Of a stretch of DNA of 64,000 nt, positions 1 through 64,000 are shown in pieces. Source of the DNA: Planctomycetota bacterium (lineage in GTDB: Bacteria; Planctomycetota; UBA1135; GCA-002686595). Numbering within the stretch: the first letter of the stretch is position 1; each line of letters begins with the position of its first letter. The translations under genes and the position numbers were made by a program. The stretch is taken from positions 1 through 64,000 of the forward strand of contig JASLMK010000046.1 in the NCBI GenBank assembly GCA_030746555.1. Reading direction: 5' to 3'. The notes beneath the pieces are model-generated. The model saw nothing but the letters and a program-made list of their open reading frames with translations, did no database searches and was not told where the DNA came from.

Positions 1-499
<499 letters not shown>

Positions 500-607
500 C
501 CATTCTCCATTCGAGGCCCCGCCGTTCGCGGTGGGCTCCCCGAAGGGGGGATGGGCCCTTGGAGCATCGTGAACGACTCCAGCGCGGCCAATCCACCTTC
601 TTCCAAG

Positions 608-633
608 GGGAGACGGTCCACGGACTGTCTCCC
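608..633 (+). other. Hairpin in the 23S-5S spacer, probable rRNA processing stem
   Basis: Bases 608-618 (GGGAGACGGTC) pair with 623-633 (GACTGTCTCCC), giving an 11-bp stem with one G-T pair and a 4-base loop. It stands 7 bases in front of 5S. The stem is seen directly; a role in RNase processing of the precursor is inferred from its position. Confidence 0.5.
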
Positions 634-640
634 AGCGTAT

Positions 641-749
641 TCCCGGTGATCATGGAGTTCTGGCCATACCCGTTCCCATCCCGAACACGGTCGTCAAGCA
701 GTTCTCGCCGATGATAGTGCACTAGCGCGAAAGTAGGTTGTCGCCGGGT
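641..749 (+). rRNA. rrf: 5S ribosomal RNA
   Basis: The 5' and 3' ends form helix I (642-649 with 741-748), and the interior carries typical 5S elements such as CCCGTTCCCATCCCGAACACGG at 668-689 (helix II/III region) and GCGAAAGTAGG. It follows the 23S gene after a spacer of about 140 bases and is followed by a terminator. The length of about 108 nt is normal for bacteria. Ends are set by the helix and may be off by 1-2 bases. Confidence 0.93.
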
Positions 750-757
750 TTTCACAG

Positions 758-789
758 CACCCTCGGTTCTGCCGGGGGTGTTTTTTTTT
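758..789 (+). terminator. Intrinsic terminator of the rRNA operon
   Basis: CACCCTCGG (758-766) pairs with CCGGGGGTG (772-780) as a 9-bp stem with a 5-base loop, followed at once by nine T residues (781-789). This is a textbook Rho-independent terminator and the clearest one in the window. Confidence 0.93.
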
Positions 790-1534
790 GTCCACGTCGG
801 GGTGTCGGTTCGTCGGTAGGTACCGGCCGGGGCGTGCAGCCGCCGGACGGACGTGCAGTCTTGGGATCGAAGTGAGACCTGGCAGGAGGCCCGGCGAATC
901 CTGATCCAGGCTCTCGAGACCGCCCACGGGGGACCGTTGCGGAGTTGGGGCAGGCTCACGGGACCGGAGCGGCCAGCGGAGTGCGGTGGGGGCCAGCTGA
1001 TGGGGCCAAGGCTGGCATCGACAGGCGGTCGGGGCCCCCCCTGGGTGGTCCGGTGGGTTTGGGGTGGTGGCCGCGGTGCGCGCGCATCGTGCCGAGGGAA
1101 TCCGGCCACCTCGACGGCCTGGTGATGGGGCGGGGTTGGCCGGGTGTGCGCTTTGTTGCTGTCCTACCCGGTGGTGCGCAGGCAAGCTGTGGGCCGCGTG
1201 GAGCGTACCCATCCCATGGAGATCGATTGGCGGCCCCATTGCCGTCGAGGCGCAAAGGCGCCGGTGCCGAGAGCGGCGGCGCCGGCGGGGGCCGGGGCCT
1301 CACCGGTGGCCCGTCCGAGCTCGTGCGTTCGGGATCTTCGGTCCGAGTCGAGCCCCCTCCGGCCGGGGAGCCGCTGTTGCCGGGGGACTGCGTCTACGGG
1401 GATCGACGGCATTCCGAGGAGGGCACGCGCCCGGCAGGGGATGCTGGTTCACGATCAGGACGGCCGGGGCGAACGATCGGGGCGGGCCGGAGCGGGAGTC
1501 ACTGGCCGGGCTGCCTGAGAGGCCTGGCTTCTGA
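790..1534. other. Long intergenic region without a supported gene
   Basis: The 745 bases between the rRNA terminator and the first coding gene are GC-rich. Open frames exist on both strands, but their translations are Gly/Pro/Arg-rich, lack recognisable domains and overlap each other. I see no convincing promoter, repeat or RNA gene here. Confidence 0.6.
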
Positions 1535-3820
1535 ATGGATCGCTTCGCCCGGCTCCTGGTCCGCTACCGCATCGGTGCCTTGTGCGTTGCCGCTGCGCTG
1601 ACGGGCCTGGCGCTCGTGGGGATCTTCCACCTGCGCTTCGACGATGGGCCGCGGCGGGTCTTCCGGGCGGAGGATGCCGCCTACGAGTTGCTCGAGTCGG
1701 TCTACCGTGACTTCGGCGCCGACGACAACGAGTGCGTCGTCGTCCTGGAGGCCGAGGACTTCTTCAGGGCTCCGATACCGACCGCCCTGAGGGACCTGAG
1801 CGAGGCGTGTGCGGCGGTCGAGGGCGTGGAGTCCGTGCTCGGCCTACCGGAGTCGGTCCTCTTCTCGGGGATCTTCCCCCGGCCCCTGCTCCCCTCGCCG
1901 GGAGCGGACGAGCGGGCCCGGGAGCGGGCTCGGAAGCAGGCCGGGGAGAGCCCGCTGGTGAGCGGACATCTGCTCTCCGAGGACGGCAAGACCGCCGTGC
2001 TCTTCGTGCGCCTGGAGGGGAACGAGCTCTACGTGAGCGAGGTGGAGCCGCGGGTCGAGGCCCTGCAGGATGCGATCGACCGCTGGGAGGAGCGCACCGG
2101 CCTCGTCGCTCGTCTGACGGGCATCCCCCCCGTGCGGGTCGAGATCTACAAGGCCGTCCGGGAGGAGATCGTCCTCTTCCTCGGGGGCGGCGCCGGGCTC
2201 TGCTTCCTCCTGACCCTGGCCCTCTTCCGCAACCTGCGGGCGGTCGTCTGCACCTGTGCCGGGCCGGTGCTCGGAGCCCTGTGGACCCTGGGGTTCCTAG
2301 GGCTGGCGGGCGTGGAGATTGACATCATCACGACCGTGTTGCCCGCGCTGGTGGTCGTGATCGGGTTCACTGACGCGGTCCACCTGATGGTCGACATGCG
2401 CCGCGGGCGGCTGGCACGGGCCGGGGCCGAGCATGGGGGAGGGGCCGATGAGGGCGAGTCGGTCGCGCTGGCCACGTCCCGGAGCGCGATCGCCGACCTG
2501 GGGCTGCCCTGCATGCTGGCTTCGGTGACCACCGCCATCGGATTCGGCTCGCTCACTCTGGGGAGCATGGAGATCATCCGCGGCTTCGGCCTGGCGGCCG
2601 TCGTGGGGGTGCTGCTGACCTTCGGCGCCGTCGTCGTCGTCGTTCCCCTGTCCGCATCCTGGGCCGGGGACCTCGGCGGAACGCTCCCGGGAACCGCGCC
2701 CTCTCTGGCCCGCTGGAGGACGCGTTTCGGCCGGGCGATGGACGTGGTCACCCTCCGTCCGGGCCTGGTCGGCGGTGGCGGGATCGTCCTCATCGCCACG
2801 CTCCTGGTGCTCTCTGGCGACCTCGAGCCGGACAACCGACTGACCGAGGCGACGCCCCAGGACAACGAGTCGTTCGTGGCCATGCTGCGCTACGAGGAGG
2901 CTTTCGGAGGCGTCCTCGCGGGGTACGTGCTCATCGAGTGGGACGAGACCGTCACGCTCGGCTCGGGGAGGGTGGTCGAGGCTGCGCGAGCCGTGGAAGA
3001 GGCCCTGGGGAACCGCGAGGAGCTGTCCACCCCCTTCTCCATCGTCCACTTCCTCGATGCCGCGGGCCTCGAGCCCGCCGCCCTGCCGGGCTTGCTCGGC
3101 ATCCTGCCCACGGACGTGACCGCGCGCTTCGTGCGGCCGAAGCTGCGGCGTGCCCTCGTGGCGGTCAGCTTCCCCGACATCGCCTCGGAGCCCGTCGGCC
3201 CCCTCCTGGCCTCGCTCCAGGACGAGCTCGGGAGCTTGGCCGGTGAGCACCCCGGCATCAGCCTGCACCTGACGGGCACGAACGTCGTCGCGCGGGAGAA
3301 CATCAACAGCATGATCGTGGACCTGGTGAAGGGCCTGGCCTTCGCCGTGGGCGTGATCCTGCTCATCATCTCGATCGAGTTCCGCTCCTGGCGCCTCGGG
3401 TTGATCAGCCTGGTTCCAAACCTCCTGCCACTGGCCGCGGTCGCCGCGGCCTTGGCGGTCACCTCCCAGCCCCTCCAGATCACCAGCTCGATCGTCTTCA
3501 GCGTCCTGCTGGGCATCGCCGTGGACGACACGATCCACGTCCTGGCGCGCTTCCGCCGGGAGTTCGCCCTGGACCGGGACCTGCGCGGAGCGGTCCGGCG
3601 CACCTTCCTGGTCGTTGGGCGGGCACTGGCGATCACGACCACCGTCCTGATCGCCGGGTGCAGCGTGGTGCTGTTCTCGAGCATGCCCTCTTCCCGCCTG
3701 TTCGGGATCCTGCTCTGCTTCGGGTTGCTGGTCGCCCTCCTGGGAGACCTGGTGCTGCTCCCGGCCCTGATCGCGCTCACCGATCCCTCCCGACGGCGCC
3801 GAGCTGCAGGAGAGGGCTGA
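1535..3820 (+). CDS. RND superfamily (MMPL-type) transporter
   Basis: This 761-residue inner-membrane protein has the two-fold repeated RND layout: an N-terminal TM helix, a first periplasmic domain (about residues 35-200), a TM bundle, a second periplasmic domain (about 430-590) and a second TM bundle. Each bundle carries the family's polar TM4 signature: GFTDAVH in the first half and AVDDTIH in the second, where the acidic residue is expected to relay protons. MMPL proteins commonly export lipids or other hydrophobic molecules. Substrate is unknown; a radical SAM gene follows 119 bases downstream. The ATG start puts a hydrophobic helix at residues 10-30. No strong ribosome-binding site is seen. 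Confidence 0.88.
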   Translation: MDRFARLLVRYRIGALCVAAALTGLALVGIFHLRFDDGPRRVFRAEDAAYELLESVYRDFGADDNECVVVLEAEDFFRAPIPTALRDLSEACAAVEGVESVLGLPESVLFSGIFPRPLLPSPGADERARERARKQAGESPLVSGHLLSEDGKTAVLFVRLEGNELYVSEVEPRVEALQDAIDRWEERTGLVARLTGIPPVRVEIYKAVREEIVLFLGGGAGLCFLLTLALFRNLRAVVCTCAGPVLGALWTLGFLGLAGVEIDIITTVLPALVVVIGFTDAVHLMVDMRRGRLARAGAEHGGGADEGESVALATSRSAIADLGLPCMLASVTTAIGFGSLTLGSMEIIRGFGLAAVVGVLLTFGAVVVVVPLSASWAGDLGGTLPGTAPSLARWRTRFGRAMDVVTLRPGLVGGGGIVLIATLLVLSGDLEPDNRLTEATPQDNESFVAMLRYEEAFGGVLAGYVLIEWDETVTLGSGRVVEAARAVEEALGNREELSTPFSIVHFLDAAGLEPAALPGLLGILPTDVTARFVRPKLRRALVAVSFPDIASEPVGPLLASLQDELGSLAGEHPGISLHLTGTNVVARENINSMIVDLVKGLAFAVGVILLIISIEFRSWRLGLISLVPNLLPLAAVAAALAVTSQPLQITSSIVFSVLLGIAVDDTIHVLARFRREFALDRDLRGAVRRTFLVVGRALAITTTVLIAGCSVVLFSSMPSSRLFGILLCFGLLVALLGDLVLLPALIALTDPSRRRRAAGEG

Positions 3821-3891
3821 GTCTCGAATCCCCGCTCGGCGGAACGTGCGATGGGCTCGCAGCGCAGCGCTGGCCGACGCCCACGATCGTG

Positions 3892-3897
3892 TAAACT
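3892..3897 (+). promoter_or_regulatory. Candidate -10 element before the radical SAM gene
   Basis: TAAACT stands 42 bases before the ATG at 3940, in a GC-rich spacer. No good -35 partner is visible, so this is a weak call. Confidence 0.3.
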
Positions 3898-3939
3898 AGG
3901 TGTCGAGGTCTCCTCCGCTCCCCGAGAGTCCACCCCCCG

Positions 3940-5919
3940 ATGGATCCCCAGCACCCCGAGCCCGAGAGCGGGGAGATCAAGAACATCCTCCTGATCTCGC
4001 CCTTTGCCAAGAACGAGTCCCTTTGGGTCACGGGCGAGGAGAGCGCCGCCTGCAAGGTGCTCAACAACTTCCCGCCCCTGGGCCTGGCCACGGTCGCCGG
4101 CCTGACCCCGAGGGAGGGCTATCGGGTGCAGCTGTGGGACGAGGTCGTCCATGGCGTGATCACGCCCGAGACGGAGTTCGATCAGCCCTTCGACCTCGCC
4201 GCCGTGACCGGCTACGCCATGCACCGCAAGCGGGCCCTGGAGCTGTGCGAGCTGTTCAAGGCCCAAGGCGTCTTGACCGCGGTCGGAGGTCCCGGAGTGT
4301 CGGGAGAGCCCAAGGCCTACGCCGGCACCGCGGACATCGTGTTCGTGGGCGAGGTCGAGTGCTCCTGGCCGCGCTTCCTGGAGGACTGGCGAACCGGCGA
4401 GGTGCAGCACGAGTACCACCAGATCGACAAGCCGTCCCTGGAGGACAGCCTCCCGCCGCGCTGGGACAGCATGGTGGCCCAGATGCAGCACTACGGCATG
4501 GGCGCCATCCAGACGACCCGGGGCTGTCCATACGACTGTGAGTTCTGCGACGTGATCTACCTCTTCGGCCGCCGCCAGAGGCACAAACCGATCAACTTGG
4601 TGATCGAGGAACTCGAGGAGATGATCTCCTTCGGATTCGAGTGGGTGTTCTTCTGCGACGACGAGTTCGGGGGGGATCCCAAGTACGCGAAGGCGCTCCT
4701 GCGGCGACTGATCGAGGTCAATGCGGGACTGGAGAAGAAGATCCGCTTCTCGACGCAGATGTGCATCACCGCCGCCGGGGACCCGGAGTTCTGCCAGCTC
4801 CTCGCGGAGGCGAACTTCGACATGGTCTTCGTGGGCATCGAGTCCGCCAGCACCAAGGCCCTCAAGGGTGCGAACAAGCTGCAGAACCTGCGCGGGGATC
4901 TCCTGGACAGCATCCACACCCTGCTCTCCCACGGCATCGGCATTCGCTCCGGAATGATCGTCGGGTTCGACGAAGACGACACGGGGATCTTCGACACGAC
5001 CTTCGAGTTCCTTCAGAAGGCCTGCCTGCCGAGCGTGGGCATCTACATGCTCTCGGCTCCACTGGGGACGCGTCTGTGGATGCGCCTGATGCACGAGGGC
5101 CGCGTGCTCTCACTCGCCAAGAACAAGGACCTCGGCCCCGCACGCGCCCTGACCAACATCATCCCCAAGGGCATGACGCGCATGGAGCTGTATCGCGGCT
5201 ACGCCGGGCTGCTCGAGCGCGTCTACTCCTGGGAGAGCTTCGCCGACCGGATCTGCGGCTTCCTGACCCTGGCCCGGGACTCGTTCCGGCACGAGGACGG
5301 CGGCGAGTCGTGCGTGGAGGTGGAGGCCCTCGTGGAGCGGCTCGAAGGGGGTGCCGACTTGCGCGCCGCCGCGGAGAGGATCCTGTCCCACGCGGAGGCG
5401 ACCGCGCCGCACCTGCTCCTGCGCGCCCGGGACCTCATCGTGCAGCACGCGCGGTTCGTGGAGTCCATCCAGGCGACCCTGCCGGCCCTGGCCCGCAACA
5501 TCGAGCGGGAGGAAGCGGGTGAGATGATCCTGGAGCCGTTCGAGCGTGCCATGCCCCTCCCCCAGGACTTCAAGGTAGGGCTCGGGAAGATCCTGCCCGG
5601 CGTCCACAAGCGAGTCTACGTCAACCTCGAGCGGCCCGAGCAGGCACCCAAGGCGCTCACCGACGTCTTCGGCGAGTTTCTGTTGCGCGTGGGCGAGGGC
5701 TTTCGTGGTTTCGAGGACCACCACGCGACCCTCATCGAGGAGCTCTGCGACCGGACCTGCGCCGAGTACAACGGCGTGGCCGCGGTGCACTTCGAGCCCG
5801 CTAGCGAGGCCGACATCGCCGCCGCCACAGACCTGCCGAACATCAAGCGCACTCGCCTGGTGGACGACCTCTTCAAGAGCGTCTTCCAGAAGCTGTCCGC
5901 GACCCGTCAGGGGGCCTGA
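3940..5919 (+). CDS. B12-binding-type radical SAM protein (DUF4070-like)
   Basis: This 659-residue protein has an N-terminal Rossmann-like region of the B12-binding radical SAM type (about 15-165) and then the radical SAM core. The iron-sulfur motif is Cys196-x3-Cys200-x2-Cys203, within RGCPYDCEFCD, and the following LFGRRQRHK stretch is typical of the DUF4070 group. A classical cobalamin DxHxxG motif is not evident. From about residue 430 to 659 there is an extra helical region I cannot assign. Relatives include hopanoid and other lipid methylases, but the sequence alone does not fix a substrate. The MMPL exporter upstream hints at lipid or envelope chemistry. It converges with the sulfatase gene only 8 bases away. 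Confidence 0.85.
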   Translation: MDPQHPEPESGEIKNILLISPFAKNESLWVTGEESAACKVLNNFPPLGLATVAGLTPREGYRVQLWDEVVHGVITPETEFDQPFDLAAVTGYAMHRKRALELCELFKAQGVLTAVGGPGVSGEPKAYAGTADIVFVGEVECSWPRFLEDWRTGEVQHEYHQIDKPSLEDSLPPRWDSMVAQMQHYGMGAIQTTRGCPYDCEFCDVIYLFGRRQRHKPINLVIEELEEMISFGFEWVFFCDDEFGGDPKYAKALLRRLIEVNAGLEKKIRFSTQMCITAAGDPEFCQLLAEANFDMVFVGIESASTKALKGANKLQNLRGDLLDSIHTLLSHGIGIRSGMIVGFDEDDTGIFDTTFEFLQKACLPSVGIYMLSAPLGTRLWMRLMHEGRVLSLAKNKDLGPARALTNIIPKGMTRMELYRGYAGLLERVYSWESFADRICGFLTLARDSFRHEDGGESCVEVEALVERLEGGADLRAAAERILSHAEATAPHLLLRARDLIVQHARFVESIQATLPALARNIEREEAGEMILEPFERAMPLPQDFKVGLGKILPGVHKRVYVNLERPEQAPKALTDVFGEFLLRVGEGFRGFEDHHATLIEELCDRTCAEYNGVAAVHFEPASEADIAAATDLPNIKRTRLVDDLFKSVFQKLSATRQGA

Positions 5920-5927
5920 GGTAGTCC

Positions 5928-7325
5928 TCAGCGCGCGGTAGGCAGCTTCCAGCGGGGAGAGGGCGTGTAGGCCTCCTCCATCAAGCCGACGAGCTCGGCG
6001 AGCAGCTCGGGCCGCTGCCCGGCGAGATCGTCGCTCTCGCCGATGTCGGCTTCCAGGTCGTACAACCGGGGGGCCGAGGCGATCGGTTGCTGGACCACCT
6101 TCCAGCGCCCGCGGCACAGCGCCTGGCCCCCGCCGCGTTCGTAGAAGGCCCAGTACTGGTACGGCGCCGGGCGCTGGCCGGACTCGCCGAGGAGGGTGGG
6201 CGCGAAGGAGAGGCCGTCCACGTTCGCCGGCAGGTGCTCGCCGGCGCCCGCGAGTTCCGCCAGGGTGGGCATCAGGTCCCAGAACGCTGCGGCGTGGGCG
6301 GTATCGCGGCCCCCACGGATCGTCCCCGGCCAGGAGGCGATCAGCGGCACCCGGATCCCGCCCTCCGTCAGATCGCGCTTGGTCCCTCGCAGGGGCCCGT
6401 TGGAGTCGAAGAACGCCGCACGGTGGCCGCTCTCGTTGTGGGGCCCGTTGTCGGAGGTGAACAGCAGCAGGGTGCGCTCGAGGATCCCGCGCTCGGCGAG
6501 GCGGTCCACGATGCGCCCGACGTCGCGGTCGATCCGCGCCACCATGCCGGCAAAACCGCGTTCGGGCGCGGGCCAGTCCCGCTCCGCGTAGGGGGAGTCC
6601 GAGGGGACCTCCATCCCCCGCCGGCCGGCCTCGTTGTTCGCGTGCGGAAGGGTCCAGGCGACCATGGCGAAGAAGGACTCCTGCGCGTGCTCGTCGACGA
6701 ACTCCAGGGCGGCGTCTGTGATCAGGTCGTGGCTGTAGTCGATCTTCTCCGTCGCCTCGCCCTGGCCGTGCTTGCCTTCGTTCGGCACCACGTTGCGCAA
6801 GGCGACGCGCTCCTCGTCACGGATCAGGAACGAGGGGTAGTGGTTGTGGGCGTGGTGCTGATCGAGGTAGCCGAAGAACGTGTCGAACCCCTGGCGCGTC
6901 GGCACTCCCTCCGATCCCTCGTGCCCGATGCCCCACTTGCCGAAGAGCCCGGTCGCGTAGCCACCCTCTGCGAGCACCTCTGCCAGGGTCACGGTCTCCG
7001 CCTTCAGGTTCTGCTTGCCGTTCCCGCGGATCTCGCAGTGCCCGGTGTGCAGCCCCGTCATCAGGACGGCGCGCGAGGGTGCGCAAACCGTCGAGCCCGA
7101 GTAGAAGCGCGTGAAGCGCACCCCCTCGGCGGCCAGGCGGTCGAGGCTCGGGGTCTGGATCTGCTCCTGCCCGTAGCAGCCCAGGTCCCCGTAGCCCAGG
7201 TCATCCACGACCATCAGGACGATGTTGGGGCGAGTCGGCTCGTCGCGTGCGATGGCCGACGAGGCCGGGCTGCCGAGCAGCAGAGCCGCGATCCAGCAGG
7301 CCGACGTCGTGGAGGGGTACTGCAT
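5928..7325 (-). CDS. Secreted sulfatase (formylglycine-dependent)
   Basis: This is a 465-residue arylsulfatase-family hydrolase. Residues 1-27 look like a signal peptide, and the alkaline-phosphatase fold opens with NIVLMVVDDLGYGDLGCYG, whose two adjacent Asp residues bind the metal. The sulfatase signature CAPSR begins at Cys81, the residue converted to formylglycine by the family's maturase, so an external maturase is needed. A second metal site motif, FTSDNGPHNES, is present. Sulfatases of this type remove sulfate from glycans or other esters in the periplasm and are especially numerous in planctomycetes. The ATG at 7325 is chosen over longer options because it starts the signal peptide and lies 7 bases after a -10-like CATACT. 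Confidence 0.93.
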   Translation of the reverse strand: MQYPSTTSACWIAALLLGSPASSAIARDEPTRPNIVLMVVDDLGYGDLGCYGQEQIQTPSLDRLAAEGVRFTRFYSGSTVCAPSRAVLMTGLHTGHCEIRGNGKQNLKAETVTLAEVLAEGGYATGLFGKWGIGHEGSEGVPTRQGFDTFFGYLDQHHAHNHYPSFLIRDEERVALRNVVPNEGKHGQGEATEKIDYSHDLITDAALEFVDEHAQESFFAMVAWTLPHANNEAGRRGMEVPSDSPYAERDWPAPERGFAGMVARIDRDVGRIVDRLAERGILERTLLLFTSDNGPHNESGHRAAFFDSNGPLRGTKRDLTEGGIRVPLIASWPGTIRGGRDTAHAAAFWDLMPTLAELAGAGEHLPANVDGLSFAPTLLGESGQRPAPYQYWAFYERGGGQALCRGRWKVVQQPIASAPRLYDLEADIGESDDLAGQRPELLAELVGLMEEAYTPSPRWKLPTAR

Positions 7326-7332
7326 GGAGAGC

Positions 7333-7338
7333 AGTATG
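7333..7338 (-). promoter_or_regulatory. Candidate -10 element of a leaderless sulfatase transcript
   Basis: On the minus strand CATACT ends 7 bases before the sulfatase ATG. The spacing would place the transcription start at or next to the start codon. No clear -35 is seen. Confidence 0.35.
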
Positions 7339-7461
7339 CCGCCAACGCGGCGGGGGGGGAGAGCAATGCGTCGTGCGGCACCCCTCCGGAGCGTGGCCTG
7401 CTGGGGAGTCGTCGCCCGGGACGTCGTCGCCGGGGACATCGTCGCCGGGATGGCCGTGCCC

Positions 7462-8088
7462 TCAGAACTGGCGCACGACTCCGATCACGACACCTCGCAC
7501 CTCGACCTCGTCGACCAGGATCGGCTCCATGGCCTGGTTGGCCGGTTGGAGGCGCACGCCTTCGCCCTCGCGGTAGTACCGCTTGAGCGTGGCCTCTTCG
7601 TCGTCGAGCACGGCCACGACGGTCTCCCCGTCGGTGGCGGTCGAACGACGCTCGACCAGCACGATGTCGCCGTCGCAGATGGCGTCCTCGATCATCGAAT
7701 CGCCCCGCACCCGCAAGGCGTAGACCTCGCCGCCCTCCGGCACCCATTGCGCGAGGTCGAGCTCCTCGGGAGATTCGACGGCCTCGATCGGGCTGCCCGC
7801 GGCGATCCGCCCGAGGATCGGTACGACCGGCTGGGAGGCGGGAGCTTGGGGCGCATCGGATTCCACGATGCGCAGCCCACGGCTGACGCCGCGGGCTGCG
7901 CGTTCGATGACGCCCTTGCGCTCCAGCTCACCGATGTGGCCGAAGATCGTCACCTTGTTCACGCCGAAGGCCGCTGCGATCTCCTCGAGGGTCGGGCTGA
8001 TGCCCTGCTCCGCGGTGTAGTCGCGCAGGAAGTCGAGGATCTCGTGCTGGCGGCGGGTCAGGGGGGGTGCGCTGGGGCCGACGTTCAT
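7462..8088 (-). CDS. lexA: LexA repressor (SOS regulator, self-cleaving)
   Basis: The 208-residue protein has an N-terminal winged helix (about 8-72), a linker and a C-terminal S24 peptidase-like domain. The self-cleavage bond is Ala97-Gly98 in GRIAAGSP. The catalytic pair is Ser131 (RGDSMIEDAI) and Lys169 (EATLKRYY). All key residues are present, so it should be a RecA-responsive repressor of DNA-damage genes. The sulfatase gene lies downstream on the same strand after 136 bases. A GTTC-N7-GTTC direct repeat about 390 bases upstream probably serves as an operator. Confidence 0.95.
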   Translation of the reverse strand: MNVGPSAPPLTRRQHEILDFLRDYTAEQGISPTLEEIAAAFGVNKVTIFGHIGELERKGVIERAARGVSRGLRIVESDAPQAPASQPVVPILGRIAAGSPIEAVESPEELDLAQWVPEGGEVYALRVRGDSMIEDAICDGDIVLVERRSTATDGETVVAVLDDEEATLKRYYREGEGVRLQPANQAMEPILVDEVEVRGVVIGVVRQF

Positions 8089-8170
8089 GATGGGTCGTCC
8101 ATGGGCGGTGGGTGTGCGGGTTTCGCGGCCCTGGATGGGGCGTGGCCTCGGAGGCCGATCGGCCCCGTTC

Positions 8171-8248
8171 TCAGACCAGGAAGGCCCCGGAGAAGAGGAC
8201 GAGGAAGAAGATCAGGGAGCCGCCTTCGGCGCGCAGGAGTCGGGTCAT
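8171..8248 (-). CDS. Possible 25-residue membrane peptide upstream of lexA
   Basis: An ATG-started frame of 25 codons begins with MTRLLRAEGG and continues as a fully hydrophobic stretch, SLIFFLVLFSGAFLV, to its end. Nearly all codons end in G or C, as in neighbouring genes. It lies on the lexA strand, between the candidate LexA-controlled promoter and lexA, so it could be made on the same transcript. Small one-helix peptides under SOS control exist elsewhere (for example TisB and SidA), but there is no sequence evidence of homology. No Shine-Dalgarno motif is visible. A chance ORF cannot be excluded. Confidence 0.3.
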   Translation of the reverse strand: MTRLLRAEGGSLIFFLVLFSGAFLV

Positions 8249-8456
8249 GGGGAGCTCGTCGTGGCTGGTGGGTGGTCGGGGCGGGGAGGGTGAGGTGGAG
8301 AGTGCGGGGGAGGGATGGGTGGGACAGGTCTGGGGAGCGATCGGAGGGCTCCACGGTCAGGTGTCAGCCCAGGGCAGGGCGCGGGAGATGGCTGTGGAGC
8401 GTGGTTCCCGCCGGAGGGGGAGCTCCGTTCGCCCTGCCCGTGGCTAACAGATGCCT

Positions 8457-8484
8457 AATCTATCGGCCGGTCGGACCCGAACAA
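8457..8484 (-). promoter_or_regulatory. Candidate promoter for lexA
   Basis: On the minus strand TTGTTC (8484-8479) is separated by 16 bases from TAGATT (8462-8457). The predicted start near 8450 would give a leader of about 360 bases before lexA. The -35 hexamer lies inside the candidate LexA operator, which suits repression. Confidence 0.45.
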
Positions 8485-8493
8485 GACCCGAAC
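8479..8493 (-). promoter_or_regulatory. Candidate LexA operator, direct repeat GTTC-N7-GTTC
   Basis: The minus strand reads GTTCGGGTCTTGTTC. The repeat extends to two perfect 9-base copies of GTTCGGGTC spaced one helical turn (11 bases) apart, at 8474-8493. GTTC-N7-GTTC is the established LexA box of Alphaproteobacteria. Here it overlaps the -35 region of the likely lexA promoter. Binding by this LexA is inferred. Confidence 0.5.
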
Positions 8494-8750
8494 CGATGAA
8501 ATCGTCGGTGCGGTCCCCCCAGCGGGACGGACCGTGCGGGGTCTCGGTGGGGTTGGGGGCTGCGGGTGCTCTCGGGCGTGTGCTGATGGGTGGAGTCAGG
8601 CCCCGGGCACGGTGATCTCGTCGCTGGGTGCCCCCCGTTGGGCACGTGGGCTTGGGAGCGATGGCGGGGCGCTCGGCGGAGGCAGCGGTCACCGATGGCA
8701 GGCTCTTCAGGCCAACGTCGGGCAGCGGGGACGCTGCGTGGCGGTGACGC
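8494..8750. other. Intergenic region between the divergent lexA and nadB units
   Basis: These 257 bases separate the lexA operator from the nadB -10 element. A 39-codon frame starts at 8497, but its Gly/Arg/Val-rich product has no features of a real protein. I see no other gene, repeat or RNA structure. Confidence 0.5.
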
Positions 8751-8756
8751 TAGAAT
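8751..8756 (+). promoter_or_regulatory. -10 element TAGAAT of a probably leaderless nadB transcript
   Basis: TAGAAT ends 6 bases before the nadB ATG at 8763, so transcription should start at about the A of the start codon. There is a GGGAGG between them that could also act as a ribosome-binding site if transcription began further upstream. No good -35 is seen. Confidence 0.45.
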
Positions 8757-8762
8757 GGGAGG

Positions 8763-10529
8763 ATGGCGGGCTCGCGGGCCCAGCCCAGCCGCATGCCCCC
8801 GGACATGGAAGCCCCCCTGGGACTGGATCGCCCCCTGGTCTCCTTCGATCCCAGAAGGGTTCCGGTGTACCGCTTCGACGTGGTCGTGTTGGGGAGCGGC
8901 CTGGCCGGTGGCGTGGCTGCCCTGACCACTGCGCGGGCCGGACGCTCGGTGGCGGTGGTGACCAAGGCATCCGTGGGGGAGGGGAACACGCGCTACGCCC
9001 AGGGCGGTCTGGCGGCGGTGGGCGCCGCCGAGGACAGCTTCGAGCTGCACGTCGCGGACACCCTGAGGGTCGGCTGCGGCCTCTGCGACCCGGCCGTCGT
9101 GGAGCGTATCGTGCGCGGCGCGCCCGAGGCCGTCGCCGAGCTCGTCGACCTCGGCGCCGAGTTCGACCGCGACGCGGAAGGCTGCTTGCGCCTCTCGCGC
9201 GAGGGCGGTCACTCGCGGGCGCGGGTCGTCCACGCGCGCGGCGATGCGACCGGCCTGGAGATCCAGCGCACCGTGAGCGCGGCCCTGGCCGCCGATCCCG
9301 CCATCACCGTCTTCCCCGAGACCTTCGCCGTGGACCTCTTGACGGACGAACGCGGCGACGTCTCGGGAGTCGTGGGCCACACCGCCACGGGGGAGCGCGT
9401 CGCCTTCTGCGCGCCCGACGTCCTGCTCGCCACGGGCGGCTCGGGCCAGATCTACCGCGAGACCACCAACCCGCCCGTGGCGACGGGGGACGGCGTCGCC
9501 ATGGCCTTCCGCGCCGGCGCCCTCCTGCGCGACCTCGAGTTCGTCCAGTTCCACCCGACCTGCCTCTACATCGCCGGCGCGGCCCGGGTGCTGATCAGCG
9601 AGGTCCTGCGCGGCGCCGGCGGCGTCCTGCGGGACCGCCACGGCCGGCGCTTCATGCCCGATGCCCACCCCGACGCGGAGCTCGCCCCCCGCGACGCGGT
9701 CAGCCGGGCGGTCTTCCGCACGATGGTCGAGACCGGGGACACCAACGTCTACCTCGACCTCTCCGACGTCGACGCCGATCCCCACGGGGCGTTCCCCGGG
9801 ATCTCGCGCGTCTGCAAGGCCTTCGGCATCGACATCGCCTCCGATCCGATCCCCGTCCGGCCCGGCGCCCACTACCAGATCGGCGGCGTGGCGACCGATC
9901 CCGAGGGGCGCGCCAGCGTCGAGGGTCTGTGGGCCGTGGGGGAGTGCGCCAGCACGGGCCTGCACGGCGCCAACCGCATGGGTTCCAACTCCCTGCTCGA
10001 GGCGCTCGTCGGCGGCATCGAGACCGGACGCGCCCTCGCCCTGCGCCCCGCGAGCGCTCCCCAGCCCGTGGCGGTCGAAGCGGGCGGGAGAAGCCGCCGC
10101 CCCGACAGCGGCCTGACCCAGCCGGTCAACATCGAGGACCTCACCTACTCCCTCAAGTCGATGATGTGGCGCCAGATGGGCGTCGAGCGCGACGCCGAGG
10201 GCATGGGCGAGGCCGCCGGGAAGCTCGGATTCTGGTCGCGGGTCGTCCAGGACCTCGCCGAGCCCGGACCGCGCACCTGGGAGCTCGTCAACATGCTCAC
10301 CCTCGCGCGCTTGGCCACCCTCGCGGCGCTGGGGCGGGAGGAGTCCCGCGGCGTCCACTACCGCACGGACCACCCCGCCGCGGGGGGGGCGCACCGCACT
10401 CTGCTCGTCGGATCCTGGCCCCGCGAGGGGCCGAGCCGGGTCCAGATCACCCGCGAGCCCCTCGCCACGGTCCCCACGGCGGACGCCGGAACGGTCGGGT
10501 TGCCCTCCCCTGGGTCGGCGGGGCGATGA
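8763..10529 (+). CDS. nadB: L-aspartate oxidase
   Basis: This 588-residue flavoprotein oxidises L-aspartate to iminoaspartate, the first step of de novo NAD synthesis. The FAD-binding dinucleotide fold begins near residue 40 with VVLGSGLAGG. Other family marks are YAQGGLAAV, the RDAVSRAVF stretch and the conserved LHGANRMGSNSLLEALVGG near residue 402. About 35 residues before the FAD fold form an N-terminal extension. The partner genes nadA and nadC are not in the window. Its stop overlaps the hflX start (ATGA), so the two are translationally coupled. Confidence 0.95.
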   Translation: MAGSRAQPSRMPPDMEAPLGLDRPLVSFDPRRVPVYRFDVVVLGSGLAGGVAALTTARAGRSVAVVTKASVGEGNTRYAQGGLAAVGAAEDSFELHVADTLRVGCGLCDPAVVERIVRGAPEAVAELVDLGAEFDRDAEGCLRLSREGGHSRARVVHARGDATGLEIQRTVSAALAADPAITVFPETFAVDLLTDERGDVSGVVGHTATGERVAFCAPDVLLATGGSGQIYRETTNPPVATGDGVAMAFRAGALLRDLEFVQFHPTCLYIAGAARVLISEVLRGAGGVLRDRHGRRFMPDAHPDAELAPRDAVSRAVFRTMVETGDTNVYLDLSDVDADPHGAFPGISRVCKAFGIDIASDPIPVRPGAHYQIGGVATDPEGRASVEGLWAVGECASTGLHGANRMGSNSLLEALVGGIETGRALALRPASAPQPVAVEAGGRSRRPDSGLTQPVNIEDLTYSLKSMMWRQMGVERDAEGMGEAAGKLGFWSRVVQDLAEPGPRTWELVNMLTLARLATLAALGREESRGVHYRTDHPAAGGAHRTLLVGSWPREGPSRVQITREPLATVPTADAGTVGLPSPGSAGR

Positions 10530-11884
10530 GCCGCGAACCCCAGCCGACACTCCCGCCCCGGGAGCGCATCCTGGTCTGCGGCGTCCTCCTCGGGGACCAG
10601 CGCCCCGAGCACGACGGTCCCCTCGGCGAGGCGCGTGGTCTCGTCCGCGCAGCCGACGGGGAGGTCGTCGGCCCGGGCATCATCCAGCGCCGGGAGCGCG
10701 CGCACCCGGCGACCCTGATGGGCAAGGGCAAGGCGCAGGAGATCGCCGACGCCGTGCAGTCGGCCCGACCCGACGCGGTGGTCGTGGACAACGACCTCAC
10801 CCCGGCCCAGGGGCGCAACCTCGAGAAGGCCTGGGGCGTGCGGGTCATCGACCGCTCCGAGCTGATCCTCGACATCTTCGCTCGCCGCGCCCGGACGCGT
10901 CAGGCGAGCCTCCAGGTGGAGCTGGCCCAGAACGAGTACCTCTTCCCGCGCCTGCGCCGCATGTGGACGCACCTGGAGCGGACCGAGGGCGCGATCGGCA
11001 CACGGGGACCGGGGGAAACGCAACTCGAGACCGACCGGCGCCTGCTGCGCAAGCGCATTCGCGACCTCAAGGCAGAGCTGGCCGAGATCGAGGAGCGCCG
11101 CAAGCGCCAGGTGCGGACACGCTCGGAGGTGTTCACGGTCGGTCTCGTCGGCTACACGAACGCCGGCAAGTCGACCCTCCTGAATCGGCTCACCGGCTCT
11201 CGGGAGTTCGTTGCCGACATGCTGTTCGCCACCCTCGACACGCGCACTCGCCAGTGGGAGCTCTCCGACGGTCGCACCGTCCTGCTCTCCGACACCGTCG
11301 GGTTCCTCGGCCGACTCCCGCACCATCTCGTGGCCTCGTTCCACGCCACTCTGGAGGAGGCCCTCACCGCCGACCTCTTGCTGCACGTCGTCGACGGCTC
11401 GCACCCCGACGCCACGGAGCAGATGGCGGCGGTCGAGCGCGTCCTGGGCGAGCTCTCCCACCACACGCACACCGACGTCTTGGTCTTCAACAAGGTCGAT
11501 CAGGTGCGCGACCCCATCGAGCTCTCCCTGATCTCCAGCGACCTCGAGCAGCCGGTCGTCTACCTCTCCGCGGCCACCGGCGAGGGCCTCGACCGCCTCG
11601 ACGAGATCGTCCGCGAGCGCCTCGACGCCCGCTCGGCCCTGCTGAACGTGTTCGTCCCCCTCGCCGACGGGCGCCTGGCCGCCGCGGTGCGCGGCGGCGG
11701 CGTCGTCACCGAGGAGGAGGTGATCGAGGACTCGCAGCTGCGTCTGCGCGTGCGCCTGGACGCGGCCGCGCTGGGCAACCTGCGGCGCAGCGCCCGGGGC
11801 GAGCTGCGCTTCGAGCTCCTCGAGGCCCCGCACGAGGGGAGTGAGGGGCTCGCGCCCTTCGAGTCCCCGACCGAGCCCGCCTGA
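10526..11884 (+). CDS. hflX: Ribosome-associated GTPase HflX
   Basis: The 452-residue protein has an N-terminal HflX domain with the signature GTRGPGETQLE (158-168), a coiled helical linker and a GTPase domain with G1 GYTNAGKST (209-217), G3 DTVGF and G4 NKVD. HflX splits or rescues stalled ribosomes in E. coli. The ATG that overlaps the nadB stop is the natural start, because an upstream extension of the same frame would run inside nadB. It converges with the LysM gene after 12 bases. Confidence 0.95.
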   Translation: MSREPQPTLPPRERILVCGVLLGDQRPEHDGPLGEARGLVRAADGEVVGPGIIQRRERAHPATLMGKGKAQEIADAVQSARPDAVVVDNDLTPAQGRNLEKAWGVRVIDRSELILDIFARRARTRQASLQVELAQNEYLFPRLRRMWTHLERTEGAIGTRGPGETQLETDRRLLRKRIRDLKAELAEIEERRKRQVRTRSEVFTVGLVGYTNAGKSTLLNRLTGSREFVADMLFATLDTRTRQWELSDGRTVLLSDTVGFLGRLPHHLVASFHATLEEALTADLLLHVVDGSHPDATEQMAAVERVLGELSHHTHTDVLVFNKVDQVRDPIELSLISSDLEQPVVYLSAATGEGLDRLDEIVRERLDARSALLNVFVPLADGRLAAAVRGGGVVTEEEVIEDSQLRLRVRLDAAALGNLRRSARGELRFELLEAPHEGSEGLAPFESPTEPA

Positions 11885-11896
11885 CGAACCAGCGGC

Positions 11897-12406
11897 TCAG
11901 GGCTGGAGCTGCTCGCGGGGCGGCAGCTCGAGGGTCTGGCCGGCGCGCAGGCTGTGCTCGTCGGCGAGGCCGTTGTAGCGCGCCACGAGCTCGGGCAGGG
12001 GCGGCCGCCCGGTGCCGTAGAAGTCCTCGCAGATCCTGGACAGCACCTGGCCGGGGCGCACGGTCACCTCGAACACCGGCGTGGGCGGGGGGAGGTCGGC
12101 CTCCAAGCCCAGGCCCGCCGGATCGAGCTCGTCGAAGGCCGGCGCCGAGTCGGGGCCGGCGGCCTCGACGAGCGTAGCCGCCTCGGGAGCCGGAAGCGGG
12201 GCGCTTGGGACGGGCCAGTCGGCCAGGGGCGTCGTCCCCGCCGGTCTACCGATCACGATCCTGGCCGGACCCGGCTCTCGGCCCTCGGCCGCCTCCACGC
12301 CCAGCCCTGCGCGCTCGCGGCGCAGGCCCTCCGCCCAGCCTCGGTGTACCCAACCGGCGACGGCGAACAAGGCGATCAGGACGAACCAACCGGACAGGAC
12401 CCGCAC
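11897..12406 (-). CDS. Membrane-anchored LysM-domain protein
   Basis: The 169-residue protein begins with a hydrophobic helix (about residues 6-19) that should anchor it in the inner membrane. A Pro/Ala-rich linker of about 85 residues follows, then a C-terminal LysM domain (about 113-163) with the motif VRPGQVLSRICEDFYGTG and the ending LRAGQTLELP. LysM domains bind peptidoglycan or related GlcNAc polymers, so a role at the cell wall is likely. The start is GTG, 6 bases after a -10-like CAGACT at 12418-12413. Exact function is unknown. Confidence 0.8.
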   Translation of the reverse strand: MRVLSGWFVLIALFAVAGWVHRGWAEGLRRERAGLGVEAAEGREPGPARIVIGRPAGTTPLADWPVPSAPLPAPEAATLVEAAGPDSAPAFDELDPAGLGLEADLPPPTPVFEVTVRPGQVLSRICEDFYGTGRPPLPELVARYNGLADEHSLRAGQTLELPPREQLQP

Positions 12407-12463
12407 GCCCCGAGTCTGCCACTCGGGCGGGGGCGGGTCGAGCCTCGCCTCGGGCCCTGCGAC

Positions 12464-15460
12464 TCAGGCGCCGGCGGTCTCGGTCCGGGGGCTCTTCTCG
12501 TGCGCGGACTCCGCCGCCTGGCGGGCGCGCGAGCGGCTCTCCAGCCACAACAGGGCCGGCGAAGCGACGAACATCGACGAGTAGGTGCCGACCAGCACGC
12601 CCACCAGCATGGCGAAGGAGAAGCCCTCCAGGACGCTGCCGCTGCCGACGTTGAAGCCGAACAGCACGGAGACCGCCACCAGTGTCGTGATCGAGGTCAG
12701 CAGGGTGCGCGAGAGGGTCTGGTTGATCGAGAGGTTGAGGATCTCGGCCAGGCTCCCCTTGGTGCGTGGCAGGTTCTCCCGGATGCGGTCGAAGACCACG
12801 ATCGTGTCGTTGAGGGAGTAGCCGATGATGGTCAGGAAGGCCGCGATCATCGGCAGGCTGATCTCGCTGTCGAGGAGGCCGGTGACGTTGGTGACCGAGA
12901 GCACGCCCAGGACGAACAGGACGTCGTGCACGATGGCGAGGACGGCCGCGATTCCGTAGCTGTACTCGGCGAAGCGCACGCGGATGTACATCACCACGGC
13001 GAAGAGGCTCACCAGGACCGCGATGATCGCCTTGTCCCGCAGCTCGCCGACCACCTGGGCGCCGACCAGGGTCGTCCCCGGCATGGGCAGGGCGAGGCGG
13101 TACTCATCCCCGGCACCGTCGAGCTGGCCGTTCACCCGCTGGCCGATCTCCTGCTCGAGGGTCAACAGCGTGCTGTCGGGCTTGGCGGCCCCGGTGAACT
13201 CGTAGGCCCCAGGGTGGTCCTCGACTGCGGTGACGCTCACTCCGGTCAGCGTCCCCTCGGCGGAGAGGGCGGCCGAGATGTCGGCGGTGGGGTGCTCGTT
13301 CTCGAAGTACAGCCGCCCGCCGGCATCCTTGGTGACGTCGTCGAGCTCGAGCTCGATCGGACCCTTCTGCAGGACGCCCGCGAGGGCGTCGGCGATCTCG
13401 GCCTGCCCGGTCTTCTCGCCGCCGGTCTGGCCCGACTGGAGGACGTCGCCCTCGGACTTGTAGACGATCCGGAACTGGCGGAATCCGGCGCTGTCGTCCC
13501 CCGAGTCGAGGATCGGCTTGACCTCCGCGGACTCGCCCACGACGTTGGGGATGGCGGCGATCAGGGCGCGGATGTCGTCGGTCTGCTCGGGTTCCTCGGT
13601 GCGCACGGTGACCGTGAAGCCGCCGAGGAAGTCGATCGACATCCGGTCGCGCTCGGGGATGCTGACGAAGAGCCCCATGCCGCCGATGATCAAGAGCACC
13701 GACAGGGGCAGCAGTTTGCGCGCGGCCGACATGAAGTCGATGCGAGTCTGCTTGACGAGCTGCCCCATCGAGAAGCGCTCGGCGCCCTTCTCCAGGGCCA
13801 GGTGCACCAGGATGCGCGTGACGACCAGGGCCGAGAAGACCGAGGTCACGATCCCGATCATCAGGGTCGTGGCGAAGCCGCGGATCGGACCCGTGCCCTG
13901 GTAGTAGAGGATCACGGCCGTGATGAACGTCGTCACGTTGGCGTCGATGATCGTCACCGACGCTCGCTCGAAGCCGTTCTTGGCCGCCTGGATGAGCTTG
14001 CGTCCCTTGCGGCTCTCCTCGCGGATGCGCTCGTAGATCAGGATGTTGGCGTCGACCGCCATGCCGACCGTCAGGATGATGCCCGCCACGCCGGGTAGGG
14101 TGAGCGTCGCCTGCAGGAAGGCCATCGAGCCCATCAGGAGCGTCATCGCGCACAGGAGACTGAGGGCCGCGAAGATCCCCAGCTTGCGGTAGTAGACCGC
14201 CATGAACACCAGCACGAGCGCGAGGCCGAGCAGGGCGCTGATCGCGCCGAGCTTGACGAAGTGGTCGCCGAGGGTGGCTCCGACCCGCTCCTCCTGCTCG
14301 AGCTCGGGCTTCACCCGCAGGGAGCCGGTCTTGAGCACCTTGACCATCTCCTCGACCTCGGCCTGCGTGAAGCCCTTCGAGCCGCCGGAGATGCGGAAGC
14401 TCTGGAACAGGGGCTGCTCGATGGTCGCCAGGGAGATGATCTCGTCGTTGATGACGATCGCCATCAGCTTGCGCACGTAGGCGCGCGTGAAGTCCCCGAA
14501 GCGGATCGTCGCGCGGGCGTTCATGTCGACGCCGACCGCCGGCAGGCCGAACTCGTCGCTCGAGGGGCGCACGAAGTCCACGTCGGCGCTGGAGAAGGCC
14601 CACTCCGGCCGTGACTGCACCACCACGGGGACGAGGTTGTCGCGCGCCGCCGGGGCCGCGTCTGTGGCCATCACGTGGTGGGGGAACCAGCGGATGTTGG
14701 CCGGCGGTCCCAGGGGCGGATCGAGGGCGTTGAACCCGGTGATGGCGATCCCCGGGTGCTCGTCGACCCACTCCTGGGCCTTCTGCAGCTCGCTCGTCTC
14801 GTCCGTTCCAGAGCTCTGGAAGTCCTCGGTCTGGGCGCGGGCGAAGATCTCCAGGGAGCCGGGGTTCTGGATCAGGCTGATGATGCTGTCGTGGCTCTTG
14901 AGGGTGACCGTGTTCCCCGGCGCGTGGTCCCCTACGCCCGAGCCCGCGAAGCCGCGCTCCAGACCCAACAGCTGGGAGCCGTCCCGGCTCTCGTACTTGA
15001 TGCGCTCGGAGCCGACCGCGACCACCCCGCCGGTCAGGGGGAAAGCGGCGGCCTGGGCGTCCGACGCGTCCAGGGACAGGGCGCCGTCCACGGGCGCGAG
15101 GCGGTCGAGGAGCGGGGCCTTGGCCTCGATCGTCGTGCGCATCATCTGCGCGGGCACCTCGACCACGAAGCTGTCGGCGCCCTCGGGACGGATGACCGTC
15201 TCCTTGGTGCCGGTGGGGTCGACCCGCTCGCGGATGACCGCGACCGTGTCCTGCATCAGCTGCTGGCGGTTGTCGTACTCCGCCTGGGTGATCTTCTTCT
15301 CGGCCAGAGCCCGATCGAAGTCGATGCTCAACAGGTAGCGCGTGCCGCCCTGCAGATCGAGGCCGAGCCGGAACGGCGACTCGGGCAGCACGATGCACAA
15401 AACGGCCGCGGTCAGGGCGGCGGCGATCCAAAAGACCTTGCGACCGAGGTTCTCGACCAT
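12464..15460 (-). CDS. secDF: Fused SecD-SecF protein-export subunit
   Basis: This 998-residue inner-membrane protein joins SecD and SecF, which use the proton gradient to pull proteins through SecYEG. The SecD half has an N-terminal helix, GLDLQGG near residue 34, a P1 domain, and the TM signature VGMAVDANILIYERIREE. The SecF half begins near residue 610 with SIDFLGG and ends with the paired signature GYSLNDTIVVFDRIREN and a basic tail. Fusion of the two is common in several phyla. rplS and trmD lie upstream on the same strand, and the 143-base gap before this gene leaves room for a separate promoter. Confidence 0.96.
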   Translation of the reverse strand: MVENLGRKVFWIAAALTAAVLCIVLPESPFRLGLDLQGGTRYLLSIDFDRALAEKKITQAEYDNRQQLMQDTVAVIRERVDPTGTKETVIRPEGADSFVVEVPAQMMRTTIEAKAPLLDRLAPVDGALSLDASDAQAAAFPLTGGVVAVGSERIKYESRDGSQLLGLERGFAGSGVGDHAPGNTVTLKSHDSIISLIQNPGSLEIFARAQTEDFQSSGTDETSELQKAQEWVDEHPGIAITGFNALDPPLGPPANIRWFPHHVMATDAAPAARDNLVPVVVQSRPEWAFSSADVDFVRPSSDEFGLPAVGVDMNARATIRFGDFTRAYVRKLMAIVINDEIISLATIEQPLFQSFRISGGSKGFTQAEVEEMVKVLKTGSLRVKPELEQEERVGATLGDHFVKLGAISALLGLALVLVFMAVYYRKLGIFAALSLLCAMTLLMGSMAFLQATLTLPGVAGIILTVGMAVDANILIYERIREESRKGRKLIQAAKNGFERASVTIIDANVTTFITAVILYYQGTGPIRGFATTLMIGIVTSVFSALVVTRILVHLALEKGAERFSMGQLVKQTRIDFMSAARKLLPLSVLLIIGGMGLFVSIPERDRMSIDFLGGFTVTVRTEEPEQTDDIRALIAAIPNVVGESAEVKPILDSGDDSAGFRQFRIVYKSEGDVLQSGQTGGEKTGQAEIADALAGVLQKGPIELELDDVTKDAGGRLYFENEHPTADISAALSAEGTLTGVSVTAVEDHPGAYEFTGAAKPDSTLLTLEQEIGQRVNGQLDGAGDEYRLALPMPGTTLVGAQVVGELRDKAIIAVLVSLFAVVMYIRVRFAEYSYGIAAVLAIVHDVLFVLGVLSVTNVTGLLDSEISLPMIAAFLTIIGYSLNDTIVVFDRIRENLPRTKGSLAEILNLSINQTLSRTLLTSITTLVAVSVLFGFNVGSGSVLEGFSFAMLVGVLVGTYSSMFVASPALLWLESRSRARQAAESAHEKSPRTETAGA

Positions 15461-15603
15461 GGAAGGGAGTGGTGGTTCGGATGCGGTGGAGGAGCGAACG
15501 GCGCGCCGCGGTGCGCGTCGGCCGGCGAACCCGGTCGCCGGTGTTCGGCCGAGCGCCCGGTTCGCCGGAGACTCGGCCGGCGGAGCGGGTGGGGGTGGGT
15601 GGT

Positions 15604-16086
15604 TCAGACGCTGGCGGTCTCTTCGGGAGCCGCCTCTTCCTCGGGCGCGGGGGGCGGCTCGGGCGCCGGAGGCGCCTGGGGGTCGGGGGCGTCCCCCGCT
15701 GCGCGCCGTGCCTGCTCGCGCGCGCGCTCGCGCCGCGCCCGCTCGCCGAGGAGCTCGCGCACCCGGGTCTTCTTGCCGACCCGGTCGCGCAGGTAGTAGA
15801 GCTTCGCGCGGCGCACATCGCCGCGGCGCGTGATGACCACGTCCTGCACCCGGGGGCCGTGCAGGGGGAAGACCCGCTCCACGCCCTCGCCCTGGACGAT
15901 GCGGCGCACGGTGATGTTGCGGCGGATTCCGCGCCGGCGCACGGCGATGACCATTCCGATGAACAGCTGCACGCGCTCCTTGTCACCCTCGCGGATGAGG
16001 TAGTGCACCTCGACCGAGTCCCCGACGTGGACCGTGGGGATGGACTTCTTGCCGAGGTCGGCTTCCAGGCTGTCTATCAGGCTCAT
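15604..16086 (-). CDS. rplS: Large-subunit ribosomal protein bL19
   Basis: The first 115 residues match bL19, including VGDSVEVHYLIREGDKERVQLF and the conserved RVQDVVITRRGDVRRAKLYYLRDRVGKK region. At 160 residues it is about 40 longer than usual because of an Ala/Pro/Glu-rich C-terminal tail (about 130-160). It follows trmD on the same strand after 184 bases. Confidence 0.95.
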   Translation of the reverse strand: MSLIDSLEADLGKKSIPTVHVGDSVEVHYLIREGDKERVQLFIGMVIAVRRRGIRRNITVRRIVQGEGVERVFPLHGPRVQDVVITRRGDVRRAKLYYLRDRVGKKTRVRELLGERARRERAREQARRAAGDAPDPQAPPAPEPPPAPEEEAAPEETASV

Positions 16087-16270
16087 CGCTCGTTCGGGGC
16101 GCCTCGGCGCCCCCTCGCTTGGGTCGTCGGTTGTGTCTCGGTCTCGTTCCCGATGGTCTCGGGTGTGCTGTACGCCGCGGGGGCGCGCGGGCCGCGGGGC
16201 GTCCCGTCGTTGGTCTGTCTCGCGGGCCGTTGCGGTCGGCCTGCGCGCTCGCTGCGAGCGTCGGGTCTCC

Positions 16271-16978
16271 TCACTCCTCCCTGTCCTCTCTCCGGTGCGC
16301 GTCGCGCTCCCTTGCGCGCTCCCGGCGCCAGCGCGCGATCGCCGCGTGGTCGCCGCCGAGCAGCACTTCCGGCACCGCGTGGCCGCGGTAGGAGCGCGGC
16401 CGCGTGTAGTGCGGGTGGTCGCACAGCGGAGCCTCGCCGGCCTCGTCGGGAGCGCGGGCCGTCCCGAAGGAGTCCTCGAGGGCCGAGCGCTCGTTGCCGA
16501 GGGCTCCGTCGAGCAGGCGCACGACGGCCTCTGTGACGGCCAGGGCTCCGATCTCGCCGCCGGAGAGGACGAACTCGCCCAGGGAGATCGTCTCCCAGTC
16601 GAAGAGCTCGGCGATGCGCTGGTCGAAGCCCTCGTAGCGGCCGCACAGGAGCAGGATGCGCTCCTCGGAGGCCAGCGATTCGGCCGTGTCCTGGGTGAAC
16701 GTGCGCCCGGTGGGGCAGAGCATGATCTTGCGGAACTCGCCGTGCCGCCGCTCGAGCCACTCGACGCACTCGACGATCGGCTCGGGGCGCAGCACCATGC
16801 CGGGGCCGCCGCCGAAGGGGCGGTCGTCCACGGTGCGGTGGCGGTCGCGGGCGAAGTCGCGGAAGTCGACCAGCTCGATCCGAGCCAGGCCGCGCTCGCG
16901 CGCGCTGCCGACGATGCTCGCGCCCAGGTAGGGCTCCAGCGCCTCGGGAAAGAGGGTCAGGATGGTAAAGAACGGCAC
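16271..16978 (-). CDS. trmD: tRNA (guanine-37-N1) methyltransferase
   Basis: TrmD places m1G at tRNA position 37, next to the anticodon, to keep the reading frame. The protein (235 residues, usual size) begins FFTILTLFPE and has DDRPFGGGPGMVLRPEPI, the knotted SAM-binding LLCGRYEGFDQR and ISLGEFVLSGGE motifs, and the late HYTRP-type signature. The start is a GTG; no nearby ATG fits. rpsP and rimM, which usually precede trmD, are not here; the next gene upstream is the divergent ribE. Confidence 0.95.
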   Translation of the reverse strand: MPFFTILTLFPEALEPYLGASIVGSARERGLARIELVDFRDFARDRHRTVDDRPFGGGPGMVLRPEPIVECVEWLERRHGEFRKIMLCPTGRTFTQDTAESLASEERILLLCGRYEGFDQRIAELFDWETISLGEFVLSGGEIGALAVTEAVVRLLDGALGNERSALEDSFGTARAPDEAGEAPLCDHPHYTRPRSYRGHAVPEVLLGGDHAAIARWRRERARERDAHRREDREE

Positions 16979-17096
16979 GCCTTGCCTCCGGGCTGTCTCC
17001 CCGCGCGCCCTCGCGCGGGCGCATCCCTCGCGGGGACACCCCGAAAATGGCCCAGCAGGGTAGACAGGCCGGTGTCGCAGCGTCAAGGGTCTAGGC

Positions 17097-17714
17097 ATGT
17101 TCACAGGCATCGTGGAGGGGGTCGGCGTCGTCAGCTCGGTCTCCCGCGCCGGAGAAGGGCTGGTCTGCCGCATCGCCCCCCCCGCGGGGGCCTGGAGCGT
17201 GGCCGAGGGCGACAGCGTGGCCGTCTGCGGCGCCTGCCTGACCGTGGCGGGCCTGGAAGCGGGCGCCGGGGCGAGCGAGGGGGCGGAGGAGATGGTCTTC
17301 GACCTCTCCGCGGAGACCCTGGCGCGCACCTGGTTCGACGCCCTCGAGCCCGGCGGGGGGGTCAACCTCGAGCGCGCCCTGCGCCTGGGAGATCGCCTCG
17401 ACGGCCACCTGGTCTCGGGCCACATCGACGGCCTGGCGCGGGTGGCGGCCATCGCCGACAGCGGCGACGGCGGGCGCCGCTTCACCTTCGAGGTCGATCC
17501 CGGCCTCGAGCGCTACCTGATCGAGAAGGGCTCGGTGACCCTCGACGGCATCAGCCTGACGGTGGTCGAGCCGCGGGGGCCGCGCTTCGACGTCGCCGTC
17601 ATCCCCCTCACCCTCGAGCGCACCCACCTCGGCCGCGCCGCCGTCGACCAGCGCGTGAACATCGAGGCCGACCTGGTCGGCAAGTGGATCGAGCGCCTGC
17701 TGCCGCCGGGCTAG
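17097..17714 (+). CDS. ribE: Riboflavin synthase, alpha chain
   Basis: The 205-residue enzyme converts two lumazine molecules to riboflavin. It has the duplicated lumazine-binding barrel: the first copy begins MFTGIVEGVG and includes GDSVAVCGACLTV, and the second includes SGHIDG, KGSVTLDGISLTV and IPLTLERTHL. Other riboflavin genes are not nearby. Its last bases overlap the mlaD stop on the other strand by 4 bases. Confidence 0.95.
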   Translation: MFTGIVEGVGVVSSVSRAGEGLVCRIAPPAGAWSVAEGDSVAVCGACLTVAGLEAGAGASEGAEEMVFDLSAETLARTWFDALEPGGGVNLERALRLGDRLDGHLVSGHIDGLARVAAIADSGDGGRRFTFEVDPGLERYLIEKGSVTLDGISLTVVEPRGPRFDVAVIPLTLERTHLGRAAVDQRVNIEADLVGKWIERLLPPG

Positions 17715-18874
17715 AACGCGCCGAACATCACCGAGGTGAAGGTCGTGATCGGCGCTGCCTCGCGGTACTCCTCGAGGCTGCGCGTCACCAGGCCGACGGC
17801 CTTCATCAGCTCATCGTACATCTCCTCCTCCATCACGAGCTTGCCGACCGTCCCTTCGCCGGCGCGCACCTTGGCGGTGATGGCGGCGACGTCCTCGGCG
17901 ATCCCCTGGATCTGCACGTACAGGTCGTCGCTCGCGAACAGACGGCCGACCGTGCTGTCCTCGCTCGCCAGTCGCTGGGTGAAGATCTCGAGGTCGCGCA
18001 CGATCTTGTCGTCGTTGACCAGGCGTCCGATGCTGCCCTGGCCGTCGTTGATCTTGCCGACCACCTCGCGCAGGTCGGCCAGACCTTCGCTCACGTTCTT
18101 GCGCATCTCCTCGTCACCCAACAGGGCCGCCACGACGCCGTCGCCCTCGCGCACGTCGGTGAGGATGGCCTCGAGGTCCTCGCCGATCGCCGTCAGGGAG
18201 CGGTAGACCTCGTCCTCGGCCAGCAGGCGGCCGATCGTGCCCTTGCCGGCGACGAGGTCGGCGGTGAGCTTGTCGACGTTCTCGAAGGTGTCGGCGGCCT
18301 TGGCGACCCCGCGCTTGAGGTCGGCGCCCAACTCGTCGTCGACGAACAGGGGGCCGAGCGCCCCGCGCCCGTCCTGCACCCCGGAGACGAGGTCCCGCAC
18401 GCCGCCGATGGCCTCGGTCAGGGCGTCGCGGTTGTCCGCCACGAGCTCGTTGACCGCCTCCATCACGTTGGGGGCCACCGTCCCCGACAGGTCGGCGTCG
18501 GCGGCCAGGTCGGGCGAGTCCGCCGGGCCGGGATCGATGGTCAGCACGCGCCCGCCGAGCAGGGTCGCGTCCTCGATCTTGATCTCGTAGTCGCGGGAGA
18601 GCCGCACCTCGTCCTCGAGGGCGACGACCACGACGATGCGGCGGTCGAGAGGAGCCGCCTGGTCGTAGGTGATCTGGGCCACCCTTCCCCAGCGCATCCC
18701 CGCGACGTGCACCGCGTCGCCCTTGCGCAGGCCGTGGGCACGCTCGAAGTAGACGGTCTTCTCCACCTCGGCCCCGAAGATCGTGTTGTGACCGGGCATG
18801 AGGGTGAAGAAGGCGAGGATCCCGAAGGCCCCCATGATCAACAGGCCCAGGAGGAAGTGTCTCTGAGTGCTCAC
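17711..18874 (-). CDS. mlaD: MCE/MlaD-family lipid-transport protein with repeated C-terminal region
   Basis: The 387-residue protein has one N-terminal TM helix (about 7-26) and an MCE domain (about 35-125), which in MlaD forms a periplasmic hexameric ring that holds phospholipid. The rest is a helical region of about six repeats of 36-40 residues marked by a G-x-G-[TSV]-[IV]-G-[RK]-L type turn: KGTIGRLL, QGSIGRLV and EGTVGKLV are the clearest copies. Similar long tails in MCE proteins form tunnels or needles. GTG start overlaps the ATPase stop (GTGA). It is the last gene of the operon. Confidence 0.88.
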   Translation of the reverse strand: MSTQRHFLLGLLIMGAFGILAFFTLMPGHNTIFGAEVEKTVYFERAHGLRKGDAVHVAGMRWGRVAQITYDQAAPLDRRIVVVVALEDEVRLSRDYEIKIEDATLLGGRVLTIDPGPADSPDLAADADLSGTVAPNVMEAVNELVADNRDALTEAIGGVRDLVSGVQDGRGALGPLFVDDELGADLKRGVAKAADTFENVDKLTADLVAGKGTIGRLLAEDEVYRSLTAIGEDLEAILTDVREGDGVVAALLGDEEMRKNVSEGLADLREVVGKINDGQGSIGRLVNDDKIVRDLEIFTQRLASEDSTVGRLFASDDLYVQIQGIAEDVAAITAKVRAGEGTVGKLVMEEEMYDELMKAVGLVTRSLEEYREAAPITTFTSVMFGAF

Positions 18875-19629
18875 AGGTTCTCCTTCGTCTCGGCTTCACC
18901 GAAGAAACGCAGCAGTCGGGGGTGTTCGGATTGGAAGAACTCCTCGGGGGAGGCGGCGTGGACGAGGGCGCGCCCCTCGTCGAGGAAGATGACCTCGTCG
19001 GCGACCGCGCGGATGCAGTCGATGCGGTGCTCGACGACGATGGCGGTCACGTCCAGCTCCTCGGAGAGCTCTCGTATCTGGCGGTTGATGGAGCGCGCGA
19101 TCTCCGGGTCGAGGCCGGCGTTCGGCTCGTCGTAGAGGATCAGCTCGGGGTCGGTGATCAGGGCGCGCGCGAGGCCCACGCGCTTGCGCATGCCCCCGGA
19201 GATCTCCGAGGGCATCTTGCTCCCCGTGTCGCCGATGTGGACCAGCTCCAGCTTGGCCTGCACGCGCTCGCTGATCTCCTCCTCGGACAGGGAGGTGTTC
19301 TCGCGCAGGGGCAGGGCGACGTTCTCGGCGATCGACAGCCAGTTGATCAGGGCGCCCTCCTGGAACACGTAACCCATGCGGCGGCGCAGCTCGCGCAGCT
19401 GCTTGCGGGTCAGGGTGGCGACGTCGCGGTCCTCGACCAGGACGCGCCCGGCGTCGGCGCGCGTGAGGCCGATGATGTGGCGCAGGGTGACCGACTTGCC
19501 CGTCCCCGAGGGGCCCATGATGCCCAGGGTGCGCCCGCGCCGGACCTCCAGGGAGAGGCCGTCGAGGACCGAGACCCCGCCGTAGGCCTTGTGCACGTCC
19601 TCGAAGCGGATGACGGTCGGATCCTGCAC
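18871..19629 (-). CDS. mlaF: ABC transporter ATPase, MlaF type
   Basis: This 252-residue cytoplasmic ATPase powers the Mla-type lipid transporter. Walker A is GPSGTGKS (39-46), the ABC signature is SEISGGMRKR, and Walker B with the D-loop is LILYDEPNAGLDP. The H-loop reads VVEHRID. The start is GTG, four bases after the end of the permease gene. Confidence 0.93.
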   Translation of the reverse strand: MQDPTVIRFEDVHKAYGGVSVLDGLSLEVRRGRTLGIMGPSGTGKSVTLRHIIGLTRADAGRVLVEDRDVATLTRKQLRELRRRMGYVFQEGALINWLSIAENVALPLRENTSLSEEEISERVQAKLELVHIGDTGSKMPSEISGGMRKRVGLARALITDPELILYDEPNAGLDPEIARSINRQIRELSEELDVTAIVVEHRIDCIRAVADEVIFLDEGRALVHAASPEEFFQSEHPRLLRFFGEAETKENL

Positions 19630-19633
19630 GCGC

Positions 19634-20410
19634 TCAGGCCTGGTACATGGCCCAGGTCATGAAGTAGTTGGAGATGATGATGGCGATGATCGAGTCGCGC
19701 ACCGCGCCGCGGGTGGCGTGCCCGACTCCGAGGGCGCCGCCGGTCGCGCGCAGGCCCTGGGCGCAGGAGATGGCGGCGATGATCACGCCGAAGACGAAGG
19801 ACTTGAGCAGGCCGGCGTAGACGTCCTTGGGGATCCCGATCAGCTCGGCCGTCGGCAGGAGAGCGTCGAGGGCCGAGTCCATGTAGAGCTGGTAGCCCAC
19901 GTGCAGCTGGGAGCTGGCGACGAACCCGCCGCCGAGTATGCCGATGGTGTCGCAGATGACGGTCAGGACCGGGCACATCACCGCCAGGGCGACCAGGCGC
20001 GGCACGACGAGGTAGCGCACGCGGTCGACGGACATGACCTCCAGGGCCGCCAGCTCCTCGCTGACGGCCATCGTCCCGATCTCGGCGGCGACCGCGCTGC
20101 CGACGGTCGCGCTGAGGATCGTGGCCGTGATGAACGGGCCCATCTCGCGCGCCATGCTGATGGCGACGATGATCCCGATCTGGTCCTGCTGGCCGATGCG
20201 CGAGAGCTCGATGCCGGTCTGCAGGGCGACGATCATGCCCATGAACAGCCCGACGAGCAGCACGACGTGCAGCACGCCGATCCCGCCGTTGTACATGTGG
20301 TAGGCGATCATCCGCCGTCGGCGCGGGACCGCGTCCAGGCGGGTGAGGGCCTTGAACAACAGCGAGAACAGGAAACCGGTGTTCTCGAGGAACTGGCGCA
20401 GGAAGCTCAT
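19634..20410 (-). CDS. mlaE: ABC transporter permease, MlaE family
   Basis: The 258-residue MlaE-type permease has the conserved block MAREMGPFITATILSATVGS and the EIGTM motif, with 5-6 hydrophobic helices. It should form the membrane dimer under the MlaD ring. The ATG at 20410 overlaps the stop of the upstream lipoprotein gene (ATGA) and gives the normal MlaE length; a much longer frame upstream is only the shadow of that gene. Confidence 0.93.
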   Translation of the reverse strand: MSFLRQFLENTGFLFSLLFKALTRLDAVPRRRRMIAYHMYNGGIGVLHVVLLVGLFMGMIVALQTGIELSRIGQQDQIGIIVAISMAREMGPFITATILSATVGSAVAAEIGTMAVSEELAALEVMSVDRVRYLVVPRLVALAVMCPVLTVICDTIGILGGGFVASSQLHVGYQLYMDSALDALLPTAELIGIPKDVYAGLLKSFVFGVIIAAISCAQGLRATGGALGVGHATRGAVRDSIIAIIISNYFMTWAMYQA

Positions 20411-21903
20411 CGGGGGGGATCGTCCCCTCCGCCGCCCGCCGAGGCGCGGACGCGCTCCAGGGGCCAGCCGGGACCGGGCAGGGAGGGGGACATCCACTCT
20501 AGGCTCTCGCCCTCCGTCGATCTCCAGCGCACCAGGCCGAAAAGGAGGGAGAACTCCCGCACGGCCGTCGCGCCCCTGCGGTAGTCGCGCCGGGCCCACA
20601 GGCCGGCGAGGGAGCGGCGGTCCTCGTCGGCGTCCTTCTCGCGGCGCCAGAGGCCGAGGAGCGAGCGCTCGCGCACCACTTCCGCCCGCTCCTCGCGGGC
20701 GAAGACCTTCCACAGCCAGGAGTAGTGGCGCTCCAGCGCGGGCATGTGCCAGAGCGGGCTGAGCGCCGGGAACGAGAAGCGGTTCCCCTCGCCGCCGCGC
20801 TCGGCCTGGAACAGGGGCCAGACCTTCTCGACGCGCTGCTCCGTGCCGTCGGCGCGCTTGACGTGGTAGCCGTCGTAGAACGGCGTCACGCGCAGGGCGT
20901 TGCGTGTGTGGTCGAGGTAGGTCTCCTCACGGGCGTTGACCAACGGCCACAGCCACCACGTCGAGGTCATCCCGTCCCCCTCGAAGCGCGACCAGAACGG
21001 CCACACGCGCGTGCGCTTGGCCGCCTTGCTCGTCCCCGGCCGCTGCACCCGCACCAAGGGCCACACGTCCCAGGAGCAGAAGCCGCTGCGCTCGTCGGAG
21101 GAGGACCCGAAGAAGGGCCACAGCACTGTGGTGGCCTCGAAGCTGCCCTGGCGCGCGCGGCCGAAGAAGGGGAACACAGACCAGCGCGTGCGCCGGCTTT
21201 CAGGGGGCAGGGAGAGCTTGTCGCGCTCGAAGCTCAAGAGGGGCCACAGGAAGAACCAGCGGTCGTAGTTGCCCTCCAGGTGCGCGTGCCCGGCCAGGGG
21301 CCACACGCGCCAGCCCTGGGCGCCCTCGCCCGAGAGGAAGCGGAAGACGGGGAAGAGGAAGTGGCGCGCGACCCGCCCGTCACGCTCGGTGCGCATGTAG
21401 AGCGGCCAGAGCACGAACTCGATCTTGTCGAAGGTCAACAGCTTCTCGACGCGACCGGCCACCGGCAGCCAAGCGCGAACGGTGCGACCGTCGGGGAAGC
21501 TCGCGAAGTAGACCAGCGGGAACCCGAAGTAGGACCAGGTGCGCGTGCCGTCGGCGTGGGTGCGGCGCTGGTACTGGCCGAAGGGGAGCAGGCGCGAGAG
21601 CTGCTCGTCGGGGCCGCGCGAGACGAGTCCGAGCGGGGCGAGGAACTCGGTCTTGGTGCGTCCCTCCTCGAGGCGGGAGTGGAGGAAGAGCGGTCGCACG
21701 CCCCACTCGACGGCCTCCCCGCCGGGCTCGTCGCGGCGCAGGAGGAACGCCCCGCCCGCGGCCTCGATCTCCTCCCCGCCGCCGGCGGTGGAGAGCTGGG
21801 TGAACAGGGGCGCGACGTGACGGTCGGTCGCGTAGCTCGCGCAGCCGGCGAGGAGGAAGCCGGCGAGCGCCAGGCAGCCGACCATCGACCGGAGCGTACG
21901 CAT
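20407..21903 (-). CDS. Lipoprotein with WP[LF] repeats, first gene of the Mla operon
   Basis: The 498-residue product starts with a lipoprotein signal peptide ending in the lipobox LAGC (Cys21). The mature part has about ten short repeats built on [VL]-W-P-[LF], for example LWPLY, VWPLA, LWPLL, LWPFF, VWPLV and VWPFW, spaced roughly 20-30 residues apart and surrounded by aromatic, alternating sequence. This suggests a beta-rich, perhaps barrel- or propeller-like protein. Because it is coupled to mlaE by an ATGA overlap, it may be the outer-membrane or periplasmic partner of the transporter. I know of no named family for it. The start at 21903 opens the signal peptide and follows a promoter with 8 bases between. 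Confidence 0.75.
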   Translation of the reverse strand: MRTLRSMVGCLALAGFLLAGCASYATDRHVAPLFTQLSTAGGGEEIEAAGGAFLLRRDEPGGEAVEWGVRPLFLHSRLEEGRTKTEFLAPLGLVSRGPDEQLSRLLPFGQYQRRTHADGTRTWSYFGFPLVYFASFPDGRTVRAWLPVAGRVEKLLTFDKIEFVLWPLYMRTERDGRVARHFLFPVFRFLSGEGAQGWRVWPLAGHAHLEGNYDRWFFLWPLLSFERDKLSLPPESRRTRWSVFPFFGRARQGSFEATTVLWPFFGSSSDERSGFCSWDVWPLVRVQRPGTSKAAKRTRVWPFWSRFEGDGMTSTWWLWPLVNAREETYLDHTRNALRVTPFYDGYHVKRADGTEQRVEKVWPLFQAERGGEGNRFSFPALSPLWHMPALERHYSWLWKVFAREERAEVVRERSLLGLWRREKDADEDRRSLAGLWARRDYRRGATAVREFSLLFGLVRWRSTEGESLEWMSPSLPGPGWPLERVRASAGGGGDDPPR

Positions 21904-21911
21904 CGCGCCGC

Positions 21912-21939
21912 ATTGTGGTTGCGCGCCGACGCGTTGCAA
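21912..21939 (-). promoter_or_regulatory. Promoter of the lipoprotein-mlaEFD operon
   Basis: On the minus strand TTGCAA (21939-21934) is followed after 16 bases by CACAAT (21917-21912), which ends 8 bases before the ATG. The transcript should be leaderless or almost so. It is back to back with the trpS promoter. Confidence 0.6.
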
Positions 21940-21949
21940 GCTCGGAGCG

Positions 21950-21978
21950 TTGCACCGGCCGCCGCGGGCCTGTTAGCT
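21950..21978 (+). promoter_or_regulatory. Promoter of the trpS operon
   Basis: TTGCAC (21950-21955), a 17-base spacer and TTAGCT (21973-21978). The expected start near 21985 leaves about 22 bases before the trpS ATG. Only 10 bases separate its -35 from that of the divergent promoter. Confidence 0.6.
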
Positions 21979-22006
21979 TCCGCCCGCCGAGAGCGGCAGC
22001 GCGCAC

Positions 22007-23005
22007 ATGAGCACCTACCTGAGCGGGATCCAGCCCAGCGGCATGCAGCACCTGGGCAACTACTTCGGCGCCATCCGCGGGCACATCGAGGCCCCGGCGA
22101 GCGGCGGCGAGCACTTCTACTTCATCGCCGACTACCACGCGCTGACGACCAGCCGCGACCCACAGGCCCTGCGCGAGCGCGTGCGCGAGACCGCGGTCAC
22201 CTACCTCGCCCTCGGCCTCGACCCCGAGCGCGCGACCCTCTTCCGCCACAGCGACGTGCCCGAGGTCTGCGAGCTCGCCTGGTTGCTCTCCTGCGTGACC
22301 GGCATGGGCCTGCTCGAGCGCGCGCACTCCTACAAGGACAAGAAGGCCAAGGGCATCCAGGCGACGGTGGGCCTGTTCACCTACCCGATCCTGATGGCGG
22401 CCGACATCCTGGCGTACGAGTCCGACTTCGTCCCCGTCGGCAAGGACCAAAAGCAGCACGTCGAGATGGCCCAGGACATGGCCGGCTACTTCAACCACGC
22501 CTACGGCGAGGTCTTCCGGCGGCCCGAGCCCCTCCTGCCCGACGAGGGGCGCTTTGCCCGCGTGGTCGGCCTCGACGGCGAGAAGATGTCCAAGAGCAAC
22601 GAGAACGGGATCTGGATCTTCGAGAGCGGCAAGCCCCTCGCCAAGCGCATCGGACGCATCGTGACCGACAGCCGCTCGCCCGCCGAGCCCAAGGATCCCG
22701 ACGAGCTCCTGCCGTTGCGCTTCCTCGAGCTGTTCCTCGGCCCCGACGAGCTCGCCGACTGGCGGGAGCGGGTGCGCGAGGGCGGGGAGGGCGCTCCGGG
22801 CTACGGGCACATGAAGGCGCGCATCGTCGAGGCCGTAGAGGAGACCTTCGCCCCCGCCCGCGCCCGGCGCGAGGAGCTGCTCGCCGACCCCACCGAGGTG
22901 GACCGGATCCTCGAGCGCGGGGCGGAGAAGGCGCGTGCCATCGCCGTCGGCGTGCGCGACCGTGCCCTGGGGGCCTGCGGCCTCCGCAACCCGATTCCGC
23001 GATGA
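22007..23005 (+). CDS. trpS: Tryptophanyl-tRNA synthetase
   Basis: This 332-residue class I synthetase loads tryptophan on its tRNA. It has the opening SGIQPSG, the HIGH-type motif HLGN (15-18), and KMSKS (193-197). GKDQKQHVE is the conserved family stretch. It leads a compact operon of four genes; its stop overlaps the next start (ATGA). Confidence 0.96.
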   Translation: MSTYLSGIQPSGMQHLGNYFGAIRGHIEAPASGGEHFYFIADYHALTTSRDPQALRERVRETAVTYLALGLDPERATLFRHSDVPEVCELAWLLSCVTGMGLLERAHSYKDKKAKGIQATVGLFTYPILMAADILAYESDFVPVGKDQKQHVEMAQDMAGYFNHAYGEVFRRPEPLLPDEGRFARVVGLDGEKMSKSNENGIWIFESGKPLAKRIGRIVTDSRSPAEPKDPDELLPLRFLELFLGPDELADWRERVREGGEGAPGYGHMKARIVEAVEETFAPARARREELLADPTEVDRILERGAEKARAIAVGVRDRALGACGLRNPIPR

Positions 23006-23508
23006 TCATGGACGCTCTCTCCCGCACCACGCCCTCGCGCCGCCTCGCACGGCTCCTGGCCCTCGCCTGCACCGCCGCCTGCGCGGCGCCCGGCGACGGT
23101 GCCGCCTCGGTCGAGCCCGGCCCCGCCGCTTCGCCGAGCGTCTGGCCCGACACCTTCACCGAGCCGGCCGTCCTGATCGCCGACGACGTCCGCATCGAGG
23201 GGCCGCGCGGCCTGCTCGACCACTTCGCCGTGCGCGTCGAGGAGCGCTTCCACGTGCGCACCGAGAAGACCACACCGGACGGTTACCTGCAGCGCGTCAC
23301 CGTGCGCTCCGACGGAGTCCAGGCGGAGATCAGGGCCTGGCTCGACGAGTTGGAGATCGTCGCCCTGCGCTCCCTCACGGCCCTGGAGCGTCCCGGAGAG
23401 GCGGATCTGTTCGTCGGCGCCGGCGGCGACGCCTACTGGAGGAGCGCAGCCGACGGCCGCGAGCGGCGCGGCGAGCTCCTGCACCTGGCGGGCGGGTCGG
23501 AGCGCTGA
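23002..23508 (+). CDS. Small exported protein, probable lipoprotein, unknown function
   Basis: The 168-residue product begins with a basic stretch and a short hydrophobic segment (about 14-28) that contains two cysteines, consistent with a lipoprotein or Sec signal peptide. The rest has no domain I recognise; it looks like a mixed alpha/beta protein. It is coupled to trpS by an ATGA overlap and lies 3 bases before the next gene, so it is co-transcribed. Confidence 0.65.
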   Translation: MIMDALSRTTPSRRLARLLALACTAACAAPGDGAASVEPGPAASPSVWPDTFTEPAVLIADDVRIEGPRGLLDHFAVRVEERFHVRTEKTTPDGYLQRVTVRSDGVQAEIRAWLDELEIVALRSLTALERPGEADLFVGAGGDAYWRSAADGRERRGELLHLAGGSER

Positions 23509-23511
23509 GCC

Positions 23512-24621
23512 GTGGCGCCCGCCGGGCGGCTTCGTGAGCTCGCCGCCCTCGCGGGCGCGTGCCCGTTCGTGATCCTCGCCGTCGGCTGCCTGGCGGCCTG
23601 CCGCTCCGCGGGGACCGCCATCCCTCTCGCTCCCCTCGGTGAGCCGGGACCCTACGACCGGCTCGCCCCCGGCGCCGGCGACGTGCTGCGCGCCGCGGTC
23701 CGCGACCTGGAGGCGGGGCTGGCCGGCCAGGCCCACGAGGGACTGGCGGGGCTCGCCGCCGCCCATCCCCATCACGTCCTCGTCGGGTGCTGGCTCCAGG
23801 AGGCGGAGCTGGCCCTCTTCGACGCTCGGGCTCCCGGGGGGGAGAGGGGGGACGCCGCGGACGCACTGCGCCGCGCCTGGCGCGGTCGGGCCGACGCCGA
23901 ACCCCATCCCGCGACCCTGGTCCTGGCGGCGCGCCTGGAGGACGACCCGACCGCCGGGCTGTTGCTCTGCGAGCGCGCCTTGGACCTCGACGGCGACTGC
24001 GCCTGGGCGCACTACGCTCGGGCGGCGATCCATGCCCGTGCCGGCGAGTGGGGGGCCGCGCGCACCGCCGCGCGCTCGGCGCTCGAGAGCAGGCCGGGCC
24101 ACCTCGCCACCCTGCGCCTCTGGGCGTGGCTCGAGGGACAGACGGCCCGCCGCGACGGCGCGATCGTCGTCCTTGGCGCCTGGCTGGAGCGGGCCGGGGG
24201 CGAGCCCGGAGTCTCCGCGCGCCAGATCGCCGAGGCGCGCTTCGACCTCGCCCTGCTCTTGCTGGAGGAGGAGCGCGCCGGCGAGGCGCGCGAGGTCCTG
24301 CTGGCGCTCGCGGGCGACGGGCCGGACGAGGTGCGACGCCTGACCGCCCTGGCCGGCGTCGAGGAGGTGCTCGGCGATCCCCTCGCTGCCCGCGCCGCCG
24401 CCGACGCCGCCGGGGAGGCGGACCGCGGCGCCCTGCTGCCGGCCGTCCAACAGGCCCTGCTCGATGAGTTCTGGTTCCGCGACGTCGATCGCGCCCGGGA
24501 GAGCTGGCGCCGCGTGCTCGTGCTCTCGGGCGGGCGCCCCGACCTGGGCTCGCTCATGCAGCGCCTGCGCGCCCAGGTGCACCTCGGCCGCCTGCCCAAG
24601 GCGAGCGGGGCGGAGGAGTGA
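23512..24621 (+). CDS. TPR-like probable lipoprotein, unknown function
   Basis: This 369-residue protein (GTG start) has an N-terminal hydrophobic segment with the lipobox-like LAACRS around Cys30. The remainder is Ala/Leu/Arg-rich helical repeats of TPR type, for example [20 protein letters not shown] and [19 protein letters not shown]. It probably acts as a scaffold at the envelope. It is sandwiched between another exported protein and dtd and overlaps dtd by a GTGA. Confidence 0.65.
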
Positions 24622-25076
24622 AGGTCGTCCTCCAGCGCGTCAGCTCGGCGCGCGTCGTCGTCGGCGAGGAGACGACGGGCGCCGTGGGGGAGGGTCTGCT
24701 GGTCCTGCTCGGGGTCTTGCGCGGCGACGGCGAGGCCGACGCCGTACGCCTCGCCGAGAAGGTCGCGCGCTTCCGGGTCTTCCGCGACGACCAGGGGCGC
24801 ATGAACCTCTCGGCCCTCGACCGAGAGGCGCAGGTACTCGTCGTCAGCCAGTTCACCCTGGCCGCGGACGGCCGCAAGGGGCGCCGGCCTTCCTTCGAGC
24901 GAGCGGCGCCCCCCGAAGAGGCCGAGGCACTCTACGAGCGCTTCGTCGCCCGCCTGGAGGAACTGGGCCTGGAGTGCGCCACCGGCCGCTTCGGGGCGAT
25001 GATGAGCGTCGAGCTGGTCAACGACGGTCCGGTCACGTTCGTGCTCGAGGAACCCGCCCCCGATCGGCTTCCGTGA
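24618..25076 (+). CDS. dtd: D-aminoacyl-tRNA deacylase
   Basis: The 152-residue enzyme hydrolyses D-amino acids (and misloaded glycine) from tRNA. Both signature motifs are present: SQFTLAAD (77-84) and NDGPVT (135-140), the latter being the cross-subunit Gly-Pro element. The GTG start overlaps the previous stop. Together with trpS in the same operon it forms a tRNA-charging and proofreading pair. Confidence 0.95.
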
Positions 25077-25110
25077 GCCCCCCTCTTCCTCAGCGGTCAC
25101 AAGTTCTTGC

Positions 25111-25139
25111 TTGACGGGAAGATAGTGCGATTCGACAAT
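25111..25139 (+). promoter_or_regulatory. Promoter of the HU gene
   Basis: TTGACG (25111-25116), a 17-base spacer and GACAAT (25134-25139). The expected start near 25146 gives a leader of about 44 bases. Confidence 0.65.
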
Positions 25140-25189
25140 CCGGATTCGTTCGTCTCGAGGAGCGCTCGCGGCGGACCCCACCCCATCCC

Positions 25190-25675
25190 ATGAGCGACCC
25201 GAGCGAGAAGCCCGCCGCCAGGCGGACCACGGTCACCAAGAAGGAGCTGATCCACAGGATCTCCGACGACACGGGCCTGACCAAGGTGGTCGTGAAGGAC
25301 GTCCTGCAGCGCTTCCTCGACGAGATCATCACCGAGCTCGAGCGCGGGCACCGCCTCGAGTTCCGCGAGTTCGGCGTGTTCGAGGTGCGCAAGCGTTCGG
25401 CGCGCCGCGCCCAGAACCCGCGCACCCTCGAGAAGGTCGATGTCCAGGCCAAGCGCGTGGTGAAGTTCAAGGTCGGGCGTCTGATGCGCGAGCGCGTGGC
25501 AGGAGAGCGGCCGGTTCCCGAGCCCGCGGGCGCGGCCGGCGGCGCCGAAGACCGCGCGCGCGACGCGGCGGGTGCTTCGGGAGCGCCGGCGGCGTCCGTC
25601 TCGGCTCCGACCCCGCCGCCGCCGCCCTCCGTCGCCGAGTCGGGCGATGCCCCGCCGTCGGCGTCGCCCTTCTAG
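25190..25675 (+). CDS. HU/IHF-family DNA-binding protein with Ala/Pro-rich tail
   Basis: Residues 14-105 form an HU/IHF domain: VTKKELIHRIS opens it, the beta-arm region reads EFREFGVFEVRKRSARRAQNP, and it closes with VKFKVGRLMRERV. The remaining 55 residues are rich in Ala, Pro, Gly and Ser with a run of six prolines, unlike the lysine-rich histone-H1-like tails known from some bacteria. It should bind and bend DNA in the nucleoid. It has its own promoter and converges with the next gene at a distance of 22 bases. Confidence 0.9.
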   Translation: MSDPSEKPAARRTTVTKKELIHRISDDTGLTKVVVKDVLQRFLDEIITELERGHRLEFREFGVFEVRKRSARRAQNPRTLEKVDVQAKRVVKFKVGRLMRERVAGERPVPEPAGAAGGAEDRARDAAGASGAPAASVSAPTPPPPPSVAESGDAPPSASPF

Positions 25676-25697
25676 CGCCCCGACGACTCCGGCGCCC

Positions 25698-26876
25698 TCA
25701 CGCCCGCGCGGCCGCCGCGTCGAGGGCCTCTCGCACGTCCTCGATCAAGTCGTCGACGTGCTCGATCCCCACCGAGAGGCGCACGAGGCCGTCGGCCAGG
25801 CCGGCGGCGCGGCGCTCGGCGGCTGGGATCGCCGCGTGGGTCATGCTCGTGGGGACCTCGACCAACGACTCGACGCCGCCGAGGGACTCGGCCAAGGTGA
25901 ACACGCGCGTGGCGACGGCGAAGGCGTCGGCCGCCTCGACGCCGCCGGCCAGCTCGAAGGAGAGCATGCCGCCGAAGTCGGTCATCTGGCGCGCCGCCAG
26001 CTCGTGCTGGGGGTGGCTGGCCAGGCCGGGGTAGATCACGCGCTCGACGGTCGGCTGGGCCTCGAGGAACTCGGCCAAGGCCCGGGCGTTCGCGCAGTGG
26101 CGGTCCATGCGCACCGCCAGGGTCTTGGTGCCGCGCAGGACGAGGAAGCTCGACAGGGCTTCGAGGCAGCCGCCGACGCTGTTCTGGAAGAACGCCAGCT
26201 CCTCGCGCAGGGCCTCGTCGGTGCCCACGAGCGCCCCGGCGATGACGTCGGAGTGGCCGCCGAGGTACTTGCTCATCGAGTGCACGACGACGTCCGCCCC
26301 CAGCTCGAGGGGCCGCTGCAGGTAGGGCGTGGCGAAGGTGTTGTCGACGATCGCCAGGGCCCCGCCGGCGTGGGCGATCTCCGCCACCGTCGCGATGTCG
26401 CACAGCCTCAGCAGGGGGTTGCTCGGCGTTTCGACGAACACGAACCGCGTCCGCTCGCACATCGCCGCGCGCACGGCGTCGGGGTCGGCGGCGTCCACCA
26501 GGGTGAACCCGATCCCGTAGCGCTCGAAGACTCGCTTGAAGATGCGGTAGGTGCCGCCGTAGAGGTCGTTCCCGCCGACGACGTGATCGCCGGGGACGAG
26601 CTTGTCGAGCAGGGCGTTGGTGGCGGCCATCCCCGAGGCGAAGCACAACCCCCAGGCCCCGCCCTCGAGGGAGGCGACGTTCTCCTCGAGGCACAGGCGC
26701 GTGGGGTTGGTCGTGCGCGAGTACTCGTAGCCCTGGCGCGGGACCGCCGGCGCCTCCTGCTCGTAGGTCGTCGTCAGGTACACCGGCGGCATCACGGCGC
26801 CGTTTTGGGGATCGGGCTCCTGCCCGGCGTGGATGGCGCGCGTCTCGAAGCGGCCGTGGTCGTTGCGGATCCTCAT
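25698..26876 (-). CDS. Cystathionine gamma-synthase or gamma-lyase family enzyme
   Basis: The 392-residue PLP enzyme belongs to the Cys/Met metabolism family. Conserved parts include YEYSRTTNPTR (52-60 region), CFASGMAA and the PLP-lysine motif HSMSKYLGGHSD with Lys203. EAVETPSNPLL-like sequence is present as VETPSNPLLRL. Sequence features do not separate transsulfuration forward (metB) from reverse (mccB/CGL) activity, and no pathway neighbours help, so no symbol is given. Confidence 0.9.
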   Translation of the reverse strand: MRIRNDHGRFETRAIHAGQEPDPQNGAVMPPVYLTTTYEQEAPAVPRQGYEYSRTTNPTRLCLEENVASLEGGAWGLCFASGMAATNALLDKLVPGDHVVGGNDLYGGTYRIFKRVFERYGIGFTLVDAADPDAVRAAMCERTRFVFVETPSNPLLRLCDIATVAEIAHAGGALAIVDNTFATPYLQRPLELGADVVVHSMSKYLGGHSDVIAGALVGTDEALREELAFFQNSVGGCLEALSSFLVLRGTKTLAVRMDRHCANARALAEFLEAQPTVERVIYPGLASHPQHELAARQMTDFGGMLSFELAGGVEAADAFAVATRVFTLAESLGGVESLVEVPTSMTHAAIPAAERRAAGLADGLVRLSVGIEHVDDLIEDVREALDAAAARA

Positions 26877-26938
26877 GGTCGGTGCGGGGCCCGGGGCGGG
26901 GGGAGGTCGTCGCCGGGCGAGTCTAGCCCGGATGATTC

Positions 26939-27055
26939 ATGAAGACGCACACCAGACTTCGCAACCGGCCGTCTTCGACGGCCTCTCGGCCCCTGGCGGC
27001 GCTTCTCGAGAACCTGGCGCGGGCCTTCGCCGACCGCCGTCGCACGCGCCGCTAG
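26939..27055 (+). CDS. Possible 38-residue basic peptide
   Basis: A 38-codon ATG frame in the divergent spacer encodes a very basic product with a potential amphipathic helix, PLAALLENLARAFADRRR, near its C terminus. Most codons end in G or C. It has no visible Shine-Dalgarno and no family I recognise. It may be real or a chance frame. Confidence 0.25.
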   Translation: MKTHTRLRNRPSSTASRPLAALLENLARAFADRRRTRR

Positions 27056-27075
27056 GCGCGCCAGCGAGGGCGAAC

Positions 27076-27081
27076 TAGAAT
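27076..27081 (+). promoter_or_regulatory. -10 element TAGAAT of a probably leaderless transcript
   Basis: TAGAAT lies 8 bases before the GTG start at 27090. The same hexamer stands 6 bases before nadB. No clear -35 is seen. Confidence 0.4.
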
Positions 27082-27089
27082 GCCGGCTC

Positions 27090-28805
27090 GTGGTGGGGAT
27101 CAAGGGAGCGGACCGGGCGCAGACCCTGCGGGCCGTCGTCGCGGTCTGCCTGCTCGGGCTGTTCTGGACCGTCCCCATGCGGGACGTGAGCGCCTGGGGC
27201 TGGGACGAGTCCATGCACGCCGAGCTGCCCGCCGTGCGCGTGCTCCTGGGCGCGAAGCTGGGCGAGTGGGCCTCGGTCTCCGACGCCGTCCACGGCTGCA
27301 ACCAGTACCCCTTCGCCTGGCCCCTGTGCCTGGCGCTCGTGCAGGCGGTGTGCGGCATCTCCGAGCTCGCCTGCCGCGTCGCCGGCACCTGGATCTGGTG
27401 CTTCGCCCTGCTGGGCCTCTTCCAGCTCACCAGGGCCGTCGTCTCGACGAGCCGCGGCCACGGCCCGCCGCGTCGCGGCGACGACCTCGCCCCATGGCTG
27501 GCCCTGGCCCTGGGCGCCCTTTCGCCCCTGCCGCTGGCCTACTCCGGCACCCTCTTCCTGGAGGTGCCCTTCGCCGCCGCCGCCGTGTGGGCCTTGCGCG
27601 CCTGGGTGCTGCGCGACGGCACGCCCCGGCGCGAGCTGGTCGCCGGGGCCTGGCTGGCGGCGGCCTTCTTCACCAAGTTCAACTACGGCCTGATGCTCGG
27701 CGCCGGATGCGCGGGGGCCTGGGTCCTGGAGGGGGTCGCGGCCCTGAGCTCGGGGCGCTCGGCACCGTGGCTGCGGGCGAGCGCCTTCCTGGCCGCGGTC
27801 CCCGCCCTGGCCTGCGCCTGGTGGTTCCTCCTGCCCGTGCCCGAGGGCGCCGAGGCCGCCGCGCGCCACCGCGCCGCCCTGGGCTCGTTCCTGGGAGGCA
27901 ACCGCGAGCTCCAGGCGACGGCGTTCGGCGTGCGCCTGATGCACTGGGCGTGCTTCTTCACCTTCAGCGCGCGTTTGCTGGTGGCCCAGATCGCGGGCGT
28001 CCTCGCCACCTTGCCGCGCCTCTTCCGACCTGGGGTGCGCGTCCTGTGGCTGTGCCTGGCGGCGATGGCGGTCCCCCTCTGGCTGCACCCGTTCCACCTC
28101 GACCGGTTCCTGATCCCCGCCGGGCCGCCCCTGTGGGCCCTGGCCGGCCTCGGCCTGGCGAGGGTGCTGCCCCCCGCGGGTCCGCGGCGGGTGGCCGTCC
28201 TCGCCCTGGCGGCGGTCGCCGTCTTCTCCTATCCCGCCCACGACGCGCGCACCCTCTCGCGGGCCGTGCGCCTGGCGGCGTCCGATCCCAGGGTACGCGC
28301 CGTGCAGCTGGAGACCTTCCGGGGGTGGCGGGACCTGACCGCCCACCGGCCCCTGCCCACGGCGGGCCTCGGCCGCGCCGAGCACGACGCCCTCTCCGAC
28401 CTCGTGGCGGCCGGGGTCGGCCCGACCGAGCGCGTCGGCTGGCTGGGGCTCTCATCGGAGTACTCGCCGGCCGCCATCCACCTCGCCCTGTTGGAGCGCG
28501 GCGGGCCGGCCGAGCGGTTGCTGCGCGACGCGCACCGGCCGATGGACGTGACCTTCGAGGGCGTCGATCCGGGTTGGGACGACGATCGCCTCGCGGCCTG
28601 GGCCTGGGGGTTCGACGTCGTCGTGTGCACCGAGCCCCCCGACTTCCGCGGCCGTGCCGCGCGCGCCTTCATCAGCGCCTACCAGCGCCGGCTGCTGGCG
28701 AGCCTGGGCTGGACCCACGAGGTCCTGGGCACGGTCGACCTCCCCGGCGTCCGATCCCGACCGCTCACCCTCAAGGTCTTCGCGTGCCGCCCGCCGACCC
28801 GCTGA
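27090..28805 (+). CDS. Polytopic membrane protein, probable GT-C glycosyltransferase
   Basis: The 571-residue protein has about ten hydrophobic helices in residues 10-400 and a soluble C-terminal part. The first loop after TM1 contains WGWDESMHAELPAVR, an Asp/Glu pair placed as in GT-C (ArnT/PMT-like) enzymes that use polyprenyl-linked sugars. Such enzymes modify lipids, proteins or polymers at the periplasmic face. Substrate cannot be told. GTG start; its end overlaps mutS2 by 22 bases. Confidence 0.65.
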   Translation: MVGIKGADRAQTLRAVVAVCLLGLFWTVPMRDVSAWGWDESMHAELPAVRVLLGAKLGEWASVSDAVHGCNQYPFAWPLCLALVQAVCGISELACRVAGTWIWCFALLGLFQLTRAVVSTSRGHGPPRRGDDLAPWLALALGALSPLPLAYSGTLFLEVPFAAAAVWALRAWVLRDGTPRRELVAGAWLAAAFFTKFNYGLMLGAGCAGAWVLEGVAALSSGRSAPWLRASAFLAAVPALACAWWFLLPVPEGAEAAARHRAALGSFLGGNRELQATAFGVRLMHWACFFTFSARLLVAQIAGVLATLPRLFRPGVRVLWLCLAAMAVPLWLHPFHLDRFLIPAGPPLWALAGLGLARVLPPAGPRRVAVLALAAVAVFSYPAHDARTLSRAVRLAASDPRVRAVQLETFRGWRDLTAHRPLPTAGLGRAEHDALSDLVAAGVGPTERVGWLGLSSEYSPAAIHLALLERGGPAERLLRDAHRPMDVTFEGVDPGWDDDRLAAWAWGFDVVVCTEPPDFRGRAARAFISAYQRRLLASLGWTHEVLGTVDLPGVRSRPLTLKVFACRPPTR

Positions 28806-30865
28806 GCGCCTTCGCCGCGGCGACCCTGGACCTGCCGGCTCTCCAGGCCGTGCTGGCCGGGTTCGGGGAGACTTCCCTGGGGGCGCGGGCGGTGGCCGAG
28901 CTCGTGCCCCTCGAGGCCGACGAGGTGCGCGCCGCCCTGGGACGGGTGGGGGAGGTCCAGCTCCTGGCTCGCGCCGGCGAGGTGGTCGGCCTGGGCGGCG
29001 TGTGCGACCCGGCGCCCCTGCTGGCCGCGGCCCGCGCGGGTCCCCTGGACGAGGGCGAAATCGCCCGCCTCCGGGGCTTCCTGGCGGCGGCCGAGCGCCT
29101 GGGGCACTGGCTGGAGCGCCGGGCGGGAGAGTGCCCGCTCCTGGGGCGGCTGGGGGCGGACCTGCCCGATCTCTCGGCCCTGCGCGAGCGAGTGGACGTG
29201 GTGGTGGACGAGCGCGGCAAGGTGGTGGACACGGCGTCGCCGCTCTTGGCGCGCCTGCGGATCGAGGGGCGCGAGCTGGCACGCAGGATCGACTCGGTCC
29301 TGCGCCACGCCGCCACCCGCGACGGCATCAAGCAGCACCTCTCCGACCACCGACCGCACCTGCGCGGCGGGCGCCTGTGCCTGGCGGTCAAGGCCCAGAG
29401 CTCCGGCCGCGTGCGGGGGATCGTCCACGACCGCTCCCAGAGCGACCGCACGGCCTTCATCGAGCCGCGGGAGGCGGTCGAGCCCCAAAACCGCCTGGCG
29501 GACTGCCGCACCGAGGAGCGCCGGGAGCTGGCGCGGGTCCTGAGCGAGCTGGCGCGGGACATCGGGCGCGAGTCCGAGCCCGTCGCCCGCGCCGCCGATC
29601 TCCTCGCTCGGTTGGAGCTGGCCCTGATCTCGGCTCGCTTCTGCGAGGAGTTCCGTGCGCGCGTGCCCCTGCTCCCCGGCGAGGCGGGCGCCTCGGCCGG
29701 CCTGCTCCTGCGCTCGGCGCGCCACCCGCTCCTGGTCGAGGAGCTGCGGCGCGGCCGCCTGGACGAGGTCGTCCCGATCGACCTGCGCCTGGGGGAGGAC
29801 TTCGACATGCTCGTCGTCACCGGCCCCAACACCGGCGGCAAGACCCTGGCGCTCAAGACGGCGGGGCTGGCGGTGTTGATGACCCGCCTGGGCCTGCCGA
29901 TCCCCTGCGCCGAGGGCACGACCGTCCCCCTGTACGCGGGAATCGCCGCCGACATCGGCGACGAGCAGGAGCTCAGCCAGAGCCTCTCGACCTTCTCCTC
30001 CCACCTGCTGCGCATCCGCGCCGGCCTCGAGCAGGCCGACGGCGACACCTTGGTGCTGATCGACGAGCTGGGCGGCGGGACCGATCCCGACGAGGGCGCA
30101 GCCCTGGGGGACGCGATCCTCGCCGAGCTCCTGGCGCGCGGTGCGCCGACGCTGGTCAGCACCCACCTGGGACGGCTCAAGGAGTTCGCCTACCGCAACA
30201 AGCGGGCGGAGAACGCCTGTACGGAGTTCGACCTGGAGACCCTCGCGCCCTGCTATCGCCTGGTGATCGGCATCCCGGGGGAGTCGGCGGCGTTGGTGAT
30301 CGCCAGGCGCCTGGGCCTGCCGGCTGGGCTGTGCGACGCGGCGGGGGAGCGGCTGGAGCGGCGTGACGAGCACGTGGCCGCGCTCTTGGCCGAGGTCCGC
30401 GACGTGCGCAGCGAGGCCGAGCGCGTGCGCAGCCTGGCGGAGTCGCGCCTGGCCGACGCCGCGCGAGCCTCGCGCGAGGCCGGCAGTCTGCGCGACGACC
30501 TCGAGCGCCGCGGCGAGCAGCTGGAGGCCGAGGCCCAGCGGGGCCTGGAGGAGCGCGTACGCGAGGCGCGGGCGGCGCTGGAGCGGGCCGCCAGGCTCCT
30601 CGAGCAGGTCCCGTCCCGCCAGCGCGCCCCCCTCGCCGCGGCCCTGGCGGAGGCCGAGGGCGCCCTCACCAGCGCGTCGCTCACCGAGCGCCGCCAGGCG
30701 TTCCTGGAGGGTCTCAACAAGGGAGACTTGGTCTACCTGCCGCGCTACCGCCGGCGCTGCGCGGTCCACAAGGTCGACCGGGAGGGCGGGGTGCTCGTGG
30801 TCAAGCTCGGCTCGGTCAAGCTCGAGGTCGCCTTCGACGAGGTCACCCCCTTCGAGAGCCTCTGA
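28784..30865 (+). CDS. mutS2: MutS2-family ATPase lacking the Smr domain
   Basis: The product (693 residues from the GTG at 28784) has the MutS2 core, the clamp/lever helices and an ABC-type ATPase: Walker A TGPNTGGKT near residue 347, signature STFSSHLLRI and Walker B VLIDELGGGTD near 425. A long coiled coil follows (about 525-625). It ends shortly after a KOW-like stretch near GDLVYLPRYRRRCAVHKVD; the C-terminal Smr nuclease domain of typical MutS2 (about 780 residues) is absent. MutS2 acts on recombination intermediates and, in Bacillus, on collided ribosomes. The start inside the preceding gene is chosen because sequence similarity begins there. Confidence 0.9.
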   Translation: MPPADPLSAFAAATLDLPALQAVLAGFGETSLGARAVAELVPLEADEVRAALGRVGEVQLLARAGEVVGLGGVCDPAPLLAAARAGPLDEGEIARLRGFLAAAERLGHWLERRAGECPLLGRLGADLPDLSALRERVDVVVDERGKVVDTASPLLARLRIEGRELARRIDSVLRHAATRDGIKQHLSDHRPHLRGGRLCLAVKAQSSGRVRGIVHDRSQSDRTAFIEPREAVEPQNRLADCRTEERRELARVLSELARDIGRESEPVARAADLLARLELALISARFCEEFRARVPLLPGEAGASAGLLLRSARHPLLVEELRRGRLDEVVPIDLRLGEDFDMLVVTGPNTGGKTLALKTAGLAVLMTRLGLPIPCAEGTTVPLYAGIAADIGDEQELSQSLSTFSSHLLRIRAGLEQADGDTLVLIDELGGGTDPDEGAALGDAILAELLARGAPTLVSTHLGRLKEFAYRNKRAENACTEFDLETLAPCYRLVIGIPGESAALVIARRLGLPAGLCDAAGERLERRDEHVAALLAEVRDVRSEAERVRSLAESRLADAARASREAGSLRDDLERRGEQLEAEAQRGLEERVREARAALERAARLLEQVPSRQRAPLAAALAEAEGALTSASLTERRQAFLEGLNKGDLVYLPRYRRRCAVHKVDREGGVLVVKLGSVKLEVAFDEVTPFESL

Positions 30866-30899
30866 GGGTTCCAGCGCCGCGTCGTTCGTCCGCGACCCG

Positions 30900-30905
30900 T
30901 ATACT
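30900..30905 (+). promoter_or_regulatory. -10 element TATACT before the response regulator
   Basis: TATACT ends 8 bases before the ATG at 30914, again pointing to a leaderless transcript. A -35 is not obvious. Confidence 0.45.
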
Positions 30906-30913
30906 CGCCGCCG

Positions 30914-31294
30914 ATGGCCGAGCTGTTGGTGGTGGACGACGACGAGCGCCTGGCCGAACTGTGCGCCTGGTTCCTGGCAGCGAGCGGCCACGAGGTGCGC
31001 ACGGCGCGCTCCTACCGCGAGGCGCGCGAGCGCATCGCCGAGCTCCCGCCCCAGCTGATGTTGGCGGACCTCGACCTGGGGGCGGAGAGCGGGCGCGTGG
31101 AGCTCGCGCGCCTGGCGGCCGAGGGCCTCCTCCCGCCGACCCTGGTGGTCTCGGGGTACCTCGACGGTGCCCTCGACGCGGAGCTGGCCGCCATCGACGG
31201 CGTGCGCGGCACCCTCGCCAAACCCTTCGACCCCCCCGATCTCGCCGCGCGCGTGGAGCGCTGCTTGGGAGAGCAGAGCGGGGCGCGGGCGTGA
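30914..31294 (+). CDS. Single-domain response regulator
   Basis: The 126-residue protein is only a receiver domain. Acidic pocket residues are Asp8-Asp10, the phospho-acceptor is probably Asp52 (LADLDLG), Ser80 occupies the conserved Thr/Ser position and Lys103 the switch position (LAKPF). There is no output domain, so it likely acts by binding a partner. No kinase gene is near. Its stop overlaps aroC (GTGA). Confidence 0.88.
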   Translation: MAELLVVDDDERLAELCAWFLAASGHEVRTARSYREARERIAELPPQLMLADLDLGAESGRVELARLAAEGLLPPTLVVSGYLDGALDAELAAIDGVRGTLAKPFDPPDLAARVERCLGEQSGARA

Positions 31295-32448
31295 GCTCCT
31301 TGCGGTGGTACACCGCCGGAGAGTCTCACGGGGGCTCGCTGATCGGGGTCGTCGAGGGCATGCCCTCGGGCCTGGTCCTGTCGACCGCGCGCATCGACCA
31401 CGAGCTGGAGCGGCGCCAGGGCGGCTACGGCCGCGGCGGGCGCATGAGGATCGAGCGCGACCGCGTGGAGCTCCTCTCGGGCCTGCGCTCGGGGGTTACC
31501 CTCGGCTCGCCGGTCGCCCTGCGCATCGCCAACCGAGACGACTCGATCGAGAAGCTCGGCGTCCCCACCAGCGCCCGCCCCGGCCACGCGGACCTGGCCG
31601 GCTGCCAGAAGCACGGACACCGCGACCCGCGGGCGATCATGGAGCGCGCCAGCGCCCGGGAGACGGCCGCCCGGGTTGCCGCCGGGGCCGTCGCCCGCCA
31701 GCTCCTCGAGCATCTCGGCGTCGAGGTCTTCGCCCACGTGGTCGAGCTGGGCGGCGTGCGCGCCCCCGAGGGGACCTTCGAGGCGGCGGGCGCCGGGCGC
31801 GAGGCCCTGCGCGAGGCCAGCGACTTCACCTGTCTGGCCGCGGAGTGCGAGCAGGCGATGCGCGCGGCGGTGGACGCCGCCCGGGAGGAGGGGGACACCC
31901 TCGGCGGCGTGTTCGAGGTGCGAGTGGAGGGGCTGCCCCCGGGGTTGGGAGGCTACGCAACCGCCGGCGAGCGCCTGACCGGGCGCATCGGCGGCGCCCT
32001 GCTCTCGATCCCGGCGATCAAGGGCGTCGAGTTCGGACTGGGCTTCGAGTCCGCCCGTCGGCCCGGATCGGCGGTCCACGATCCGATCCTGGCAAGGGAG
32101 GCCGGAGGCGCCACGGGCTCCTGGGGCCGCTTCGAGCGGGGGTCGAACCGGGCCGGAGGTCTGGAGGGCGGCATGACGACCGGCGAGCCCCTGGTGGTGC
32201 GGGCGGCCATGAAGCCCATCTCGACCCTGCGCCGCGCCCTGCCGACCGTGGACTTGGAGACCGGGGAGGCGGTGGAGGCGACCTGGCAGCGCTCGGACGT
32301 GACCGCCGTACCCGCGGCGGGGGTCGTGGGGGAGGCGACGGTGGCCCTGGAGCTGGCCGCGGTCGTGAGGGAGCAGCTCGGCGGGGACTCCCTGGCCCAG
32401 GTGCAACGGGCCTGGGAGGCCTACAGGACACAGCTCCGGGGCGTCTGA
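31291..32448 (+). CDS. aroC: Chorismate synthase
   Basis: The 385-residue FMN-dependent enzyme makes chorismate from EPSP, the last shikimate step. Recognisable parts are the opening RWYTAGESHGG, RQGGYGRGGRM, the HRDPRAIMERASARETAARVA region with the basic active-site residues, and NRAGGLEGGMTTGE near the C-terminal third. The start is GTG, coupled to the response regulator. The gene is followed by the tRNA operon. Confidence 0.96.
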   Translation: MSSLRWYTAGESHGGSLIGVVEGMPSGLVLSTARIDHELERRQGGYGRGGRMRIERDRVELLSGLRSGVTLGSPVALRIANRDDSIEKLGVPTSARPGHADLAGCQKHGHRDPRAIMERASARETAARVAAGAVARQLLEHLGVEVFAHVVELGGVRAPEGTFEAAGAGREALREASDFTCLAAECEQAMRAAVDAAREEGDTLGGVFEVRVEGLPPGLGGYATAGERLTGRIGGALLSIPAIKGVEFGLGFESARRPGSAVHDPILAREAGGATGSWGRFERGSNRAGGLEGGMTTGEPLVVRAAMKPISTLRRALPTVDLETGEAVEATWQRSDVTAVPAAGVVGEATVALELAAVVREQLGGDSLAQVQRAWEAYRTQLRGV

Positions 32449-32489
32449 GGGGCCTGTCGACCCTCTCGCGCGGATTCGCGCCCCGGCCC

Positions 32490-32517
32490 TTGACCGGGGC
32501 GACGCGATGCGTACCAT
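32490..32517 (+). promoter_or_regulatory. Promoter of the tRNA-tuf operon
   Basis: TTGACC (32490-32495), a 16-base spacer and TACCAT (32512-32517). The predicted start near 32524 lies about 77 bases before the first tRNA. Confidence 0.6.
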
Positions 32518-32600
32518 ACCGCGCTCCTTCAACCGCCCGAGGGATTCGTCCAGCCCCGCGCCGGAGTGTCCTGCTCTCGCCGGCGGAGCGCTGGATGCAC

Positions 32601-32676
32601 GCCAGCGTAGCTCAGTTGGCAGAGCACCTGATTTGTAATCAGGCGGTCGCGAGTTCGAGTCTCGCCGCTGGCTCCA
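32601..32676 (+). tRNA. tRNA-Thr, anticodon UGU
   Basis: The cloverleaf closes with GCCAGCG at the 5' end and CGCTGGC at 32666-32672. The anticodon loop TTTGTAA gives TGT (reads ACA). The T loop GTTCGAGTC is standard. CCA is encoded at 32674-32676. It is the first of four tRNAs in the same order as the E. coli thrU-tyrU-glyT-thrT cluster. Confidence 0.96.
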
Positions 32677-32995
32677 GCGGTGGATCGGTCTCGGCGGACG
32701 AGGGAGACCGCGCCTCGGCGCGGGCCGTTCACTGGCAACGAAGATCACTGGATGACACGGGAGCGGAGAGCGCTCGCCGTCCGTCGGGACGGCACGGCGC
32801 CCGCGACGGACCGGGCTCCGAGTGAGACGAGCCGAGCGCTCGCCCAGACACCTTCGCGCCTTGCTGGCGGAGGGGCGGCGGGCGACCGCAGCGCGACACG
32901 CGCGCGGCGCCCCGCGGCCTACGCGCCGCGCAGGCGAGAGGCTCGCGAGCCCGAGCCGGTTCGCGGACCGGCCCCCGAAGAGCGCGCATCCGGGC

Positions 32996-33080
<85 letters not shown>

Positions 33081-33134
33081 TCACGAGCGCCCCGGCCTTG
33101 CCGGAGCCGCGTGCGACCCATCCGCGACCCACCA

Positions 33135-33208
33135 GCGGGCGTAGTTCAATGGTAGAACGTCAGCCTTCCAAGCTGATCGCGTGGGTTCGATTCCCATCGC
33201 CCGCTCCA
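33135..33208 (+). tRNA. tRNA-Gly, anticodon UCC
   Basis: GCGGGCG (33135-33141) pairs with CGCCCGC (33198-33204). The anticodon loop CTTCCAA gives TCC (reads GGA). CCA is encoded at 33206-33208. Confidence 0.95.
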
Positions 33209-33233
33209 GGTCGCTACCGACCGGTCATTTGGC

Positions 33234-33298
33234 ACAGACTCACCCGCGGTACAGACCCACCCGCGGTACAGACTCACCCGCGGTACAGACTCACCCGG
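33234..33298 (+). repeat. 17-bp tandem repeat between tRNA-Gly and tRNA-Thr
   Basis: The unit ACAGACTCACCCGCGGT occurs 3.8 times (33234, 33251, 33268, 33285), with one substitution in the second copy and a truncated last copy. Each full unit contains the palindrome CCGCGG. It lies in the spacer of a tRNA transcript. Function is unknown. Confidence 0.9.
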
Positions 33299-33308
33299 AG
33301 ACGGGCCG

Positions 33309-33383
<75 letters not shown>

Positions 33384-33495
33384 GCGCCGACGGCCGCGGG
33401 TCGCTCGCGGCGGCCGCGTTCGAGCCCGAGCGCTTCAGGGTGCGTGCCGGAGTCCAGTGATCCCGACGGCGACGATCAGAACAACCAGAACCGTA

Positions 33496-33519
33496 CGAGA
33501 ACGAGAACGAGAACGAGAA
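33496..33519 (+). repeat. Hexamer repeat CGAGAA x4 in the tuf leader
   Basis: Four perfect CGAGAA copies lie in a purine-rich stretch about 110 bases before the tuf start. The role, if any, is unknown; it may leave the tuf leader unstructured. Confidence 0.85.
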
Positions 33520-33629
33520 CGACGGACCGGCCCGACGCGGCGCGCAGCGCGGCGGCGGGCGGACCTTCAGAAAACACCCTCTCCGAACCACCCGCTGGGC
33601 ATCGCCCACGAGCAACGAGCACAGAGAAC

Positions 33630-34838
<1,209 letters not shown>

Positions 34839-34855
34839 TTCCAGATCGTCTCCCG

Positions 34856-34886
34856 CACGGGGAGGGCCGGGCGCCCTTCCCGCGTG
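34856..34886 (+). terminator. Hairpin after tuf, possible terminator or processing site
   Basis: CACGGGGAGGGC and GCGCCCTTCCCGCGTG form an interrupted stem of about 12 pairs starting 17 bases after the tuf stop. There is no T run, so it may be a processing or pausing structure and not an intrinsic terminator. Confidence 0.3.
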
Positions 34887-35019
34887 GGGGTCGACGCCGC
34901 GCCCGCGCGCGGGGATCGACCAACTGTGATGCGGGGGCCTCGACCCGTTGCCCTCGCCCGCACCCGACCGCCCGACGACGATCGCACGCTGAGACCAGCC
35001 CGACGAAGATCCCAGCCCG

Positions 35020-35178
35020 ATGAAGATCAAGGAACGCTACGTATTCCTCGAGTGCACCAAGTGCAGGAACCGCAACTACACGACGCACAAGCGTCTGAAG
35101 GCGGCCTACAAGCTCGAGAAGAAGAAGTACTGCCGCTTCTGCAAGCAGCACACGTCCCACCGGGAGAAGAAGCTCTAG
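35020..35178 (+). CDS. rpmG: Large-subunit ribosomal protein bL33
   Basis: A 52-residue bL33 of the zinc-binding type, with Cys12-x2-Cys15 and Cys38-x2-Cys41. [10 protein letters not shown] and [16 protein letters not shown] are typical. It sits between tuf and secE, a common position. Confidence 0.95.
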
Positions 35179-35217
35179 CCGCCCCCTAGCGGGTGGTCGA
35201 GCAGGAGGCTTCGAGGC

Positions 35218-35646
35218 ATGGCGTACAAGAAGGACCAAGGACGGATGGCCCGCATGGCCGTGTTCTGGTTTCTGGCCGTGCTCCTGTTCTACGGCTGCCT
35301 CTCCCTCTACCGCGAGCTGTTCGGGCGCGTGGACGCCCTCGCGCAGAACCTCGCCGGCCGCGTGCCCGTCCTCGGCCTCGACATCAACGGAGCCCTGCTC
35401 GTCACCGCCGCCGTGTTCTGCGGCATCCTGCTGCTCATCTACCGCTACACGGAGCGTCCGCGCACGGCGGACCTGTTGATCGAGACCGAGAGTGAACTCA
35501 AGAAGGTGACCTGGCCGACCGTCGACGAGGCCTTCAAGTCCTCGATCGTGGTCGTGCTGACCGTCGCCTTCCTGATGGCCTTCCTCGCCTTCAGCGATGC
35601 CCTGCTGGGTCGCGTGGCGAGGGTCATCTTGATGGGGGGAAGCTGA
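35218..35646 (+). CDS. secE: Preprotein translocase subunit SecE
   Basis: The 142-residue protein has three hydrophobic helices (about 13-30, 57-76 and 109-132). The canonical SecE core is at the end: an amphipathic helix with ESELKKVTWPT and the last TM helix. The two extra N-terminal helices resemble the E. coli form. A strong Shine-Dalgarno AGGAGG (35203-35208) stands 9 bases before the ATG. Confidence 0.93.
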   Translation: MAYKKDQGRMARMAVFWFLAVLLFYGCLSLYRELFGRVDALAQNLAGRVPVLGLDINGALLVTAAVFCGILLLIYRYTERPRTADLLIETESELKKVTWPTVDEAFKSSIVVVLTVAFLMAFLAFSDALLGRVARVILMGGS

Positions 35647-35649
35647 GCC

Positions 35650-36201
35650 ATGAGCCACAGATGGTACTTCGTCCGCTGCCAGTCCGGCCGCGAAGACAGC
35701 ATCGCGCGCAACGCCTCGACGCGCCTGAAGGTCTCGGGCCTCGAGGACATCGTGCCCCAGATCCTCGTGCCCTTCGAGAAGGTCACCGACCTCAAGAACG
35801 GCAAGAAACGCACGGTCAGCCGCAAGCTCTACCCCGGCTATCTGATGGTGCAGGCAGACATCGACGACGCCGAGGACAGCCGCACGCACCAGGTGCGCGG
35901 GACCCTGCGCTCGGTGGACGGGTTGAGGGAGTTCCTCGGCAGCGGCGGCGAAGCGACGCCCCTGACCGAGACCGAGGTCTCCGCGATCCTGGCGCGCATG
36001 TCGGACTCCGAGGCGCGTCCTCAGGTGCGCATCGGCATGCAGAAGGGGGACCTGGTGAAGATCAAGTCGGGCGCCTTCGACGGCTTCGATGGAACCGTCG
36101 ACGAGGTCAACCCCGAGAAGGGAACGGTCCGGGTCATCGTGACGATCTTCGGCCGTCCTACGCCCGTTGAACTGGAGTACTGGGAAGTGGAGGCCATTTG
36201 A
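35650..36201 (+). CDS. nusG: Transcription elongation/termination factor NusG
   Basis: The 183-residue protein has the NGN domain ([12 protein letters not shown] at the start, [15 protein letters not shown] in the middle) and a C-terminal KOW domain (about 128-180) with [21 protein letters not shown]. NusG couples RNA polymerase to ribosomes and Rho. It follows secE after 3 bases. Confidence 0.96.
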
Positions 36202-36203
36202 GC

Positions 36204-36629
36204 ATGGCGAAGCAACTGACAGCCAAGATCAAGCTGCACTGCCCCGCTGGGCAGGCGACGCCCGCCCCGCCCGTCGGCCCCGCCCTAGGCGCCCACGGCC
36301 TGAACATCTCCGACTTCGTGAAGATGTTCAACGACCGGACGCGCGAGCAGATGGGCCTGATCATCCCCGTCGAGATCAGCGTCTACCAGGACCGCACCTT
36401 CGACTTCATCCTGAAGTCGCCCCCGGCCTCGGTCCTCTTGAAGAAGAAGGCCGGCGTCGAGAAGGGCGCCGGGGAAGTAGGCACGGAAATCGTCGGGCAG
36501 GTGACCCGCGCGGACCTGGAGGAGATCGTCGAGATGAAGAAGGCGGACCTCAATGCGCGCAGCGTAGACGAGGCCTGCCGCATCATCGCGGGAACGGCCC
36601 GTTCCATGGGCATCGAGGTCGTGGAGTGA
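36204..36629 (+). CDS. rplK: Large-subunit ribosomal protein uL11
   Basis: The 141-residue protein has the usual two domains; [19 protein letters not shown] marks the N-terminal domain and the C-terminal domain binds the GTPase centre rRNA. A TTG two codons upstream overlaps the nusG stop, but the ATG at 36204 gives the standard uL11 start and length. Confidence 0.95.
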
Positions 36630-36701
36630 CCACGCAGTTGGATTGACCACGCAGTGGGAGTGACAGTGTTGTGGGAGTGACAGTGTAGTGGGAGTGACAG
36701 T
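36627..36701 (+). repeat. 17-bp tandem repeat between rplK and rplA
   Basis: Four full copies (36627, 36644, 36661, 36678) and a partial fifth run from the rplK stop codon to the rplA start. The unit varies from TGACCACGCAGTTGGAT to TGACAGTGTAGTGGGAG. The last three full copies end in GGGAG, so the rplA ribosome-binding site is itself a repeat element (36690-36694, 7 bases before the GTG). Confidence 0.9.
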
Positions 36702-37385
36702 GTGAAGCGCAGCCGCAGATACAACGAAGCCGTCGCACAGCTGGACAAGGACCGGGTCTATGAGCCCTCGGAGGCTCTGGACGTCCTCAAGAGCCTGCCG
36801 GCGCCCAAGTTCGACGAGTCCGTGGAGGTCGTCTTGCGCCTGGGGATCGACCCGCGCAAGTCGGACCAGCTGGTGCGCGGCGCCGTGTCGCTGCCCAACG
36901 GGCTGGGAAAGCAGATCACCGTCGTCGTCTTCGCCGAGGGCGACAAGGCGGACGCCGCGCGCGAGGCCGGTGCCGACCACGTCGGTGCCGCCGACCTCGC
37001 CGACAAGATCGCCGGTGGCTGGATGGACTTCGACGTGGTCATCACCAGCCCCGACATGATGAAGCACGTCGGCAAGCTCGGAAAGGTCCTCGGACCCCAG
37101 GGGAAGATGCCCAGCCCCAAGTCGGGCACGGTGACCCCCGACGTGGCCCAGGCCGTCTCCGACTTCAAGGCTGGCAAGGTCGAGTTCCGCACGGACGACG
37201 GAGGGAACGTCCACGCGGCAGTGGGCAAGCGCTCGTTCTCCACCGAGGCCCTCCAGGAGAATCTCCAGACCTTCGTCGACCACGTGACCGGCATGCGTCC
37301 GGCCACGGTCAAGGGCACGTTCGTCCGGCGCGTCTGCGTCTCGACCTCCATGGGCCCGGGCCTGTGGGTCGCTCTCGGGAGCTAG
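36702..37385 (+). CDS. rplA: Large-subunit ribosomal protein uL1
   Basis: The 227-residue product is normal length for uL1 and contains the conserved GKLGKVLGPQGKMPSPKSGT region. The GTG start at 36702 is supported by the GGGAG 7 bases upstream. In other bacteria uL1 represses its own mRNA; the repeat-filled spacer before it has no obvious uL1-site mimic. Confidence 0.96.
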   Translation: MKRSRRYNEAVAQLDKDRVYEPSEALDVLKSLPAPKFDESVEVVLRLGIDPRKSDQLVRGAVSLPNGLGKQITVVVFAEGDKADAAREAGADHVGAADLADKIAGGWMDFDVVITSPDMMKHVGKLGKVLGPQGKMPSPKSGTVTPDVAQAVSDFKAGKVEFRTDDGGNVHAAVGKRSFSTEALQENLQTFVDHVTGMRPATVKGTFVRRVCVSTSMGPGLWVALGS

Positions 37386-37388
37386 GTG

Positions 37389-38081
37389 ATGGCCAACCTC
37401 GTCAATACCCTGATCTGCAAGGAGCTCGACTCGGAGCTCACCGACGTCGAAGGCCTGGTGCTGGTGTCGTTCGCGGGCCTCACCGTGGCCGAGACCGAGG
37501 ACGTGCGCGGCGAGCTCGCCAACCACGGCGTCAAGTTCCGCATGCTGCGCAACAACCTCGCGCGGCGCGTGATGAGCGAGCGCGGGCTCGAGTTCCCCGA
37601 CGAGACCTTCGTCGGCAATACGGCCCTCGCCTACGGTGACGCCGAGCAGGCCATCCTCGCCGCCAAGGTGTTCGCGGACCCCGAGGTCAAGAAGGCCGGC
37701 AAGATCAAGTTCAAGGCCGGCCTGCTCGAGGGCGCGGTCCTCGATGCGGCCGACTCCCAGGCCCTGGCCGACATCCCCGATCGCCAGACCCTGCAGGCCA
37801 AGCTCCTCGGCTGCTTGAGTGGTCCGGCGCGCGGCATCGTGTGCGCGCTCTCGGGGGTACCCGGCGGGCTCGCCAGGGTGGTCCAGGCGCGGGTGGACGC
37901 GGGCGGCCCCCTCGAGGAGGAGGCGGGCGCCGCGGAGACCGACGCCGCCGCCGCGGAGGCCGAACCCGCGGCGCCGGAGGAGACACCCGCCGAGGCCGAG
38001 GCCTCGGAGGCGAACGACGACGTGCCCGAGGCTCCCACCGAAGCCACGACCGACGACGAACAGAACGAGGCCGAGGCCTGA
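37389..38081 (+). CDS. rplJ: Large-subunit ribosomal protein uL10 with acidic tail
   Basis: Residues 1-170 match uL10, the stalk base that holds bL12 dimers. The usual length is about 170; here a tail of about 60 residues made mainly of Ala, Glu, Asp, Pro and Thr is added, bringing it to 230. A GTG one codon earlier is a possible alternative start. The tail resembles those of bL19, uL15 and RpoC in this window. Confidence 0.94.
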   Translation: MANLVNTLICKELDSELTDVEGLVLVSFAGLTVAETEDVRGELANHGVKFRMLRNNLARRVMSERGLEFPDETFVGNTALAYGDAEQAILAAKVFADPEVKKAGKIKFKAGLLEGAVLDAADSQALADIPDRQTLQAKLLGCLSGPARGIVCALSGVPGGLARVVQARVDAGGPLEEEAGAAETDAAAAEAEPAAPEETPAEAEASEANDDVPEAPTEATTDDEQNEAEA

Positions 38082-38225
38082 CCGGCCTGCCTCGGGCAGA
38101 CGACAGCACCGACCGAACCACGATCCGCATCACAGACGATCACGAGCGGGATCGCCCACTGGCGACGGTGGCGGCCCCTCTTCCCCTTCAGTTCCGCAGA
38201 CGATTCTTCTCCAGGAGTGACCGAC

Positions 38226-38633
38226 ATGTCCGATGAGGCAACCGTCGAGCTCGAATCCGAGCTCCAGACCATCGCAGACCAACTCGACGGCCTGACCCTT
38301 CTTCAGGCTTCCAAGCTCGTCCAGCACCTCGAGGACAAGTGGGGAGTGAGCGCGGCCGCCCCGGCCGTGGCCATCGCTGCCCCCGGCGCCGGAGGTGGAG
38401 ACGCGGGCGCAGCCGAGGAGCAGACCGCCTTCGACGTCATCCTGCAGGCTGCGGGCGACAAGAAGATCCAGGTCATCAAGGAGGTCCGCGCGATCACCGG
38501 CCTGGGTCTCAAGGAGGCCAAGGCGCTGGTCGACGAGGCCCCCGGCCCCGTCAAGGAGGGCATCCCGGCCGACGAGGCCGAAGCCCTCAAGGGCCAGCTC
38601 GAGGCCGCCGGAGCGACCGTCGAGGTCAAGTAG
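38226..38633 (+). CDS. rplL: Large-subunit ribosomal protein bL12 (L7/L12)
   Basis: The 135-residue protein has the N-terminal dimerisation helices, an Ala/Gly hinge (about 40-60) and the C-terminal domain with [19 protein letters not shown], which binds the translational GTPases. The ATG at 38226 is 8 bases after AGGAG (38213-38217), which favours it over an in-frame GTG three codons upstream. Confidence 0.96.
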
Positions 38634-39010
38634 GCCCTCGGGCCCGCTCCTCCGGACCCCCGCATGTCGGTCCACCCTCCCGAGTCGGGTCGAGAGGCCC
38701 GCGATCTTCCTCGCCGGCCCGCGTTGCGGGCCGGGGGGGACGGGAGGCACCGGCATCGCCAGTCAACGAACGGGGCGCCGAGCCGTCCGGGAACCCTCCC
38801 GGGCGGTGCGCTCCGCTCCCCTGTCGATTCTCGGGCTCTTTGAGGCTACACCGCAGGCTCGGATGAGGCCTCGGGCACGGCGCTCCGCGCCGCGACCCGG
38901 GCAGCATCCGTGACGGCGGCGGACACCTCCAAGCGTCCTCTTTCCATCCGGTCAGCCGGCATCGAGCAAGCGACACTACCGCGATCCGGCCCAGTTGGTC
39001 AGTGGCTCCA
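38634..39010 (+). other. rplL-rpoB spacer with a strong hairpin
   Basis: The 377-base spacer has no convincing gene. Bases 38783-38792 (CCGTCCGGGA) pair with 38797-38806 (TCCCGGGCGG), a 10-bp stem with one G-T pair and a 4-base loop, without a T run. In E. coli the same spacer contains an attenuator and an RNase III site, so a role in setting the L12 to RNA polymerase ratio is plausible. Confidence 0.5.
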
Positions 39011-42000
39011 ATGACAGCAACCACCACTCCCGTCGAAGTCTTCGGTCGATACCCCTCGATCATCGATCTACCCGATCTGGTCGAGACCCAGACCAAGGCC
39101 TGGAACGAGTTCATCGCCCGGGACATCCCCCAGGCGAACCGCCCCGAGTTCGGCCTCCAGAAGCTCTTGGGCGAGATCTTCCCGATCTACTCCTACGACA
39201 AGACCCTGTGTCTGGAGTACGTCGGCTACGAGCTCGGCCGGCCGCGCTACACCATCGACGAGTGCCGCAAGCTGAGGCTGACCTACGGGTACCCGTTCAA
39301 GGTGCGCCTGCGCCTGATCAAGACCGAGGCGGTCGAGGAGGAGGTCTACCTCGGCGAGATCCCGATCATGATCGGCGGCGGGGAGTTCATCGTGAACGGC
39401 TCCGAGCGCGTCATCGTGAGCCAGCTGCACCGCTCCCCCGGGGTGGACTTCTCCTACGACCAGGCGAGCGCTTCGGACACGCGACGCCTCCACAGCTGCT
39501 GGATCATCCCCGAGCGGGGGTCCTGGGTCGAGCTCAACGTCACGAAGAAGGACGTCCTGCAGGTTCGCATCGACCAGTCCGGCAAGTTCTCGGCCATCAC
39601 GCTGCTGCGCGCCCTCGACGAGTCGTTGGGGAGCGATCGCGATCTCCTGCGTCACTTCTACAAGACCAAGCGCGTCAAGAAGACCAAGTCGCAGACCGAG
39701 CGGGCCTTCGCGAAGTCGGTCACGGACAAGATCGCGGTGGGGGACATCGTCGTCCTCAAGACCGGCGAGGTGCTCGTGCCCTCGGGCGAGATCATCCCCG
39801 AGACCGCGGCCCTGGAGATCGCCGGGAGCGATCTGGCCGAGGTGGAGATCATCGCGGGGGATGTCGAGGACATCGACATGCTGATCGTCAACTCTCTCCA
39901 CGAGGATCCGACCAAGAGCCACGAGGAGGCCCTGCTCAAGATCTACGGCCGCCTGCGCCCGGGGAACCCGGTGCAACTCGAGAAGGCGCGCGACCTGTTC
40001 CACGAGAAGTTCTTCGATCCCCAGCGCTACCGCCTCGGTCGCGTCGGTCGCTTCCGGCTCAACCGCAAGTTCGATCAGGGTATCCCCGAGGACACCCAGG
40101 TCCTCAAGCCCGAGGACATCATCGGGTCCATCCGCTACCTGATCGGCCTGCGCAGCGGCGAGGGCGAGGTCGACGACATCGACAACCTGGGCAATCGCCG
40201 CGTGCGGACGATCGCGGAGCTGGCGGGTGAGGAGTTCCGCAAGGGCCTGCTCAAGCTCAAGCGCACCGCCCAAGAGCGCATGAACCTCGAGAATGCCGAG
40301 ACCGTCTCGCCGCGCACGCTGATCAACTCCAAGACGTTCTCCAGCGCGGTCGACTACTTCTTCGGACGCAGCGAACTCTCGCAGGTCGTCGATCAGGCCA
40401 ACCCGCTCAGCCAGCTGACCCACGAGCGACGTCTGTCCGCCCTCGGCCCCGGCGGCCTCAACCGCAAGCGCGCCGGCTTCGACGTGCGCGACGTACACCT
40501 GTCGCACTACGGGCGCCTGTGCCCGATCGAGACCCCCGAGGGCTCGAACATCGGCCTGATCTCCTCCTTGGCCCTGTTCGCGCGCCTCGACGACTACGGC
40601 TTCCTGACCGCGCCCTTCCGCAAGGTCAACAAGGGCAAGCTCGCCAAGAAGGTCGTCTACCTGCGGGCGGACCAGGAGGCGGGGCTGGTGATGGCGCCGG
40701 CGGACGTGACCCTCGACGACAAGGGGCAGATCACCTCCGAGCGCGTCCTTGCCCGCCGCGACGGCGACAACGTCGAGGTCGCACCCGAGGACGTCGACTA
40801 CGTGGATGTCTCCCCGAGCCAGATCATCGGCGTCTCCGCGGCGCTGATCCCCTTCCTCGAGCACGATGACGCCAACCGAGCGCTGATGGGCTCGAACATG
40901 CAGCGCCAGGCCGTCCCGCTCCTGATCGCCGAGCCGCCCGTCGTGGGCACCGGGATGGAGAGGATCGTCGCGCGCAACTCGAACATGCCGCTGTACGCGA
41001 GCGCGGACGGCGAGGTGGACTACGCTGACGCGACGACGATCCTCGTCGGCGAGGACACCTACGACCTGACCAAGTTCCGGGGGCTGAACGACCGCACCAC
41101 TCAGAACCACAGGCCGATGGTCGCCGAGGGCGACAAGGTGAAGGCGGGCGACCTCATCGCCGACGGCGCGGCGACGCGCGAGGGCGAGCTGGCCCTGGGC
41201 AAGAACCTGCTCGTCGCGTTCATGACCTGGGACGGCTTCAACTTCGAGGACGCGATCCTGGTCTCCGAGCGCCTCGTGCGAGACGACGTCTTCACCTCGC
41301 TGCACATCGAGGAGTACGAGGTCGAGATCCGCGAGACGAAGCTCGGCAAGGAGGAGTTCACCTGCGACATCCCCAACGTCGGGGAGAAGGCGCTGGTCGA
41401 CCTCGACGAGACCGGCATCGTCCGCATCGGGACCTTCGTGGAGGCCGGGGACATCCTGGTCGGCAAGGTCGCCCCCAAGTCGAAGAGCGAGCTGACTCCC
41501 GAGGAGAAGCTCCTGCACGCGATCTTCGGCAAGGCCGGCGTGGACGTGAAGAACGCCTCGCTGAACATGCCGCCGGGCACCCGCGGCGTGGTGATCGACG
41601 CCCAGAAGTTCTCGCGGCGGGTGAACTTGACCGACGCCGAGCGCGCCAAGGCCCTGGGGGTCATCCGCGAGGCCGAGAAGGAGTTCCTGCGGGCACTGCG
41701 GGTCCACAGCGCGAGCATGCTCGAGGGCGTCTCCGGCGCTCTGGGCGAAGCGGTGATCGACGACCTGACCGGCAGACCCGTGGAACTCGACGACACCTCG
41801 ACCTACGACGAGCTGCGCCGCATCCGCCTGTTGTGCGTGGCGGCGATGGAGGCCGCCGGCGAAGGCAAGAAGGTCGCGCAGGCGCAGGTGGTCATCAACG
41901 ACTGCCAGGAGAAGATCGACGAGAAGGAGAGCGACAAGAACAAGGTGGTCAACCGCCTCAGCCGCGGCGACGAGCTCCCCACGGGAGTGCTCGAGATGGT

Positions 42001-42730
42001 CAAGGTCTACGTCGCCACCAAGCGCAACCTGCGCGTGGGCGACAAGATGGCCGGCCGCCACGGAAACAAGGGCGTCATCTCCAAGATCGTACCGATTGAG
42101 GACATGCCGTACCTCGAGGACGGCACGCCGGTGGACATCGTGCTCAACCCGCTCGGCGTCCCCAGCCGCATGAACGTCGGGCAGATCCTCGAGACGCACC
42201 TCGGGCTCGCTGCCCGGCACCTCGGCGTCCGTTGCTACACCCCCGCGTTCGACGGGGCGAAGGAGAACGAGATCGAGGACATGCTGGACCGCGCCGGCCT
42301 GCCGACCGGCGGCAAGTTCACCCTCTACGACGGACGGTCCGGCGGTGCCTTCGAGCAGGAGGTGACGGTCGGGGTGATGTACATGCTCAAGCTCCACCAT
42401 CTCGTCGACGAGAAGGTGCACGCGCGTGCGACCGGTCCCTACAGCTTGATCACCCAGCAGCCGCTCGGTGGCAAGGCGCGCTTCGGTGGGCAGCGCTTCG
42501 GCGAGATGGAGGTCTGGGCGCTCGAAGCCTACGGCGCCGCCGCCATCCTGCAGGAGCAGCTGACCGTCAAGTCCGATGACGTGGACGGGCGGACGAAGAT
42601 CTACGAATCGATGGTGAAGGGGCTCAACATCCTCGAGCCGGGGACCCCCGTCTCCTTCGAGGTGTTGACCAACGAGATCAAGGGCCTGGGGCTGAACATG
42701 CAGCTCCACAAGAAAGCTTCGACCCTCTAA
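39011..42730 (+). CDS. rpoB: RNA polymerase beta subunit
   Basis: The 1239-residue product carries all main beta motifs. The rifampicin pocket has the sensitive-type residues at the main resistance sites (Gln in LSQVVDQ, Asp in VVDQ, His in LTHERR, Ser in LSALGPGG). [16 protein letters not shown] and the C-terminal clamp anchor [19 protein letters not shown] are conserved. A GTG three codons upstream (39002) is an alternative start. No Shine-Dalgarno is seen. Confidence 0.97.
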
Positions 42731-42732
42731 TC

Positions 42733-47175
<4,443 letters not shown>

Positions 47176-47184
47176 GCCACCGTC

Positions 47185-47214
47185 GCCGCCCCGGTGAAGA
47201 GCCGGGTCGGCGGC
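47185..47214 (+). terminator. Hairpin after rpoC
   Basis: GCCGCC (47185-47190) pairs with GGCGGC (47209-47214), and the inner CCGG pairs with CCGG, with a small bulge. There is no T run, so termination here is uncertain. It lies just before the rpsL promoter. Confidence 0.3.
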
Positions 47215-47223
47215 CCCGGGTGC

Positions 47224-47252
47224 TTGACGGACGGTCCGTAGCTCCCCACAAT
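47224..47252 (+). promoter_or_regulatory. Promoter of the rpsL (str) cluster
   Basis: TTGACG (47224-47229), a 17-base spacer and CACAAT (47247-47252). The expected start near 47259 gives a leader of about 57 bases. Confidence 0.65.
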
Positions 47253-47315
47253 GCTGCCCCTTTTTCGGGCGGCGAACCCCTGCGAGGGGACCCTCGCTGA
47301 ACCAAGCCAGATTCC

Positions 47316-47690
47316 ATGCCGACCATCAACCAGCTGATCCGCAAGGGCCGCAAGAAGGCGACCAAGCGCTCGAAGTCCCCCGTCCTGGACTCGTGCCCGC
47401 AGAAGCGTGGCGTGTGCCTGCAGGTCAAGACCCAGACGCCCAAGAAGCCCAACTCAGCCCTGCGCAAGATCGCGCGTGTGCGCCTGTCCAACGGCAAGGA
47501 GATCACCGCCTACATCCCGGGCGAGGGCCACAACCTCCAGGAGCACTCGGTCGTGCTCGTGCGCGGCGGTCGGGTGCGTGACCTGCCCGGCGTCCGCTAC
47601 CACATCCTGCGCGGCACGCTCGATACGGGCGGCGTCGATGACCGCACCCAGAGCCGTTCCAAGTACGGAACCAAGCGTCCCAAGAAGTAG
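47316..47690 (+). CDS. rpsL: Small-subunit ribosomal protein uS12
   Basis: The 124-residue protein includes [11 protein letters not shown] with Lys43 intact and [12 protein letters not shown]. In that second motif residue 88 (codon 47577-47579, CGT) is Arg where most bacteria have Lys. Lys to Arg at this site is a known streptomycin-resistance substitution in E. coli and Mycobacterium. uS12 monitors codon-anticodon pairing in the decoding site. Confidence 0.97.
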
Positions 47691-47699
47691 CCCCGTTCC

Positions 47700-48173
47700 A
47701 TGCCGCGCAACTACAAGTCCACCGCCGTCTTCATCAAGCCCGATCCCCGCTTCGGGTCGCTGCTGGCGTCGAAGCTGATCAACAAGCTCATGCTCGACGG
47801 CAAGAAGAGCACGGCGCAGAAGATCTTCTACGACGCCCTGGATATCGCCGCCAAGAAGCTGACCGAGGTCGAGGAGATCGACGAGATCTTCACGAAGGCG
47901 ATCGAGAACGCACGCCCGACCGTGGAGGTGCGCTCCAAGCGCGTCGGTGGCGCGAACTACCAGGTTCCGCGCGAGGTGAAGCGCGGCCGCCAGCAGACCT
48001 TGGCGATCCGCTGGATCGTGGACAACGCCCGCAAGAAGAAGGGCAAGCCCATGGCCCAGCGGCTGGCGGAGGAGTTGGTCGATGCCTACAACGGCACCGG
48101 TGCGTCGGTGCACTGGAAAGAGAACATCCACAAGATGGCCGAGGCCAACAAGGCCTACGCCCACTACGCCTGA
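47700..48173 (+). CDS. rpsG: Small-subunit ribosomal protein uS7
   Basis: The 157-residue uS7 organises the head of the 30S subunit. GSLLASKLINKLMLDGKKS and GGANYQVPREVKRGRQQTLAIRW are typical. It starts 9 bases after rpsL and is followed by the tsr3 homologue where fusA would be expected. Confidence 0.96.
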   Translation: MPRNYKSTAVFIKPDPRFGSLLASKLINKLMLDGKKSTAQKIFYDALDIAAKKLTEVEEIDEIFTKAIENARPTVEVRSKRVGGANYQVPREVKRGRQQTLAIRWIVDNARKKKGKPMAQRLAEELVDAYNGTGASVHWKENIHKMAEANKAYAHYA

Positions 48174-48261
48174 TCCGACCGCGCGCCGGGGGCGGGGCAG
48201 CTGCCGCGCCATCGCGCGCGCCCCGCTCGCCTGCCGCCGGCCCGAAGAGAGCCGGAGCGCC

Positions 48262-48726
48262 ATGCGGACCGCCACGACCGATGTGTTGATCCTGCGCGAT
48301 CCGCGTGAGTCGGCGCGCAAGTGTTCCCTGACGCCCCTGCGCGGCAGGCCGGGGATCGAGTTCGTCTCCTACCACCGGGAGCGACGCATCGACGCATCCG
48401 GACGCATCCTGCTGCACCCCGATGGAGAGCCGCTGTCGACGGCCGACCGCGGCCGGGGGCTGCTCCTGGTGGACTGCTCCTGGCGCCGTCTCGAGAACCT
48501 GCTGGCCACGGTGGACGGCGACCCGCCCCGGCGCAGCCTGCCGGCACTCCACACCGCCTACCCACGCAGGAGCCGCACCTTCGAGGATCCGGCGCAGGGC
48601 CTGGCTTCCATCGAGGCCCTCTACGCTGCCCTGCACCGGTTGGGTGCGGACCCGGGGGACCTCTTGGAGGGCTATCGCTGGGCCGAGGCGTTCCTCGCGG
48701 CAAACCCGGGGCTTGCCGGGCGCTGA
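48262..48726 (+). CDS. Tsr3-like rRNA aminocarboxypropyltransferase (DUF367)
   Basis: The 154-residue product resembles the archaeal/eukaryotic Tsr3 family, which transfers an aminocarboxypropyl group from SAM to the helix 31 uridine of small-subunit rRNA. Supporting features are LSTADR (58-63, cf. LSPADR), VDCSW (70-74), RSLPAL followed by a small-residue loop (91-100), the SIEALYAALHRLG helix and the closing YRWAEAFLAANP (138-149). The family's AANPxNYG motif is only partly kept. It lies between rpsG and the EF-G gene, suggesting it is expressed with ribosome head proteins. Activity is inferred. Confidence 0.7.
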   Translation: MRTATTDVLILRDPRESARKCSLTPLRGRPGIEFVSYHRERRIDASGRILLHPDGEPLSTADRGRGLLLVDCSWRRLENLLATVDGDPPRRSLPALHTAYPRRSRTFEDPAQGLASIEALYAALHRLGADPGDLLEGYRWAEAFLAANPGLAGR

Positions 48727-48745
48727 TCGCCGAGCGCGGAGGCGC

Positions 48746-48751
48746 TACCCT
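48746..48751 (+). promoter_or_regulatory. Candidate -10 element before the EF-G gene
   Basis: TACCCT ends 9 bases before the ATG at 48761. Only a poor -35 is present. It would give a leaderless EF-G transcript in addition to read-through from rpsL. Confidence 0.25.
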
Positions 48752-48760
48752 CTGCCCACC

Positions 48761-50818
48761 ATGGGCCCCGACCGCATCCGCAACTTCGGCATCGCCGCCC
48801 ACATCGACGCCGGCAAGACGACCGTCTCCGAGCGCATGCTCTACTACAGCGGCGTCGAGCACCGCATCGGACAGGTCGACGAGGGCACGGCCGTCATGGA
48901 CTGGATGGCCGAGGAGCGTGAACGGGGGATCACCATCACCGCGGCGGCCACGCGCGTCCCCTGGCGCGACCACGCCCTCAACCTGATCGACACCCCCGGC
49001 CACGTCGACTTCACCGTGGAGGTCGAGCGCTGCATGCGCGTGCTCGACGGCGCCGTGCTCGTGCTGGACGCGGTGAGCGGCGTGCAGGCCCAGTCGGAGA
49101 CCGTCTGGCGGCAGATGGCCCATCACGGCGTCCCGGCGATCGCGTTCGTCAACAAGTGCGACCGCCCCGGCGCCGACTTCCTGGCGGCGGTCGCCACCCT
49201 CGAAGAGCGCCTGGGGGCGCCGGGCATTCCCATCCAGCTGCCCCTGGAGTCGACCGGGGACACGCACCTGATCGCCGACCTCGTCACCGGCCGCGCCCTG
49301 CGCTTCCACGCCGCCCGCGAAGGCCGGGACCCAGAGGTCGTCGATCCTCCCCCCGCGGCGGCCGACGAGATCGGCGTCCTGCGCTCCGATCTGATCGAGG
49401 CCCTCGCCGAAGGGAACGAGGCGCTGCTCGCCTGTGTGGTGGAGGAGCGCGAGCCCCCGATCGAACTGCTGGTGGCGGCTCTCAAGGAGCGCGTCCTCGC
49501 CCGCACCCTCGTGCCCGTGCTGTGCGGCGCGGCCCTGCGCAACTACGGCGTACAGCCCCTGCTCGACGCCGTCGTCGACTACCTGCCCTCGCCGCTGGAG
49601 GTCCCTGCGGTCGAGGGCGTGGATCCGAGCACGCTCGTGGCTCTCACGCGGGCACCAGAGGCCGACGAGCCCCTCGCCGCCTTGGCGTTCAAGCTCCACG
49701 CGGGGCCCCACGGGGACCTGACGTTCCTGCGCATCTACGCGGGCCGCCTGACTCCGGGCCAGGCCCTGATCAACCCGCGAGCCGGGAAGAAGGAGCGCGT
49801 TGCACGGATCCTGCGCATGCACTCCGAGAGCAGCGAGTCCCTCGAGAGGGCCGAGGCCGGCGACATCGTGGCGGTGACCGGACTGAAGTGGACTGGCACG
49901 GGCGACACCCTCTGCGTACGCGAGTCGCCGATTCTCCTGGAGGCCCTGGAGTTCCCCGAGCCGGTCATCACGCGGGTCGTGGAGCCGGCCAGCGGCGCCG
50001 AGCGCGATCGCCTGCGCCAGGCCCTGGAGCGCCTCTCCCACGAGGACCCCAGCCTGCACGTGCGCGAAGACGTGGACTCGGGACAGTGGACGATCGCGGG
50101 GATGGGGGAGTTGCACCTCGAGGTCGTCGCGCACCGCCTCGAGGCCGAGTTCGGTCTCGCCCCGCGGGTGGGCCAGCCGCGCGTGGCCTATCGCGAGACG
50201 GTCCAGAGCACCGCCGCCGGTAGGGGTGTCGTGGACCGCAGCCTGGCGGGCAAGGAGGTCTACGCTACCCTGGAGCTGGCCCTCTCGCCCGCGCACGACG
50301 GCCTCGCGCCCCGGGTGACGTTGGCCGGCGACTGTCTCCTGCCCGTGCCGGTCCGATCGGCCGTGGAGGAGGCCCTGGTGCTCGAAGCCCAGGTGGGGCC
50401 GCGCTTCGGCTTCCCCCTCGTGCGAGCGGCGATCGAGATCGGCGCGGTGGGCGTGCGCGATGGGAAGACCAGCGACGCTGCCTTCTGCCAGGCCGCCGTG
50501 GCCGCCCTGCGCCAGGCGATGGCAGCCGCGGACTGCGCCCTGGAGGAGCCGATGATGGCCTTCGAGATCCAGACCCCTGGGGAGTTCTCCAGCGGGATCA
50601 TCGCCGACTTGAACTCCCGGGACGCGGAGCTGACGGAGGTCGCCGCCGAGGAGGGAGCTTGCCGCATCGAGGGGCGGGTCCCCCTGGCGGCCATGTTCGG
50701 CTACTCGACCGCCGTCCGCTCCCTCTCCCAGGGCCGGGCGGGGTTCTCCATGTCCCCCTGCGGATACCGGCCCGTGGCGGAGCGCGACCTGGCCGCCCGC
50801 GGCCTCGTCTGGCGCTGA
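48761..50818 (+). CDS. fusA: Translation elongation factor G, EFG2-like
   Basis: The 685-residue GTPase has G1 AHIDAGKTT (13-21), switch I ERERGITIT, G3 DTPGH (77-81) and G4 NKCD (131-134), then domains II-V ending in GYSTAVRSLSQGRAGFSM. Domain IV differs from canonical EF-G: the HSGGRGQ(Y/F)GHV loop is replaced by DRSLAGKEVYATLEL, which recalls the DRTLGDKRHLVTVEV region of mitochondrial EF-G2 (ribosome recycling). This suggests a member of the spdEFG2-like branch known in planctomycetes and spirochaetes. If so, another EF-G elsewhere should do translocation. The symbol follows position, not proven function. Confidence 0.9.
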   Translation: MGPDRIRNFGIAAHIDAGKTTVSERMLYYSGVEHRIGQVDEGTAVMDWMAEERERGITITAAATRVPWRDHALNLIDTPGHVDFTVEVERCMRVLDGAVLVLDAVSGVQAQSETVWRQMAHHGVPAIAFVNKCDRPGADFLAAVATLEERLGAPGIPIQLPLESTGDTHLIADLVTGRALRFHAAREGRDPEVVDPPPAAADEIGVLRSDLIEALAEGNEALLACVVEEREPPIELLVAALKERVLARTLVPVLCGAALRNYGVQPLLDAVVDYLPSPLEVPAVEGVDPSTLVALTRAPEADEPLAALAFKLHAGPHGDLTFLRIYAGRLTPGQALINPRAGKKERVARILRMHSESSESLERAEAGDIVAVTGLKWTGTGDTLCVRESPILLEALEFPEPVITRVVEPASGAERDRLRQALERLSHEDPSLHVREDVDSGQWTIAGMGELHLEVVAHRLEAEFGLAPRVGQPRVAYRETVQSTAAGRGVVDRSLAGKEVYATLELALSPAHDGLAPRVTLAGDCLLPVPVRSAVEEALVLEAQVGPRFGFPLVRAAIEIGAVGVRDGKTSDAAFCQAAVAALRQAMAAADCALEEPMMAFEIQTPGEFSSGIIADLNSRDAELTEVAAEEGACRIEGRVPLAAMFGYSTAVRSLSQGRAGFSMSPCGYRPVAERDLAARGLVWR

Positions 50819-50960
50819 ACGGGGCGCCGGAGGGCTGCGGGGCCGCCCGAGAGGGGCGGGGAGGGGCCCGGGGGCGCCACCGGAACCCCACGCGGGCGGG
50901 CCACCTCCGGGCGCGGACGCGCCACGCGGCCCACAGAGACCAACTTGCCGGCCGTCGGTG
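50819..50960 (+). other. Spacer after the EF-G gene with GC-rich hairpins
   Basis: A hairpin pairs CCGCCC (50843-50848) with GGGCGG (50854-50859), framed by two GGGGCGCC boxes (50821-50828 and 50871-50878) that could form an outer stem. There is no T run. It may end transcription of the str cluster. No gene is seen. Confidence 0.35.
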
Positions 50961-50989
50961 TTGACGCTACCGCCTCCAGGACCTATTTT
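50961..50989 (+). promoter_or_regulatory. Promoter of the S10-spc-alpha ribosomal cluster
   Basis: TTGACG (50961-50966), a 17-base spacer and TATTTT (50984-50989), in an otherwise GC-rich region. The predicted start near 50996 leaves a leader of about 205 bases with several GC-rich stems. Leader-based feedback regulation by a ribosomal protein (uL4 in E. coli) is possible but not shown. Confidence 0.75.
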
Positions 50990-51201
50990 ACTCGGCCCTC
51001 CAGGGTCTCCCGGCGGCCGCGACGGCCGGCGGGCCCGGCTGCTGAGGGGCGCTCCCTCCGGCTTCCCAGCGCCGGAGCGGCACCGATCAACGAGGCGCAC
51101 ATCCCCGCGGCGCCGACCACAGGCAACCCGACCATGACTCCGCTCCCGAACGCGCTCGGGGGAGGGACCCGGCGGGTACGCCGACCCGACACAGTGACCC
51201 G

Positions 51202-51507
51202 ATGAAGGACAAGATTCAGATCCGAATGGAGGCCTACGACCACGAGGCCCTCGACCAGTCCTGTGTCGACATCGTCGACACGGCCAAGAGGACCGGTGCG
51301 CGCGTGGCCGGCCCCATCCCTCTGCCCACCCGGGTGGAGCGCTACACCGTCCTTCGCTCCCCGTTCATCGACAAGAAGTCCCGGGAGCAGTTCGAGATCC
51401 GCACCCACAAGCGGATCATCTACATCTCCGAGCCCACGAGTCAGACCGTGGACTCTCTCTCCAGCCTGAACATGCCCGCCGGCGTGGACATCCGCATCAA
51501 GGCCTGA
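51202..51507 (+). CDS. rpsJ: Small-subunit ribosomal protein uS10
   Basis: The 101-residue uS10 includes [20 protein letters not shown] and [12 protein letters not shown], all typical. It opens the S10 cluster about 205 bases after its promoter. uS10 also serves as NusE, the antitermination partner of NusB. Confidence 0.96.
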
Positions 51508-51736
51508 GCCTCGAGCGCGGCGCCTCGAGCGTCGCGTCGGATCCGGCGCTCCCCCCCAGCCCCACGCCAGCACCTCTTCTTCTCACCAAACGGCAGCGTT
51601 CTGCCCTGAGGTCTCACGACCCGCGGGCGGCGGAGCCTCACCCGACCCCACGAAACCGAATCCGCGTGGCCAGGCGTCACGTGCGCGACGGATGCGCACA
51701 CCTGGTCGAACCGGACCCTCACCTGTTTTAGGAATC

Positions 51737-52381
51737 ATGACGCTGATCCTGGGACGCAAAAAAGGCATGACTCAGCTCTTCGCTGAGGACGGCACGGTCA
51801 CCGGCGTGACCGTCGTCGAGGCCGGTCCGTGTGTCGTGACCCAGGTCCGCACCCAGGACCAGGACGGGTACGACGCCATCCAGCTCGGCTTCGAGGACGT
51901 CCCCGATCGACTGGTCTCCAAGCCGCGCGCCGGCCTGTTCAAGAAGAACGGCGTGAGCCCCAAGCGCTTCCTGCGCGAGGAGCGCCTCACGGCCGCGGCG
52001 ACGACCGAGGTCGGCGAATCGGTCACGGTCGAGGTCTTCGAGACCGGCGAGCTCGTCGACGTGACCGGGACGAGCAAGGGACGCGGCTTCGCGGGAACCA
52101 TCAAGCGCCACGGTTTCTCCCGGGGCTCGGAGACCCACGGCTGCATGAACGTGCGCCAGCCGGGCTCCATCGGGTGCTCGGCCTACCCCGCACGGGTCTT
52201 CAAGGGCAAGCGCATGTCGGGCCACATGGGCGCGAGGCGCCGCACGACCAAGAACCTGACCGTCATGCGCGTCGACAGCGAGAAGAACCTCCTGTTCCTC
52301 AAGGGCGCCGTGCCCGGACCGCCCAACGGCTTCGTCCAGGTTCGGACGGCCCGGACGGGCATCGCGAAGAAGAAGGGCTGA
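51737..52381 (+). CDS. rplC: Large-subunit ribosomal protein uL3
   Basis: The 214-residue uL3 contains GRKKGMTQLF, SKGRGFAGTIKRHGFSRGSETHG and the central loop that reaches the peptidyl transferase centre. The ATG at 51737 gives the usual start. The 229-base spacer after rpsJ is longer than others in the cluster and shows no gene. Confidence 0.96.
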   Translation: MTLILGRKKGMTQLFAEDGTVTGVTVVEAGPCVVTQVRTQDQDGYDAIQLGFEDVPDRLVSKPRAGLFKKNGVSPKRFLREERLTAAATTEVGESVTVEVFETGELVDVTGTSKGRGFAGTIKRHGFSRGSETHGCMNVRQPGSIGCSAYPARVFKGKRMSGHMGARRRTTKNLTVMRVDSEKNLLFLKGAVPGPPNGFVQVRTARTGIAKKKG

Positions 52382-52386
52382 GAGGG

Positions 52387-53034
52387 ATGCAGGTCAAGAG
52401 CTACAAGTCAGGGAGCGTCGGCGTGGTCGAGGTCGACGCGGCGCCCTTCGGCGACAAGGTCCTCTACCGGACCCTCAAGGACGCCGTCACGATGCACCAG
52501 GCGAACCAGCGCCAGGGCACCACGAACGTCCGGGGGCGCTCGGAGGTGCGCGGCACCAACAAGAAGCCCTATCGCCAGAAGCACACCGGACGCGCCCGCG
52601 CCGGCGATCGCAAGTCGCCCATCTGGCGCGGCGGGGGAGTCGTCTTCGGTCCGCACCGCCGCGATTACTCCTACCACATGCCGACCAAGGCGCGCCGCGT
52701 GGCACTGCGCACTGCCCTCGCGGGCAAGCTGATGGACGACGAAGTCTGCGTGGCGGATCTGGGGACCTTCTCGGCTCCCTCGTCGCGATCGGCCCGCAAG
52801 GTGATCGGGGACCTGGGAACGCCGCGCCGCATGACCCTCGTCCTCGCCGAGCCCGACGAGCTGATCTGGAAGTCCTTCCGTAATTTCCCCGGCGTCACCG
52901 TGCGCACCGCCGCCGAGCTGTGTGCCTACGACGTCGTGGCTGGCGGGCTGATCGTGACCGAGGCCGGGGTCCTCGAGGCCCTCGCCGGCCGCGTTGGATT
53001 CAAGGCTGCCACCGAGGAGGGAGCGTCGGCATGA
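52387..53034 (+). CDS. rplD: Large-subunit ribosomal protein uL4
   Basis: The 215-residue uL4 includes the extended loop region [21 protein letters not shown] and [19 protein letters not shown]. The ATG is directly after GAGGG and 5 bases after the rplC stop. Confidence 0.96.
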
Positions 53035-53321
53035 CCACCACCCAGAGGATGTACCGGGTCATCAAGCGGCAGGTGATCACCGAGAAGGCCGCCGACGACG
53101 CCGGTCGCCGCAACGCCTACCACTTCGCCGTTCCCACCGACGCCAACAAGGTGGAGATCCGCCAGGCCATCGAGAAGCTCTTCGAGGTCAAGGTCGTCTC
53201 CGTGAACACCCTGCGCGTGCGGGGCAAGTGGCGGCGACGCGGGTACACGACGGGGACGACCAGGCCCTGGAAGAAGGCGATGGTCACCCTCGCCGAGGGC
53301 CACACCATCGACACGTTCTAA
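53031..53321 (+). CDS. rplW: Large-subunit ribosomal protein uL23
   Basis: The 96-residue uL23 sits at the polypeptide exit tunnel and docks SRP and trigger factor. [17 protein letters not shown] and [16 protein letters not shown] are typical. Start and rplD stop overlap (ATGA). Confidence 0.95.
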
Positions 53322-53344
53322 GGACGCACAGCAGGACGAACATC

Positions 53345-54178
53345 GTGGGCATCAAGAAGTACAAACCGACCTCCGCGGGCCGCCGCCACGGCAGCGTCCT
53401 CGACTTCGAGGAGCTGTCGGGCGTCAAGCCCGAGAAGACCCTGCTGCGCCCCCTCAAGAAGACGGGCGGCCGCAACAACCACGGTCGCATCACCTGCCGG
53501 CGGCGCGGGGGCGGTCACAAGCGGCGCTACCGCATGATCGACTTCAAGCGCAACAAGGACGGCGTGCCGGCCAAGGTGCACTCGATCGAGTACGACCCCA
53601 ACCGCTCGGCGAACATCGCTCTGCTGTACTACGCGGACGGGGAGAAGCGCTACATCATCGCCCCCCTCGGCATGAGCGTGGGGCAGACCGTCACCTCCGG
53701 CCCTGACTCCGAGTCTCTGCCCGGCAACGCCCTGCGCCTCGCCCACATCCCGCTGGGGCTGCACATCCACAACGTGGAGCTCAAGCCTGGGCGTGGGGGC
53801 CAGATCTGCCGTTCGGCGGGCAGCTACGCCCAGCTGATGGCGCGCGAGGGCGACTACGCGGTCGTCCAGCTGCCCTCGGGCGAGCTGCGCCGCATCCACA
53901 TCACCTGCAAGGCGACCATCGGCCGCATCGGCAACAGCGACCACCAGAACGTCAAGCTCGGCAAGGCCGGCCGGCGCCGGCACCTGGGGCGCCGACCCAA
54001 GGTGCGCGGCACTGCCATGAACCCCGTCGACCACCCGATGGGCGGCGGCGAGGGCCGGACCGCGGGCGGCCGGCACCCCTGCGGCCCGACCGCCGTCCTC
54101 TCCAAGGGCGGGAGGACGCGCCGCGCCCAGAACCCGACCGACAAGTTCATCATCCGGCGCCGCAAGAAGCGCAGGTAG
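53345..54178 (+). CDS. rplB: Large-subunit ribosomal protein uL2
   Basis: The 277-residue uL2 has the conserved KPTSAGRRH opening, [20 protein letters not shown] and the C-terminal [14 protein letters not shown] with the functionally important His. The start is a GTG, with AGGA about 8 bases upstream; the first few residues differ slightly from most homologues. Confidence 0.96.
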
Positions 54179-54246
54179 GCACGATGCACTCAGACCAGAG
54201 CATGATCCAAGGCACCCAGACCCGGCGAACGGGGAGGCGGGCGTAG

Positions 54247-54531
54247 ATGGGACGCAGCATCAAGAAGGGCCCCTACATCGACGTGAAGCTGGCCGCCAAG
54301 GTGGCGCGCCTGTCGGAGACCGGCGGTCGGGAGCCGATCCGCACCTGGGCGCGTGCGTCCACGATCCCTCCCGACTTCGTCGGCCACACCTTCCTGGTCC
54401 ACAACGGGAACAAGCACATCAAGGTGTTCGTGACCGAGGACATGGTCGGCCACAAGCTCGGAGAGTTCGCGCCCACGCGCACCTTCCGCGGCCACACCAA
54501 CAAGAAGGAAGGGATGAGGACCTCCCGCTAG
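54247..54531 (+). CDS. rpsS: Small-subunit ribosomal protein uS19
   Basis: The 94-residue uS19 begins [14 protein letters not shown] and contains the [24 protein letters not shown] block. It binds the 30S head near uS13. It lies 68 bases after rplB. Confidence 0.97.
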
Positions 54532-54552
54532 GGAGGCGCCCTCCACGCGACG

Positions 54553-54984
54553 ATGAACGCCACCGATACGCTCACCGGCCCCCGCTTCACCGCGCGGCAC
54601 CGCTATGCCCGCCTCACGGCGCGCAAGGCGCGCCTCGTGGCGGATCAGCTCCGCGGTATGTCGGCGAACTCGGCGATCGAGCTGCTCGAGTTCTCCCCCA
54701 AGCGCGCGGGGCACTTCTACCTCAAGCTCCTGCGCTCGGCACTCGCCAATGCCAGCCAGTCCGAGGACGTGAACCTCAACCGGCTCACCATCTGCGACTG
54801 CCGGGCCGACGACGGCCCGATGTTGCAGAACCGCCTGCGCTGGCGCGCGGGTCCCCAGGGGCGTGCGATGCCCTTTGCCAAGAAGACCAGTCACTTGACC
54901 ATCACGGTGTGCGAGGAGCTCCCCACAGCCTCCGCGCCGAGCGTGTCCGAAGCGGGCGAGACCTCGTCCGAAGACGAGGAATAG
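54553..54984 (+). CDS. rplV: Large-subunit ribosomal protein uL22
   Basis: The 143-residue uL22 has [17 protein letters not shown] at its start and the tunnel-lining hairpin near [27 protein letters not shown]. About 20 extra Ser/Glu-rich residues form an acidic C-terminal tail ending in EDEE. Confidence 0.95.
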
Positions 54985-54991
54985 ACAGAAC

Positions 54992-55723
54992 ATGGGTCAG
55001 AAGGTACATCCCACCGGCTACCGCATCGGGACCATCGAGCCCTGGCGCTCGCGCTGGTACGCCAACAAGAAGGACTTCGGGCGCCTGCTCCTGCAGGACA
55101 AGGAGATCCGCGATCACATCGAGAAGGAGTTCTCGTCTGCGGGGATCCCCCGCATCGAGATCGAGCGCTCCGGCGAGACGATCAACGTGATCATCTACAC
55201 GGCCCGCCCCGGCGTGTTGGTCGGGCGCAAGGGCGTGCGCGTGGAGCAGCTCAAGAAGGAGCTCCAGGGGATCACCGGCTCCGAGTGCCACCTGACCCTG
55301 CACGAGGTCAAGCGTCCGGAGTTGGAGGCGAAGCTCGTGGCCGAGGTCGTCGCCGAGGCCCTCGAGAAGCGGATGAACTTCCGCCGGGCCATCAAGCGCG
55401 CGATCCAGACCACGATGCAGTCGGGCGCCCAGGGCGTGAAGGTCGAGGTCGCAGGCCGACTCGGCGGGGCCGAGATGGCGCGCCGCAACAAGGAGCGCGA
55501 GGGGCGCGTGCCCCTTTCCACCTTGCAGGCCCACGTCGACTACGGCACCGCCCGCGCCCGGACCTCGTACGGGATCATCGGCGTGAAGGTTTGGATCTAC
55601 AAGGGCGACGTCGAGCGCGGGAAGCTGATCGACTTCCGCCAGCAGCAGAGCATGACGGCCCACGCGGACCGTCCGCGCTTCGGTCGCGGTAGGGGCGAGG
55701 GTCGTCCCCGGAGGGAGGGTTGA
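54992..55723 (+). CDS. rpsC: Small-subunit ribosomal protein uS3
   Basis: The 243-residue uS3 begins [13 protein letters not shown], has a KH domain with VLVGRKG and the C-terminal [21 protein letters not shown]. It lines the mRNA entry tunnel. A basic Gly/Arg tail ends the protein. Confidence 0.97.
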
Positions 55724-55727
55724 TTCC

Positions 55728-56147
55728 ATGGCGATGATGCCCAAGCGGACCAAGTACCGGAAGGTGCAGCGGGGCAAGATGAAGGGCCTCGCGACCCGCG
55801 GGAACCGCGTGTCCTTCGGCGAGTACGGCCTGATGTCCCTGGACTACGGCTGGATCAGCGGCCGGCACCTCGAGGCTGGTCGGATCGCGGCCAACCGCGC
55901 GACCGGCGGCAACGCCAAGATCTGGATTCGGGTCTTCCCCCACAAGCCGATCTCGGCCAAGCCGGCCGAGACGCGCATGGGCAAGGGCAAGGGCGAAGTC
56001 GACTACTGGGCCGCCGAGGTGAAGCCCGGAACGGTCATGCTCGAGCTCGGCGGCGTCACCGAGGACACGGCCAAGCTGGCGTTCAAGCGCGTCGCTCACA
56101 AGATGCCGGTCAAGGTGAAGATGATCCGGCGACTCCCCACCAACTGA
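55728..56147 (+). CDS. rplP: Large-subunit ribosomal protein uL16
   Basis: The 139-residue uL16 contains [16 protein letters not shown] and the loop [14 protein letters not shown] that touches the A-site tRNA. It is 4 bases after rpsC. Confidence 0.97.
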
Positions 56148-56164
56148 CGCGAGCGGAGCCAACA

Positions 56165-56377
56165 ATGAACATCGACGAAGCCCGCGGGAAGACCGACTCC
56201 GAACTCTCCTTCGACCTGGAGCAGATGAAGAAGGAGCTGTTCGAACTGCGCATGAAGGCCAGCATGGAGAACATCGCCAACCCCGCCCGGATCCGCGTTC
56301 TGCGCCGGGCCATCGCCCGTGCGCGGACGATCCTGCACGAGCGGTCGACCGGCGTGCGCGGACAGGAGCCCCGCTAG
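56165..56377 (+). CDS. rpmC: Large-subunit ribosomal protein uL29
   Basis: The 70-residue helical uL29 includes SFDLEQMKKELFELRMK and NPARIRVLRRAIARART. It sits next to uL23 at the tunnel exit. Confidence 0.94.
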   Translation: MNIDEARGKTDSELSFDLEQMKKELFELRMKASMENIANPARIRVLRRAIARARTILHERSTGVRGQEPR

Positions 56378-56379
56378 TC

Positions 56380-56673
56380 ATGGAAGCAGCAGGGATGAAC
56401 GAACGAAACAAGCGCCGGACCCTGAGGGGATTGGTCGTGAGCGACAAGATGGACGCGACGATCACGGTGCGCGTGGAGCGGATGGTCCAGCACCCGCGGT
56501 ACCTGAAGTACATCCGACGCCACAAGAAGTACACGGCCCATGACGCCTCGGGTGAGGCTCGGATGGGGGACTTCGTTGAGATCGTCGAGACGCGCCCGAT
56601 CAGCAAGAACAAGCGCTGGAGGCTGACGAGCGTGATCCGCAAGGCCAGTCTGGTCGAGGAGGCCGAAGCATGA
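56380..56673 (+). CDS. rpsQ: Small-subunit ribosomal protein uS17
   Basis: The product contains [24 protein letters not shown] and KKYTAHD, typical of uS17. An ATG five codons inside (56395), preceded by GGAAG, would give a more standard 92-residue protein and is equally possible as start. Confidence 0.95.
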
Positions 56674-57038
56674 TCCAGATGCAGACGTTCCTCGACGTCG
56701 CGGACAACACCGGGGCGAAGCGCGTCCAGGTGATCAAGGTTCTCGGGGGAACCCACCGCCGCTACGCCTCCCTGGGCGACATCGTCGTCGCCACGGTCAA
56801 GAAGGCGATCCCCGGCTCCGAGCTCAAGACGGGGACCATCGTCAAGGGCGTCATCGTCCGCGTGCGGAAGAACACCCGCCGCAGCGACGGCTCGTACGTG
56901 CGCTTCGACCGCAACGCGATCGTGCTCCTCGACGCCGACGGGAACCCCAGGGGAACCCGGATCTTCGGTGCTGTCGCGCGGGAGCTGCGCGAGCACAACT
57001 ACATGAAGATCATCAGCCTCGCCCAGGAGGTCGTCTGA
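56670..57038 (+). CDS. rplN: Large-subunit ribosomal protein uL14
   Basis: The 122-residue uL14 begins [20 protein letters not shown] and contains [22 protein letters not shown]. The start overlaps the rpsQ stop (ATGA). Confidence 0.97.
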
Positions 57039-57301
57039 TGCACGTCCGCAACGGTGACCTCGTGATCGTGATCTCGGGGAACGACAAGGGCAAGACCGGC
57101 GAGGTCAGGGGCCTGGACCGCAAGCGGGAGCGCGTGATCGTCGACGGCGTCAACGTCCGTTGGAAGCACCGCAAGCCGACCCAGCAGAGCCCTCAGGGGG
57201 AGCGGGTGCAGATGGAGTTCCCGATCCACGTCAGCAACGTGATGCACTACGACGCGAACGCCGGCAAGGGCGTGCGCCGTCGCCCCGGAGGAGAGGGCTG
57301 A
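57038..57301 (+). CDS. rplX: Large-subunit ribosomal protein uL24
   Basis: The 87-residue uL24 has the KOW motif GDLVIVISGNDKGKTGEV and GVNVRWKHRKPTQQ. It initiates 50S assembly. It is a little shorter than the E. coli protein. Start and rplN stop share one base. Confidence 0.95.
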   Translation: MHVRNGDLVIVISGNDKGKTGEVRGLDRKRERVIVDGVNVRWKHRKPTQQSPQGERVQMEFPIHVSNVMHYDANAGKGVRRRPGGEG

Positions 57302-57304
57302 GCC

Positions 57305-57916
57305 ATGGCCGCCGACAAGAAGAAGCAAGAACAGTCCGAAGACGGCGCCGTCGCCACCCAGAGCGCTCCGCCGCGGCTCAAGCAGCGCTATGCCGATGAG
57401 GTGCGCTCGAGCCTGAAGGAGCAGTTCGGCATCGCTAACGAGATGGCCCTGCCGCGGCTGGAGAAGATCGTGGTGAACATGGGCGTCAAGGGCGCCGTGG
57501 AGAGCAAGGGCAAGGTCGAGACCGCCGCCAGGGACCTGGCGACGATCACGGGTCAGAAGCCGACCATCCGGCTCGCCCGCAAGGCCATCTCCGGATTCAA
57601 GCTGCGCCAGGGCATGCCGATCGCCTGCGCCGTCACCCTGCGCGGCGATCGGATGTGGGAGTTCGCAGACCGCCTGCTCACCGTCGCCCTGCCGCGTATC
57701 CGTGACTTCCGAGGCGTCAAGAGCAAGCTCGACGGCCGCGGCAACTTCACGCTCGGTGTCTCCGAGCAGTCGATCTTCCCCGAGATCGACTTCGATCGCA
57801 TCGAGTTCCAGCAGGGGATGGACATCACCTTCGTGACGACCGCACCCACCGACGAGCAGGGTCACGCCCTGCTCAAGGGAATCGGGATGCCCTTCCGCTC
57901 GGATGAGGACAACTGA
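57305..57916 (+). CDS. rplE: Large-subunit ribosomal protein uL5
   Basis: The 203-residue uL5 binds 5S r[42 protein letters not shown] and [19 protein letters not shown] are conserved. The first 25 residues form a polar extension. Confidence 0.97.
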
Positions 57917-57919
57917 TCC

Positions 57920-58105
57920 ATGGCCAAGACCTCACTGATCGTCAAGAACCAGCGAAAGCCGAAGTACAAGGTGCGCGCCTACCGGCGCTGCGCCATGTGC
58001 GGACGTCCGCGTGGTGTCTACCGCAAGTTCCAGATTTGCCGCATCTGCCTGCGTGAGCGCGCGCTCGTCGGCGAGATCCCCGGTATGCGCAAGGCGTCCT
58101 GGTAG
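57920..58105 (+). CDS. rpsN: Small-subunit ribosomal protein uS14, zinc-binding type
   Basis: The 61-residue uS14 is the short zinc form, with two Cys-x2-Cys pairs: CAMCG and [24 protein letters not shown] is typical. It lies 3 bases after rplE. Confidence 0.97.
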
Positions 58106-58118
58106 GGAGCAAGCAGCC

Positions 58119-58514
58119 ATGATGACCGACCCGATCGCCGACATGCTGACGCGCATCCGCAATGCGAATGCGATCCACAACAAGACCGTCCGGATCCCGG
58201 CCTCGCGCCTGAAGGTCGGCCTCGCGGAGGTCCTGCGAACCGAAGGCTTCATCGTGGGCTACGAGGTCGAGCAGGGCGAGCCGCACAGCAGTATCCGGTT
58301 GACCCTCAAGTACGGACCCGAGGGCGAGCGCGTGATCCGAACCATCGACCGGGTCAGCAAGCCCGGCTGCCGCGTGTACTCGAGCGCCAAGGAGTTGCGC
58401 CCGGTCCTGCGCGGCCTCGGCATCCAGGTGCTCTCGACCCCCAAGGGCGTGCTGTCCGACCGCAAGGCCCGTGAACTCAACGTCGGAGGAGAGATCCTCT
58501 GCAAGCTCACCTGA
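58119..58514 (+). CDS. rpsH: Small-subunit ribosomal protein uS8
   Basis: The 131-residue uS8 contains DPIADMLTRIRNAN near the start and STPKGVLSDRKARELNVGGE at the end. In E. coli uS8 is the spc operon repressor. Two adjacent ATGs (58119, 58122) are possible starts. Confidence 0.97.
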   Translation: MMTDPIADMLTRIRNANAIHNKTVRIPASRLKVGLAEVLRTEGFIVGYEVEQGEPHSSIRLTLKYGPEGERVIRTIDRVSKPGCRVYSSAKELRPVLRGLGIQVLSTPKGVLSDRKARELNVGGEILCKLT

Positions 58515-58518
58515 TCTC

Positions 58519-59067
58519 ATGTCGCGCATCGGAACACAACCCGTCCCGGTCCCGACCGGAGTGACCGTGGAGGTCGGGGGCGGCAGGACCGCCACCGTCA
58601 AGGGCCCGGGCGGCACCCTCACGATGGAGGTGCGCCCGGAGATCGACCTCGAGATCGACGGCGCACAGGTCAACGTCTCTACCAACGGGTCGGGTAGCGC
58701 CCGAGAGGCCCGTGCTTTCCACGGGATGACGCGGGCGCTCCTCAACAACATGGTCGTCGGCGTCACCAAGGGCTTCGAGAAGAAGCTCGACATCGTCGGC
58801 GTCGGCTGGAACGCGGCGGCCCAGGGCAACAAGCTCGTGCTCAACATCGGCTTCTGCCACCCCGTGGACATCGCCGTTCCCACCGGCATCACGGTCGAGA
58901 CGCCGCGGCCGACCCAGATCATCATCAAGGGCGCGGACAAGCAGGCCGTGGGTCACCTCGCGGCCGTGGTCCGCGCCGTCCGCCCGCCGGAGCCCTACAA
59001 GGGCAAGGGCATTCGCTACGTCGACGAGTACGTTCGTCGCAAGGCCGGCAAGAGCTTCGGCGCCTAG
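58519..59067 (+). CDS. rplF: Large-subunit ribosomal protein uL6
   Basis: The 182-residue uL6 starts [14 protein letters not shown] and ends with the conserved [13 protein letters not shown]-like block ([16 protein letters not shown]). It lies near the factor-binding site of the 50S. Confidence 0.97.
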
Positions 59068-59081
59068 AGCCCGAGGAGACC

Positions 59082-59450
59082 ATGAACAAGGCACAGAAGA
59101 AGAACGCGACCCGCCTGCGTCGTTGCCGTTCGGTGGGGAAGAGGGTGCGTCGCGGTACGACCCGCCGGCGCCTCGCGGTGAACCGCAGCCTCAAGCACAT
59201 CTCCGGTCAGGTCATCGACGACGCCGAGGGCAAGACCCTCTGCGGCGTCTCCAGCACCGCCAAGGGCCTCGCAGCGGAGCTCTCGGGCAAGACGAAGACC
59301 GAGCAGGCCCGCATCGTCGGTGCCGAGATGGCCCGGCGCGCCGTGGCCGCGGGTGTCGAGGAGGTCGTGTTCGACCGGCGAGGAAGCAAGTACCACGGCC
59401 GAGTCAAGGCCTTCGCCGATGCCGCCCGGGAGGCCGGCCTGAAGTTCTAG
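59082..59450 (+). CDS. rplR: Large-subunit ribosomal protein uL18
   Basis: The 122-residue uL18 binds 5S r[23 protein letters not shown] and the closing [25 protein letters not shown] are typical. Confidence 0.96.
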
Positions 59451-59480
59451 CGAGGCACCGCGCCCCAGACCAAGCACAGC

Positions 59481-59999
59481 ATGAAGCACAAGATCGAATA
59501 CCTGGACACGATGGAGGTCGAGGAGATCGCCGACCTCTCGGAGACCCTCGTCAAGGTCAACCGCTCGGCGGCGGTCGTGAAGGGGGGGCGGCGCTTCTCC
59601 TTCTCGGCACTGTCCATCGTCGGCAACAGAGACGGGCTCGTGGGCTTCGGCTTCGGCAAGGCGCGCCAGGTCCCGTCCGCCATCGAGAAGGCCGCCAAGG
59701 ACGGGCGCAAGCACCTGCAGCGCGTGCAGGTGGCCGAAGGCGGGACGATCCCGCACGAGATCACCGGCCGCTTCTGCGGCTCGATGATCCGCCTGCTCCC
59801 CGCCTCGCCCGGCACCGGCATCATCGCCTGCTCCTCGGTTAGGGCGGTCTGCGAGATGGCGGGGATCACGAACATCCTGACCAAGTCGTACGGCTCCACC
59901 AACCCGATCAACCTCGTCAAGGCCACGCTCGCCGCGCTCGCCGAGTTGCGCTCCAGCGAGCAGCTGAGCGAGCTGCGCGGAGTCCCTCTCCACCGCTAG
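59481..59999 (+). CDS. rpsE: Small-subunit ribosomal protein uS5
   Basis: The 172-residue uS5 has LVKVNRSAAVVKGGRRFSFS (spectinomycin-site loop), GFGFGKARQVPSAIEKA and AGITNILTKSYGSTNPIN. It is followed by rplO with only 30 bases between, so rpmD (uL30) is missing from its usual place. Confidence 0.97.
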   Translation: MKHKIEYLDTMEVEEIADLSETLVKVNRSAAVVKGGRRFSFSALSIVGNRDGLVGFGFGKARQVPSAIEKAAKDGRKHLQRVQVAEGGTIPHEITGRFCGSMIRLLPASPGTGIIACSSVRAVCEMAGITNILTKSYGSTNPINLVKATLAALAELRSSEQLSELRGVPLHR

Positions 60000-60029
60000 G
60001 ACGCACCGAGCGCCAGGAAACGCAAGACC

Positions 60030-60617
60030 ATGGACCTCCAGACAGTCACCAGCAAGGGCAAGCGCTACACCAGGACCCGCCGGGTGGGGCGGGGCACCGG
60101 GAGCGGACGCGGCAAGACCTGCGGCCGCGGCCACAAGGGCTGGGGGCAGCGCTCCGGCTCCAGCCGCAGACCCGGCTACGAGGGCGGGCAGATGCCGATC
60201 TATCGGCGCGTTCCCAAGCGCGGCTTCACCAACGCCCGGTTCAGGGTCGAGTACACCGTGATCAACGTGGAGGCGCTCAACGCCTTCGACGACGGCGCGG
60301 TCGTGGACCTCGCTGGGATCATCGAGCGGGGCCTGACCAGCCTGAACACTCCCCTTTTGAAGGTGCTCGGAAACGGCGAGCTCACCACGAAGCTGACCAT
60401 CCGAGCGCAGAAGTTCAGCGCCAGCGCGGCGACGAAGGTCGCGGCCGCCGGCGGCACGGTCGTGACCCTGGACTCGAAGGGACGAGCCGCGGGCGAGGAG
60501 GTCGGCGCCGCTCCGCAGACCACCGCTGCGCAGGCCCCGAGCGAAGAGGCCCCCGCCGCCGAAGAGGCGACGTCCGAGGAGTCCGAGAGCGCCGGGGGCG
60601 AGGAGGCCGATTCCTAG
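60030..60617 (+). CDS. rplO: Large-subunit ribosomal protein uL15 with acidic tail
   Basis: Residues 1-150 match uL15 with GRGTGSGRGKTCGRGHKG and GGQMPIYRRVPKRGF. About 45 extra residues, mostly Ala, Glu, Ser and Pro, form an acidic tail (195 residues in total). Its stop shares a base with the secY start. Confidence 0.95.
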   Translation: MDLQTVTSKGKRYTRTRRVGRGTGSGRGKTCGRGHKGWGQRSGSSRRPGYEGGQMPIYRRVPKRGFTNARFRVEYTVINVEALNAFDDGAVVDLAGIIERGLTSLNTPLLKVLGNGELTTKLTIRAQKFSASAATKVAAAGGTVVTLDSKGRAAGEEVGAAPQTTAAQAPSEEAPAAEEATSEESESAGGEEADS

Positions 60618-61921
60618 TGGAGGGTTCCTTCCTGAGGCTCTTCTTCGTTCCGGAGACCCGGCAGAAGATCTTCACCACGCTGATGCTCCTCATCGTGTAT
60701 CGCGTGGGCTTCCACGTGCCCATTCCGGGCATGAGCGCAGAGTTCATGGAGACCATGAGCCAGAACGCTCTCTTCGGCCTGATCAGCGCCTTCTCCGGCG
60801 GTGCGATCGGCCAGACGGTGATCTTCGGACTGGGCATCATGCCCTACATCTCCGCATCGATCATCTTCTCGATGCTGACCAAGGTGTCCCCGACCCTGGA
60901 GGCCGTCCAGAAGGAGGGCGCGGCGGGTCAGAAGAAGATCAACCAGTGGACGCGCCTGGCCGTCGTCCCGATCGCCTTCCTGCAGGGGCTCTTGATCTAC
61001 ACCGGCGTCTTCCTCAAGCAGCCGCAGATGGTCGAGCCCTACATGCAGGGACACCCGTTCGCCCTGGGTCTGATCGTGATCGCGACCCTGCTCGCCGGGG
61101 CGCTCTTCGTGATGTGGGTCGGCGAGCTCATCACCGAGCACGGCGTAGGCAACGGCGCCTCCCTGATCATCATGGCGGGCATCGTGGCCAACATCCCCAG
61201 CGCCATGGCGCGCATGGCCGGCCAGCCCGAGTTCTGGCAGATGATCCTCACGACCATCGGCATCTGGGTCGTGACGATCTTCGTGGTCGTGTTCATCCAC
61301 AAAGGAGCGCGGCGCGTGCCGATCCAGTACGCGCGCCTGACCAGAGGACGGCGCGTCTACGGCGGGCAGCGCCACTACCTGCCGCTGAAGGTCAACATGG
61401 CCGGCGTGATGCCGATCATCTTCGCCTCCGTCCTGTTCATCATCCCCACCATGCTCTTCGAGTGGCTGGGGCTCGTTCAGCTCCGGGCGATCTTCAACGA
61501 CCAGACCGGCTTCGTATACGTCTGCACCTACATCGGACTGGTCTTCGCCTTCTGCTTCTTCTGGAACCGCCTGATGTTCCAGCCGGATGAGATCGCGAAG
61601 AACCTTCGCGAGCACGGCTCCTTCATCCCCGGCATCCGCCCCGGTGCCCGGACCGCGGAGTACCTGACCAACATCCTGACTCGCATCACCCTCGCCGGCG
61701 CGGCCTTCCTGGCGCTCGTCGCCGTCTACCCGAACTTCGTGACGAAGAACACGCCCATCCCCAACGACCTGCGCTACTTCCTGGGCGGGACCTCGGTGCT
61801 GATCGTCGTGGGGGTCGCGCTCGAACTCGTCGATCGCCTCAACGCCCAGCTCGTGATGCGCGAGTACGACGGCATGACGGGCGGCTCGGGTCCGCGCTGG
61901 ACGAAGAAGAAGGGGGCCTGA
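60617..61921 (+). CDS. secY: Preprotein translocase subunit SecY
   Basis: The 434-residue channel protein has ten TM helices. The plug/TM2 region FGLGIMPYISASIIF and the loop motif RRVPIQYARL-type (GARRVPIQYARLTRG) before TM7 are conserved. The start is GTG, one base overlapping rplO. It forms the translocon with SecE (35218) and the motor-assisting SecDF (12464). Confidence 0.97.
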   Translation: MEGSFLRLFFVPETRQKIFTTLMLLIVYRVGFHVPIPGMSAEFMETMSQNALFGLISAFSGGAIGQTVIFGLGIMPYISASIIFSMLTKVSPTLEAVQKEGAAGQKKINQWTRLAVVPIAFLQGLLIYTGVFLKQPQMVEPYMQGHPFALGLIVIATLLAGALFVMWVGELITEHGVGNGASLIIMAGIVANIPSAMARMAGQPEFWQMILTTIGIWVVTIFVVVFIHKGARRVPIQYARLTRGRRVYGGQRHYLPLKVNMAGVMPIIFASVLFIIPTMLFEWLGLVQLRAIFNDQTGFVYVCTYIGLVFAFCFFWNRLMFQPDEIAKNLREHGSFIPGIRPGARTAEYLTNILTRITLAGAAFLALVAVYPNFVTKNTPIPNDLRYFLGGTSVLIVVGVALELVDRLNAQLVMREYDGMTGGSGPRWTKKKGA

Positions 61922-61941
61922 GCCTCCGCGCACGAAAGACC

Positions 61942-62613
61942 ATGGTCGCCCAAGTCGTCATCCTCCTCGGCCCCCCTGGCGCGGGAAAGGGAACCCAGGC
62001 TCGGCGCTTGAGCGCGGACCTGGGCGTCCCCCACGTGGCGACCGGAGACATGTTCCGGGCCAACGTGGAGGAGGGCACCGAGTTGGGCCGACGCGCGCAG
62101 GAGTTCATGAACACCGGGCGTCTGGTCCCCGACGACCTGGTGACCGAGATGCTGTTCGTGCGCGTCGACGGGGTGGACTGCGGAGACGGCTTCGTCCTGG
62201 ATGGCTTCCCGCGCACCGTCGGCCAGGCCGATACCCTCGACCGCGGAATGGACGGGCGCTGGACGAGTAGCGTCGCATCCCTCGAGGTCCCCGACGAGGC
62301 GCTCGTCGAGCGCGCCTCGGGCCGCCTGTTGTGCCGCGAGGACGGCAACCACATCCACCACGCGATCTTCTCGCCGCCGGTGACCGAGGGAGTCTGCGAC
62401 CAGTGCGGCGGGGCGCTGTACCGCCGAGACGACGATGTGCCCGAGGTCGTTGCGGAGCGCCTTCGCGTCTACCGGGAGCAGACCGCTCCCGTGATCGAAC
62501 ACTACGCCCAGAACGGCAGGCTCCTGCCGGTGGACGGAAACCAGAGCCCCGACGATGTCCACCGCGCTCTGCGAGAGACCCTCGGGAGCTCGACGGTCGA
62601 GGGGGGGAAGTGA
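61942..62613 (+). CDS. adk: Adenylate kinase
   Basis: The 223-residue enzyme interconverts ATP+AMP and 2 ADP. The P-loop is GPPGAGKGT, the AMP-site TGDMFR and GFPRTVGQA are present, and the long LID domain has CREDGN...GVCDQCG, resembling a zinc LID in which the first cysteine pair is incomplete. It lies after secY, the usual spot, and overlaps infA by one base. Confidence 0.96.
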
Positions 62614-62855
62614 TGGCGAAGGAGGAACCGATCGTGGTCGACGCCATCGTCACCGAAGCGCTCCCCAACGCACGCTTTCGGGCCAAGTTGGAGTCGGGGC
62701 ACGAAGTCCTCGCCCACGTCAGCGGCAAGATGCGGATGCACTACATCCGGATCATGGCCGGAGACAAGATCACCATCGAGATGTCGCCCTACGACCTGAC
62801 GAAGGGCCGGATCGTCTCGCGCGGCGACCGCCGCTATCAGCGAAGGAGAACCTGA
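62613..62855 (+). CDS. infA: Translation initiation factor IF-1
   Basis: The 80-residue OB-fold protein has [34 protein letters not shown] and ends with GRIVSR plus a basic tail; IF-1 is usually 72 residues. It occupies the A site during initiation. Confidence 0.96.
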
Positions 62856-62974
62856 TGAAGGTCAGAAGCAGCGTCCGCCGCATGTGCACCCACTGCAAGG
62901 TCGTCCGCCGACGCGGAGTCTTGCGGGTCATCTGCTCAGCGGATCCCCGTCACAAGCAGCGCCAAGGAAAGTGA
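62855..62974 (+). CDS. rpmJ: Large-subunit ribosomal protein bL36
   Basis: This 39-residue protein, [19 protein letters not shown] at its start, is the zinc-type bL36 with Cys11, Cys14, Cys27 and His33. The ATG overlaps the infA stop. Confidence 0.96.
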
Positions 62975-62990
62975 GCCCCAGGAAGCCATC

Positions 62991-63374
62991 ATGCCTCGCG
63001 TAGTCGGTGTAGACATCCCCAATGACAAGCGCCTCGATGTGGCCATGACCTACATCTTCGGCGTCGGACGGACGACCGCCAGCAGAGTCTGCGTGGAACT
63101 CGAGTTCGACCCCGGGATGAAGGCCCGCGACCTGACCGAGGAACAAATCACGAATCTGGCCCACCACCTCGAGAAGAACTACGAGGTGGAAGGGCAGCTC
63201 CGTCGCAACGTAGCGGCTTCGATCGGTCGCCTGCGCGACATCGGCAGCTACCGCGGCCTGCGACATCGCCGCGGCCTGCCCGTTCGAGGTCAGCGCACCA
63301 AGACCAACGCCCGTGGCCGCAAGGGCGCGAAGAAGACCGTGGCCGGCAAGAAGTCCGTGAAGGGCATGAAGTAG
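62991..63374 (+). CDS. rpsM: Small-subunit ribosomal protein uS13
   Basis: The 127-residue uS13 begins with [21 protein letters not shown] and ends with the basic tail that contacts the P-site tRNA ([19 protein letters not shown]). It opens the alpha cluster. Confidence 0.97.
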
Positions 63375-63409
63375 GCGAGCAGGACTCCAAGAGCAGCAAC
63401 CTCAAAGCG

Positions 63410-63790
63410 ATGGCGAAACAGACTAAGAAGAAGGCCCGCAGGAACGTCTCGAAGGGGATCGTTCACATCAAGGCGAGCTTCAACAACACCCTGGTCACGA
63501 TCACGGACGAGGCCGGCGCGGTCATCGCGAGCAGCTCCTCGGGCGTGATGGGCTTCAAGGGCACGCGCAAGAGCACGCCCTTCGCCGCCCAGCGGGCCTC
63601 GGACAACGCGGCCGCTGCCGCGAAGCGCCATGGCCTCAGGGAGGTCGTCGTGCGCGTCAAAGGGGCCGGCTCCGGCCGCGAGTCCGCCGTGCGCGCCCTG
63701 AGCAACGCCGGCATCCGCGTGAGCTACATCGAGGACGTCACGCCCCTCCCGCACAACGGCTGCCGCGCCCGCAAGCGGCGCCGTGTCTGA
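63410..63790 (+). CDS. rpsK: Small-subunit ribosomal protein uS11
   Basis: The 126-residue uS11 has [18 protein letters not shown] and ends in [15 protein letters not shown], both highly conserved. Confidence 0.97.
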
Positions 63791-63812
63791 TCCACCAACA
63801 TCCTGATCCAAA

Positions 63813-64000
63813 ATGGCTCGATACACGGGAAACAAGTGCAAGCTGTGCCGCCGGGAAGGCATGAAGCTCTTCCTGAAAGGGCAGCGCTGCTTTACCGACA
63901 AGTGCGCCCTCGCGCGACGGGACTACCCGCCGGGAGTCCACGCGCAGAAGCGCACCAAGGTGACCGAGTACGGCGTTCGCCTGCGTGAGAAGCAGAAGCT
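63813..64000 (+). CDS. rpsD: Small-subunit ribosomal protein uS4 (truncated by window end)
   Basis: The first 62 residues are visible, starting [20 protein letters not shown]. The four cysteines (CKLC, then two more in GQRCFTDKC) mark the zinc-binding uS4 type. The gene continues past the window; rpoA and rplQ would be expected next. Confidence 0.95.

What the first reader, a model, noticed from the sequence alone, without database searches (positions are those of the whole stretch)
48262..48726. Archaeal/eukaryotic-type Tsr3 homologue inside a bacterial str cluster
The gene between rpsG and the EF-G gene encodes a DUF367/Tsr3-like protein (LSTADR, VDCSW, final W-x3-F-x3-NP). Tsr3 adds the acp group to the helix 31 hypermodified uridine of small-subunit rRNA in archaea and eukaryotes. 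In well-studied bacteria the matching positions (966/967) carry RsmD/RsmB methylations. Linkage to rpsG and a translational GTPase suggests that this lineage has an acp or other SAM-derived modification in the 30S head near the P site. Family membership is from visible motifs; target and chemistry are inferred.
Basis: partly seen in the sequence, partly recalled or inferred. Interest (0 to 1): 0.8.

Follow-up and report, generated by a model that had tools for sequence, protein, structure and literature searches.

The report
Bacterial Tsr3-like RNA enzyme beside rpsG
The window carries a small planctomycete gene related to the Tsr3 enzyme that decorates ribosomal RNA in archaea and eukaryotes, but the RNA letter Tsr3 modifies is absent here, so the bacterial enzyme probably acts on some other, still unknown, target.

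Summary
Window 48262-48726 (+) encodes a 154-aa protein that matches PF04034 above cut-off, and archaeal Tsr3 by sequence and predicted fold. The conserved TDD-superfamily residues are present. Its place between rpsG and an EF-G gene is old: EF-G follows within 160 nt in 29 of 31 same-order genomes, in 0 of 30 loci from other orders.

Helix 31 is not the target in the Tsr3 sense: 16S position 966 is G, not U, in this genome and in all 34 gene-bearing and 84 gene-lacking planctomycete 16S sequences aligned. RsmD-type and RsmB/F-type genes are present. It scores far below Tsr3 equivalog cut-offs.

Best reading: a bacterial TDD protein, probably of the pc1599 family described in 2014 (PMC4275035; [quoted passage not shown] Chemistry and target are untested. 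It occurs independently of DTW/TapT.

Side finding: the neighbouring EF-G is the more divergent of two full-length EF-Gs in this genome.

The parts
48262..48726 (+). TDD-family protein (Tsr3-like), 154 aa; conserved residues E16, K20-C21-S22, D71-C-S-W74, Y100-P-R102, E118
47316..47690 (+). rpsL (30S S12), syntenic upstream gene
47700..48173 (+). rpsG (30S S7), syntenic upstream gene, 88 nt before the TDD gene
48761..50818 (+). EF-G gene 34 nt downstream; the more divergent of two full-length EF-Gs in this genome (Arg where the other EF-G has the domain-IV tip His)

Best explanation
The gene encodes a stand-alone TDD-fold (SPOUT-like) enzyme of a bacterial Tsr3-like family. It most likely binds S-adenosylmethionine in the Tsr3 manner, with Trp74 shaping the SAM pocket and Asp71 as general base, and transfers the 3-amino-3-carboxypropyl (acp) group to a uridine in a structured RNA. 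Helix-31 position 966 is not that uridine, because it is G here. Given the conserved place between rpsG and an EF-G gene, a uridine elsewhere in rRNA is about as likely as one in tRNA (about 0.35 each; the tRNA case is also listed as a rival). Shown here: gene, fold match, conserved residues, order-wide synteny, G966, presence of RsmD-type and RsmB/F-type genes. Inferred: SAM binding, acp chemistry, RNA as substrate. Unknown: the target nucleotide.
For: PF04034 above cut-off. AlphaFold model pLDDT 90.9; best PDB matches are the two Tsr3 structures (5apg Foldseek 2.7e-8; VIA Z 14.0, rmsd 3.1, 142 aligned; 5ap8 Z 11.7), then E. coli TapT (Z 9.8), then other SPOUT rows (Z 8.0 and below). In 60 aligned planctomycete proteins E16, C21, D71, W74, E118 are invariant; these match the TDD core features of PMC4275035 (acidic residue after strand 1, DsoW, Glu of the penultimate helix) and the D/E-x-S/T-W motif of acp transferases (PMC7026641, passages). 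Synteny: EF-G within 160 nt downstream in 29 of 31 same-order genomes with PF04034 loci; in the 80 best genome-contig loci EF-G lies within 1.5 kb downstream in 65 and S7 within 1.5 kb upstream in 63. Gene found in 41 of 41 sampled genomes of the order. G966 in 34 of 34 gene-bearing 16S; E. coli numbering checked.
Against: I found no experiment on this family in the papers searched. The fold is shared by methyltransferases (Trm10, TrmL, RsmE rows at Z about 6-7), so other SAM chemistry is possible. The residue aligned with SAM-contacting A76 of V. distributa Tsr3 is Leu77 here, by my reading. The loop TAYPRxSK differs from the two Tsr3 PDB chains. My scan of 16S columns for a uridine that tracks the gene gave no convincing candidate. 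Outside the order there is no ribosomal linkage in the fetched flanks (0 of 30 loci).
Confidence: 0.7

Rival explanations
1. One reading: a true Tsr3 that makes an acp-modified uridine in 16S helix 31 (position 966).
For: Family match and ribosomal-operon location.
Against: Position 966 is G in this genome and in 34 of 34 gene-bearing planctomycete 16S sequences aligned, and in 84 of 84 gene-lacking ones. RsmD-type and RsmB/F-type genes present. Below the Tsr3 equivalog cut-offs.
Confidence: 0.03
2. A tRNA acp transferase (the tRNA half of the best explanation, so its odds overlap with it): it makes acp3U in tRNA, like E. coli TapT/YfiP, without TapT's N-terminal zinc module.
For: Own genome has no DTW (PF03942) match (assembly 91% complete). 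The bacterial acp enzyme in the papers read, TapT, acts on tRNA U47 (PMC7026641, passages). TapT structures are the next best fold match (Z 9.8).
Against: Presence of the gene is independent of DTW presence: 21 of 96 gene-bearing and 55 of 296 gene-lacking genomes have a DTW match of their own, Fisher p 0.46; within the order 7 of 41 genomes have both. The ribosomal operon place points elsewhere. No zinc module.
Confidence: 0.36
3. A SPOUT-type RNA or protein methyltransferase, or another SAM-using enzyme, that kept the fold but not the acp chemistry. A protein substrate such as the neighbouring EF-G, S7 or S12 is conceivable (the SPOUT-like SFM1 is titled an arginine methyltransferase).
For: SPOUT methyltransferases share the fold. 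The operon partner is a translation factor.
Against: D-x-S/T-W, central to acp transfer in Tsr3 (PMC7026641 passages), is kept: D71 and W74 invariant in 60 of 60. The nearest folds are acp transferases.
Confidence: 0.1
4. An RNase for rRNA or tRNA processing, as Burroughs and Aravind proposed for the superfamily in 2014.
For: Conserved acidic residues (PMC4275035).
Against: Later work reports Tsr3 and TapT as acp transferases (PMC7026641 and PMC6895100, passages).
Confidence: 0.03

Closest known systems
pc1599 family of the TDD superfamily (Burroughs and Aravind 2014, PMC4275035)
   Same: Bacterial, mainly planctomycetes-verrucomicrobia-chlamydiae, found by searches from archaeal TSR3, same conserved core
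   Different: In the passages and sections I read there is no str-cluster linkage of this bacterial family and no helix-31 argument; I could not compare with the pc1599 sequence itself
Archaeal Tsr3 (PDB 5apg, 5ap8)
   Same: Fold, D-x-S/T-W motif, C-S/T near the N-terminus (5ap8 alignment), single core domain, closest solved structures
   Different: Its rRNA target, a U at 16S position 966, does not exist here; far below equivalog cut-offs; TAYPRxSK loop not in the two Tsr3 chains
TapT/YfiP (DTW domain, acp3U47 in tRNA; PDB 9kz5, 9kyt)
   Same: Same superfamily and motif; fold Z 9.8
   Different: No N-terminal zinc module, no PF03942 match, 13% identity in the structural alignment

Membership tests
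TDD superfamily (Tsr3/DTWD1/DTWD2) | D-small-S/T-W motif between strand 3 and helix 2 | tested here: met
   D71-C-S-W74; D and W invariant in 60 of 60 rows
TDD superfamily (Tsr3/DTWD1/DTWD2) | Acidic residue after strand 1 and Glu at the start of the penultimate helix | tested here: met
   E16 and E118 invariant; features as listed in PMC4275035 section 6
TDD superfamily (Tsr3/DTWD1/DTWD2) | Tsr3-type SPOUT-like fold | tested here: met
   Model pLDDT 90.9; 5apg Z 14.0, rmsd 3.1, 142 aligned; 5ap8 Z 11.7
Archaeal/eukaryotic Tsr3 (18S/16S rRNA acp transferase) | Pfam PF04034 over gathering cut-off | tested here: met
   35.7 bits, cut-off 29.9
Archaeal/eukaryotic Tsr3 (18S/16S rRNA acp transferase) | NCBIfam Tsr3/DUF367 equivalog cut-offs | tested here: not met
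   NF002621 44.3 of 152 bits; NF053630 36.7 of 300 bits
Archaeal/eukaryotic Tsr3 (18S/16S rRNA acp transferase) | Target uridine at 16S position 966 (helix 31) | tested here: not met
   G in own 16S and in 34 of 34 gene-bearing 16S aligned; numbering checked on an E. coli 16S
Archaeal/eukaryotic Tsr3 (18S/16S rRNA acp transferase) | acp transfer from SAM to rRNA | not testable with these tools
   Needs enzyme assay or mass spectrometry
DTW/TapT (tRNA acp transferase) | PF03942 match | tested here: not met
   Pfam scan with E up to 1 lists only PF04034. Some distant planctomycete family members do match PF03942 weakly, one (G389) just over its cut-off, 34 against 33.7 bits
DTW/TapT (tRNA acp transferase) | N-terminal basic zinc module with C-x2-C-x6-C-x-C | tested here: not met
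   The 154 aa hold 2 cysteines, C21 and C72; motif as given in PMC7026641 passages
pc1599 family | Clusters with Protochlamydia pc1599 | not tested
   Sequence not in hand; assignment rests on taxonomic range and the description in PMC4275035

The most novel reading that the evidence does not exclude
An acp modification in bacterial rRNA at a site other than helix 31, made by a str-operon enzyme that is kept beside a duplicated, divergent EF-G in this planctomycete clade. It would be a new target class for the Tsr3 fold.
Probability: 0.35. Interest if true: 0.65.

Novelty: new member of a known kind. Interest (0 to 1): 0.42.

Why it matters
It turns a family match into a sharp question. A bacterial Tsr3 relative is present in all 41 sampled genomes of one planctomycete order and mostly sits in the rpsL-rpsG-EF-G cluster (29 of 31), yet the rRNA uridine that defines Tsr3 function is missing. 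So the protein should have a different target. If they can be grown, mass spectrometry of their RNA would test it.

Tried and rejected
Helix-31 target: rejected.

Replacement of TapT: PF03942 over the same 392 genomes showed no exclusion (21/75/55/241, p 0.46). For that table I dropped 20 of the 96 DTW genomes, whose only DTW match was weak (E 9e-8 to 2e-4) and lay on the TDD gene itself, and counted 96 rather than 105 TDD genomes because 9 (G066, G085, G115, G135, G146, G149, G179, G233, G369) had only weak partial matches (E 2.5e-7 to 2.6e-4). Those 9 count as gene-lacking. The test takes no account of kinship.

Search for a 16S uridine that tracks the gene: 34 gene-bearing against 84 gene-lacking sequences. 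The columns with the largest differences are not U throughout the gene-bearing set. Two columns are U in all gene-bearing rows: 34 of 34 against 81% of 83, and 31 of 31 against 87% of 83. Not convincing and not corrected for kinship. 23S rRNA and tRNA were not tested. Of 175 genomes with a 16S match, 36 bear the gene and 34 were used (G001 and G198 not fetched); of 139 without it, 84 were used.

Rfam RF00177 over 41 genomes found 16S in only 6, so I used a BLAST of an own 16S stretch instead.

Neighbourhoods outside the order: read by eye from ORFs of 18 loci, one of them from the order. In one f67 and one f54 locus the gene follows what looks like ispG; nothing general.

EF-G subfamily: the KDG insert given for spdEFG1 (PMC3150367 passages) is in neither own EF-G within the first 90 residues, so I do not name the subfamilies.

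Literature: (search listings only, open-access library; one search listed 20 of 48 papers and one search listed 8 of 23) showed me no experimental paper on the planctomycete protein. 'pc1599' occurs in 4 papers; by title the other three are clinical papers. The Tsr3 structure paper (10.1093/nar/gkw244, PMC4872110) is not held; what I say of it comes from passages of PMC7026641 and PMC6895100.

Full report
What is there. It matches Pfam PF04034 above the curated cut-off, and the PDB entry 5apg, Tsr3 of Vulcanisaeta distributa. It is the one PF04034 match in its genome, a 4.0-Mb assembly of 137 contigs, 91% complete; of 14 control genomes only the 4 archaea match. Upstream lie rpoC, rpsL and rpsG; downstream an EF-G gene, then rpsJ- and rplC-like genes (ORFs; rpsL, rpsG and EF-G confirmed by NCBIfam; rpoC, rpsJ and rplC named by eye). 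The gaps are 88 nt to rpsG and 34 nt to EF-G, and the only terminator-like site found in 47100-51300 is on the other strand. The nearest homologues show dN well below dS.

Family. A PF04034 search of 392 genomes of the phylum hit 61, 33 of them over the cut-off. I extracted the protein from all 61 and aligned 60 rows, the window protein included, leaving out one with unread bases. Invariant residues include E16, C21, D71, W74, Y100-P101-R102, G113-L114-A115 and E118. With this alignment as profile, 105 of 392 genomes match; 9 of these have only weak partial matches, leaving 96. In the window's order all 41 genomes sampled match, 22 of 22 in its family and 19 of 19 in other families; in two (G309, G317) the match is in pieces. 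A scan of genome contigs confirmed 296 relatives, of which the best 80 were kept; 75 are titled as planctomycetes or as bacteria without a named group, four as Verrucomicrobia/Opitutia/Opitutales and one as Deltaproteobacteria. Named relatives in the str-linked clade include strains Pla86 and Pla163 and the assembly UBA1135; strain Poly30 is in that clade but its copy lacks these neighbours.

Structure. AlphaFold2 on the 60-row alignment gives pLDDT 90.9 and pTM 0.87. Foldseek's only matches below 0.001 are four chains of the two Tsr3 structures. VIA-align ranks 5apg first (Z 14.0, rmsd 3.1, 142 aligned, 33% identity), then 5ap8 (11.7), then E. coli TapT (9.8), then other SPOUT-type proteins from 8.0 down. 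A profile comparison with ten planctomycete DTW proteins gives 89% probability over 146 columns, in line with a common superfamily.

Known family. Burroughs and Aravind (PMC4275035; passages and sections 6 and 7 read) joined TSR3, DTWD1 and DTWD2 into the TDD superfamily. They described a bacterial family, pc1599, mainly in the planctomycetes-verrucomicrobia-chlamydiae group, and recovered a Planctomyces brasiliensis protein from an archaeal TSR3 query. They favoured an RNase role. Later papers (PMC7026641 and PMC6895100, passages) report that Tsr3 and E. coli YfiP/TapT transfer the acp group of SAM to uridine or a uridine derivative, with D/E-x-S/T-W as key motif. Our protein has that motif. 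That it is a pc1599 member is my inference; it was not tested against pc1599 itself.

Why not helix 31. The own 16S (contig 20) reads AAGCAAC from 964 to 970; an E. coli 16S fixes position 966 as G in this motif. Across planctomycetes, 966 is G in 34 of 34 sequences from gene-bearing genomes (26 in the order, 8 outside) and 84 of 84 from gene-lacking genomes. An RsmD-type gene and an RsmB/F-type gene are present; EMG1/Nep1 and DTW/TapT are not found. The absences rest on a 91% complete assembly.

Synteny. Of 31 same-order genomes with a PF04034 locus, 29 have EF-G starting within 160 nt downstream; the exceptions are L062 (2.5 kb) and L080 (none found). None of 30 loci from other orders has S7, S12 or EF-G in the fetched flank, at most 1.5 kb for 10 of them (5 of these read again with about 3 kb) and 3 kb for 20; some contigs end sooner. 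Among the 80 best genome-contig loci, 65 have EF-G and 63 have S7 within 1.5 kb, both in 57; some contigs end too soon to tell. On a tree of 116 proteins the str label needs 6 changes against 33 for shuffled labels, and 77 of 83 rows of one starred clade carry it; rows with cut-off flanks may be labelled wrongly. This fits one early gain with later losses; I did not test that against other histories.

The neighbouring EF-G. The genome holds a second full-length EF-G on contig 42 that scores higher (912 against 690 bits). The two are 41% identical. At the domain-IV tip the contig-42 copy has KAHEVDSS, with His where the window copy has Arg; in 64 EF-G rows from the genome-contig loci that column is Arg in 21, His in 8 and other letters or a gap in 35, in a loosely aligned loop. 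So 'the EF-G gene' of the finding is the more divergent paralogue. Planctomycetes are known to carry split EF-G pairs (PMC3150367, PMC4342817, passages). I could not assign the subfamilies.

How it likely works. SAM is bound in a pocket shaped by Trp74, and Asp71 deprotonates a uridine, which takes the acp group. This is transferred from what PMC7026641 says of Tsr3 and YfiP, not shown here. The target is open. Gene order favours rRNA; the lack of a DTW match in this genome leaves tRNA possible; co-occurrence with DTW elsewhere speaks against simple replacement.

Verdict. A real, conserved gene of a bacterial family probably already described in outline, with an interesting operon place and a clear negative on the proposed target. 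Moderate interest.

Noticed in passing
window 48761-50818 and G000 contig 42, 54565-56595: Two full-length EF-G paralogues; the str-cluster copy is the more divergent one and has Arg where the other has the domain-IV tip His.
   Followed up: partly
   Followed up: no
L100 (f67) and L078 (f54): The TDD gene lies directly downstream of a gene that looks like ispG, by eye, in both loci, instead of ribosomal genes.
   Followed up: no
L167: A record titled Deltaproteobacteria carries a copy that falls in the planctomycete clade without the str neighbours; transfer or a mis-binned contig.
   Followed up: no
L039 540-2720: The own rRNA region holds a full-length 16S and, by eye, tRNA-like stretches before the start of 23S, on a contig other than the window's.
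   Followed up: no
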